Source: a virus | IMG/VR virus record: IMGVR_UViG_3300043392_000007 | Location: 1-36,960 of that record | Strand: one strand, 5' to 3' | DNA length: 36,960 nucleotides | Shown here: piece by piece, positions 1-36,960 of the stretch | Layout of the letters: each line of letters begins with the position of its first letter | Position numbering within the stretch: position 1 is the first letter of the stretch | Notes under the pieces: model-generated | Seen by the model: only the letters and a program-made list of their open reading frames with translations | Told to the model about the DNA's origin: nothing | Databases searched by the model: none | Position numbers and translations under genes: made by a program

Positions 1-230
1 TGAAGACAGCACCCGACCACTATGACCGCCTCTATGGCGACCTTGGCCTGCACCCGCAGGATGCGGCCAAATGGGTCTTTGCCTCCGGCTGGAACTGCGC
101 CATCGAGGAGATGATCCAGCGAGTCAATGCCATGCCCTTCGGCCAAGACACCAAAGCATCGTTTGCCGTGTATCTCGGGCAGATGATGCACATTGACCCC
201 AACGAGATCGTGAAGGAGAAAATGCAATGA
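1..230 (+). CDS. Small conserved phage protein, copy A (only the first base of its start codon is missing)
   Basis: I do not recognise the family. The window opens at the second base of what must be the ATG: the right-end copy at 36427-36657 shows the full gene, and this copy gives the same 76-residue protein. It is a soluble, acidic, probably helical protein with no membrane segment or metal-binding cluster. Its TGA overlaps the ATG of the glutaredoxin gene (ATGA), so the two are translationally coupled. Differences from the right-end copy within this gene are few and synonymous, which indicates that the protein is under selection. No function is assigned. Confidence 0.8.
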   Translation, partial: KTAPDHYDRLYGDLGLHPQDAAKWVFASGWNCAIEEMIQRVNAMPFGQDTKASFAVYLGQMMHIDPNEIVKEKMQ

Positions 231-460
231 ACATCATCGTGTACAGCAAGAGCCAATGCCCCAACTGCACCACCGCCAAGGCGCTGCTCGACAGCAAGGG
301 GCTGGACTTCATCGAGCGCAGCATCGAGGATCAGGAGTGGCGTGACGTGTTCACCCGGCAGTACCCTGACATCCGGCAGATGCCGCAGATATTCATCAAT
401 GGTCAGCGGGTCGGTGGACTCGCTGGGTTGCAGCAGGCACTCAAACAAATGGAGATGTGA
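227..460 (+). CDS. Glutaredoxin, copy A
   Basis: This is a 77-residue glutaredoxin, the small thioredoxin-fold protein that moves electrons from glutathione to protein disulfides. In phages it is usually a reductant for ribonucleotide reductase or a redox factor during takeover. The N-terminal beta strand leads to the dithiol centre C11-P-N-C14. The cis-proline is in the MPQIF segment (P53), and a GG pair (63-64) belongs to the glutathione-binding edge. The length is that of minimal phage/NrdH-like glutaredoxins. The start overlaps the upstream stop. Copy B at 36654 differs mainly at silent sites and reads SKSNC where this one reads SKSQC. No ribonucleotide reductase gene is visible in the window, so the partner may be a host enzyme. 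Confidence 0.93.
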   Translation: MNIIVYSKSQCPNCTTAKALLDSKGLDFIERSIEDQEWRDVFTRQYPDIRQMPQIFINGQRVGGLAGLQQALKQMEM

Positions 461-463
461 ATC

Positions 464-667
464 ATGGAAATCAAATACATCAAGCAGTTGAAAAACGGCA
501 AACAACACGCCCTTGTTGAACTGCAACCCGGCGAAAAATTCACCACGTTCCACGAAGACCGGTTTTACCGACTTGGGGGACAACTTGACGATGTAGTTGC
601 GGGCCATGTGATCACGGAAGCGGATCATGTTGTCTGGTGCAGCATAGAACAACGATGGGTGTCATAA
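464..667 (+). CDS. Hypothetical protein, 67 aa
   Basis: An unrecognised 67-residue soluble protein that begins three bases after the glutaredoxin stop, with a GGAG ribosome-binding site inside the end of that gene. It has a basic N-terminus, several aromatic residues and an alternating beta-like pattern, with no membrane segment. A strong bidirectional terminator follows at once, so it is the last gene of this short rightward operon. The corresponding position after the right-end glutaredoxin copy holds a different gene, so this gene is not part of the duplicated segment. Confidence 0.7.
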   Translation: MEIKYIKQLKNGKQHALVELQPGEKFTTFHEDRFYRLGGQLDDVVAGHVITEADHVVWCSIEQRWVS

Positions 668-670
668 AAA

Positions 671-692
671 ACGGGGCCGCTGGCCCCGTTTT
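671..692. terminator. Bidirectional intrinsic terminator between convergent genes
   Basis: An 8-bp perfect stem (671-678 with 682-689, ACGGGGCC/GGCCCCGT) closes a 3-nt loop. It is followed by T residues on the + strand and by a run of T on the - strand (the A-run at 666-671). It lies exactly between the + gene ending at 667 and the - gene ending at 692, so it can stop transcription from both sides. Confidence 0.88.
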
Positions 693-3190
693 CATTCGTC
701 CATGTCCGGGGTGTACCCCTTGACCAGCTTACGCTCGTAGCCCTTCTCGTAGGCATGGCGGTAGATGTAATCGGCGTGGCGCTGCTTGGCCTTGATGACC
801 TTCTCGCGGTACGCCTTGAACATGGCAGGCAGACTCGGGTTAATGGCCCACAGAACCCGCTTCTTGTGCAGTTCGTTTTCCACCTGCACCACCCAGCCAG
901 CTTGCTCGAGCACCAGCATGGCGTCCATGACCGCCTGATCCTTCTGCCAGTCGGTCTTGCCCTCCAGCGGCCTGCGGGCTGACTTCTTCAAGGTGCGCAG
1001 GTCGATGGTCTGGGCATCTCCGCTGATCTGGATGATGTGGTCAATCACCCACTGGTCGAAGTCGTTCGTGATGGCCCCGCCCACCTCACCCAGTGCGTAG
1101 CGGTACGCCGGGATCACGTAGCCACGGATCAGACTCACGACCCTGTGGACAACCTCGGCCTGCACCGTGGGCATGAAGGGTGACTCGATGATGTGGAACA
1201 GCAGGATCAAACGGCCAGCCAAGCCCTCCAGTTTGCCGAATGCCGTCATGTATTCGGTGCCGCTGTCCAGCACTCGCTCGTCCTGTTTGGCCTCCTCGTA
1301 CCATGCTTGGAACTCGCGAAAAGCTGTGAATGCTTCTGTGGACAAGTGGTAGGTCTGGGGTGGCAGCGCGTAGGTCAGGCGCAGGGTGTTCTCCCAAGCT
1401 GCCGCGCTGGTCATGTACTCGGGGATCGGGTGGCCCAGCTTGGTCTTGCGGGCACGAAGGATGGCGGGTATAAACCGCTGCAACAGGCCATCCGCTGCGA
1501 GAGAGGCCAAGTTTTGCCTGAACACTTGGGGCTGGATGTTTCCGTAGATGCTCACGGCCAAGTTCTCGCAGTAGATCGACCCCGCGCCCACCCGGTCCAT
1601 CTCGTAGTGTTCTGACTCGTAGCTGACAACCCATGCCGAGCGATCCTCGCCGCTGGTCTTGTCCGTCAGCTTGCGCACCCATGAGTTCATCTCGTCGAGG
1701 TGGCACAGCAGGCCGCGAGGTCGGTCTGCCGCTTGGCGCACCAGTTTCTGACTCGTGATGTCGCTGACCGTGATCTTGAGCGGCACGGGCTGCGGCGGCA
1801 TCTCGGGCACCGTGGGCGCTTGGTCACCGCCCAGCATGGCCTCGGGGCTGGCTGAGAATTCGAGGAATGCCTTTTTGGCGCTGGCGTAGGCCGCTTCCTT
1901 GCCCTCCCAGTCCAGCAGTTCCTTGCCGTAGCGAGGCCGGTCCTCGGCCTCGATGTTCTTAAGCGGGGACAGCATCGGCCGGGAGCCGGGGGACTTCTTG
2001 TCCGCTGGGTCACCGAGGGTCATGAGCCACAGCACTGGCGGCACACGGAAACCCGGCATGAGTTCGAGCCGGATGCGGGCGTCAACCACCCCGCAGACAG
2101 CGGCCAACCCAGCGAACAAAGGGACCAAAGGGTCGCAGCCCACGCTTTCGCTGATCTCAAGGGATCGCTGGCGCAGGGTGGCGGGCCACAGGTCCATGTT
2201 CATCTCGGGTGGCTTGGGGCGCAGCCCGTCAATCACGTCCAGCGGCTCCATGACCGGGATGGCGACCTTGCTGAACAACTCGGACGCATCGGGGATCGGG
2301 CGGCTCCAGCCGTGCTGGCGGGCAATATGGAACAGGGTGCCCAACTTGACAGCGGTAGCCTTGTCCGGCTTGAACGACATCCACTGCGTCAGGATTTCCC
2401 GCTCCCCGGGGTACTTGAACTGGGCAGTCGAGGACCACTCGTTCCACAGTTGCAGCCCCTGCTCAAGCTGACTGGTCTGGGTGCCTGCCCAGTGCAGGGC
2501 CATGCCGATGGACACCCACTCGTCGCGGGAACAGTCAGCGGGCACAGCGTCGAGGGCTTGCCTGATCTCCTCCCACGAGGCGTCGATCACCCCGTCGTGT
2601 GAAATGTTTCGCTCTTTTTCTTTCTCCAGAAAGCCCTGCCACACGTCCAGCAGCGCCTGCGGGATCACCGGCAAACGGGTCCAGTGACCTTTGCCTGCCC
2701 AGTGGTAGGGCTGGCGTGTCTCGGGGTGAATACTCGGGGGCAGCACGTCCTGCACCGTGAGGCCGCTGACCGTGGCGCAGCGCAGTTCGTAGGCAGTGAT
2801 CCCGCTGTGCAGAATCTTTTTGGACGGCAGCGCAGCGCCAAAGGGCATCGCGTACAGCAGCTTGCCGTGTCCGGGCTTGCCCGAGTTGATGATCACCGCA
2901 TCGGGTGCATCGTAGAGGGCTTGCAGGTCGATGCCGTGCTCGGCTAGCAGACTCGTGGTGATGGTCCAGTTGTCGATGTCCAGCGCCATCGTGCCGCTGT
3001 ACGCATGGGCCAGACCAATGCCGAAGCCCGGGGGCAGATCGCCTTGAGCCTTGAGGGCGTTCTCTTTGAGGTTCCAGCCCGGGGTGCGCGGCCCCTTGGT
3101 GCCGCCCGGGATGGGCACAAGGCTCCAGCCGTGTCGGATGTATGCGTCAATGGATGCAGGATGTGGTTGCACTGTCTGGGGAGCCGTCAT
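692..3190 (-). CDS. Primase-polymerase / DUF3987 helicase fusion protein
   Basis: An 832-residue replication protein. Residues 1-180 look like the bifunctional primase-polymerase (Prim-Pol) domain: the HGWSLVPI strand, the catalytic D71-I-D73 pair and the SGKPGHGK segment (103-110) that carries the active-site histidine. Residues about 200-295 (SRDEWVSIGMALHW) resemble the PriCT-2 primase C-terminal domain. The remainder, from about residue 335, resembles DUF3987, a degenerate helicase/ATPase, with a P-loop-like segment ending in KS and a DE pair (HLDEMNSW). It would synthesise primers and open DNA at phage forks. It is alone on the minus strand, facing away from the main replication operon. 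Its ATG overlaps the stop of a 14-codon upstream ORF (ATGA). The Shine-Dalgarno sequence directly before this start is weak, so expression probably depends on coupling. Confidence 0.88.
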   Translation of the reverse strand: MTAPQTVQPHPASIDAYIRHGWSLVPIPGGTKGPRTPGWNLKENALKAQGDLPPGFGIGLAHAYSGTMALDIDNWTITTSLLAEHGIDLQALYDAPDAVIINSGKPGHGKLLYAMPFGAALPSKKILHSGITAYELRCATVSGLTVQDVLPPSIHPETRQPYHWAGKGHWTRLPVIPQALLDVWQGFLEKEKERNISHDGVIDASWEEIRQALDAVPADCSRDEWVSIGMALHWAGTQTSQLEQGLQLWNEWSSTAQFKYPGEREILTQWMSFKPDKATAVKLGTLFHIARQHGWSRPIPDASELFSKVAIPVMEPLDVIDGLRPKPPEMNMDLWPATLRQRSLEISESVGCDPLVPLFAGLAAVCGVVDARIRLELMPGFRVPPVLWLMTLGDPADKKSPGSRPMLSPLKNIEAEDRPRYGKELLDWEGKEAAYASAKKAFLEFSASPEAMLGGDQAPTVPEMPPQPVPLKITVSDITSQKLVRQAADRPRGLLCHLDEMNSWVRKLTDKTSGEDRSAWVVSYESEHYEMDRVGAGSIYCENLAVSIYGNIQPQVFRQNLASLAADGLLQRFIPAILRARKTKLGHPIPEYMTSAAAWENTLRLTYALPPQTYHLSTEAFTAFREFQAWYEEAKQDERVLDSGTEYMTAFGKLEGLAGRLILLFHIIESPFMPTVQAEVVHRVVSLIRGYVIPAYRYALGEVGGAITNDFDQWVIDHIIQISGDAQTIDLRTLKKSARRPLEGKTDWQKDQAVMDAMLVLEQAGWVVQVENELHKKRVLWAINPSLPAMFKAYREKVIKAKQRHADYIYRHAYEKGYERKLVKGYTPDMDE

Positions 3191-3231
3191 ATACTTTTCT
3201 CGCTGGTGATTGCAGTTGCCAGTTTCTTCAT
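3187..3231 (-). CDS. Possible 14-codon leader peptide coupled to the primase gene
   Basis: This tiny ORF reads MKKLATAITSEKSI. It has the best ribosome-binding site in the area, AAGGAG, at a good distance from its ATG, and it ends in a TGA that overlaps the primase ATG. The primase start itself lacks a good Shine-Dalgarno sequence. This suggests that ribosomes load at the leader and re-initiate on the primase gene. The peptide may have no function beyond delivering ribosomes. A purely fortuitous ORF is possible. Confidence 0.45.
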   Translation of the reverse strand: MKKLATAITSEKSI

Positions 3232-3252
3232 GGATGTCTCCTTAAAGGGTTG

Positions 3253-3286
3253 CCCCGGGGTTCACAAGACCCCGGGGTTTCTTTTT
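3253..3286. terminator. GC hairpin followed by a T-run on the + strand
   Basis: A 9-bp perfect inverted repeat (3253-3261, CCCCGGGGT, with 3269-3277) and a 7-nt loop are followed on the + strand by TTTCTTTTT. By form it is a rightward intrinsic terminator, yet no rightward gene precedes it. On the - strand the same hairpin lies in the 5' leader of the primase transcript, just before the AAGGAG site. It could block rightward read-through into the 3370 promoter region, or act as a leader structure. Confidence 0.65.
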
Positions 3287-3310
3287 GGAGAAAAATTTTT
3301 GTGGCATGGG

Positions 3311-3338
3311 TTGTATTGTGGCACAGGTGTGATACACT
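3311..3338 (+). promoter_or_regulatory. Candidate rightward promoter of the replication operon
   Basis: TTGTAT (3311-3316), a 16-bp spacer and an extended -10, TGATACACT (core TACACT, 3333-3338), fit a sigma-70-type promoter. Transcription would begin near 3345, about 25 bp before the ribbon-helix-helix gene. The -10 overlaps the palindrome at 3326-3338. Called by eye from consensus. Confidence 0.55.
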
Positions 3339-3343
3339 TTCAA
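3315..3343 (-). promoter_or_regulatory. Candidate leftward promoter of the primase gene
   Basis: On the minus strand, TTGAAA (3343-3338), a 17-bp spacer and CACAAT (3320-3315) form a plausible sigma-70 promoter pointing at the leader ORF and the primase. It overlaps the rightward promoter almost completely, so polymerase on one would exclude the other. Confidence 0.5.
3326..3338. promoter_or_regulatory. Palindromic operator-like site, copy 1 (GGTGTGATACACT)
   Basis: The site is a 13-bp near-perfect inverted repeat: GTGT and ACAC half-sites around GAT, with one mismatch at the edge. It lies inside both divergent promoters. A perfect 15-bp version occurs at 11213-11227. The ribbon-helix-helix gene immediately downstream is the obvious candidate binder, but that is inference. 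Confidence 0.5.
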
Positions 3344-3369
3344 CATCGACAGCAAAAAATGTCTCCATC

Positions 3370-3579
3370 ATGATCCCCATCAACAAATCAGCGTACTTGA
3401 CTGTCCGAGTGTCAGACAAGACGCGCACCAAGTTCCACGCCAAGGCCAGAAAGTTCGGGACACCGAGCGAGGTCTTGCGTGAACTCGTTGACGCTTTCAT
3501 CGAAGATCGCGTCACTATTCAACCCCCTGTAACCGGTAATCCCAAGGAGAAACTCTATGTCCCTCGAAGCGAAAATTGA
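3370..3579 (+). CDS. Ribbon-helix-helix (CopG/Arc-like) DNA-binding protein
   Basis: A 69-residue protein whose first 47 residues match the ribbon-helix-helix layout. A short strand with alternating residues (YLTVRVS, 9-15) would insert in the DNA major groove as a dimer. It is followed by a first helix (16-28), a Gly turn at 30 and a second helix beginning with the typical TPSEVLRELV pattern. The C-terminal 20 residues are Pro/Lys-rich and extended. It is the first gene of the replication operon, just downstream of a palindrome in overlapping promoters, which suggests an autoregulator. No strong Shine-Dalgarno sequence precedes the ATG. Its 3' end overlaps the next start by 23 bp. Confidence 0.68.
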   Translation: MIPINKSAYLTVRVSDKTRTKFHAKARKFGTPSEVLRELVDAFIEDRVTIQPPVTGNPKEKLYVPRSEN

Positions 3580-3991
3580 AGCCCTGACGCAAGCTGTTCA
3601 GGCTCTCACCGCGCAACTGCAATCTGCCAATGTAGCAGCCCCGGCACCCGTTGCACAAGCACCCGCACCTGTGGTTGCTCCTGCACCTGTTGCTACCCCT
3701 GCGCCAGCACCTGTTGCCGCACCGGCTCCCGTCGCTGCTGCCCCAGCGATGCCCGCTCCTCCCGCATTTGTGGCTCCCGCTCCTGCGGCCGCACCGGCTG
3801 CTGGTGGCGCACCGTTCACCGACGGCAAGGGTCTGATCGATTACGTGATGGGTGCCTACAAGGCTCTCGGTCCACAGAAGGGTGCCCAGATTCAAGGCGT
3901 CCTGACCGGTCTGGGCTACCAGAACATCAACGATGTCAAGCCTGAGCACTACGGCGCTCTGTTCGCTGGTGTGGAAGCACTGAAAGGTTGA
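3557..3991 (+). CDS. Pro/Ala-linker protein with conserved C-terminal domain
   Basis: A 144-residue protein in three parts. Residues 1-24 form a short amphipathic, coiled-coil-like helix (EAKIEALTQAVQALTAQLQ). Residues about 25-87 are a low-complexity linker of Ala, Pro and Val. Residues 88-144 form a compact helical domain (KGLIDYVMGAYKAL... NINDVKPEHYGALFAGVEAL). I recognise this architecture as recurrent in phage early regions but cannot name a function; a scaffold for replication or DNA-binding partners is one possibility. The AAGGAG ribosome-binding site and the preceding GTAACC/GTAATC pair lie inside the end of the upstream gene. The DNA of the linker is repetitive (CACCTGTTGC-like units) and prone to length change. 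Confidence 0.7.
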   Translation: MSLEAKIEALTQAVQALTAQLQSANVAAPAPVAQAPAPVVAPAPVATPAPAPVAAPAPVAAAPAMPAPPAFVAPAPAAAPAAGGAPFTDGKGLIDYVMGAYKALGPQKGAQIQGVLTGLGYQNINDVKPEHYGALFAGVEALKG

Positions 3992-3993
3992 TC

Positions 3994-4230
3994 ATGGAAA
4001 ACAATGAAATGACTTACGGGCAAAAAGCCGTTGGCCTGACTTTTAATCCAAGTAATGATGACGCTGTTGCTCAATGCAAAGCAGAGTTTGCAAAAGTGAT
4101 CGATCGTATGAACGACTTGCGCAACTCGACAAGCAGCAGCCCCGAGATTGCACGTATGTGCAGCATCGCGATTACTGAAGCGCAGACAGCGCAGATGTGG
4201 GCCGTCAAAGCAATCACTTGGAAGTTTTGA
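3994..4230 (+). CDS. Candidate Acb2/Tad1-type hairpin protein (possible anti-CBASS or anti-Thoeris sponge)
   Basis: A 78-residue protein with two helices separated by a short polar loop (STSSSPE). The pattern is YGQKAVGLTFNPS near the N-terminus and AITEAQTAQMWAVKAITW at the C-terminus. From memory, this pattern matches the family now called the Acb2/Tad1 hairpin domain. Characterised Acb2 members bind cyclic di- and trinucleotides and so disarm CBASS; related Tad1 proteins sequester the Thoeris signal. I cannot run the comparison, and many family members are untested. ATG 3994 is preferred over an upstream TTG because AAAGG lies 7 bases before it. The position early in the rightward operon suits an anti-defence role. 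The alternative is a small phage protein of unknown role. Confidence 0.58.
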   Translation: MENNEMTYGQKAVGLTFNPSNDDAVAQCKAEFAKVIDRMNDLRNSTSSSPEIARMCSIAITEAQTAQMWAVKAITWKF

Positions 4231-4231
4231 C

Positions 4232-5554
4232 ATGAGCGATCATGCCAAGCTGTCCCCATCGAAGCGCAGCCGCTGGGCATTGTGCCCCGGCAGCATTCGA
4301 GAGGAGGCCAAGTACCCTGACACCGGTAGCGGCCCCGCTGCTGCCGATGGCACACACTCGCACACGCTGCTTGAGTACTGTATTCAGAACAATCGGTTCA
4401 TTGATCCAATGACACAAGTCGGTGCCAAGTTTGAAGACCACGAGGGTGAATTCGTCGTCGATCAAAGTCGTGCCGAACGTGTCAAGATTGCCGTGGATTA
4501 CATTCGTGAGCGGTCCATGAACGGCATGTTCAAGGTCATTTCCGAGGAGAAAGTTGATCCGCAGCACCTGCTGGGTCGTGCCGACTTGTCGGGCACCGTG
4601 GACTGCCAAATCATCGGTCCTGACTGGATCGAGTTGATCGACTACAAAGACGGCATGGGTGTCGTCAGTGCCGAGGGCAACATGCAGCTTGAGCAGTACG
4701 CCTACGGGGTGCTGGCAGGCTACAAGCTGCCCGTGAACGTCGAGTATCCGGCCAACACGATCCGCATGACCATCATCCAGCCCAAGCTGGCCCTGAAAGG
4801 TATGAAACCCATCACTTCGTCTGACCGCGAAGTGCGTGAAATGTTGACCAACCTCGGTACAATCATCACGCAAGCTGCTGCAACCGATGCACCGGATGCA
4901 CCGCTTGTCCCGGGTGAAAGTCAATGTAAATTCTGCCGCGCCAAAGGCTCTTGCGCCGCGCTGGCAGGTAACGTAATGAAGGAGGTAGGAATCATGTTCC
5001 AGCCCACTGTAAACTCAACCGCTCCGACTGATAACTTATCGGTCACCGATGTCGCGCAGCAGTCTGCCGACAAAGACCCGGCAACTATGGACAATCAGCA
5101 GATTCGTCAGATCATGGAAGCCGCACCCCTCATGCGCCAACTCCTCGAAGCGGTGGAAAAAGAAGCCCTGCGTCGTTTGGAAGCGGGCACTCCCATCCCC
5201 GGCCTCAAGCTGGTCCACGGTCGTGGCTCTCGTGCTTGGGCGCTGCCCGAGGAGGAGATGGCCGAGAAGCTGGTGAAGATGGGCATCCCCAAGACCGCGA
5301 TCTATGAAACCAAGCTGGTGACCCCCGCCAAGGCTGAGAAGCTGACGTGGGAGAAGCGTGACGGCACCAAGGTGTCCCTCACCGACCGCCAGTTGAAGCG
5401 TCTGGATCAGGAGTACGTCAGCAAGCTGGCTGGCAAACTCACCGTGGCCCCTGAATCTGACAGCCGCCCCGCTGTCATCACGAACGCTGCGCCGATGTTC
5501 AGCGCAGTCGAGGCAGCACCCGCTGCCGAATCCCTGCCCTCGTGGCTCTCGTAA
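4232..5554 (+). CDS. DUF2800 protein: Cas4/RecB-like iron-sulfur nuclease
   Basis: A 440-residue DUF2800-type protein of the PD-(D/E)XK superfamily. The nuclease core is visible: H42/H44 in the GTHSH motif, D124 in LSGTVD, the D137-Y-K139 centre (LIDYKDG) and the downstream Q/Y motif (MQLEQYAYG, 151-159). One N-terminal cysteine (C18) and a C-terminal CKFC-RAKGS-C cluster (232, 235, 241) fit the Cas4/AddB arrangement that holds a 4Fe-4S cluster. Residues from about 250 to the end form a second, mostly helical region. In many phages this gene travels with DUF2815, DNA polymerase and VRR-NUC, as here, so a role in replication or recombination is likely. The start at 4232 follows the previous stop by one base. 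A longer reading from 4148 lies inside the neighbouring gene and is not favoured. Confidence 0.88.
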   Translation: MSDHAKLSPSKRSRWALCPGSIREEAKYPDTGSGPAAADGTHSHTLLEYCIQNNRFIDPMTQVGAKFEDHEGEFVVDQSRAERVKIAVDYIRERSMNGMFKVISEEKVDPQHLLGRADLSGTVDCQIIGPDWIELIDYKDGMGVVSAEGNMQLEQYAYGVLAGYKLPVNVEYPANTIRMTIIQPKLALKGMKPITSSDREVREMLTNLGTIITQAAATDAPDAPLVPGESQCKFCRAKGSCAALAGNVMKEVGIMFQPTVNSTAPTDNLSVTDVAQQSADKDPATMDNQQIRQIMEAAPLMRQLLEAVEKEALRRLEAGTPIPGLKLVHGRGSRAWALPEEEMAEKLVKMGIPKTAIYETKLVTPAKAEKLTWEKRDGTKVSLTDRQLKRLDQEYVSKLAGKLTVAPESDSRPAVITNAAPMFSAVEAAPAAESLPSWLS

Positions 5555-5573
5555 TCACTGAAAGGTAATCGTC

Positions 5574-6290
5574 ATGTCTGAAATCATTTTCCTGTCCAAC
5601 GTCCGTCTGTCCTTCCCCCACCTCGCTGAACCCCAGAAGCAGGTCAACGAGCAGACCGGCAAAGAGCGCATCTCGTACAACTGCGAGTTCATCATGCCGC
5701 AGGATCACGCTGGCTTCGCCCAGTTCATGCAACGCTACGGCGTGATGGCGCTGGAGAAGTGGAAGGAACACGCTCAGACCGTCATGGGCATGATCCAAGC
5801 TGACCGCAAGCTGCGCTGCTACGGCCGTGGTGAGGAGAAGGTCAACAAGAAGACCTTCCAACCCTACGACGGCTACGCCGGTCATGTGTTCATCACCGCT
5901 GGCCGCGACTCGCAGCCCCAGATGATCCAAGCCGATGGCGCTCCCATCGACCCAGCCAACACAATGGCCTACCAGCAGCTTGCCCGCAAGATGTACGGTG
6001 GTTGCCGTGTCAACGCTGCCGTCAAGCCTTGGCTGCAAGAGAACAAGCACGGCCGTGGCATCCGCTGCGACCTGATTGCCGTGCAGTTCGCTGGTGATGA
6101 CACCCCGTTCGGTGAAGGCGCTGTCGATGCGTCGAACCTGTTCGGTGCTGTGGCTGGTGCTCCTGCTGCCGCCCCGGGCTTCGCGCCTGCCGGTATGCCC
6201 GGGTTCATGGGTCAGCAGCCTGCGATGCCTGCTGCACCGTTTCCCGGTGCTCCCGTTGGTCTGCCACCCTTCATGACAGGTCAGCAGTAA
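5574..6290 (+). CDS. DUF2815 ssDNA-binding-type protein
   Basis: A 238-residue DUF2815-type protein. The N-terminus (IIFLSNVRLSFPHL) and the central aromatic/basic part (GYAGHVFITAGRD; YGGCRVNAAVKPW) match how this family looks in phages, where it is regarded as an OB-fold-like single-stranded-DNA-binding protein. Residues from about 190 to the end are flexible, rich in Ala, Pro, Gly and Met, as in the tails of ssDNA-binding proteins, although the usual acidic C-terminal tip is absent. It sits between DUF2800 and the polymerase, the standard cassette order. The leader contains two GTAATC motifs around the AAAGG site. Confidence 0.83.
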   Translation: MSEIIFLSNVRLSFPHLAEPQKQVNEQTGKERISYNCEFIMPQDHAGFAQFMQRYGVMALEKWKEHAQTVMGMIQADRKLRCYGRGEEKVNKKTFQPYDGYAGHVFITAGRDSQPQMIQADGAPIDPANTMAYQQLARKMYGGCRVNAAVKPWLQENKHGRGIRCDLIAVQFAGDDTPFGEGAVDASNLFGAVAGAPAAAPGFAPAGMPGFMGQQPAMPAAPFPGAPVGLPPFMTGQQ

Positions 6291-6297
6291 TCGAATC

Positions 6298-6343
6298 GGG
6301 GCCACTGCCTCTGGGGGTTCCCGGGGGACCGGCCAGTGGCCCC
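6298..6343. promoter_or_regulatory. Long structured spacer upstream of the DNA polymerase gene
   Basis: A 10-bp perfect outer stem (6298-6307, GGGGCCACTG, with 6334-6343) encloses a second possible hairpin (GGTTCCC with GGGGACC). No T-run follows, so it is unlikely to be an intrinsic terminator. It fills most of the 71-bp gap between DUF2815 and the polymerase. An RNA-processing or translation-control element is possible. Confidence 0.5.
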
Positions 6344-6361
6344 ACCTACCCGGTAATCGTA

Positions 6362-8236
6362 ATGAGTAACGACTATGTTTTCGACATCGAAACCTACCCC
6401 AACGTCTTCACGTTGGCGGTGGAGCACGCAGACGCACCGCTGCGTTGGATGTTCGAGATCAGCGACTGGCGCAACGACTCCCGTGAGATCGTCGCGTTCC
6501 TCCAGTTCCTGAAAGAGACTGATGCCCGCATGGTGGGCTTCAACAATCTCGGGTTCGACTACCCTGTTGTTCACACCTTGATCCGCATGGGTCACAGTGA
6601 TGCCAACACGCTGTACCAAAAGGCGATGGCGATCATCAACTCGCAGGACGAAGATGGCAGCAAGTGGATGCACCTCGTCAAGCCCAGCGACCAATTCGTC
6701 ACGCAGCTTGATCTGTTCAAGATTCACCACTTCGACAACAAGGCCCGCGCCACCAGCCTCAAGGTGCTGGAGTTCAACATGCGGGCCGACAGCATCGAGG
6801 ACTTGCCGTTCAAGGTGGGCACCACGCTCACCCGTGAGCAGGTCGATGTGCTCAAGCGGTACAACCAGCATGACGTGAGCATGACCAAGGCGTTCTATCA
6901 CAAGAGCCTTGACATGATCCACTTCCGCGAGGAGTTGACGCGCAAGTACGCCCGCGACTTCATGAACCACAACGACACCAAGATCGGCAAAGACTACTTC
7001 GTCATGAAGCTGGAAGAAGCCGGTGTGTCGTGCTACGACTTCTCCGACAAGGGCCGTACACCCCGGCAGACCAAGCGCCCCGTGATTCACCTCAAGGACG
7101 CAATCCTGCCGTGGATTAACTTCGAGCAGCCTGAGTTCACTCGGGTGCTCCAGTGGCTCAAGGCCCAATCAATCACCGAAACCAAAGGGGTCTTCACTGA
7201 CCTCACCGCAACCGTCAATGGATTCACTTTTGTCTTTGGTCTTGGAGGAATCCACGGCTCCGTCGAATCGGAGGTCATCGAGTCAGACGCTGAACACGTC
7301 ATCGTGGACCTTGATGTCACTTCGTACTATCCAAACTTGGCAATTACGAATGGGTTTCACCCGGCCCATCTCGGCAAAGAGTTTGTCAGCATCTACAAGC
7401 ACCTGTTCGAGCAGCGCAAGCAGTACCCCAAGAAGTCCGCAGAATCAGCGATGCTGAAGCTGGCGCTCAACGGGGTGTACGGTGACAGCAACAACCAGTT
7501 CAGCGTGTTCTACGACCCGCTGTACACCATGACCATCACGCTCAACGGCCAACTGCTGCTGTGCCTGCTGGCCGAAGGGCTGATGACGATCCCCGGGCTG
7601 CGCTTGATCCAAGTGAATACGGACGGCCTGACCGTGTTGGTGCCACGCAGCCACAAGGTGCTGGTCGATTTGGCCCGCATGGCGTGGCAGGAGCGCACTG
7701 GTCTGAACCTTGAGGAAGCCATCTACAAAGCCATGATGATCCGCGATGTGAACAACTACATCGGCGTGTTCGATCCGGCGTTTGTGAAGCCCGGTGACCC
7801 GACCGTCAAGCGCAAGGGTGCCTACGAATGGAAAACTGGTTGGCACCAGAACGCAGGTGGTCTTGTGATCCCCAAGGTGGCCGAGAAGGTACTGGTCGAG
7901 GGTGCGCCGATCCGGCAGACCGTGCAGCAGTGGCCCGAGATCATGGACTTCATGCTGCGCACCAAGGTGCCCCGCAGCAGTTATCTGGCAATCGAGTGGG
8001 ACGGTCAGCCGCCCCAGCAGTTGCAGAATATCACGCGCTACTACATCGCCGAGGGCGGTGGCCGACTGTTCAAGTGGATGCCCCCGCTTAAAAGCAAGAA
8101 CGAGTGGCGCAAGATCGGCGTCGAGAGTGGCTGGGGTGTCCAGCCATGCAACGACATCCGCGACGCTGGCAAGCTGCCGGTGGACTTTGATTACTACGTC
8201 CGTGAAGTGGAGAAGCTATGTCTGGGTCTAGCCTGA
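6362..8236 (+). CDS. Family B DNA polymerase with 3'-5' exonuclease
   Basis: The 624-residue replicative polymerase. The exonuclease domain shows Exo I (FDIE, D8/E10), Exo II (FNNLGFD, 60-66) and Exo III (YNQHD, 167-171). The polymerase domain shows motif A (D318-V-T-S-Y-Y-P), motif B (K366-LAL-N370-GVYG) and motif C (N419-T-D421-G). Motif C has Asn at the first position of the usual DTD; the second Asp, the catalytic metal ligand in well-studied family B enzymes, is kept. It is shorter than T4-like polymerases and has no obvious TPR insertion of protein-primed enzymes, which fits a compact phage family B enzyme. It lies in an operon with DUF2800, DUF2815, VRR-NUC and the helicase. Its Shine-Dalgarno sequence is weak; a structured leader and a GTAATC motif precede the start. 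Confidence 0.92.
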   Translation: MSNDYVFDIETYPNVFTLAVEHADAPLRWMFEISDWRNDSREIVAFLQFLKETDARMVGFNNLGFDYPVVHTLIRMGHSDANTLYQKAMAIINSQDEDGSKWMHLVKPSDQFVTQLDLFKIHHFDNKARATSLKVLEFNMRADSIEDLPFKVGTTLTREQVDVLKRYNQHDVSMTKAFYHKSLDMIHFREELTRKYARDFMNHNDTKIGKDYFVMKLEEAGVSCYDFSDKGRTPRQTKRPVIHLKDAILPWINFEQPEFTRVLQWLKAQSITETKGVFTDLTATVNGFTFVFGLGGIHGSVESEVIESDAEHVIVDLDVTSYYPNLAITNGFHPAHLGKEFVSIYKHLFEQRKQYPKKSAESAMLKLALNGVYGDSNNQFSVFYDPLYTMTITLNGQLLLCLLAEGLMTIPGLRLIQVNTDGLTVLVPRSHKVLVDLARMAWQERTGLNLEEAIYKAMMIRDVNNYIGVFDPAFVKPGDPTVKRKGAYEWKTGWHQNAGGLVIPKVAEKVLVEGAPIRQTVQQWPEIMDFMLRTKVPRSSYLAIEWDGQPPQQLQNITRYYIAEGGGRLFKWMPPLKSKNEWRKIGVESGWGVQPCNDIRDAGKLPVDFDYYVREVEKLCLGLA

Positions 8237-8391
8237 GCACCAAGGTGTTGGAAGCCGGTGGGTGCGTTGAAACGCGATGTCTGCTCAAAAACTTGCCGAA
8301 GTTCACTGAGCAATACGTTTTCACCAAGGAATCGCTGGAGCGGTTTATTGAAAACATCAAGAAGGAACAGCAAGATGACAGCACTCGATAA
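8218..8391 (+). CDS. Small hypothetical protein, 57 aa
   Basis: An ORF that overlaps the polymerase 3' end by 19 bp and the following DUF3310 start by 17 bp, a nesting typical of real small phage genes. The protein begins MSGSSLSTKVLE and has a mixed N-terminal part with two cysteines and a basic C-terminal helix (LERFIENIKKEQ). No family is recognised. The close packing with both neighbours, and the absence of any other gene for 138 bp, support it. Confidence 0.55.
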   Translation: MSGSSLSTKVLEAGGCVETRCLLKNLPKFTEQYVFTKESLERFIENIKKEQQDDSTR

Positions 8392-8617
8392 GCAAGTGGC
8401 GGGCAACCATTACAAAGACCTGCCGATTCAACCCGTCGAATACATCCACGCCAACGCGATTGGTTACTTCGAGGGGAACGTAATCAAGTACATCAGCCGC
8501 TGGCGAAAGAAGAACGGCATCGCTGATTTGGAGAAGGCCAAGCACTACATCGAGTTGCTGATCGAATTGGAAAACCGCAGACTGGACGGAGAGTGCAATG
8601 CTGGAAAAACAGATTGA
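8375..8617 (+). CDS. DUF3310 (SaV-like) protein
   Basis: An 80-residue protein with the DUF3310 hallmark: NHYKDLPIQPVEYI at the N-terminus, NVIKYISRWRKKNG in the middle and a helix with EKAKHYIELLIE. The family is widespread in phages of many hosts, often beside nucleotide-metabolism or replication genes, and its biochemical role is unproven. ATG 8375, after a GGAACAGCAAG stretch, is chosen over an upstream in-frame reading from 8258 because the family begins just before NHYK. It overlaps the VRR-NUC gene by 20 bp. Confidence 0.88.
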   Translation: MTALDKQVAGNHYKDLPIQPVEYIHANAIGYFEGNVIKYISRWRKKNGIADLEKAKHYIELLIELENRRLDGECNAGKTD

Positions 8618-8885
8618 AGCCAAGGTCTGCGACTATGCCAAGTCCAAGGGTGTGCTGGCGTACAAGTTCACCAGCCCCGCCCGCGCCGCTGTGCCTGATC
8701 GTCTGTTCATCGGACCCGATGGGCGCATGTGGTTTTGCGAGTTCAAGCGCAAGGGTCAAGTGCCCACGCCAGCGCAGTACCGTGAGCACGACAGGCTTCG
8801 GCAGCAGATGGTCAACGTGTTCGTCATCGACAACGTGACCGAAGGCAAATTGATGATTGACGTGATGGTGATGGGGGCTGTATGA
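8598..8885 (+). CDS. VRR-NUC domain nuclease
   Basis: A 95-residue stand-alone VRR-NUC domain, a PD-(D/E)XK nuclease whose relatives (including the FAN1 catalytic domain and phage enzymes) cut branched or junction DNA. Visible elements are the N-terminal helix with E3, K23 in the YKF strand, P33-D34-R-L, the E48-F-K50 catalytic pair and Q60 in PTPAQ. The size equals that of other single-domain phage members, which act as oligomers. Its position between DUF3310 and the helicase suggests a job in resolving replication intermediates. The start has GGAGAG upstream, and its end overlaps the HNH gene (ATGA). Confidence 0.92.
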   Translation: MLEKQIEAKVCDYAKSKGVLAYKFTSPARAAVPDRLFIGPDGRMWFCEFKRKGQVPTPAQYREHDRLRQQMVNVFVIDNVTEGKLMIDVMVMGAV

Positions 8886-9376
8886 CTGAGTGGCGAGACA
8901 TCCCGGGCTTCGACATGTACGAAGTAAACGCTGAGGGTCAGGTGCGCCGAAAAGCGCAAATCCTCAAACCCGGTTCCATCCCAACAGGTCATCTGACTGT
9001 TGCCTTGTGCCGGGGCAAAGGGAAGCCGAAAAGCATGTACGTGCATCGCTTGGTTGCTCAAGCCTTCATCGACAACCCTGAAAACAAGCCCCTTGTGAAT
9101 CACAAGAACGGCAACCCAAAAGATAACCGACTCGACAACCTTGAGTGGGCAACTTATTCAGAAAACATTGCACACGGATACCAAAGCAATGGACGCCGCG
9201 CTACACATGAACTGAAGGTGATCGCCGTTGACGACAACGGTGAACTTGTCATGTCGTTTCGCAGTGGTGCGGATGCAGCCAAGATGCTGAATGTCACCAC
9301 TGCTGCTATTTGGTCGGCAATCAGACGCAACGGTAAGTGTGCAGGATACAGGTGGATTCGACATGCTGACTCCTGA
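8882..9376 (+). CDS. HNH homing endonuclease with NUMOD motifs
   Basis: A 164-residue free-standing HNH endonuclease. Residues 2-45 match the NUMOD4 DNA-binding motif (EWRDIPGFDMYEVNAEGQVRR). Residues 50-92 hold the HNH core: H55 in VHRLVAQAF, then VNHKNGNPKDNRLDNLEW with H74 and N82/N86. The C-terminal part (ADAAKMLNVTTAAIWSAIRRN) resembles the NUMOD1-type helix-turn-helix that positions the enzyme on its target. Such genes spread by cutting alleles that lack them. It sits between VRR-NUC and the helicase, overlapping both by a few bases, as if inserted neatly into a tight operon. No intron or intein features surround it. Confidence 0.92.
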   Translation: MTEWRDIPGFDMYEVNAEGQVRRKAQILKPGSIPTGHLTVALCRGKGKPKSMYVHRLVAQAFIDNPENKPLVNHKNGNPKDNRLDNLEWATYSENIAHGYQSNGRRATHELKVIAVDDNGELVMSFRSGADAAKMLNVTTAAIWSAIRRNGKCAGYRWIRHADS

Positions 9377-10769
9377 TTTATTGCACGACTATCAAAAGAA
9401 AGCCGTCAACTTTCAATGCACTCACCCGCACTCTATGCTATGGCTGGATATGGGATTGGGGAAGACAGTGATTACGTTGACGACATTGGCACATCTGATC
9501 AACACAAAGTTTCTCAGAGGCGTTGTCATCGTTGCACCCATTCGTGTGATTCGATTGGTATGGCGTCAAGAAGCTGCAAAGTGGGAACACACAAAGGGTT
9601 TGCGTTTCAGCATGGTGACGGGCACCAAAGACCAGCGCACTCGCGCTTTGCTGCGGCCTGCTGACGTGTACCTAATCAACTATGACTGCCTCGGTTGGCT
9701 TGCTGAGACACTTCAAACGTACTTCGTCAAAAAGGATCGCCCGATGCCCTTCAATGGGATCGTCTGGGACGAGATCAGCAAGATGAAGAACAGCGCAACG
9801 AACCGGGTCAAAGCGTTCCGCAAGATCGCTGATCAGTTCGACTGGACCACGGGCCTCACCGGAACCCCGGCCAGCAACGGCTACAAAGACCTGCACGGCC
9901 AATTCCTCGTGGTGGACAGGGGTGAGCGTTTGGGCACCAGCAAGACGGCCTTCCGCACCCGGTTCTACCGCAAGGTCGGGCCGTACAAGGAGGTGCCCTA
10001 CGAGGACACCGAGGACACCATCAAGAAACTGATTGGTGACATCACGCTGGAGATGTCAGCCGAGGACTACAACCCGCTGCCGGACCTGATCGTCAACAAC
10101 ATCGAGATCGAGATGCCCGACGAGTTGAGGGCCAAGTACGACAGGCTGGAGAAGGAATTCTTCATGGTGCTGGACAGCGGCAAGGAGGTTGAGGCGTTCA
10201 ACCAAGCGGCTCTGACCAACAAGTGCTTGCAGTTCTCCAACGGAGCCATGTACCCGATTGCAGGGATGCCGCTGTGGGAGCCGGTGCATGACATGAAGCT
10301 GGACGCGCTGGAGGACATCATCGACGAAGCCCAAGGCTCACCGATTCTGTGCGCCTACGCCTACCGCAGCGATGCCGAGCGGATCATGACCCGGTTCAAA
10401 GACCTGCGTCCGATCAACCTGACCGAGTGCAAGAGCGAAGCGTCACTGACCAACGCCATGCACCGCTGGAAGACTGGCGACTGCCAATTGATGATCGGCC
10501 ACCCTGCGTCGATGGGTCACGGCATCGACGGCCTCCAGAAGAACGGCCACATCCTCGTGTGGTATGGCCTCAACTGGTCGTTGGACCTGTACGAGCAGTT
10601 CAACGCACGGGTGCGCCGCCAAGGTCAAGGTGCCCCGGTCATGTGCCACCGCATCCTGATGCAAAGTACCCTTGACCAAGCACAAGCACTGGCCCTCGAC
10701 GAGAAGGCCACAACCCAAGCTGGGCTACGTAATGCAGTCAAGCAATACCGTCAATCCAAAGGAGTATGA
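9363..10769 (+). CDS. SNF2/DEAD-type superfamily 2 helicase
   Basis: A 468-residue superfamily 2 helicase or translocase. The first RecA-like domain contains the Q-motif-like HDYQKKAV, Walker A GLGKT (31-35), motif Ia (IVAPI), Walker B D136-E137 (IVWDEISK) and motif III TGLTGTP (163-169). The second domain contains ASMGHGIDGLQ and motif VI QFNARVRRQGQ near residue 415. The pattern is SNF2-like, as in the helicases that accompany DUF2800, DUF2815, polymerase and VRR-NUC in other phages. It would remodel or unwind DNA at forks. ATG 9363 is chosen because MLTPDLLHDYQ is where the family begins; the 24-codon longer reading lies wholly inside the HNH gene. Confidence 0.9.
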   Translation: MLTPDLLHDYQKKAVNFQCTHPHSMLWLDMGLGKTVITLTTLAHLINTKFLRGVVIVAPIRVIRLVWRQEAAKWEHTKGLRFSMVTGTKDQRTRALLRPADVYLINYDCLGWLAETLQTYFVKKDRPMPFNGIVWDEISKMKNSATNRVKAFRKIADQFDWTTGLTGTPASNGYKDLHGQFLVVDRGERLGTSKTAFRTRFYRKVGPYKEVPYEDTEDTIKKLIGDITLEMSAEDYNPLPDLIVNNIEIEMPDELRAKYDRLEKEFFMVLDSGKEVEAFNQAALTNKCLQFSNGAMYPIAGMPLWEPVHDMKLDALEDIIDEAQGSPILCAYAYRSDAERIMTRFKDLRPINLTECKSEASLTNAMHRWKTGDCQLMIGHPASMGHGIDGLQKNGHILVWYGLNWSLDLYEQFNARVRRQGQGAPVMCHRILMQSTLDQAQALALDEKATTQAGLRNAVKQYRQSKGV

Positions 10770-10771
10770 AC

Positions 10772-11212
10772 ATGACAATCGAAGCTATTGAACTCTGGCA
10801 CAAACGCGCCCGCCCTGAACCCACTGACAAAGATTTCAACGTGCAGCTTGGATGCCACTTCGAGGAGATTCAAGAAATGGCATGCACCCTTGAGGGCGTC
10901 GATGTCATCATGATCAGGCTACTCGACGAATTTGATTCAGTCACCTCGCAGATCGCAAACCGATTGAAAAAAGGACTCAGTGCTGTCGAGATCATCGACC
11001 GCAAAGAGTTCCTCGACGGTGTTGCCGATCAAGTGGTTACCGGTGTCGGTGCTGCGTATTGCGCAGGCATGAAAGGCGCTGCCGCTTGTGAGCGCGTCAA
11101 CACATCGAACTGGTCCAAGTTTGACGAGAACGGCCAGCCAATTCGTGACACCAACGGCAAGATTGCCAAGGGTCCAAATTATCAGCCACCAGTGCTTGAC
11201 GGACTCTATTGA
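10772..11212 (+). CDS. MazG-like NTP pyrophosphohydrolase
   Basis: A 146-residue all-alpha NTP pyrophosphatase of the MazG / phosphoribosyl-ATP pyrophosphohydrolase-like type. The acidic EEIQEM helix and the DGVADQVVTGVGAAYCAGM helix supply the metal-binding Glu/Asp residues. The C-terminal NTSNWSKFDENGQP...KIAKGPNYQPP is characteristic of phage members. The enzyme would cleave NTPs or dNTPs to monophosphates, or lower ppGpp-type signals. ATG 10772 is preferred over ATG 10766 because GGAG lies 7 bases before it and only 1 base before the other. It ends the tightly packed part of the operon; a new promoter-like element follows its stop. Confidence 0.83.
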   Translation: MTIEAIELWHKRARPEPTDKDFNVQLGCHFEEIQEMACTLEGVDVIMIRLLDEFDSVTSQIANRLKKGLSAVEIIDRKEFLDGVADQVVTGVGAAYCAGMKGAAACERVNTSNWSKFDENGQPIRDTNGKIAKGPNYQPPVLDGLY

Positions 11213-11226
11213 AAGTGTGATACACT
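11196..11226 (+). promoter_or_regulatory. Candidate internal promoter with palindrome, copy 2
   Basis: TTGACG (11196-11201), a long 19-bp spacer and an extended -10 TGATACACT (core 11221-11226) resemble the promoter before 3370. The perfect 15-bp palindrome AAGTGTGATACACTT (11213-11227) covers the -10. It occupies the 44-bp gap after the MazG gene and would drive the four small genes that follow. The spacer length is a weak point. Confidence 0.48.
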
Positions 11227-11256
11227 TGTGACACATCAACCACTGGAGTAACTGTA

Positions 11257-11460
11257 ATGATCAACGAAATTGTCAACTGGGTGAAGAATGTGTACACCAC
11301 ACCAAGCGCCGAGGTGCTGGCGCTGCGCGAGTTGGAGGACAGCAAGCGCAGGCTGCTGGAAGCCCAAACAGCGCGTGAATATGCCGACTCCATGTGCAAA
11401 TACCGCGAGGCGCAGATCAAGCGCCTGACGGCCTATCTGCACAAAGCCACTGAGGAGTAA
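11257..11460 (+). CDS. Small coiled-coil protein, 67 aa
   Basis: An unrecognised 67-residue protein with a short N-terminal helix (MINEIVNWVKNVY) and a long charged helix with heptad spacing from about residue 20 to 60 (LRELEDSKRRLLEAQTAREYAD). No membrane segment. GGAG precedes the ATG by 8 bases. It is the first gene after the copy-2 palindrome and is followed two bases later by a GTG-started gene. A structural or oligomerising role is possible; none is assigned. Confidence 0.72.
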   Translation: MINEIVNWVKNVYTTPSAEVLALRELEDSKRRLLEAQTAREYADSMCKYREAQIKRLTAYLHKATEE

Positions 11461-11462
11461 AC

Positions 11463-11831
11463 GTGGGGACATTGAACCGTGGGCAGCGGGTCATTGATAC
11501 CACTGCCGCCATTGTCGAGTTTGGCGAGATCACTGCGATGGAGTTGGCCGAGTATCTGGGAATCACCCGGTACGATGCCCATGCTGTACTGAACCGCATG
11601 AGCAAGCGAACCAAGGCTGGAATCAAGCGCATCCATGTCGTGCGGTACATCAACGATCACGATGGTGCCCGCAAGTATCCCCGGGCCGTCTATGCGATGG
11701 GTGACAAGCCCGATGCAAAGAAGCCCAAGGCTGACCAACTCAAGGTCAAGCGGGAATATTACGCACGACTCAGGTCGCGCACCACCATGAACAGCGTGTT
11801 CAACCTTGGACTGCAATGGAGGGCGGCATGA
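11463..11831 (+). CDS. Winged-helix/HTH-like protein, 122 aa (GTG start)
   Basis: A 122-residue basic protein. Residues 20-60 read like a helix-turn-helix (ITAMELAEYLGITRYDAHAVLNRMSKR), followed by a wing-like strand pair (IKRIHVVRYINDHDGARKYPRAVYAMG). The C-terminus is Lys/Arg-rich. It begins with GTG preceded by GAGGAG at good spacing. This general architecture is common in phage replication regions, where it may bind an origin or regulate transcription. No specific family is claimed. Its stop overlaps the next start as ATGA. Confidence 0.68.
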   Translation: MGTLNRGQRVIDTTAAIVEFGEITAMELAEYLGITRYDAHAVLNRMSKRTKAGIKRIHVVRYINDHDGARKYPRAVYAMGDKPDAKKPKADQLKVKREYYARLRSRTTMNSVFNLGLQWRAA

Positions 11832-12310
11832 GAAAGCGCAGCAAGTACCGCCCCAAGGGTGTGCGGCTTGACCTCATTGGGTATGTCACCGAATCGCTCA
11901 AGCCTGTGGCGGCTCACGAAAGCTATTTGATCGACCTCAAGATCAAAAACAGCGGGGCGATGGTGGCGCTCATGCGCGGCACAGCGGTCAAGGCTGACAT
12001 TGACACGTTGATCGCAATGTCCAACATCGTGGAAGCCCTGTATCAACTCGGCTTTGGGTCAGAGTACAAGGATGTGGGGATTGACGGGCGCGAGGCGCTG
12101 TTGAACATCATTCACCGCGCCGTGGACACCAAGCGGTTTGTACCCACCGCCGAGCAGATCAAATCGCTTCAGTTGCTCATGGAACTGCACGATGCCCAGA
12201 TGGACGTGATCACCATCAAAGACATGGAGCGGGCGCTGGAGTTTGCCCGTGATCAGTTCCGCAACAAACGGATGACTCGACTGCCAACAATTCAGGAGTG
12301 GACTGTATGA
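11828..12310 (+). CDS. Conserved hypothetical phage protein, 160 aa
   Basis: A 160-residue, mostly helical, soluble protein starting MRKRSKYRPKGVRLD. The basic N-terminal tail is followed by helices with alternating hydrophobic residues (VALMRGTAVKADIDTLIAMSNIVEALYQL; IKSLQLLMELHDAQMDVITIKDMERALEF). It resembles conserved proteins of unknown role in phages and prophages of Proteobacteria. ATG 11828 is preferred over ATG 11816 because GGAGGGC lies just before it and it overlaps the upstream stop. Confidence 0.7.
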   Translation: MRKRSKYRPKGVRLDLIGYVTESLKPVAAHESYLIDLKIKNSGAMVALMRGTAVKADIDTLIAMSNIVEALYQLGFGSEYKDVGIDGREALLNIIHRAVDTKRFVPTAEQIKSLQLLMELHDAQMDVITIKDMERALEFARDQFRNKRMTRLPTIQEWTV

Positions 12311-12519
12311 ACTGCTGCGACGAATACGGAGATTGCCGACAGGGGCGCGATTGCCCGGTCAGAGTTGCCAAGGTGGGTCAACGATACCCGAAGCACCCGG
12401 AGCCGGTTTTTGTGCCATACATCAACCGGCAACTCAAGGCGCTGGCGAAATGGATGCTGCTGGCAATCCTTGGCTGGTTGATCTGGGTGCCAGTGCTTTA
12501 TTTGCTCTTGCGGGCGTAG
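12307..12519 (+). CDS. Cys-rich small membrane protein, 70 aa
   Basis: A 70-residue protein with a Cys-rich N-terminus (MNCCDEYGDCRQGRDC, five Cys in 16 residues) and a C-terminal membrane-spanning segment (WMLLAILGWLIWVPVLYLLL). The spacing suggests a small metal- or disulfide-bound head anchored in the inner membrane. Similar short proteins occur in phages and prophages of Proteobacteria; function unknown. AGGAG at 12294-12298 fixes ATG 12307, which overlaps the previous stop. Its last 22 bp overlap the 3' end of the leftward lysis operon. Confidence 0.68.
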   Translation: MNCCDEYGDCRQGRDCPVRVAKVGQRYPKHPEPVFVPYINRQLKALAKWMLLAILGWLIWVPVLYLLLRA

Positions 12520-12866
12520 AACAGGGTGCGATCCCCGAACAGATAGAACCCGACAGCCCCGGCAAAGTTGTCTACCGACTCGCTGGGGATGTTGTTCAAC
12601 TTCATGTATGCCCAAGTGCCCAGCACAATGATCCCAACAGCAGGGCGCATCAGGCGCACAGCAGCCTCAACCCACGGGTATGAGGGATTGGTGCCCCCTG
12701 CATCGTTCATGGCCTTGAACATGTCCAGATCGAGTTGGCGCATTTTGACGTAATCGTCCACATTCACCGGCTTGTAGGTGTCGGTCTGAATGAATCGTCC
12801 GATCAGGGATTTCCCTAAGTCGACAGCCAGCGGGCCAAGGGCTGCGAGGATGGTCAATGGGTCCAT
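12498..12866 (-). CDS. Probable holin (GTA-type, multi-span), 122 aa
   Basis: A 122-residue protein next to the endolysin and last in the late operon. The N-terminal segment (LTILAALGPLAVDLGKSLIG), a central hydrophobic segment after the conserved-looking YPWVEAAVRLMRP (AVGIIVLGTWAYMKL) and a C-terminal stretch (FAGAVGFYLFG) suggest two or three membrane passes, as in the three-span GTA-holin-like family. It would permeabilise the inner membrane and release the endolysin. Its start overlaps the endolysin stop by one base. The hydrophobicity of the first segment is modest, so the topology is uncertain. Confidence 0.68.
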   Translation of the reverse strand: MDPLTILAALGPLAVDLGKSLIGRFIQTDTYKPVNVDDYVKMRQLDLDMFKAMNDAGGTNPSYPWVEAAVRLMRPAVGIIVLGTWAYMKLNNIPSESVDNFAGAVGFYLFGDRTLFYARKSK

Positions 12867-13261
12867 CAGGGGTACTCCTTGCGGGACAGTTGGAAATGTG
12901 GGCCATCTTTGAAGGTCTTCCAGTCACCACCCCACTCGATTGGGACTTTGACCTGCTTGGCCGCTTCCTTCATCGCCGCAGCAATCTTGTTGTACAGGGG
13001 CCATGACCAGTCAACCTGATCGTCCACCCAAGCACCAAGGTCCACGGCTTTGGCAAACCCGTCGGCACCCGGGATGTGCCGAGAGTTCATGGTTTGACTG
13101 GCCCCGGATTCCACCAGTGTGCGCTGGCGCTGGGGATCGCGGACACCTTCGAGGACGGTAAAGTCAACCGTGGTGATCTGGATGGCCCGCTCGACAACTT
13201 TCACGAGGTCCGGGTGGACCCCTTGAAGACGCATCTTTGAGCGGGGGCCGAGGCTGAACAT
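12866..13261 (-). CDS. Endolysin, M15-type L-Ala-D-Glu/VanY-like peptidase
   Basis: A 131-residue single-domain peptidoglycan peptidase of the M15 family. The zinc ligands are visible as H62 (SRHIPGADG), D74 (AVDLGAW) and H122 (GPHFQL), together with the R41/Q45 helix (GVRDPQRQ) typical of phage T5-type and related enzymes. It cuts peptide cross-links in the cell wall at lysis. There is no signal peptide or signal-anchor, so export depends on the holin. It is flanked on both sides by small membrane proteins. Confidence 0.93.
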   Translation of the reverse strand: MFSLGPRSKMRLQGVHPDLVKVVERAIQITTVDFTVLEGVRDPQRQRTLVESGASQTMNSRHIPGADGFAKAVDLGAWVDDQVDWSWPLYNKIAAAMKEAAKQVKVPIEWGGDWKTFKDGPHFQLSRKEYP

Positions 13262-13262
13262 G

Positions 13263-13478
13263 TCAGGGCTTCCAATGGCTGGTGATCCAGCCGATCATGC
13301 CGCCGACACCAGATGCGATGGTCATGCCCATCCAGAAGCCACCTTTGGACTTGTTGGCGAGTTCAAGAAGCTGGTCAATTTGGGCTTCCATCTTGTCCAT
13401 TTTCTTGTCCATCACCTGCACTCGTTCCCAAAGCACACCATATTTCACTGGGTCAAAGTTCGTTTCGTCGAACGCCAT
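13263..13478 (-). CDS. XhlA-like coiled-coil/membrane lysis protein, 71 aa
   Basis: A 71-residue protein with a charged coiled-coil stretch (ERVQVMDKKMDKMEAQIDQLLELANKS) and one C-terminal membrane segment (FWMGMTIASGVGGMIGWI). This is the layout of the XhlA/hemolysin-like holin partner family. It sits directly before the endolysin, one base apart. With the protein encoded at 12498 it probably makes a two-component holin/antiholin system. I see no clear spanin pair. Confidence 0.62.
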   Translation of the reverse strand: MAFDETNFDPVKYGVLWERVQVMDKKMDKMEAQIDQLLELANKSKGGFWMGMTIASGVGGMIGWITSHWKP

Positions 13479-13481
13479 TGC

Positions 13482-15422
13482 TTACTCCGTAACAAGCGAG
13501 TTTTGAATTTCAGCGGCCGGAGCAAGCATGTTCACAGCAGCAGGGGTGCGCAAGGCTTTTGATGCAGCTTTGCCGGTTTTCTGGAAAGGGTCTGCCAACT
13601 TCTGACCTTTGGCCTGACGCGCCATTGCTTTTTCAAGTGCAGCAGCGGCCGAGGCAGGGTCCAACATTTCAGCGGCCAACTCGATTGCCAGCTTCTGGTC
13701 CAGTTTGCCCTGCATCCGGCGCAGCAGATCGTTGGCGACCGTGGTCACGTTGTTGATGAAGTTGGGAGCGCGAACGCTACCCATGACCTCGGTGCCCATC
13801 AGGTTCACGTCAGGGCCAGCACCTCGAGCAGCAGCGGCCTGCGCTTCGGTTTGACGAGCACGGGCCAGATCGGCGCGGACATCCTCGACGATCTTGATCT
13901 GCTCGGGGGTCAGCACGTCAGACAGCGCATCGAAGCGCGATTCGCCGGTGGCCCGCTTGATGGTGCCCGGGGCGCTTTCCAGCGCACCAGCGTACCCAGC
14001 GGCCCGCAGGCGGGCGGTTTCCTCGCCCAGTGCAGGCTTGAGTTTGCCTTCAAGGAACTGACCGACTTGCATCTGGTTGATCGGCTTGCTCTGGGCGGCA
14101 AAGGTTTCCCGGGCCGTCTTGTAGGCGGGAGCCTTGTCCTCGACCCAGTTGAGGAACTGCGACCGGGTGCCCTTGATTGCACCAACCTCGGCAGCACCGA
14201 TACCGAACCGCTCGGGGTTCTTGATCAGGTCATCGAAGGCCATCTTCATGGCGTGAAGGCTGCTGCCGGGATATTGGGCCACTTCGCCCGGGATCACAGT
14301 CTGACCCATTGGGCGACCGGCTTCATCAACAATGCTGGACGGCACAACTTGGGCTGGGCGGTTCTGACCGATCTGGAACGGCTGGCCTTTTTCCGCAGCC
14401 AAATCAGCAGCGCGGGCGATCACCTTGTCCATTGAGGGGCGATCCAGCAGCGAGGCAAACGCATCATCTGCGGCCACCATCGCCTTGTCGGAAATGCCGT
14501 AGAGTTGACCGGCCGTCGTCTTGCGGGCAGCTTCTGCGGCCTTGAGTTCGGCAGGGGTCTTGCCGACCTGCTGCACGGCAGCAAGCTGCGCGGCCTTCTG
14601 TGCCTCGGCTCGCTCATAGAACGGGGTCGGGGTGGTCTTGGCGGCAGATGCACCCATTGCCGAGAATCGGGTGGCCCCGGCTGGCGCAGCGGCTTCCGCA
14701 GCCGTGGGTAGACTTCCCGGGACAATCTCGGACGGCTGGCGCAGGGCGTTGAGCACTTCGGGGCCACGACCCTCCACGGCCGTCAGGTACGCTGCCGACT
14801 TGGGGTCGAGAGCGTTGTAGACGGCACCGGCACCCTTTGCCGCCAGCTTGAAAGGGGCTTCGATGATTGGGGCGATGGGGCGCATCGGGTTGATCGCGGT
14901 ACCGGCCTTGGACAGCGCGGCACCAGTCTGCGTGGCACCCAACTTGGTCGCGGCAGCACCGCCGCCACTGAGCAGCGTGGACAGGTCAGCAGCAGCACCC
15001 ACAGGGTCTTCGGCAATTGTGCGCTTGATCCCTTCATAGCTACCGTAGCGGTCAGCGTATTGCCCACCCACAGCCCGCGCCATTGCAATCGACTGTTTGA
15101 CCTTTTCGGGGTCATGGGCAACACTGATCAGCCAGTCCTGCGCCTTCTGTGGCATGGCTGCATAAGCAGCGCCACCGAGTAATTGAAAAGTGTTTTTGAA
15201 AGTCTCAATCGGGCTGGTCACAGCTTGCAAAACACCACCGACGAAGCGCCCTGCACTCTCAGGCACGTTCTTGACGGCCTCCACGGGCACTTCGGCCAGC
15301 GAATAGCTGCGGCGCGGCCCGGGGATGCCACCAGTGGAAGCAGCAGGAGCAAACTGCTCAAACGGATTGGCAACAGGTGCCTGCGGTTGAGCGGCAAACT
15401 GGGCAAACGGGTTTTCTGCCAT
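13482..15422 (-). CDS. Ejection protein, gp16-like position, 646 aa
   Basis: A 646-residue, Ala/Lys-rich, mainly helical virion protein. The N-terminus carries a duplicated NPFAQFA / NPFEQFA segment, a common start of internal virion proteins of phages. A hydrophobic Gly/Ala segment follows (FVGGVLQAV; LLGGAAYAAM), then long helical regions (AEAQKAAQLAAVQQVGK; RADLARARQTEAQAAAARG). It is third in the order gp7-gp20-gp16, immediately upstream of lysis, which matches the P22 ejection proteins that leave the capsid and help DNA cross the envelope. No lytic transglycosylase or peptidase motif is seen. The assignment is by position and character, not by strong sequence likeness. Confidence 0.65.
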   Translation of the reverse strand: MAENPFAQFAAQPQAPVANPFEQFAPAASTGGIPGPRRSYSLAEVPVEAVKNVPESAGRFVGGVLQAVTSPIETFKNTFQLLGGAAYAAMPQKAQDWLISVAHDPEKVKQSIAMARAVGGQYADRYGSYEGIKRTIAEDPVGAAADLSTLLSGGGAAATKLGATQTGAALSKAGTAINPMRPIAPIIEAPFKLAAKGAGAVYNALDPKSAAYLTAVEGRGPEVLNALRQPSEIVPGSLPTAAEAAAPAGATRFSAMGASAAKTTPTPFYERAEAQKAAQLAAVQQVGKTPAELKAAEAARKTTAGQLYGISDKAMVAADDAFASLLDRPSMDKVIARAADLAAEKGQPFQIGQNRPAQVVPSSIVDEAGRPMGQTVIPGEVAQYPGSSLHAMKMAFDDLIKNPERFGIGAAEVGAIKGTRSQFLNWVEDKAPAYKTARETFAAQSKPINQMQVGQFLEGKLKPALGEETARLRAAGYAGALESAPGTIKRATGESRFDALSDVLTPEQIKIVEDVRADLARARQTEAQAAAARGAGPDVNLMGTEVMGSVRAPNFINNVTTVANDLLRRMQGKLDQKLAIELAAEMLDPASAAAALEKAMARQAKGQKLADPFQKTGKAASKALRTPAAVNMLAPAAEIQNSLVTE

Positions 15423-16757
15423 TTACTTCCCCTTGAGGGCTTTGGCTGCTGCACCAGCACCAAACACTGCGTCGAACTGCTCGGCAGTACCTTGACCAGC
15501 CCGCAGCGCCTGAATCGCGGCAGCGGGGATGTTGGCCGTGCTTGCACCAGCACCGGGTTGGCGCTTGGGCACCACGATAGGTTCGGTGGTGATGCCGGTA
15601 CCTTCGAGGGCAGCGGCCGGGATTTGCTTGACGCGAGAGTTCCACGACTCGGCGCTCTTTTCAGCCGCGAGGCGCGACAGACGGGCCAGTTCAGACAGCG
15701 ACTTTGCGTCGTAGCTGAGTTGACCAGCTTTGGCCTTTTCCAAGAAATCTCGGTCGGCGTTGGTGAAGCCTTGACCCGCGCCGAGGTTGGACGACTTGAT
15801 TGCACCCAGCGTTGTTTCGGCCAGCGAGGACACCAACACTTCGGTGTTTTTGATCTTCTCCGAGTCGGTACCACCGGCCAGATTGAGCGCCTTGGCAAGC
15901 TGCAACCGGGCGTTGGCACCGGTGCCAGTGATGACCTTGCCGGTGGAAATCAAGTCCATGACCCGATCAGCCGTGGCTGCGGCTTCCGGTGCCTTCTCGG
16001 CAGCGACCAGCTTGGCGGCATCCTGATCGGCGATCAGGCCACCAAAACGCTCACCGTACTTCTTCTCGGTGCTCACATTGACGTTGGTGGCACCGGCCTT
16101 GGCGATGCGAGACTTTTGAGCCTCGACATCAGCAGGCAACGGCACATTGGGCGTAAACGTACCTTGCGAAATTGGAGCGCCTGTAATTCGACTGTACCCT
16201 TGCCGAGCAACGCCGCCGCCAAGATTCATAGTTTCAAATTGAGGCAACAATTTATCAGCTTGCACAGCAACACCTGCGGCCCATTGGCGAATGGCGTCCG
16301 GGTTGCCACCAAGCTGCTGAATTTGAGCCAAATCGTCGTTCATGTCGATGCCAAACCGTTGACCGAACGACGACAGAATCTGCGCTGCCTTTTCAGGGTT
16401 AGCCATTACCTGCTGCGCCGCCGTTTTGGTCAACTCGACAGTATCTTTGTGCATCTTCAGTTGATCCGCACGTTGCTTGGTCATCTGAGCGCCAACCGCC
16501 AGACCTTGCTTGCCCAGCCCGCGCTGAAACAACTCGGTCTGCAATCGAGCCATGTCGTTACCAGCGGCCTTGTACGCAGCTTCCTCCTCGCCAGCCATGC
16601 GTTGCTCACGCAGCGCGTTTTGCAATTGCAAGTCAGCAAGCTGACGTTGTTGCTCCTGCGCCGCCATCTGGTTGCGCAGTTGCTGGCCTTGCATGTATCC
16701 TTGAAAGACGCCTTGCGGACCTTGAGAAGCCAATGCGTTGAAATTAAGTTCTGGCAT
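15423..16757 (-). CDS. Ejection protein, gp20-like position, 444 aa
   Basis: A 444-residue Gln/Ala-rich helical protein. The first 80 residues are dominated by Gln-rich coiled coil (MQGQQLRNQMAAQEQQRQL). The middle contains SAEKSAESW-type helices and the segment SSNLGAGQGFTNADRDFLEKA, which I have seen in phage DNA-ejection/internal virion proteins. The C-terminus is Ala/Gly-rich. A good ribosome-binding site (AAGGA) precedes it. Together with its two neighbours it should form the set of internal proteins injected with the DNA. Confidence 0.65.
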   Translation of the reverse strand: MPELNFNALASQGPQGVFQGYMQGQQLRNQMAAQEQQRQLADLQLQNALREQRMAGEEEAAYKAAGNDMARLQTELFQRGLGKQGLAVGAQMTKQRADQLKMHKDTVELTKTAAQQVMANPEKAAQILSSFGQRFGIDMNDDLAQIQQLGGNPDAIRQWAAGVAVQADKLLPQFETMNLGGGVARQGYSRITGAPISQGTFTPNVPLPADVEAQKSRIAKAGATNVNVSTEKKYGERFGGLIADQDAAKLVAAEKAPEAAATADRVMDLISTGKVITGTGANARLQLAKALNLAGGTDSEKIKNTEVLVSSLAETTLGAIKSSNLGAGQGFTNADRDFLEKAKAGQLSYDAKSLSELARLSRLAAEKSAESWNSRVKQIPAAALEGTGITTEPIVVPKRQPGAGASTANIPAAAIQALRAGQGTAEQFDAVFGAGAAAKALKGK

Positions 16758-16766
16758 GGTCGTTCC

Positions 16767-17552
16767 TTATCCTTGACCCAAGTCCATACCCCAGCTACTC
16801 CCACCGGGCACGTTTGTGTTACCAAGATTGCTATACCAGTTGCTCAACGCATTTCCGGCGCTAGACCATTGACCCGGCGTTACTTGACCCAAAGCGCTTC
16901 CAATATTGCCGTACATGGATTGACGAGCGTTTGCTGCGGCAATTCCAGCATTTCCTGCGGTGTACGCTTGGTTCAAAAGAGCGTTACCGACATTTTGACC
17001 ATAACTTGTACCCGCCGAGCCAAGCGTGTTCGCAGTCGTTTGACCAATCCCTGCGAGGGACTGCAACGGTTGAATACGTGCGGCGCGCTCGGTTTGATAC
17101 CGATTGAAAGCATTCTGGTACTCCTGAGAGCCAAGGTCTTGACCAAATCGTTGGATGCCTTTGAGCGTAGCACCCGAGAGCAGGCCACCACGGGCCGCAG
17201 CCGACCGCTCCAGTGCCTTCATGCCCTCGGACATGCGGAACCCGTAACCCGGATCGGCTTGAAATTGATTCATGCCGAAGGTCTGATAATCGCTCAACGG
17301 AATCAATTTGTTGAGCGCCTGTTCGCCTGCTTTGAGCCACGGTTGTTGACGGGCAACACCTTCCTCATACATTCGGCGCTGAAGGTCGATAGCCGCTTGC
17401 GAAGCGGCACCGGTTTGAGCAGCGGCTGCTTTTGCGGCATCTGCTGTTTCGTTACCTTCGACCAATCCACCAAGCGCACCACCAATGGCACCTCCGACGG
17501 GGCCACCGAAAAGGCTACCACCGATAGTACCCAATGTGCTGAGAAGTCCCAT
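16767..17552 (-). CDS. DNA transfer/ejection protein, P22 gp7-like
   Basis: A 261-residue protein with a Gly-rich hydrophobic N-terminus (GTIGGSLFGGPVGGAIGGALGG), as in P22 gp7 and related DNA-transfer proteins. It is followed by helices with GQN/GNAL-type repeats (IGQTTANTLGSAGTSYGQN). The central FRMSEGMKALERSAAARGGLLSGATLKGIQ stretch recurs in phage ejection proteins. A strong AAGGAG site precedes the ATG. By analogy with P22 it is packaged in the head and released first into the host envelope. Confidence 0.72.
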   Translation of the reverse strand: MGLLSTLGTIGGSLFGGPVGGAIGGALGGLVEGNETADAAKAAAAQTGAASQAAIDLQRRMYEEGVARQQPWLKAGEQALNKLIPLSDYQTFGMNQFQADPGYGFRMSEGMKALERSAAARGGLLSGATLKGIQRFGQDLGSQEYQNAFNRYQTERAARIQPLQSLAGIGQTTANTLGSAGTSYGQNVGNALLNQAYTAGNAGIAAANARQSMYGNIGSALGQVTPGQWSSAGNALSNWYSNLGNTNVPGGSSWGMDLGQG

Positions 17553-17562
17553 GTTGCGCTCC

Positions 17563-17901
17563 TTATTGCGTCACTTCGCGTCCGCTGACGCGCATGTTGA
17601 TGGCGCTGGCGGTTCCTGCGATTGTACTGATGAAGTCGCCATTCCCCAAGACCTGACCCACCAGTTCCGGGAACGTGTAGACCTCGGACGGCTGAAGCGT
17701 CTTGGTCTTGGTGATCAAGTTGGCGTTGCCAGCGGAGCCAGCGGTGGTCACCAAGTTGACCGAGATTGTCGCAGCCGTGGCGCTGTAATTGGTCGCCGTG
17801 AACTTGTCGATGATGGTGGTCACGTTTGTGGCCGTGTACTGGGTTGTCTGGGCGTTCTCGACAGTTTTTGCCGGGACCAGAACTTTGACGGTGACTGTCA
17901 T
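17563..17901 (-). CDS. Small beta-rich virion protein, 112 aa
   Basis: A 112-residue protein composed mainly of beta strands rich in Thr, Ala and Val (MTVTVKVLVPAKTVENAQTTQYTATN; ATISVNLVTTAGSAGN). It has an immunoglobulin-like look and no cysteines. Such small proteins occur among tail/decoration genes of podoviruses. It takes the place of P22 gene 14 in the order but shows no recognisable likeness to it. AAGGAG lies before the ATG. Confidence 0.62.
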   Translation of the reverse strand: MTVTVKVLVPAKTVENAQTTQYTATNVTTIIDKFTATNYSATAATISVNLVTTAGSAGNANLITKTKTLQPSEVYTFPELVGQVLGNGDFISTIAGTASAINMRVSGREVTQ

Positions 17902-17911
17902 GTTGAACTCC

Positions 17912-18631
17912 TTATTCCAGTTCCAACGAATTGTTGGAATCGTATTGCGTCATTATCCAATTTGTGCCATCGGAAACCAAGGTGGCATTTGCACCGGCCA
18001 CGGCTTGCAATATGGCGGTCGTCGCAGACCCGCCAGCCAGCGGCACCACGTTACTCGAAGCTGACACAAGGGTCTGGGCTTGGTAATTCTGAAAATGCAA
18101 GACCCGACCTGTGTAGCTGCTGGCGCTGGGCAACGTCGCGGTGCAGGTCGAACCGGATTTGTTGTTGATCAACCAAGTCTCATTGTCGGCGACTGTGAAG
18201 TCGGCCGTCTTGGTTGCCGGGGCTGAACTCAGGCCAGCAATCGCAGCAGTGACCACACCAACATCGAATTGTGGGGCGACCTGTAATGCTTGGATTTCTT
18301 TTTGCAACTCGGCAATCTGCGCCAGCAGATCATTTTGCGACGGGGCCGATTGCAGCCCCAGTACCTCTTTTTGCAACTCAGCGATCTGCGCCAGCAGACC
18401 ATCCTGCGAGGGTGCAAGGTTCTCGCTGGCCTTGTTGACGATGTGGTTGATCTCGTCAACCGTCAGCGTCGGCGGGCCTTTTTGCACATCGTCAAGCGAA
18501 ATGCTGCTGCCACCTTGTGACTGAAACAAGGACAAAAAGAACAGGTACCACTCACGCGAGACTGTGTTAGAGCGCGGGTCGATAAACGCGACCCGTGGCG
18601 GCGTGATGGGTACGTTGATCGGATTAGGCAT
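17912..18631 (-). CDS. Trimeric coiled-coil needle/fibre-like tail protein, 239 aa
   Basis: A 239-residue protein in three parts. The N-terminal anchor (VPITPPRVAFIDPRSNTVSREWYLFFLSLF) resembles the start of many podoviral tail proteins. A coiled-coil stalk contains two 23-residue repeats (APSQDGLLAQIAELQKEVLG and APSQNDLLAQIAELQKEIQA), also visible as a 69-bp DNA repeat. The C-terminal part is a beta-rich tip (TVADNETWLINNKSGSTCTATLP...). It follows the gp10-like gene, where P22 encodes the gp26 tail needle, so it may plug the portal; a receptor-contacting fibre is the alternative. Confidence 0.62.
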   Translation of the reverse strand: MPNPINVPITPPRVAFIDPRSNTVSREWYLFFLSLFQSQGGSSISLDDVQKGPPTLTVDEINHIVNKASENLAPSQDGLLAQIAELQKEVLGLQSAPSQNDLLAQIAELQKEIQALQVAPQFDVGVVTAAIAGLSSAPATKTADFTVADNETWLINNKSGSTCTATLPSASSYTGRVLHFQNYQAQTLVSASSNVVPLAGGSATTAILQAVAGANATLVSDGTNWIMTQYDSNNSLELE

Positions 18632-20057
18632 TCGTTGGACTCACGAGCAGTTCCGCACCCACGATGGCGATCTTCACGGGGTCAGTGCCCGAAAGTTCAT
18701 ATACCCGGTCGCGCAGCTTCATGGTCATACCCAAGCGACGCCAGATGGCGCGGCGATAGTACTCACCAATCTTGCCGATGCTGACCCAGTGCTCATTGGA
18801 CCATGTGTGCCCACCATCGTCGGACCAGCGCAGCATGACTTGCGGGTCGCTGCCTTGACCAAGGTTCAATCCCACACCGGTTTCGCAGTCAAGCTGGAGG
18901 CTATGTTGCGCGGTGCGCTTGAGGTTGTTTTGACCAGTGGGCAGCGCCCGCCACGACCGCAACCATTTTTGGATGCTGCCGTTGTCCGAGTAATCATCAA
19001 GGTCAAACGAGTAGACGTTGGCGTTTTGGTAGTCGCCCACCAGCACTTCACCTTGGAAAAAGGCTTGACAGTTGCTGCGGTGACGGGTGAAGTCGCCATT
19101 GTCGAACCCGGCCCGCTCATGCCACGCTTGGGTTGCCACGTCGTACACCCAAGTGCGGTCGGCATTTGGGAAAATGAGTACGTAGAAGCTGTGACCGTCC
19201 TGTTGGTACGTGTACCCGATGGCGTCCGACATGTTCTCGTATTGCTGAATCTGCCACTCGACAGCATGGGTCGAAATGCGCTGGCCGGTGTAGCCGTTGG
19301 CCCGGTAGACAATGCCCTGACCCCGGGCATCCTTACCCAACCAAAACAGACCGTTGTCCATCTTGGCAACTGAATATGCGGCAGCGCATCCCAGTTCGTT
19401 GTACGCGCCTTGGATGCGCGACAGGGGGAAATCAGCGTTGCCGCTGTTGTACCAAACCTCGACCGAGTTGGTGCCGAACACCCAGATTTCCCGGTGGTCT
19501 GCGATGATACCGACCACGCCGTCGGGCGACCCTTCGGCGCTGGCAAAATCCAGCGGGTCCACGCTCAAGCCGTCCAGCAAGCTGGTCACCCAGATTTTCT
19601 GGCTGTTCGGTTCGTTGAACACGAAGTAACCATCGAGGTAGGCCACCGTAACAGCGCCGGGAAAGTCACTGTCCGTGATCTGAGCAAACGCACTCGTCGA
19701 GGCGTTGTAGATGAAGCTGGGGCCGTTGCAGGCCACGAACAACTGGGTGCCGTTGTCGGCCATGCTTACTGGACCGCTGGTGCCCGCCACGGTGCCCAGT
19801 TCGGTCACAGCATAGGTGGAGTCCACCTTGTACAGCTTGTTGCGGCTGACCACGTACAGATTGCCGTTGAACTCCCACATGCCACGGATCGGCCCAAGGC
19901 CCACCGACACCTTTAGCTTGAGGCCGGGTGCGCGGTTTAGGAACGCAGGCTCTTTGCCCCCCTCGGGAATGATCTCGGGGAACAAGTTGATCATGCGATT
20001 GTCCGCAGCATTGACACTGCGGGCAACGTAAGCGGAGCCAAGGATCGGAGTCTTCAT
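18624..20057 (-). CDS. P22 gp10-like packaged-DNA stabilisation / tail hub protein
   Basis: A 477-residue protein of the P22 gp10 type, the hexameric hub that closes the portal after packaging and links it to needle and spikes. The opening MKTPILGSAYVARSVNAADN with NLFPE is diagnostic for this family. The rest is a repeated beta structure with a propeller-like look (GNLYVVSRNKLYKVD; LFWLGKDARGQGIVYR). Its length equals that of P22 gp10 to within a few residues. It begins in the stop of the gp4-like gene (TGATG) and overlaps the next gene by 8 bp. Confidence 0.85.
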   Translation of the reverse strand: MKTPILGSAYVARSVNAADNRMINLFPEIIPEGGKEPAFLNRAPGLKLKVSVGLGPIRGMWEFNGNLYVVSRNKLYKVDSTYAVTELGTVAGTSGPVSMADNGTQLFVACNGPSFIYNASTSAFAQITDSDFPGAVTVAYLDGYFVFNEPNSQKIWVTSLLDGLSVDPLDFASAEGSPDGVVGIIADHREIWVFGTNSVEVWYNSGNADFPLSRIQGAYNELGCAAAYSVAKMDNGLFWLGKDARGQGIVYRANGYTGQRISTHAVEWQIQQYENMSDAIGYTYQQDGHSFYVLIFPNADRTWVYDVATQAWHERAGFDNGDFTRHRSNCQAFFQGEVLVGDYQNANVYSFDLDDYSDNGSIQKWLRSWRALPTGQNNLKRTAQHSLQLDCETGVGLNLGQGSDPQVMLRWSDDGGHTWSNEHWVSIGKIGEYYRRAIWRRLGMTMKLRDRVYELSGTDPVKIAIVGAELLVSPTNA

Positions 20058-20767
20058 CAGAAGTTACCGGCGTAAATGTTGTACCGCTGACGGTTTGCCA
20101 CGATGCCGTAGGGCATGGACATGATGTCGTTCGGGTTGTTGATGCGCTTCAAGTTGCGCTTGCTGGTCATGGCGATGCGCTGGACCTGTGGTGATGGCTC
20201 GACACCAAACTCAGGGGCGATCTCCATCGCCAAGTTGTAGGTGAAGGCCCGCATGTAACCCGGTGGGAAGTGCAACTCGGTCGCCAGTGTGGCAGGCTGA
20301 GACAGTTCCTGCACCGAGATGAAGTGCCACTCCAAGGTCTGCGTAGGCCGAGGGTAGACGTACATTTCCACGTTGGGGTATGTCTCGTTGACAAAGATCA
20401 CCTGCGGGAACGTGGAAGTGGCCGTCTTGACAGCGATGCCGTCGTACTGGTCTTGGTTGATGAACTTGATGCCATACGACACGCCGCTGGGGGCAATGTA
20501 GTAGGTGGCAGTGTCCAGCAGCACGGGGCGGTTGCCCACGAAATCGCCAGTGGGGCCGAGGGTGCGCTTGATTTCGCCCGAAGGCCAGTTGAAGATTTGG
20601 TCTTGGGTGCAGAACACAGACAGCCGCTCGGTGTTCCACGAATCGACCATCTGGTCAAACGCAAGAAGGGCGTCTTGACTGGTCGCCGCTGACGGAGTTT
20701 CACCCTCGGCCAATACGCCAAGCAGGCGCAGTGCCCGGTTAATTTGATCGCCAGCGGTCGTTGCCAT
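20057..20767 (-). CDS. P22 gp4-like head-tail adaptor
   Basis: A 236-residue protein. The N-terminal helices (AGDQINRALRLLGVLAEGE ... ALLAFDQMVDSWNTERL) and the later helix (YNLAMEIAPEFGV) resemble P22 gp4, the tail accessory factor that binds the portal first after DNA packaging. It is longer than gp4 (about 166 residues) because of a beta-rich insertion around residues 60-145. It lies directly upstream of gp10, as in P22. It should extend the portal channel and receive the gp10-like hub. Confidence 0.75.
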   Translation of the reverse strand: MATTAGDQINRALRLLGVLAEGETPSAATSQDALLAFDQMVDSWNTERLSVFCTQDQIFNWPSGEIKRTLGPTGDFVGNRPVLLDTATYYIAPSGVSYGIKFINQDQYDGIAVKTATSTFPQVIFVNETYPNVEMYVYPRPTQTLEWHFISVQELSQPATLATELHFPPGYMRAFTYNLAMEIAPEFGVEPSPQVQRIAMTSKRNLKRINNPNDIMSMPYGIVANRQRYNIYAGNF

Positions 20768-20768
20768 T

Positions 20769-21014
20769 TCAGCTTCCTTCGGATTCGTCGCTTGCCGAAG
20801 TCAAAAAGGAAGGGACTTCGTTGGGCTGTTCGATGGGTTGTTCGGTCACTTTGCGGGACAGCTTGTTGCGCACAGGCTTGTCTGCTTTCAGTGCCACCTC
20901 GGCGGGCGTGTCAGGATTGTACTCCGTCCAGCCGTTTTTGACATCTTGTTCCATCTCCAGTTCGTTGATGGCAACTTTGGCACCGTGGATTGGGTGTACG
21001 AGTACGACGTTCAT
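20769..21014 (-). CDS. Small virion-region protein, 81 aa
   Basis: An 81-residue protein beginning MNVVLVHPIHGAKVAINELE, with a GWTEYNP segment and a charged, disordered C-terminus. Similar short proteins lie between coat and head-completion genes in other podoviruses; the role is unknown. The start at 21014 is supported by GGAG seven bases upstream; an ATG 12 bases earlier contains that Shine-Dalgarno sequence and is unlikely to be the start. Confidence 0.66.
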   Translation of the reverse strand: MNVVLVHPIHGAKVAINELEMEQDVKNGWTEYNPDTPAEVALKADKPVRNKLSRKVTEQPIEQPNEVPSFLTSASDESEGS

Positions 21015-21029
21015 GTGATTCTCCATATG

Positions 21030-21053
21030 GAAACGGGGCCGAAGCCCCGTTTC
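21030..21053 (-). terminator. Hairpin with UUCG loop after the 135-aa gene
   Basis: On the minus strand, a 10-bp perfect stem (GAAACGGGGC/GCCCCGTTTC) closes a C(UUCG)G loop, an exceptionally stable tetraloop. Only a short T-run is present (GTTTCC), so termination would be partial. It sits in the 54-bp gap downstream of the 135-aa gene. Confidence 0.65.
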
Positions 21054-21068
21054 ACGAGTTGCCTGAAA

Positions 21069-21476
21069 TTAGGCGACTTTGTACACAGTCCAAGCTGCAT
21101 CACCTGTCTTGCGGAACAGGAATGCGGCGCTGGAAGTGACGGCCACGGCCACAGCAGCGTTGCCGCCGTCAGTGATGCCGGTGCCCATCGACAGCGTGAC
21201 AGTGCCCGAAGACGTGCCAGTGTTGACGATGTTCAGCAGGAACGTGCTGCCGACTTTGGCGCTGGTCACAACTGCGTCGATAGCAGAAGCGGTAGGCAGC
21301 GTGTAGGTGGCAGCAGAAGTGCTGGGGTTGGCGACCAACAGATTGCCAGTGATCTGAGCAGCAGTCAGAGTGGCAGTGGAGGTAGCGGTTTGAGGAGCGG
21401 CAGAGTAGCCGATGGTGATTTCGTTCAGGTTACCGTCGCCGAGTTGGTAACCGCCTGCACCGTTAGGGAGAGCCAT
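21069..21476 (-). CDS. Probable head decoration/structural protein, 135 aa
   Basis: A 135-residue, beta-rich, Ala/Thr/Ser-rich protein starting MALPNGAGGYQLGDGNLNE, directly downstream of the coat gene. The composition (few charged residues, TATLTAAQ, SSGTVTLSMGTG) and size suit a capsid decoration or small structural protein; I cannot name a family. AAAGGA precedes the ATG. It is bracketed by two UUCG hairpins, which suggests that its dose is set separately from that of coat and the tail genes. Confidence 0.65.
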   Translation of the reverse strand: MALPNGAGGYQLGDGNLNEITIGYSAAPQTATSTATLTAAQITGNLLVANPSTSAATYTLPTASAIDAVVTSAKVGSTFLLNIVNTGTSSGTVTLSMGTGITDGGNAAVAVAVTSSAAFLFRKTGDAAWTVYKVA

Positions 21477-21502
21477 GATAGTTTCCTTTGAAAATAAGTT
21501 TC

Positions 21503-21526
21503 AGAAAAGAGGGGCCGAAGCCCCTC
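21503..21526 (-). terminator. UUCG-loop terminator directly after the coat gene
   Basis: On the minus strand, a 7-bp stem GAGGGGC/GCCCCTC with a UUCG loop is followed by TTTTCT, a proper intrinsic terminator form. It lies just after the coat stop at 21535 and before the 135-aa gene. Partial read-through must supply the leftward tail genes unless they have other promoters. Confidence 0.75.
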
Positions 21527-21534
21527 GGTTCAGA

Positions 21535-22743
21535 TTAGCCCCAAACACGGCAGCCCATCTGAGGACGGATCGTGTTGTAGCCGTACAGAACGTCAACACG
21601 GCAAGGCATGCGGTCGTTGTTGATGTCGTACTGGCGAACCACACGCAGGCTGATGCCGTTGTGAACGGCACGGCTGGCCATGTCAACGCCTTGGGGCAGC
21701 AACAGGTCAGCAGTGGCGAACGCGATGGCGTCACGGTGGTAAGCGATGTTCTGAGCGTAGGTCGTCGAAGCAGCACCCACGAACACGACGGCCTTGCCGG
21801 AACCGGGCAGGCTGTTGACGGTAGCCAGAGCATTGCTTGCCGAGTAGATCGGGGCAACGGTGATGTTACCGGCACCAGAACTGTCCAGAGTCACGTCAGC
21901 GGTAGCGACGAACTGAAACAGCGAACCGGTGGACTCACGGGTCTGGGGGTTGACAGCGTAGCAGTCAGCCACGGTGAACACGTCACCGATCTTGATGGTG
22001 CCAGCGTTGCCAGCACCAGTGATGGCGATGGTAGTAGCGCCTTCGCTGGTCACAGCGGCCGACAGGGTGCCGCCAGTAGCGGTACGCGAACCGGTGGTGA
22101 ACGACTTGATCGACTGGCTCATGTTCACTTCGTCGTAGCCCAGAACCTGCTCACCCATCATGCCGTTCTTGAACTGGCGGGAGATCACGTCTTGAGGGTT
22201 GAAGAAGCCGGACAGGCCGTTGACCAGCGCAGCGTTGGCGGCGGGGTTCACGGTCAGGTAGCGCGGCGACATGGTGGCAGCGTTTTCGTTCAGCTTCTGC
22301 TGGGCTTGCAGCATCACCAGAGCGGTGGCGGGCGTGGTGCCGGGGGTACCGACGCTGTTGCCGATCTGCTTGAATGCGTTGGCAACATCGGCGTCCACGG
22401 TGGATGCCAACTGGCTGATACGAGGCTTCAGAACGCGCTCTGCAAAGTCGTCCAACTGCATGGTCAATTCGGCAGAGGTGAAGTTGATGCCAACGTGCTT
22501 CTGCGAGGCCACGGTCAGGGTCGTGTACTGCTCGTTGTCGTCCTGTGCTTGCAGGGCGGCACCGTCAGTCACCAGAGCGCGGTCGGGCAGGCGGATACGC
22601 AGGGTCGAACCGATCTTTGCACCTTCAACAGCAAAGCTGTCGTCGTACTGGCGGTTCACGTTGCGGGTGATCACGAGGTTGTTCTCCAGAATCTCCAGAG
22701 ATTTGCGCGTGATCATGTCAATGGTAAGAAGGCTGTTTGCCAT
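21535..22743 (-). CDS. Major capsid protein, P22 coat-like
   Basis: A 402-residue coat protein of the P22 gp5 type (HK97 fold). Landmarks shared with P22 gp5 are the N-terminal helix, the LRIRLPDR...LTVASQKHVGINFTSAEL segment, FFNPQD, GYDEV, a beta-rich insertion (about residues 215-310) that corresponds to the P22 I-domain, and the C-terminal RVVRQYDINNDRMPCRVDVLYGYNTIRP. It forms the icosahedral shell after scaffold-directed assembly. A good AGGA site lies 9 bases upstream. A separate strong promoter is predicted before scaffold/coat, and a terminator follows, as suits the most abundant virion protein. Confidence 0.9.
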   Translation of the reverse strand: MANSLLTIDMITRKSLEILENNLVITRNVNRQYDDSFAVEGAKIGSTLRIRLPDRALVTDGAALQAQDDNEQYTTLTVASQKHVGINFTSAELTMQLDDFAERVLKPRISQLASTVDADVANAFKQIGNSVGTPGTTPATALVMLQAQQKLNENAATMSPRYLTVNPAANAALVNGLSGFFNPQDVISRQFKNGMMGEQVLGYDEVNMSQSIKSFTTGSRTATGGTLSAAVTSEGATTIAITGAGNAGTIKIGDVFTVADCYAVNPQTRESTGSLFQFVATADVTLDSSGAGNITVAPIYSASNALATVNSLPGSGKAVVFVGAASTTYAQNIAYHRDAIAFATADLLLPQGVDMASRAVHNGISLRVVRQYDINNDRMPCRVDVLYGYNTIRPQMGCRVWG

Positions 22744-22756
22744 GATGATTTCCTAT

Positions 22757-23566
22757 TTAACGGTTGCGGAGTGCCTGTGCTTTGGCGATTTGTCGTTGAC
22801 GCTCGGCTGCGATCCATTCTGACACGCTCATACCTTGGGTAGATCGCGGGTCAGTGGTGTCAGTGACACCGGGGTTCGTTGCACGGGCAGTCACCGGCTT
22901 GATCGGTGCTGGCGCAGACGTTGTTTTCTTTTGAGGAGGCTCGGCACCAAGTTTGGCTTCGATCTTCCCAATTTCACGCGCTTGCAGGAGCGGCGACAGA
23001 CGCGAGATGCGATCAGCTTCTTTCGGATTGCTGCCCAGCCAGTAGGCCAGATCAGGTCCGATGTCGGACGCTTTGATTGTCTCGGCCATCACGTCGGTGA
23101 CTCGAAGGTTCGGGTTGTAGGCGACTTGCTCGAAGTCGTCGTACTTACCACGGGCTTCTTCCTCACGCTCTGCGTAGGCGTCCTCAATCTGAGCGCGTTG
23201 CTTTTGGAGTTCACGCTGCGCGATCAGTTCTTCAGCTTTCCTGACGGCCAGTGCTTCCGCATAGGCTTCAGGGGACTCAAACTGGTCAGCGGGCGGTAGC
23301 TCTGCTGGCACCGACTGCCGCGCTTGCATTTCTGCTTGCTTGGCTTGCTGCTCACGTTCCCACTTACGTTGCTCTCTTGCGAGGCGCTTGCCGATCATTG
23401 CATCGAGTTCGGCCTGAGAGAACTTCTTCTCCTCGGGTTGCTCGTTGCTTTGGTCAGCGACTTCCGGCGCGTTTTGTGCCTGATCCGTGGTGGCCGTCAC
23501 CTCGGGGGCTGGCGCGGAGTCTACTTCCGCTAGGTTTTGGACTTCATCAGTCATTTCATGTTCCAT
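22757..23566 (-). CDS. Scaffolding protein
   Basis: A 269-residue, highly charged, elongated protein just upstream of coat. The N-terminus is acidic and Pro/Ala/Glu-rich (EVDSAPAPEVTATTDQAQN), the centre is a long Arg/Gln/Glu helix (KRLAREQRKWEREQQAKQAEMQ) and the C-terminus is basic. This is the usual make-up of podoviral scaffolds, which line the procapsid and then leave. Either ATG 23566 or ATG 23554 (MTDEVQN) could be the start; neither has a clear Shine-Dalgarno sequence. Confidence 0.82.
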   Translation of the reverse strand: MEHEMTDEVQNLAEVDSAPAPEVTATTDQAQNAPEVADQSNEQPEEKKFSQAELDAMIGKRLAREQRKWEREQQAKQAEMQARQSVPAELPPADQFESPEAYAEALAVRKAEELIAQRELQKQRAQIEDAYAEREEEARGKYDDFEQVAYNPNLRVTDVMAETIKASDIGPDLAYWLGSNPKEADRISRLSPLLQAREIGKIEAKLGAEPPQKKTTSAPAPIKPVTARATNPGVTDTTDPRSTQGMSVSEWIAAERQRQIAKAQALRNR

Positions 23567-23600
23567 TGGAACCCCGGTCTACTGGGCCGGTACAGTTCTC

Positions 23601-23629
23601 AGATTATGCGCTAAGAAGGCGCTTGTCAA
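23601..23629 (-). promoter_or_regulatory. Candidate strong promoter for scaffold-coat
   Basis: On the minus strand, a perfect TTGACA (23629-23624) is followed, after 17 bp, by TAATCT (23606-23601) or, after 15 bp, by CATAAT (23608-23603). The spacer contains a GCGC-N7-GCGC inverted repeat. It lies in the 70-bp gap between the spike and scaffold genes, giving the capsid genes their own transcription start. Confidence 0.65.
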
Positions 23630-23636
23630 GATGGAA

Positions 23637-25304
23637 TTAAACAGTAGTGCCTGCGCCGTCAACCCAAGTCAAAGGCGAATTGTTTTTCAACCAGACGGGT
23701 TTGCCAAGAGTGGTGTCAAACACCATCATGCCGATGTTGGCCGCAGTCACCACAATTGCGTTTCGGGCGACCGTCGTGAATGCGCCACCAGACACACCCG
23801 GGGCATTCCCGATGTTGGCGTTGGACAAGCTGGAACTATCGATTTGGTTCAGGGCATATTCATGCGTTGAACCAGTTTTATTGATGTTTGATGTGTTGTA
23901 CCCACTGCTGAACCAGTTGTTGTTGACTTGAACAACGGCGGTGGTGTCACCAGATGAAACAATGCCCCAACGCTGTTTTGTAGCGATGTCACTGCTGTAA
24001 AAGAAGTTGTCTTTTACGATTGCCAACACCGATCCGTAACCACCTCCGGTCGGGATTGAGACTTGCACACCAGCATTGCCCGTACCACCGTTGTCAATCA
24101 GCACGTTGTCGGACAGATAAACATCCGTAACCTCGCCAACTTTTTGACTTGTCACCAGCACACCACTGGATGTGGAATCGGCGATCATGTTGCCAACGAT
24201 GTGAATTTTTGAGCCAGCGCGAGAATAAATTCCGAGGTACTTGCTGCTTACGATCTGGTTGTTCGCAATCGTGACATTCGTTGTTTCGCCAACATCGTAG
24301 TCGCTGTTGTACAGGACAGTAATGGAGCCCCATGCGCCAGCAGTACCGTCTTCCAAACTGACGTTGCTGGACACAACCACGTCCGAACTGGCCGTGATCA
24401 CGATACCTCCAAACTTGTTGTTTTTGGTGCTGTTCCCAACAACCACACTCTGATCACATTGTTCGCCGGGAGTGGCGTGACCAAGGTTGATACCTGCGTA
24501 ATTGCTGTTGACGCTGATGCAATTCTCAACCGTGGAACGAGGTCCGTTCATGCTGATGTTGCTAAACCCAAAACCGTCAACATAACAGCCGCTGACAAGC
24601 ACATCTTGATGACTGTTACCGCTGATGAAAGAGCCAAACCCATTCGGAAAATCTGGATCGAAGGGCGCAACCTCGCCAATACCATAGCACTGTTCAATCT
24701 GCACTCGTTCAGTGTTGATTGCGGTTTGACCGTATTCAACCGTGATCAGGATAGCCGTAGCACGGTTGTCGTAAAACTTGCATCGACTCATGCGAATGTC
24801 GTAACAATCCTCCAGCAATACGGCAGCACGGTTACCTTCTGCTTGGATTTCACCACTGGTTGTTTTGTCAACGTGAACGCCAACAATTTCAATGTCGTTG
24901 GGGCGGTCACCGCCGTTTGCCCACACACGGATGCCACAGTAGCGATTGGATACGGTGCCGTTGTCGAGTTTGGCAACACCGTTGATGTAGAAGTCGTACA
25001 GTCCGATGTGGGTCGCACCATTTTCGATTGTGATGAAGTCAAACGGCGTTGCTGCAACATCGCGCTTCAGTTCAGAAACAACGCCGTCACCCTGAATCGA
25101 CACATTCGATGGAACCGTGACGCCTGCTGACATCAGATAAGTGTTTGCAGGCAAATACACAACACCACCCAACACCTCGGCTGCGTCAATTGCATCTTGA
25201 ATTGCGGGTGCATCATTTGTCACCCCGTCACCAACGGCACCATAGTCCAAAACATTGAATGGTGCACCAGTGATCATGGAGTAGCTAACTTTGGTCAGAG
25301 CCAT
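23637..25304 (-). CDS. Tailspike with right-handed beta-helix (pectate-lyase-like)
   Basis: A 555-residue tailspike candidate. The N-terminus MALTKVSYSMITGAPFNVLD is followed by DYGAVGDGVTNDAPAIQDAI, the entrance motif of the pectate-lyase-3 / P22-spike-like superfamily. Residues 60-470 consist of parallel beta-helix rungs (VEYGQT; VQIEQC; VLVSGC; STVENC; VVVSSNVSL). The C-terminal MMVFDTTLGKPVWLKN segment resembles a trimer tip or chaperone-like end. It would bind or cleave host surface polysaccharide. No P22-type head-binding domain is present; the proteins encoded upstream at 25884 and 25314 may supply the link. It lies between portal and scaffold, not at the end of the tail genes as in P22. 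Confidence 0.82.
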   Translation of the reverse strand: MALTKVSYSMITGAPFNVLDYGAVGDGVTNDAPAIQDAIDAAEVLGGVVYLPANTYLMSAGVTVPSNVSIQGDGVVSELKRDVAATPFDFITIENGATHIGLYDFYINGVAKLDNGTVSNRYCGIRVWANGGDRPNDIEIVGVHVDKTTSGEIQAEGNRAAVLLEDCYDIRMSRCKFYDNRATAILITVEYGQTAINTERVQIEQCYGIGEVAPFDPDFPNGFGSFISGNSHQDVLVSGCYVDGFGFSNISMNGPRSTVENCISVNSNYAGINLGHATPGEQCDQSVVVGNSTKNNKFGGIVITASSDVVVSSNVSLEDGTAGAWGSITVLYNSDYDVGETTNVTIANNQIVSSKYLGIYSRAGSKIHIVGNMIADSTSSGVLVTSQKVGEVTDVYLSDNVLIDNGGTGNAGVQVSIPTGGGYGSVLAIVKDNFFYSSDIATKQRWGIVSSGDTTAVVQVNNNWFSSGYNTSNINKTGSTHEYALNQIDSSSLSNANIGNAPGVSGGAFTTVARNAIVVTAANIGMMVFDTTLGKPVWLKNNSPLTWVDGAGTTV

Positions 25305-25313
25305 GTTGTCCCC

Positions 25314-25874
25314 TTAGACCGTATACGAACCGGAAATCGACAAAAGCGCCGTTGCGTCATATGCTGCGTTGTTCGCAGCACCGCCACCAACTGGGTATTG
25401 ATACAACTCAATTCGTGTCGTGTTGCCAACGACAATTGCAGTCAGGACGTTGAGTGCAGACACAGCGTAAAAGTCAGCAAGACCGATGCTTAACGACGGG
25501 TTTGTCGCGGAATTGGCGGCAGTGAATGGCAAGCCGGTAATTCGCATGTTGCCAGTACCAGTGCCCGCACTCCATGAGATTGTGCACTCAATAAACACTT
25601 GTCGACCAATTCGAGTGTAGCGACCATTTTGAACAGAATACGTGGCTGTTCCAGCAGACGTGCTGCCAGCAACAACGGGTGTCCACGTACCCTCGTCGTA
25701 CATTGTTAAAGTATCACCACCTGCCGCAGAAAAGTTGATACCTTTGCCAGAAGCAGGCGCGAGAATTTGATCAATCGTTGCCTTTTTTGTCGTACCACCT
25801 TGGACAACGGGAACGACCTCTGTGCCAGCAAGCGCCGTTGCAGACGAGAGTTGGGAAATTTTCAAATCTGCCAT
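25314..25874 (-). CDS. Tail fibre/receptor-binding protein, 186 aa
   Basis: A 186-residue protein. The N-terminus MADLKISQLSSATALAGTEVVPVVQGG is a well-known opening of phage tail-fibre and tail-associated proteins. The rest is a beta-rich domain containing YDEGTWTPVVAGST...YTRIGRQVFIECTISW, typical of fibre C-terminal knobs. AAGGATTG precedes ATG 25874, favouring it over a TTG two codons earlier. It is next to the spike gene and probably part of the same adsorption apparatus. Confidence 0.76.
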   Translation of the reverse strand: MADLKISQLSSATALAGTEVVPVVQGGTTKKATIDQILAPASGKGINFSAAGGDTLTMYDEGTWTPVVAGSTSAGTATYSVQNGRYTRIGRQVFIECTISWSAGTGTGNMRITGLPFTAANSATNPSLSIGLADFYAVSALNVLTAIVVGNTTRIELYQYPVGGGAANNAAYDATALLSISGSYTV

Positions 25875-25883
25875 TTTCAATCC

Positions 25884-26396
25884 TTAAAAATACGACACTT
25901 CGATTGTGGAAGTCAGTGGCGGTGCCTCTGAGAACGTCAACGTCACACCCGCTACGGAATATGTGTTCTTTTGCTGGTAAACACCGTTCACATACACGTT
26001 TGTCGTATTTTCATTTGAAGGTGCGCTGGCAAGAGTAAATGCAACCGTAACTCCGTCACCATTGGAGTTGTAGATGATGGGTTGCAAACTGCTGAAATCG
26101 TTAATGCCGGAAACATTGTCGGCACTCCACAATTGCACATCAGTGCTGGTTTTCAGTACAAATTTGTACGCTTGACCATTTGTAAGCCACACCTCGTCGC
26201 TGCCCGAAAGGCGACCCGCAGAATCCAAAACAATTGGATTTGTGTGAGCGGTGCCGCCCGACGAACTGGTGAACGTGGGTTCAGCCGTGGTTGTACCGGC
26301 TTCGTAGGTGTACAGTTTTCCACCGGACAACGGAACACCGTTGTTGTCGAAAAATTGCCAACCGGCACCACCGATAGGGGATAGACTGACGGACAT
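25884..26396 (-). CDS. Tail fibre/spike adaptor (head-binding-type) protein, 170 aa
   Basis: A 170-residue protein. Residues 8-75 (GGAGWQFFDNNGVPLSGGKLYTYEAGTTT...NPIVLDSAGR) form the tail-attachment domain seen at the N-terminus of many podoviral fibres and spikes. The second half (GDGVTVAFTLASAPSNENTTNVYVNGVYQ...TIEVSYF) is a beta-sandwich repeat also seen in fibres. Here it stands alone, ending after these two domains, so it probably anchors the separate 186-aa and 555-aa adsorption proteins to the tail. Confidence 0.76.
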   Translation of the reverse strand: MSVSLSPIGGAGWQFFDNNGVPLSGGKLYTYEAGTTTAEPTFTSSSGGTAHTNPIVLDSAGRLSGSDEVWLTNGQAYKFVLKTSTDVQLWSADNVSGINDFSSLQPIIYNSNGDGVTVAFTLASAPSNENTTNVYVNGVYQQKNTYSVAGVTLTFSEAPPLTSTIEVSYF

Positions 26397-26400
26397 CTGA

Positions 26401-26559
26401 TTACTCCAGCAGGATCAGGCCACCGTCCTCTTGCACGAGGTTGTCGCCATTTTCGCAGAGAAGGTTGCCAAGAGCCTGTTCAGACCCTCGGCCACCAAAA
26501 AGGGAAAGAATGCCACCCAGCCCGATGCCGATGGCGTTGCGGGCAGCGAGGAAGCTCAT
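26401..26559 (-). CDS. Small hypothetical protein, 52 aa
   Basis: A 52-codon gene that overlaps the upstream stop (ATGA) and ends 4 bp before the next start. The N-terminal half is Gly-rich and hydrophobic (NAIGIGLGGILSLFGG) and may be membrane-associated. The C-terminal part (ENGDNLVQEDGGLILLE) carries the EDGGLILLE-type ending often seen in small phage virion proteins. The perfect fit between two genes supports it; function unknown. Confidence 0.66.
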   Translation of the reverse strand: MSFLAARNAIGIGLGGILSLFGGRGSEQALGNLLCENGDNLVQEDGGLILLE

Positions 26560-26858
26560 TTTGTGTTGATCGGCTTGGTGTAAACCGTGCCGCCAGAAGA
26601 CACTTGGATGGCGCTCACACGCCAGACGCCGCTGGTGCCAACGGGCACCTTAAATGGAATCGGGGTGTAGGCGGGGATCGGGGTGCTGGCAGTCGTTGCC
26701 GTAGCACCTTCACCAACCTCGATGTAGCAGGGCTGGTCAGACCAGACCATCACGCCCTCGGGACCAGCGTTCCATCCAGTCGTAGAGCCTGCGGTGCCCG
26801 TGTATGAGGCGGTTTGAGCCGGAAAATCGGCTTTGGCAAGAGGGTTCAAGAGTTCCAT
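26556..26858 (-). CDS. Small beta-rich virion protein, 100 aa
   Basis: A 100-residue protein with repeated Gly/Thr/Pro-rich strands (TASYTGTAGSTTGWNAGPEGVMVWS; GVWRVSAIQVSSGG). It looks like a small decoration or tail protein. The WSDQPCYIEVGEGATATTAS segment recurs in phage structural proteins of this size. It lies between a 259-aa virion protein and the fibre adaptor. No family name is assigned. Confidence 0.64.
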   Translation of the reverse strand: MELLNPLAKADFPAQTASYTGTAGSTTGWNAGPEGVMVWSDQPCYIEVGEGATATTASTPIPAYTPIPFKVPVGTSGVWRVSAIQVSSGGTVYTKPINTK

Positions 26859-26887
26859 TTCGGCTCCTTATGCGGGTATTGTAATCA

Positions 26888-27667
26888 TTACCCTACGTTT
26901 TTGACCAGTATGATGTTAAAGAAGGTGCTGACAGCGTTGTTGCCTGCGGACCCGATGGCTGTGGCACCTACACAGTTCTTTTCCGGGATTCTGTACGCCG
27001 GGTTGAAATCGTACTGCACGGACCCGTTGTTCAGGGTTGCCACGGCCCCAACACGCAAGATGCCATCCGTGCCGTGCTGCTTGAGGTAGCCGGTCACAGC
27101 AGAACTGCCGGAAGGCTGACCCGTGGTGATGATCCCCTCGACCATGTAGGCCGTGTAACCCACGGGAACACAGTAATGCGCGGTGGTGCGGGTGTTGTAG
27201 GTCGGTGCGATCAGGTCGTACAGAACCGCAGGAACGCCCGCAGTCACAGTGCCGGTGCCAGCGTTGATAGTTCCGACGTTGTGCCCGTCAGTACCGACCG
27301 TGAGCACGTAAAACTCGTTGACGTACAGGTACGACTTGGTGGTGTTGACCTCGGTCTGACCGTTGAGCGTGATGGTTTCACCGATCACGTTGTAGTTGCC
27401 GTCCAAACCGCCGATGAACACCGTGCGGGCACCGGTCCCTGCGGAGGTGTCGCTGACGCTTGTTGAACTGACCTTCAGGACGGATGCCACCGTTGGGTGA
27501 GGCACCACGCCACCATCGGGCCACACCGATTCTTCGGTCGTGTCCACGTCCGGGTTGTATCCAAAAATCTGAATCGACTGGTGGTACGGAATCTGCCCAC
27601 GGGCAACCTGAAGCCCAAAAGGCTCCGTGCGCCCGAACTGGCTCATGGATGCGACTTCAATGCTCAT
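26888..27667 (-). CDS. Virion structural protein, 259 aa
   Basis: A 259-residue beta-rich protein beginning MSIEVASMSQFGRTEPFGLQVARG, with GYNPDVDTTEESVWPDGG and several Gly/Thr-rich strands. The VWP-G-G motif and overall character match structural proteins that lie near portal genes in marine and freshwater podoviruses. It may be a head-vertex or fibre-related protein. The start overlaps the stop of the 120-aa gene (ATGA). A 29-bp gap separates it from the following gene. Confidence 0.64.
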   Translation of the reverse strand: MSIEVASMSQFGRTEPFGLQVARGQIPYHQSIQIFGYNPDVDTTEESVWPDGGVVPHPTVASVLKVSSTSVSDTSAGTGARTVFIGGLDGNYNVIGETITLNGQTEVNTTKSYLYVNEFYVLTVGTDGHNVGTINAGTGTVTAGVPAVLYDLIAPTYNTRTTAHYCVPVGYTAYMVEGIITTGQPSGSSAVTGYLKQHGTDGILRVGAVATLNNGSVQYDFNPAYRIPEKNCVGATAIGSAGNNAVSTFFNIILVKNVG

Positions 27668-28026
27668 GCCAAGAACCTCAATTTGTACAGGGTGGACAGA
27701 TAAACCGCGACGATCTCGTCGATGATGTTCTGAAGCGGGGTGTCGGTCTTTTCACAGACCTCGTACCGCATCTTTTCGACTTCCTTGAGGGAGTCTTCCA
27801 GAAACTCGACGATGTTGGTGGTCTTGCGGGCACTGCGCAGCGTGATGGGACCGATCAGCCCGTGACGGCCTTGGTGGGCTTCGGCGAACTTGTCGGCCGC
27901 TTCGATCACGTCTTCATAGAAGTGACGCAGTGCTTTGTGCTTGGAGTAGCTGCGGGTGTTCAGATGGACGGAATGCGCGACATCCCGAGCCAAGAACAAC
28001 TCGCCCACGAAATCAGCGCATTTCAT
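27664..28026 (-). CDS. DUF5856-like helical protein, 120 aa
   Basis: A 120-residue four-helix protein: FVGELFLARDVAHSVHLNTRSYSKHKALRHFYEDVIEAADKFAEAHQ is close to what I recall of DUF5856, a phage family with a ferritin/Dps-like helical layout and several His/Glu residues. Whether it binds metal is unknown. The start lies within the last codons of the portal gene, with GGAGAG upstream. Its location between portal and virion genes suggests a packaged or assembly role. Confidence 0.62.
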   Translation of the reverse strand: MKCADFVGELFLARDVAHSVHLNTRSYSKHKALRHFYEDVIEAADKFAEAHQGRHGLIGPITLRSARKTTNIVEFLEDSLKEVEKMRYEVCEKTDTPLQNIIDEIVAVYLSTLYKLRFLA

Positions 28027-30187
28027 TCATCTCTCCTTGTTCAGGCATCTCGGCAGGCAGTTCCATCATTGGCTGTGAACCAGTGACCAGATCGCCGGTG
28101 TCGATGGCGGCAGCGATTGTGCCCATCACGATGTCTTGAATCTGCTCGGGCGTCGTGCCAGCCTGCACCGCAGCGATTCGCTTGGTCTCGGCGTCGTATG
28201 CCTTGATCTGGTTGGCCTGCTCTTTGATCTCCAAGTCGCGGGCTTCCATGCTTTGCTGGACGTTTTGCAGCATGGACTGCATGGCCTGCATCTGCTGGGC
28301 CATCTGCTCCATTTGCTGATTTGCAGCCACCAGAGCCGGATTGTCCTCGTCGGCCAGCACCTTGGGGTCCAGAGTCTTCTGGAACCGCTTGGCAAGGTCT
28401 TGGGCACCGGGCCAGTCCATGTTCTTGACGAACAGATCACCGGCCACGCTCCACAGTTGCGGATTACCCTGCAACAGTTGGGCCATCGACTCAAGGGCTT
28501 CTTGACGCTTGGTGGCGTAGCCGGGACCAGTGATGACACGCACGTCGTACTTGCCGACTGCGGGGTTGTAGATTTTGTCGATCACAACGCCTTCAGGGTT
28601 CACGATCTTCTTGACCGGTTCCTGCTGCATCGGGTTCATCTTGACGGTCGATGGTTCGCCGTCTTCGCCGATGATGCGGGCGATGCGCTCGGTGTCGTAA
28701 ATCTTGGGGATCAAATCCACCAGTTGACGACCAACATGGCGAATAGCGCGGGCCAGATTATCCACATAGTGATAGGTTCCTACGTCGCCCTCACGCTGAC
28801 GCGCAAGGATGGCCTTGCCAGAACGCTCGTTGCTGGTCATGCCCAGCGATGCGTTGTACTGACCGGTGGCCGACTTGATGTCTTCCGATGCGCCTGCCTT
28901 GGCTTGCAGGAGGCCGCTGGAGGCCATCGGAGGCTGTGCCCGCTGGGGTAGGGGCAGGATGTTACCTTGACCGTCTGTAACGTCTGGATTGACCTCCAGA
29001 TACGGCCAGTTCTGGGTGTTGGCGGTCTTCCACTGGGTCTCGTAACCCTCGAACTGACCGCCGTAGCCGATGAACGGGGCTTTGGGGGCCAGCGCCAGCA
29101 TTTCGGCTTCCTGCGACACCCAGTAGTTGTACATGCGCTGGGCGTCTTTGGCGTTGCGCACCAAGCCCGACACATACAGGCGACCATCAACCTCGAATTC
29201 GTTGCCGATCACGCGCACCACGGGGATGTACTGACCAGCCCAGTCACGTTCTTCAAGAATTTCGTAGCCGTTGATCTTGCACCACTTGACGCGCTTGCGA
29301 TCCGACTGACGCTGGCGCAGGGGCTTGCCGAACATCATGCGCAGCGACTTGTCTTCGGGTGTGCCGTCAAACGCAGTCACGTTGCCGGGGTACAGGTTCA
29401 GCGTGGCCTTGTCATGCTCGATGTAGAAGTACTCAGCGATGCGAACCGTGTTCTCGTTGAGCCAGTTGCTGATGGACTGATCGCCCACGCCCAGCGACAT
29501 CAGAGTCGAGATGGGCGCAGCGTCCGGGTACATCCGCTCGTACTCGGCTTTGGTCAGGTCTTCCGTGATGAAGCACCAGCGGGCATCTGCACCGGTGGGG
29601 TCTTGAATCAGCGGGTCCATGTAGACCGAGAAGCTGTTGCGCACTCGGCCGATCTTGATGTCCTGATCGAATGTACTCTCGTCGCAATACTCGGTCAGCA
29701 GACGGATGTAGCCTTCGCCGTAGGAGACTTGGTTTTCGCAGGCGGTGTCGTAGGCCACGTCAGCATCGGAGATGTACTCGATGTGACGGATCACGCCGTT
29801 GTAGACCTCGGCCACCTCGACATCGCCCTTGTCGTCAGCCGGGATCACCTTGATGCCGGGACGGTTCATCCGCTGCTCGTTGGTGATCTGCTTGACGTGC
29901 TGGGGCAGTTTGTTGATGGTCAGCGTGGGTCGGGCGTTGATGGTCTGACCTTGCACCGCACCACGGGTCTGGAGCACGTCAGCGGGCCACTGCCACTGGT
30001 TGTCCGGGGAACCTGCATAGAACCGCAGGTCATCGAGTTCGCTTTCACGGGTCTCGGACATGGCCGAAATCGCCATCGTCATGCGAGACCGGGCGACGGT
30101 CAGGATGTCCTCGGAACCGCCTTTTGACGGGTACGGGCCGTTCTTTGCCACATTCGCTGCGGCCACGATTCCGATGTTGTCTTTCAT
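28013..30187 (-). CDS. Portal protein, P22 gp1-like
   Basis: A 724-residue portal protein, almost the exact size of P22 gp1 (725). The clip/stem/wing organisation is suggested by the early AMSETRESELDDLRFYAGSPDNQWQWP segment, LTINKLPQHVKQITNEQRMNRPGIKV, and the long C-terminal Gln/Met-rich barrel helix (NQQMEQMAQQMQAMQSMLQNVQQSMEAR). It forms the dodecameric ring through which DNA is packaged and ejected. Upstream are GroES and terminase; its start overlaps the GroES stop. The long C-terminal barrel is the part that in P22 senses head fullness, which fits headful packaging. Confidence 0.9.
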   Translation of the reverse strand: MKDNIGIVAAANVAKNGPYPSKGGSEDILTVARSRMTMAISAMSETRESELDDLRFYAGSPDNQWQWPADVLQTRGAVQGQTINARPTLTINKLPQHVKQITNEQRMNRPGIKVIPADDKGDVEVAEVYNGVIRHIEYISDADVAYDTACENQVSYGEGYIRLLTEYCDESTFDQDIKIGRVRNSFSVYMDPLIQDPTGADARWCFITEDLTKAEYERMYPDAAPISTLMSLGVGDQSISNWLNENTVRIAEYFYIEHDKATLNLYPGNVTAFDGTPEDKSLRMMFGKPLRQRQSDRKRVKWCKINGYEILEERDWAGQYIPVVRVIGNEFEVDGRLYVSGLVRNAKDAQRMYNYWVSQEAEMLALAPKAPFIGYGGQFEGYETQWKTANTQNWPYLEVNPDVTDGQGNILPLPQRAQPPMASSGLLQAKAGASEDIKSATGQYNASLGMTSNERSGKAILARQREGDVGTYHYVDNLARAIRHVGRQLVDLIPKIYDTERIARIIGEDGEPSTVKMNPMQQEPVKKIVNPEGVVIDKIYNPAVGKYDVRVITGPGYATKRQEALESMAQLLQGNPQLWSVAGDLFVKNMDWPGAQDLAKRFQKTLDPKVLADEDNPALVAANQQMEQMAQQMQAMQSMLQNVQQSMEARDLEIKEQANQIKAYDAETKRIAAVQAGTTPEQIQDIVMGTIAAAIDTGDLVTGSQPMMELPAEMPEQGEMNEMR

Positions 30188-30432
30188 GCGTCAAATACTC
30201 CGAGGGTGTGGGCTTCTCGCATCACGAGCAAGCCTTCTCCCTGCCATTGTAAGTCTTGACCGATGGAATCACCAAATAGCACTTTGTCGCCGACTTTCAC
30301 GTCTTTGGCGTCTGGTCCAGCGGAAATGACGATACCGGTACCCGTCTGTTTTTGTCGGAGCAGCACGAACAACTCGTGTTTCTCCATGTCAGGACGGACG
30401 ATCAGGCAGTCTTGCAGGGCTTGAATGTTCAT
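30184..30432 (-). CDS. Phage-encoded GroES-like co-chaperonin with shortened mobile loop
   Basis: An 82-residue Cpn10/GroES-like protein (bacterial GroES is about 97). The first strand (LQDCLIVRP), the GTGIVISAGP strand, the DVKVGDKVLFGD turn and the LLVMREAHTLGVF end line up with GroES. Between residues 17 and 29 lies the mobile loop, shorter than in GroES, with F22-V-L24 in place of the I-V-L that binds GroEL. Like T4 gp31, it may redirect the host chaperonin to fold coat or other phage proteins. It is placed between terminase and portal, beside the head genes it may serve. The ATG overlaps the upstream stop. Confidence 0.82.
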   Translation of the reverse strand: MNIQALQDCLIVRPDMEKHELFVLLRQKQTGTGIVISAGPDAKDVKVGDKVLFGDSIGQDLQWQGEGLLVMREAHTLGVFDA

Positions 30433-30593
30433 TTTTTGGACTTCATTGGGGCTTTTGTGCCGGACTTTTTGGCAGCTTCGCGCTTGACTGAATACGCGAT
30501 GGCAACGGCCTGTTTGACCGGTTTTCCGCTGGCAACTTCGGCCTTGATGTTCTTGCGGAAGGCGTTTTTGCTGGTGGATTTCACGAGTGGCAT
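30429..30593 (-). CDS. Small basic protein, 54 aa
   Basis: A Lys-rich 54-residue protein: MPLVKSTSKNAFRKNIKAEV, then SGKPVKQAVAIAYSVKREA and a Lys-rich tail. This SGKPxKQAxAIAYSVKR pattern is common to very small phage proteins of unknown function near terminase or portal genes. It may bind nucleic acid or be a packaged or assembly factor. It fits exactly between terminase (1 bp gap) and GroES (ATGA overlap). Confidence 0.78.
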   Translation of the reverse strand: MPLVKSTSKNAFRKNIKAEVASGKPVKQAVAIAYSVKREAAKKSGTKAPMKSKK

Positions 30594-30594
30594 G

Positions 30595-32136
30595 TCAAGA
30601 CCCCATCCAAGATGTTAAAACGGCCCCGTTTTGAGCATTGCGCCGGGGCACTACGCGATCATTGTACTCCCGATGTGCAACAGGAAACGCAAAAGTCACG
30701 GCGATGGCGTCAGCGGCATCCGGTGAGGCCAGACCACGGGCTTTCATTTCCTTTTTGCCCTCCAGAAATATGGTGCCCGCAGAGTTGGGCTTCTTCATCG
30801 GCCCGATCAAATCGGCCTTGAGCAGCCTGTCCTGCGGCAAACTGGCCGACTTGAGCCAGTCGCGCATGGCTCCCCAAATCTCGGCCCTCTTGTTGCCCCA
30901 CATCACAGGGTTCTTGGCCTTCCAGCCGAAGTTGACCCCGCGCACTTTGTACTTCTGCTCGGTCAGTCTGTCAAGGATGCCATACCCGAGGCCACCCTCG
31001 TCGATCACAGTCAGGGCTGGCCGGTACTCCTCGATGGCGTCGATCACGTGGCCCACGGTGGTCATGGTGTCATCGCCCCGGAACCGCTTGATGGACACGA
31101 TGTCACGCCCACGGCGCACGGCGATCACGGTGCTGTCCATGCCGCCTCGGGCCGGGTCCACGCCGATCACGATGGGTGCGCTCATGTCCTTGTACTGTGG
31201 GCGCTTCATGGCGTCGTCAACCAAGTGCGGCGCGATGAACTGGTCTTGACCGGACTTGGGGAAGTCACCATAGACCTCGACCCGGGCCTCGTCGGAGTCC
31301 TCACCGTACTCCTCGATGATCTGCTGGTAGATGGTCTTGTCGGTGCCCTCGACTGTGCGGGCGTCGATCTTCTCGGACTCCCAAAAGTCGCGCTTGTTGC
31401 CATCGACCGCCTCGTAGAAGTACCCGGTGTTGCGCCGTCCGTTGGAGAACGCGAACCAGTACCGGTCGAGGATGTTCTCCGTAAAGAAGCCCGCAGCCAC
31501 GGACCAGATGCTGTCCGGGATACCCGAGGCTTCGTCGAAGATCACCATCATGCCGTCCATGTTGTGGACACCGGCGTAGGCGTCCGGGTTCTCCTCGCTC
31601 CACAGCTTACCCTCAGCGCCCCAGTACCGGGTGCCCTTCTTGAGGTCACGCTCGACGAGTTCCGTCAACCACTGCGCGGGGTTCAGGCTGGTGGCCGTTG
31701 GCTCCCACCAGTGGGCGTTGATCGCCATTGTGACCCACTTGGTCAACTCACCCCACGTCACTTTGCGCAACTGGTTCTCGCTGTTGGCCGAGACGATCAC
31801 GCTTGACCCGATCCGGGTTGTCAGCATCCACAGGATCAGCCACGACACGAGAGCAGACTTACCCACACCACGGCCTGAACTGACTGCTCTGCGCAGTGCG
31901 TCAATCAGATCACCCTCGGTCAGCTTGCCCCGGTTGTCGCGGATGAACTGTGCGATGCGGCGCAGGGTTCTTCTCTGCCACGCCCGGGGTGCCTTGAAGT
32001 GTTCGAGTGGGGTGTTCTTCTGCCCCCAAGGGAACGCGAAGAGCACGAACGCCTCGGGGTCGTCCTTGATGTTCGGACTCCACAACTGCGACATCAGCAG
32101 TTGCTCCTCCTCGGGCGAGTAGCGCATCTTCTGCAT
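30595..32136 (-). CDS. Terminase large subunit
   Basis: A 513-residue packaging motor. The ATPase domain has a Walker A-like loop S87-G-R-G-V-G-K-S94 and Walker B MMVIFDE (196-202). The RNase H-like nuclease has D327 (GVDPARGG), D379 (VIDEGGLG) and a late Asp in SPDAADA. It translocates DNA into the procapsid through the portal and cuts it. The GGAG site is 8 bases before ATG 32136, which overlaps the previous stop. With a P22-type portal this suggests headful (pac) packaging, but that is inference. Confidence 0.93.
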   Translation of the reverse strand: MQKMRYSPEEEQLLMSQLWSPNIKDDPEAFVLFAFPWGQKNTPLEHFKAPRAWQRRTLRRIAQFIRDNRGKLTEGDLIDALRRAVSSGRGVGKSALVSWLILWMLTTRIGSSVIVSANSENQLRKVTWGELTKWVTMAINAHWWEPTATSLNPAQWLTELVERDLKKGTRYWGAEGKLWSEENPDAYAGVHNMDGMMVIFDEASGIPDSIWSVAAGFFTENILDRYWFAFSNGRRNTGYFYEAVDGNKRDFWESEKIDARTVEGTDKTIYQQIIEEYGEDSDEARVEVYGDFPKSGQDQFIAPHLVDDAMKRPQYKDMSAPIVIGVDPARGGMDSTVIAVRRGRDIVSIKRFRGDDTMTTVGHVIDAIEEYRPALTVIDEGGLGYGILDRLTEQKYKVRGVNFGWKAKNPVMWGNKRAEIWGAMRDWLKSASLPQDRLLKADLIGPMKKPNSAGTIFLEGKKEMKARGLASPDAADAIAVTFAFPVAHREYNDRVVPRRNAQNGAVLTSWMGS

Positions 32137-32354
32137 CAGTCGTTCTCCGTTTCAGCCAACACCGACGAAACGCGCAGATCAGCCAACCATTTGTCGGGCG
32201 CATCACGAAAACACGGATCGCGTTGCTCAAGAATAGACAGCGCCATTTCCAACCCATTGAATAGACCCTGCATGTACGGGTCAAAGTTCCATGTGCCGTC
32301 ACGACCCTGTACATCCCGCAAATCACGAATCTGCTGAATCAGTTTGTCACTCAT
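32136..32354 (-). CDS. Small conserved protein between the terminase subunits, 72 aa
   Basis: A 72-residue protein beginning MSDKLIQQIRDLRD, with DGTWNFDPYMQGLFNGLEMALSI and a C-terminal KWLADLR segment. I recognise the WNFDPYMxGxxNG pattern from phage proteins encoded near terminase, of unknown role. ATG 32354 has GGAG seven bases upstream and is preferred over a GTG one codon earlier. It overlaps the small-subunit gene and touches the large-subunit start, so all three are coupled. Confidence 0.72.
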   Translation of the reverse strand: MSDKLIQQIRDLRDVQGRDGTWNFDPYMQGLFNGLEMALSILEQRDPCFRDAPDKWLADLRVSSVLAETEND

Positions 32355-32916
32355 CACTGTTCTCCAGTCTCGGGGTCACATCGACCACCTCTGCCTCAAT
32401 CACCCGGGCCTGAGCCTGCGCCAGCGCCTCAGTGATCGAGATCGTCCCGCCCAACTCGATCTGCTTGGTTTCCCCGTAGCGTTTCTTGTTGTGGGCGCTC
32501 ATGAGCCACTTGCGCGTGTCGATGCGCAGTTTGTCGCGGTTGACCGTATCACTCGATGACGGATCAATCGCACCCACGCCATCGGCAATCTCTAGGATTT
32601 CCCCGGCGATGAACTCGGTGCGCATCTCCTGCGCTTCTTTGAATCGCTCGTGACGTTGGGGGTCGCGCTTGACCCAGCGCAGGAAGTCCTCGTAGGACTG
32701 GACCCGGTGGTCATCTTCGATCAACGATTGAAGGGATCGGCCGCGATAGATGTCCTCGATCACCCGCTCGAAGATTTGCTCGTATTCGAGGTGCAGCAGT
32801 TCACGCGCCGATTTTGAGGGGCGCGGGGGCTTGGGGTCTGGGCACGACAGCCAGTTTGGGAGTGGGGTTTCACCGGTGACAACCGTGCCTAGGGAATGGG
32901 TGTTGCCTTGTTCCAT
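32347..32916 (-). CDS. Terminase small subunit
   Basis: A 189-residue protein, first gene of the leftward late operon. The central part (ERVIEDIYRGRSLQSLIEDD) looks like the DNA-binding helix-turn-helix, followed by a helical oligomerisation region. The segment RKWLMSAHNKKRYGETKQIELGG is characteristic of phage small terminase subunits. It recognises the packaging site and recruits the large subunit. No Shine-Dalgarno sequence precedes the ATG, and the predicted promoter would put the transcript start only a few bases upstream. Confidence 0.83.
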   Translation of the reverse strand: MEQGNTHSLGTVVTGETPLPNWLSCPDPKPPRPSKSARELLHLEYEQIFERVIEDIYRGRSLQSLIEDDHRVQSYEDFLRWVKRDPQRHERFKEAQEMRTEFIAGEILEIADGVGAIDPSSSDTVNRDKLRIDTRKWLMSAHNKKRYGETKQIELGGTISITEALAQAQARVIEAEVVDVTPRLENSDE

Positions 32917-32926
32917 AGTGAGGGGA

Positions 32927-32956
32927 AGTGTAATGGATATTGAATCGGTGTGTCTA
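32927..32956 (-). promoter_or_regulatory. Candidate leftward late promoter (terminase operon)
   Basis: On the minus strand, TAGACA (32956-32951), an 18-bp spacer and TACACT (32932-32927) resemble a sigma-70 promoter; the same -10 core occurs before 3370 and 11257. A palindrome copy (32960-32970) ends four bases upstream of the -35, where an activator might sit. The predicted start lies only about 4 bases before the terminase ATG. Confidence 0.42.
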
Positions 32957-32959
32957 GTG

Positions 32960-32970
32960 ACCCATTGGGT
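32960..32970. repeat. Palindrome copy 1, ACCCATTGGGT
   Basis: Perfect ACCCA/TGGGT arms with a T at the centre; one base different from the other copies, at the centre only. Just upstream of the candidate late promoter. Confidence 0.7.
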
Positions 32971-33165
32971 TTTTGATTTTTGAAAAAAATTTCACGGGTT
33001 CTGTGATGCCGCCCCGTCAATGACCCACCGGCTCTCGGCCCTCCCCCGCCCCCTCGAACCCAGCGCCGCCGCACCGGCGAGGCCGAGCGCCACCGGCCAC
33101 CGCGCCGCCCGGGTGCCCGCCGCACCCCGGCGGCACCGAGCACCACGGGCACCCACGGGGTGCGC

Positions 33166-33176
33166 ACCCAGTGGGT
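33166..33176. repeat. Palindrome copy 2, ACCCAGTGGGT
   Basis: Exact copy of the consensus, at the right edge of the GC-rich block. Confidence 0.75.
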
Positions 33177-33256
33177 GACATTGCCCCCGGTGACAACGGT
33201 GACAAACCCCCGTTTCAGTTGTCCCCAGTGTGCAACATTGAAAACAGGCACTTTTG

Positions 33257-33267
33257 CCCCAGTGGGT
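33257..33267. repeat. Palindrome copy 3, CCCCAGTGGGT
   Basis: One mismatch in the first base of the left arm; the right arm is intact. Confidence 0.65.
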
Positions 33268-33331
33268 TAAGGGATTGCATGAAAAGCCGGGGGAATTCCC
33301 CAGAAACCGGGGGAAAACCGGGCAAAGGGGC

Positions 33332-33342
33332 ACCCAGTGGGT
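33332..33342. repeat. Palindrome copy 4, ACCCAGTGGGT
   Basis: Exact copy of the consensus, followed by CAT, in non-coding sequence. Confidence 0.75.
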
Positions 33343-33508
33343 CATGGTTCAGGGTTCAGGCGCTTACGATGACAAAAGGCCCTTTCGCGCACAGGAGGCG
33401 TTTAGTAGAGTACTTTTCGAAAGGCACTTATTTTCCGGATTTTCCAAAATGCACCCCCAGAAACAAAAGGGTCAATTGTCACCGGGGCATCACATGCACC
33501 ATCACCGC

Positions 33509-33519
33509 ACCCAGTGGGT
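33509..33519. repeat. Palindrome copy 5, ACCCAGTGGGT
   Basis: Exact copy, 60 bp centre-to-centre from the promoter copy. Confidence 0.75.
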
Positions 33520-33556
33520 CAGGGAAAACACCTAGAATATTTTTTCACCGTACCTC

Positions 33557-33585
33557 TTGACAATGGGCACCCAGTGGGTTACATT
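33557..33585 (+). promoter_or_regulatory. Consensus rightward promoter with operator in its spacer (palindrome copy 6)
   Basis: TTGACA (33557-33562), an exact 17-bp spacer and TACATT (33580-33585). The palindrome ACCCAGTGGGT at 33569-33579 occupies the spacer and abuts the -10, so a bound protein would exclude RNA polymerase. Transcription would start near 33592, about 30 bp before the first small gene. Confidence 0.72.
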
Positions 33586-33594
33586 TATATCACC

Positions 33595-33625
33595 GTAACC
33601 CGTAACCGAAAGGAAAGACACCATG
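33595..33625 (+). promoter_or_regulatory. GTAACC-repeat leader and strong ribosome-binding site
   Basis: Two GTAACC units (33595, 33602) precede GAAAGGAAAG and the ATG at 33623. The same units return as two copies before 33869 and three copies before 34041. A leader RNA motif repeated so regularly may be a protein-binding or structural element. Confidence 0.5.
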
Positions 33626-33808
33626 ACAAAGATTCAAGCCCGCGAGATTGCCACCGCTCAAAAGTACATCACCCTCGGCATGATTGACACCGCCGCCCGC
33701 TCGGTGTCTGCCCTGATCCGCTCGGCCATGCGGGCAAAGGATGCCGCCGAGCTTCGCGCCTTTGCCGAGGCCCACGGCCTGACAAAGCACCCTGAATTCA
33801 TCGCCTGA
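33623..33808 (+). CDS. Small helical protein, 61 aa
   Basis: First gene of the right-hand small-gene operon, driven by the consensus promoter. It encodes a basic, all-helical 61-residue protein (MTKIQAREIATAQKYITLGM; AARSVSALIRSAMRAKDAAELRAFAEAHGL). No family is recognised. The protein could be an early host-takeover factor, judged only by position and size. A GC hairpin with a GAAA loop follows at 33816. Confidence 0.68.
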   Translation: MTKIQAREIATAQKYITLGMIDTAARSVSALIRSAMRAKDAAELRAFAEAHGLTKHPEFIA

Positions 33809-33815
33809 TCAACCC

Positions 33816-33835
33816 GCCCGGGGGAAACCCCGGGC
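33816..33835 (+). promoter_or_regulatory. GAAA-tetraloop hairpin after the first small gene
   Basis: An 8-bp stem GCCCGGGG/CCCCGGGC closes a GAAA (GNRA) loop. No T-run follows, so it is more likely to be an mRNA-stability or processing element than an intrinsic terminator. Confidence 0.55.
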
Positions 33836-33868
33836 ACCCCGTAACCGTAACCCCTGAAAGGATCAACC

Positions 33869-34009
33869 ATGAACCGCCATGCCCTCACTTACATCGATAT
33901 GCACCCGCAACCCCTCGAGCGTGAACCGCACCCCGTCGCCATCGTCGCCGGTGCCGCCCTCGTCGTGGTTGCCCTTTGGGTGATCACAGTTTTCCTTTTC
34001 TCTTTGTAA
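33869..34009 (+). CDS. Small single-pass membrane protein, 46 aa
   Basis: A 46-residue protein with a polar N-terminus rich in His and Pro (MNRHALTYIDMHPQPLEREP) and one C-terminal membrane segment (VAIVAGAALVVVALWVITVF). It has the standard leader CCCCTGAAAGGATCAACC before its ATG. Probably an inner-membrane peptide, N-in or N-out unknown. Family not recognised. Confidence 0.62.
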   Translation: MNRHALTYIDMHPQPLEREPHPVAIVAGAALVVVALWVITVFLFSL

Positions 34010-34040
34010 CCCGTAACCGTAACCCCTGAAAGGATCAATC

Positions 34041-34349
34041 ATGAACGCATTCACCGAAACCCCCGCCATCCTCGCCGCCGCCGTGGACCGCCTCGCCATG
34101 ATCAAAGCCGAGATTGCCCGCCTGACCGCCGAGGAAAAGGCTTTGAAAGAATCCCTGACCGCCTCGGGCCTCGAGGCGATTGACGGCACCGCGCACCGGG
34201 TGGCAATTTCCCATTGTGCGGGCCGTGTGGTGATTGACTGGGAAACCATCGCGGCAAAATTCAACCCCTCGCGCCAATTGGTGGCCGCGCATACGTCAAC
34301 CGGTGCCCCTTACACCGTGGTCCGCGTTTCCGCACGTAAGGGGGCCTGA
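34041..34349 (+). CDS. Conserved hypothetical phage protein, 102 aa
   Basis: A 102-residue protein. The N-terminal helix (DRLAMIKAEIARLTAEEKALKESL) is followed by a compact strand-rich part ending in AAKFNPSRQLVAAHTSTGAPYTVVRVSARKG. The order helix, GTAHRVAIS, DWETIAAKFNPSRQL is a recurring design in phage proteins of about 100 residues, of unknown role. It has the standard leader (CCCCTGAAAGGATCAATC) with three GTAACC units in front. Confidence 0.7.
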   Translation: MNAFTETPAILAAAVDRLAMIKAEIARLTAEEKALKESLTASGLEAIDGTAHRVAISHCAGRVVIDWETIAAKFNPSRQLVAAHTSTGAPYTVVRVSARKGA

Positions 34350-34351
34350 TC

Positions 34352-34675
34352 ATGGATCACATCATCAAAGCAATTGACCGCCGCCGCGCTCACGTGCGCC
34401 ATCAAATCGCCCTCGGTCAGTCTCAAATGGTGCGCTACTTTGCCGCCCGCTATTCATGGGGTCAACCATGTGACCCGCGCCGCGCTTATGACTGGGGCAT
34501 CCTTTGCGCCTATTTGCGAGACTGCCAATTTAACGGGGTTAACCCGGATTACCGCACCCCGTGGGTGTGGCCGAGCGGTAACCGTGGATCAGTGGGCGGC
34601 ATGATTGACCATTATCACGACGGCTGGGAATTGCTCGCCGAGCTGGGATTGATTGACGATGAGGTGACCGCATGA
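34352..34675 (+). CDS. Hypothetical protein, 107 aa
   Basis: A 107-residue protein rich in Arg, Trp and Tyr (MDHIIKAIDRRRAHVRHQIA; PDYRTPWVWPSGNRGSVGGM). It is soluble, with helical ends and an aromatic middle. No family is recognised. It starts two bases after the previous stop and lacks the full standard leader, so it depends on coupling. The next gene overlaps its stop (ATGA). Confidence 0.64.
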   Translation: MDHIIKAIDRRRAHVRHQIALGQSQMVRYFAARYSWGQPCDPRRAYDWGILCAYLRDCQFNGVNPDYRTPWVWPSGNRGSVGGMIDHYHDGWELLAELGLIDDEVTA

Positions 34676-34905
34676 ACCCGATTAATGCTCAATTCATGCG
34701 TGATCATTTCACCCTAGTGACAATCACCGAGAAACCCGCCCCCGCCGCCCCGGTGATTGACCCGGAAACCCTCGCCGAGATTCTCGAGGCCATGCAAAGC
34801 GCCACCGCCCGTTTGCGAGGGGTGCGGTGCGAATTCTCAGACAAACGCGCCGCCGCCTCGCTCGAGCGGGCACGGCTTGACCTAATCGACGCCCTCAAGC
34901 CGTGA
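34672..34905 (+). CDS. Hypothetical protein, 77 aa
   Basis: A 77-residue protein with a short N-terminal domain (NAQFMRDHFTLVTITE), an Ala/Pro linker (KPAPAAPVIDP) and a charged helix (ETLAEILEAMQSATARLRGVR ... ASLERARLDLIDAL). No family recognised. The tandem start/stop overlap with the preceding gene suggests the two products are made in similar amounts. Confidence 0.62.
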   Translation: MNPINAQFMRDHFTLVTITEKPAPAAPVIDPETLAEILEAMQSATARLRGVRCEFSDKRAAASLERARLDLIDALKP

Positions 34906-34916
34906 AAGGATCAACC

Positions 34917-35597
34917 ATGAAATATCACTTTATCCCTCAGTCAAGCAACCGCAAAACCGGGGCCATCCCGGTAACGTACACCGAGCGGGCCTCATGCCCG
35001 CCATCATGCCCGCACTTTCGGGCCGATTGTTACGCCGAGGATTTTTACACCCGCATGGCATGGGACAAAGTACCCGAGCGAGGGGGCACCCTCGAGGCCC
35101 TTTGCGAGGCCGTGGCCGCACTGCCCGAGGGGCAATTGTGGCGCATGAACGTCGCCGGGGATTTACCCGGCGAGGGCGAGGCCGTGGACCCCGTCGCACT
35201 GGGTGCCATCGTGCGGGCCAATATTGGCCGCCGTGGGTTCACGTACACCCACAAAAAAAGCCCCGAGGCCCTCGAGTGGGCCGGGCATGCTACGCGCTGG
35301 GGGTTCACCGTCAATCTGAGCGCCGATGATGCCGGGGATGCCGACGCCCTTGCACCCTTTGGCCCCGTTTGCGCCATCGTGCCCACGGATACACCCGAGA
35401 AAAGCTACACCCCCGAGGGCCGGACAATCATCGTATGCCCCGCGCAAACCCGCGAGGATGTAACGTGTGAAACGTGCGGGCTTTGTGCCCGTGCTGACCG
35501 GGCCGTGATCATCGGTTTCCGTGCGCACGGCACCCGTGCCCGGGTGGCCGATGCAAAGGCCCGCCGGGTAATCCCAATTGCAACCATGAAAGGATAA
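34917..35597 (+). CDS. Cys-containing conserved phage protein (DUF7227-like), 226 aa
   Basis: The largest gene of this block. The N-terminal cluster C27-PPS-C31-...-C38-YAED and a C-terminal cluster (CPAQTREDVTCETCGLC) point to bound metal. Between them lie the LWRMNVAGDLPGEGE and RRGFTYTHKK segments, which I recall from a phage family of unknown function (DUF7227, from memory). Its look partly recalls the radical-SAM-like phage Gp37/Gp68 proteins, but the CxxxCxxC motif is not met. ATG 34917 has the standard leader (GTGAAAGGATCAACC) and is preferred over a start five codons earlier. Confidence 0.7.
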   Translation: MKYHFIPQSSNRKTGAIPVTYTERASCPPSCPHFRADCYAEDFYTRMAWDKVPERGGTLEALCEAVAALPEGQLWRMNVAGDLPGEGEAVDPVALGAIVRANIGRRGFTYTHKKSPEALEWAGHATRWGFTVNLSADDAGDADALAPFGPVCAIVPTDTPEKSYTPEGRTIIVCPAQTREDVTCETCGLCARADRAVIIGFRAHGTRARVADAKARRVIPIATMKG

Positions 35598-35600
35598 ATC

Positions 35601-35825
35601 ATGCCGCTTGACCTTATGACACTACCCGCCGATGAAGCCGAGGCCCTCGCTTATGCCGAGGGTTTCACGGGCACCGCCCGCCTTTTTGCCCGGATTGCTG
35701 ACCTACAAAAGGCCCTCGGCGAGGCCGTGGCCGAGATTGAATCCCTGAAAAATACCCGGGATCAATTGGAAACTGACCTTTATGTGGCCCGCCGGTTGCG
35801 GGCTTACCCGGGGGACCCCGATTGA
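35601..35825 (+). CDS. Small coiled-coil protein, 74 aa
   Basis: A 74-residue acidic protein with a long coiled-coil helix (FARIADLQKALGEAVAEIES; TRDQLETDLYVARRL). It has the standard leader (ATGAAAGGATAAATC), which begins in the last codons of the upstream gene. No family recognised. Its stop overlaps a possible TTG-started membrane ORF. Confidence 0.66.
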   Translation: MPLDLMTLPADEAEALAYAEGFTGTARLFARIADLQKALGEAVAEIESLKNTRDQLETDLYVARRLRAYPGDPD

Positions 35826-35914
35826 TCACTTTATCGATTGTCGTTTCCCTTTTCTTTGCCGCCGTGCGGGCCGTGCTTTTGATAGTCGCCGCCCTGATCA
35901 GTGGCCGAGACTGA
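35822..35914 (+). CDS. Possible TTG-started membrane peptide, 30 aa
   Basis: Thirty codons starting at a TTG that overlaps the previous TGA (TTGA). The peptide is almost entirely hydrophobic (ITLSIVVSLFFAAVRAVLLIVAALI) and ends in a short polar tail. Tight coupling and the strongly membrane-like composition favour a real gene. The rare start codon and small size argue for caution. Confidence 0.35.
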   Translation: MITLSIVVSLFFAAVRAVLLIVAALISGRD

Positions 35915-35928
35915 CCCCCGCAAACCCC

Positions 35929-35955
35929 GCCCCCGGTTCACCCCGGGGGCTTTTT
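35929..35955 (+). terminator. Strong intrinsic terminator just upstream of the HTH/AT-hook gene
   Basis: An 8-bp GC stem (35929-35936, GCCCCCGG, with 35943-35950), a 6-nt loop and TTTTT (35951-35955). It ends the small-gene operon only 21 bp before the ATG of the next gene, leaving no room for a promoter there. Confidence 0.82.
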
Positions 35956-35975
35956 ACCCCCTCAAAGGATCAACC

Positions 35976-36332
35976 ATGAACACCGCACCCGATACACCCG
36001 CCGCCACCGCGCAACCCGCCCCCAGTGCCCCCGAGGCACCCGAGGCACCCGCCGCACCCCTGACCCCCGCCGGGGCCTTTGCCGCCACCCTCGCCGGGTT
36101 CATGGCCCGCCGGGGCCTCGATGAAACCGCCGCCGCCGGGTTGCTGGGGGTGCCGGTGTTCACCTTGCGCAAGTGGACCGGGGGCACCCGGGCACCGAGC
36201 GCCGCCGCCGTGCGGTTGCTTGACGTGCTCGGGGTGCTCGAGGCCCTCGCGCCGCCAGTGCTCGACGCGCTGACGCCGCCGCCCACCGCCCCCAAGCGGC
36301 CCCGGGGACGACCGAAAGCCAAAGCTGACTAA
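35976..36332 (+). CDS. HTH protein with Ala/Pro-rich N-terminus and C-terminal AT-hook
   Basis: A 118-residue DNA-binding candidate. Residues 1-32 are an Ala/Pro/Glu-rich tail. Residues 35-90 match a helix-turn-helix of the XRE/antitoxin-like type (FMARRGLDETAAAGLLGVPVFTLRKWTGGTRAPSAAAVRLLDVL). Residues 107-114 (KRPRGRPK) form a classical AT-hook that grips AT-rich minor grooves. It has the standard leader but follows a strong terminator, so its level may be set by read-through. It is a candidate binder of the 11-bp palindromes or the AT-rich tract of the control region, by context only. Confidence 0.7.
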   Translation: MNTAPDTPAATAQPAPSAPEAPEAPAAPLTPAGAFAATLAGFMARRGLDETAAAGLLGVPVFTLRKWTGGTRAPSAAAVRLLDVLGVLEALAPPVLDALTPPPTAPKRPRGRPKAKAD

Positions 36333-36431
36333 GGCATCGAACCAACCATCGGCCCCAAGTTTTAAGGCTCCGAACCAATCAACGAAACCAATTTTTAAGC
36401 CATCGAACCAATCATCAGGACGAAAAATGAA
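36333..36431 (+). repeat. 33-bp imperfect tandem repeat (three units)
   Basis: Units at 36333-36365, 36366-36398 and 36399-36431 share CGAACCAA(C/T)CA and a T/A-rich tail. Units 1 and 2 agree at 25 of 33 positions by my count; unit 3 is less alike and runs into the next ATG. Read in the frame of the downstream gene they encode an 11-residue repeat without stops. Confidence 0.72.
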
Positions 36432-36657
36432 GACAGCACCCGACCACTATGACCGCCTCTATGGCGACCTTGGCCTGCACCCGCAGGATGCGGCCAAATG
36501 GGTCTTTGCCTCCGGCTGGAACTGCGCCATCGAGGAGATGATCCAGCGAGTCAACGCCATGCCCTTCGGCCAAGACACCAAAGCATCGTTTGCCGTGTAC
36601 CTCGGGCAGATGATGCACATTGACCCCAACGAGATCGTGAAGGAGAAGATGCAATGA
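36427..36657 (+). CDS. Small conserved phage protein, copy B
   Basis: Full-length 76-residue copy of the gene at the left end (MKTAPDHYDRLYGDLGLHPQ...). AGGA lies six bases before the ATG. The two copies differ at three silent positions that I can see, so they encode the same protein. The upstream sequence is the 33-bp repeat. The reading frame stays open upstream to 36274 without another ATG. Function unknown. Confidence 0.8.
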   Translation: MKTAPDHYDRLYGDLGLHPQDAAKWVFASGWNCAIEEMIQRVNAMPFGQDTKASFAVYLGQMMHIDPNEIVKEKMQ

Positions 36658-36887
36658 ACATCATCGTTTACAGCAAATCCAACTGCCCCAACTGCACCAC
36701 CGCCAAGGCGCTGCTCGACAGCAAGGGACTGGACTTCATCGAGCGCAGCATCGAGGATCAGGAGTGGCGTGACGTGTTCACCCGGCAGTACCCCGACATC
36801 CGGCAGATGCCGCAGATATTCATCAATGGTCAGCGAGTCGGTGGGCTGGCTGGGTTACAGCAAGCACTCAAACAAATGGAGATTTGA
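36654..36887 (+). CDS. Glutaredoxin, copy B
   Basis: A 77-residue glutaredoxin with the C11-P-N-C14 centre, nearly identical to the protein encoded at 227. It differs at residue 10 (Asn for Gln) and at the last residue (Ile for Met). Most DNA differences are silent third-position changes, apart from a small cluster around codons 8-10. It is coupled to copy B of the upstream gene by the same ATGA overlap. Two glutaredoxin genes in one phage would be redundant unless they are separate alleles or the contig end is an assembly product. Confidence 0.9.
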   Translation: MNIIVYSKSNCPNCTTAKALLDSKGLDFIERSIEDQEWRDVFTRQYPDIRQMPQIFINGQRVGGLAGLQQALKQMEI

Positions 36888-36890
36888 ATC

Positions 36891-36960
36891 ATGAAAGAAC
36901 GATACAGTTATGAAATTCCGCGATGGGTACGAATGCTTGGTGTATGGCGCGTCAACAAAG
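36891..36960 (+). CDS. Partial CDS at right end
   Basis: An ORF open to the end of the window, starting MKERYSYEIPRWVRMLGVWR. Twenty-three codons are visible; the gene continues beyond. It differs completely from the gene that follows the left-end glutaredoxin, so the similarity between the two ends stops just after the glutaredoxin stop. No family can be named. Confidence 0.5.
   Translation, partial: MKERYSYEIPRWVRMLGVWRVNK

Follow-up and report, generated by a model that had tools for sequence, protein, structure and literature searches.

For the great majority of uncultured phages, the control of early and late genes is unknown. The question is raised here by a short palindrome repeated in the only large divergent non-coding gap of a 36,960-base sequence from an apparently lytic freshwater phage (IMG/VR record IMGVR_UViG_3300043392_000007; this whole stretch is called the window below): which protein would bind these repeats, and which promoters would it control? 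The gap separates a leftward late operon, starting with the terminase small subunit gene (TerS, start at 32916), from a rightward operon of small genes (start at 33623), and no credible gene was found between the two. The features to which we refer are the following.

32347-32916, minus strand: TerS (terminase small subunit), gene 1 of the leftward late operon (phrog_1482 match, 9.8e-25)
32927-32956, minus strand: candidate leftward late promoter, with a weak -35 TAGACA (32951-32956), an 18-bp spacer and a -10 TACACT (32927-32932)
32960-32970: array site 1, ACCCATTGGGT, adjoining the leftward late promoter; its centre lies at 49 bp from the TerS ATG and at 33 bp from the -10
32971-32995: A/T-rich tract next to site 1 and upstream of the late promoter, conserved, and present also in relatives lacking the array
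33166-33176: array site 2, ACCCAGTGGGT
33257-33267: array site 3, the variant CCCCAGTGGGT
33332-33342: array site 4, which brackets the 111-bp element on the left (33 bp between site centre and element edge)
33370-33482: DNA element of about 111 bp whose ends are inverted (TGACA/TGTCA), conserved in 80 of 86 relatives
33509-33519: array site 5, which brackets the 111-bp element on the right (33 bp between site centre and element edge)
33557-33585, plus strand: candidate rightward early promoter, TTGACA (33557-33562), 17-bp spacer, -10 TACATT (33580-33585)
33569-33579: array site 6, at the end of the rightward promoter spacer and abutting its -10
33623-33808, plus strand: first gene of the rightward small-gene operon, which has the HTH gene further along
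35976-36332, plus strand: XRE/HTH_31-like protein with an AT-hook-like C-terminal KRPRGRP, predicted to bind the array

Counted over the window, the exact palindrome ACCCANTGGGT is present in five copies, all within 32960-33579 (starts at 32960, with centre T, 33166, 33332, 33509 and 33569, with centre G), whereas dinucleotide shuffles of the window contained on average 0.02 copies and at most 1. Together with the near copy CCCCAGTGGGT at 33257, this establishes as real the six-copy array reported in a preliminary description of this DNA. That description had noticed no further copy in the window, which holds for the exact palindrome but not for one-mismatch copies, a few of which lie outside the array.

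The array is conserved. In the nearest annotated phage, DSL-LC05 (OR003940), a lake metagenome assembly whose lifestyle is predicted to be virulent, the gap carries the array at corresponding places, including TTGACA-[ATCTGACCCAGTGGGT]-TAGAAT. A pattern scan of IMG/VR returned 59 contigs with paired sites, and a terminase scan provided 80 loci from 597 relatives; nearly all terminase-scan loci with enough sequence have the array, in the form ACCC[A/G]N[T/C]GGGT. Near-full-length relatives with a standard array contain 4-11 sites each, compared to 0-2 for a reversed-pattern control, and the site positions listed for near-full-length relatives mostly form a single cluster. Conservation in relatives, a check that the preliminary description had set, is thus observed in nearly all phages sharing this terminase. 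Concerning gene order, the Prim-Pol/DUF3987 primase of the window (692-3190) is encoded by the minus strand; in DSL-LC05, the gene annotated as primase/polymerase lies beside the same early operon and is read from the plus strand. A terminase scan of a species-genome collection for a host or prophage trace gave a single match, in a lake Gammaproteobacteria bin, and no experimental work on any of these phages was found in the literature.

Some relatives carry something else in the same gap. In the more distant ctNMl277, whose terminase is 66% identical, the array is built from another palindrome, GTTTAYRTAAAC, and in locus L106 AAACATC/GATGTTT dyads are arranged around the early promoter in place of the ACCC array. 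Such substitute arrays, in loci where the HTH gene is missing, extend over 8770-9190 in L106 (AAACATC/GATGTTT) and 28230-28600 in L006 (GTTTAYRTAAAC); these two replacement arrays are apparently swapped specificity types. The terminase of L076 is 95% identical to that of the window, yet this locus has neither the array nor the HTH gene, and its control region (8640-9300) looks replaced as a block. Separately, 11 exact ACCCACTGGGT-type sites are concentrated within positions 1-2319 of the 171-kb viral contig L017, without a TerS or HTH match; the word would there have an unrelated use, or belong to a repeat.

The distribution of the ACCC array follows that of one gene. The product of the gene at 35976, for which a helix-turn-helix/AT-hook nature had been proposed, is indeed a helix-turn-helix protein with an RGRP tail. 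It is 118 aa long and matches Pfam HTH_31 (PF13560) with 24.4 bits, under the gathering cut-off of 27 (E 3.6e-5). Its AlphaFold model has five helices and a mean pLDDT of 86.6, and the best structural neighbours of this model are HigA2, DdrO, C.AhdI and P2 C, all with weak E-values; an XRE-type HTH fold is predicted on this basis. A sequence search of solved structures with this protein returned no match. The gene lies 1.8-3.8 kb from the TerS start in relatives and was found in 45/45 array-bearing loci, counting unique loci that reach at least 4.5 kb past terS. Six loci of this length lack three strict sites: L106 and L076 are without the gene, and L074, L132, L134 and L135 have it together with altered arrays. 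Among near-full-length genomes it is present in 25 of 27, being absent only from L106 and ctNMl277, both with other arrays.

The recognition helix, GVPVFTLRKW with close variants, is nearly invariant where the array is standard. In L119 the helix is GVKITTWRNW and the array consists of 13 ACCCATTG sites, still placed within a TTGACA-TACACT promoter; L134 and L135 combine a GVSVFTLRHW helix with degenerate arrays. A match between helix and array is counted against by L074 and L132, where arrays are degenerate despite a standard or nearly standard helix.

At the rightward promoter, site 33569-33579 occupies the last 11 bp of the 17-bp spacer, which bears out the earlier observation of a palindrome inside the TTGACA/TACATT spacer. 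The promoter is kept in most relatives, its DSL-LC05 counterpart being TTGACA-16-TAGAAT. Rightward promoters could be scored in 54 non-redundant loci. The best promoter of the locus is overlapped by a site in 40 of them, compared to 8 expected from rotation of the sites; in 36 cases the -35 starts 11 or 12 bp before the site does, and the site abuts the -10. The site centre is found 5-8 bp (52 loci), 16-17 bp (21) or 27 bp (6) before the -10, that is 79/90 loci in total, a count that includes promoters overlapping the site itself (TTGACCCANTGGGT) or with a site abutting the -35. As these three registers are partly set by letters shared between site and hexamer, they are not counted as independent proof of phasing; they show a core occupancy that appears to be kept while details vary. 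As judged from position, the predicted binder would probably repress the early promoter.

Two other elements were observed on this side of the gap. After the second-last site (33509-33538), TAGAAT followed by a T-run is present in the window and in DSL-LC05, with similar sequence in many relatives, and a second rightward promoter using the array site as its -35 region is possible there. A leader motif, CCCGTAACCGTAA(A)GGA, recurs at 33599-33611 and 33838-33850 and at the starts of early-operon genes in relatives, and may be a common ribosome-binding or leader element.

At the leftward promoter, the site lies upstream of the promoter core and not over it. Site 1 does adjoin the candidate promoter upstream of its -35, as had been claimed, but with a gap of three bases, not four. 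In relatives, this promoter has a poor -35 (on average 3.7 of 6 positions, and 5 or 6 in 19%), and an extended -10 is found in 46/69. The -10 ends about 10 nt before the terS ATG (window 32916-32932; CACTATG is conserved in relatives), so the transcript would be nearly leaderless, provided that translation really begins at this ATG.

Counting from terS, the first site is located upstream of the leftward -10 in every case, at distances that change by steps. For 67 non-redundant loci, the distance from site centre to -10 is 32-33 (16 loci), 42-44 (31), 52-54 (14), 75 (1) or 86 bp (3), and two further values are odd. A period of 10.5-10.6 bp fits best (Rayleigh R 0.86), and none of 100,000 jittered sets equalled it. 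The spacers between site 1 and the promoter mostly have no sequence kinship to each other, and after merging of similar ones the phasing persisted (51 clusters, R 0.84). Mapped on a tree of terminase DNA, the spacing class underwent at least 33 changes, a count that recombination may inflate. In a hold-out set drawn from the HTH scan and screened to differ from loci already used, 21/21 new loci fell within 2 bp of 48.5 + 10.5n from the terS ATG. Loci with altered or variant motifs are on this grid too (L119 at 68, L074 at 69, L132 at 68 and L067 at 58); L073, whose closest sites are at 83 and 107 bp from the ATG, is off the grid, as is L047 (52 bp). Sites 2-7 are not phased to the TerS ATG (R 0.12-0.29). 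Looping through mutual phasing of the array sites was considered and rejected, adjacent spacings giving R 0.04.

This phasing shows what appears to be coupling on one face of the helix. A late site that moves by whole helical turns, with at least 33 changes on the tree, is hard to explain without a face-specific contact with the transcription machinery. CRP action depends on spacing in the same manner, with a step of about 10.5 bp, and by analogy with what was measured for CRP such a distance dependence is taken as the classical signature of activator contact (PMC6301791). That the late promoter is activated rather than repressed is what we infer from it. Alternatively, what is really phased to the promoter could be the A/T tract beside site 1.

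Helical phasing extends beyond the promoter: the sites flanking the 111-bp element show it as well. This element is single-copy in the window genome in that orientation, and it is kept in relatives regardless of array type. None of 447 array sites overlaps it, and those nearest to it are phased to its edges (R 0.73 left, 0.74 right; by spacer clusters, 30 on each side, R 0.65 and 0.62). In a small hold-out the right-side distances repeated (23, 23, 34, 34, 34), and the left-side phasing was not reproduced (n=5, R 0.37). A structured RNA in the gap was rejected: no Rfam match was found in the window, and the 111-bp element has 5 pairs with almost no covariation. The element is a candidate origin or packaging site, and may also be something else.

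From these results, we consider it probable that the HTH protein runs a two-way early/late switch, with the array as its operator region. The early rightward operon, with the HTH gene near its end, would be transcribed at once from the consensus-like promoter 33557-33585. The HTH protein would accumulate and then bind the ACCC-NNN-GGGT palindromes, presumably as a dimer. Bound to 33569-33579, it would occlude RNA polymerase and shut the early promoter, a putative autorepression; bound to 32960-32970, upstream of the weak -35, it would contact RNA polymerase on one face and presumably activate the late promoter for terminase and structural genes. For the middle sites, the probable role is to increase occupancy locally or to serve the 111-bp element. 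The preliminary description had suggested that a single dimeric protein could block the rightward promoter while freeing or activating the leftward one, and this proposal gains support from the early overlap (79/90) and from the 10.5-bp steps on the late side.

A broader reading, possible though on the whole doubtful, is that the XRE protein organises the entire gap as a nucleoprotein hub, in which early off and late on, the latter from sites locked to one helix face, would be accompanied by an action on the 111-bp element coupling the switch to replication or packaging. Operator and regulator would be swapped jointly between close relatives, giving lambda-like heteroimmune types in lytic phages.

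Several other explanations address the same observations. One is that the HTH protein only represses, at both divergent promoters, the late phasing reflecting a repressive RNA polymerase contact or a looped complex. A face-specific contact indeed leaves the sign of the effect unfixed and numerous sites could support looping, but we find this unlikely: site 1 is upstream of the late promoter core and not over it, the late -35 is weak, adjacent array sites have no mutual phasing, and there is no evident reason for a phage to keep its late genes off through its own mid-infection product. It is also rather improbable that the repeats are iterons of a replication origin, with the HTH protein as initiator or its regulator, the 111-bp element as core, the A/T tract as unwinding element and the early overlap as initiator autorepression. 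The location of the element inside the array in 80/86 relatives, free of overlapping sites and with the nearest ones phased, speaks for such an origin, as does conservation of the A/T-rich tract beside site 1. Against this, iteron spacing would be irregular (the R of 0.04 above), phasing is strongest relative to the late promoter, the early promoter core is overlapped by array sites, L106 and L076 keep the element without this HTH protein or array, and the left-side phasing is absent from the small hold-out; GC skew is uninformative here, giving no pointer to an origin. Because the conserved element sits inside the array, an origin role is kept as an additional possibility next to the switch.

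As to the identity of the binder, three candidates had been put forward: the protein at 35976 tracks the array, but the other two, a MarR-like protein (11463) and a ribbon-helix-helix (RHH) protein (3373-3579), fail. All are DNA-binding candidates and the RHH gene is widespread; however, the MarR-like gene is present in just 7/27 near-full-length relatives, the RHH gene is also found in L076 and L106, which are devoid of the array, and a host factor would leave the co-loss of array and HTH gene unexplained. Binding of the array by one of these proteins or a host factor is therefore very unlikely. We give still less credit to a packaging site (pac/cos region upstream of terS) bound by TerS itself: the array and 111-bp element do lie directly upstream of terS, but L106 and L076 have a TerS about 73-74% identical to that of the window and no such array, and the sites follow the HTH gene and promoter positions instead.

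The interest of the locus is that the natural variation among about 90 relatives constitutes a ready-made spacing experiment. It yields a named predicted regulator, a named operator and two promoters in a phage group common in environmental metagenomes, and indicates that comparative sequence alone can reveal transcription control of uncultured phages.

Among known systems, Bacillus phage phi29 offers the closest parallel in working. In PMC11476376, its p4 is described as an early product with several sites between early and late promoters; at the late promoter A3 it occupies a position upstream of RNA polymerase and stabilises the polymerase there, and it also acts at an early promoter; titles cited there indicate that p4 uses an N-hook and that it also represses one promoter through contact with RNA polymerase. 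As in the p4/A2c-A3 switch, several predicted regulator sites lie here between divergent early and late promoters. In contrast to p4, the predicted regulator is of the XRE-type HTH family with no p4 match, the operators are palindromes of 11 bp (ACCC/GGGT), replication and the type of virion are different, and the late-site distance varies in helical steps between relatives. As the regulator is of another family, we propose that it is p4-like in working and not a p4 family member.

From operators beside a -35, XRE-type regulators of the lambda and controller-protein kinds are able to repress one promoter and to activate a different one. Lambda CI/Cro (OR/OL), C.AhdI, C.Esp1396I and P2 C share with the protein studied here the XRE-type HTH, its nearest structural match, with weak E-values. 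Unlike in lambda-type immunity, no integrase or lysogeny genes are annotated in the predicted virulent DSL-LC05, the HTH gene sits within the early operon, about 2.4 kb downstream of the operators and not beside them, and the sites form a single long array of 4-11. In the stoperators of mycobacteriophage L5-type phages, a short operator is likewise present in many copies in one phage; those sites are asymmetric and scattered over the genome, whereas the sites described here are palindromic and largely confined to one gap. Finally, the steps of about 10.5 bp between site and promoter recall Class I/II CRP-dependent promoters (PMC6301791), with the differences that the protein is unrelated to CRP and that the phase emerges from natural variation rather than from engineered promoters.
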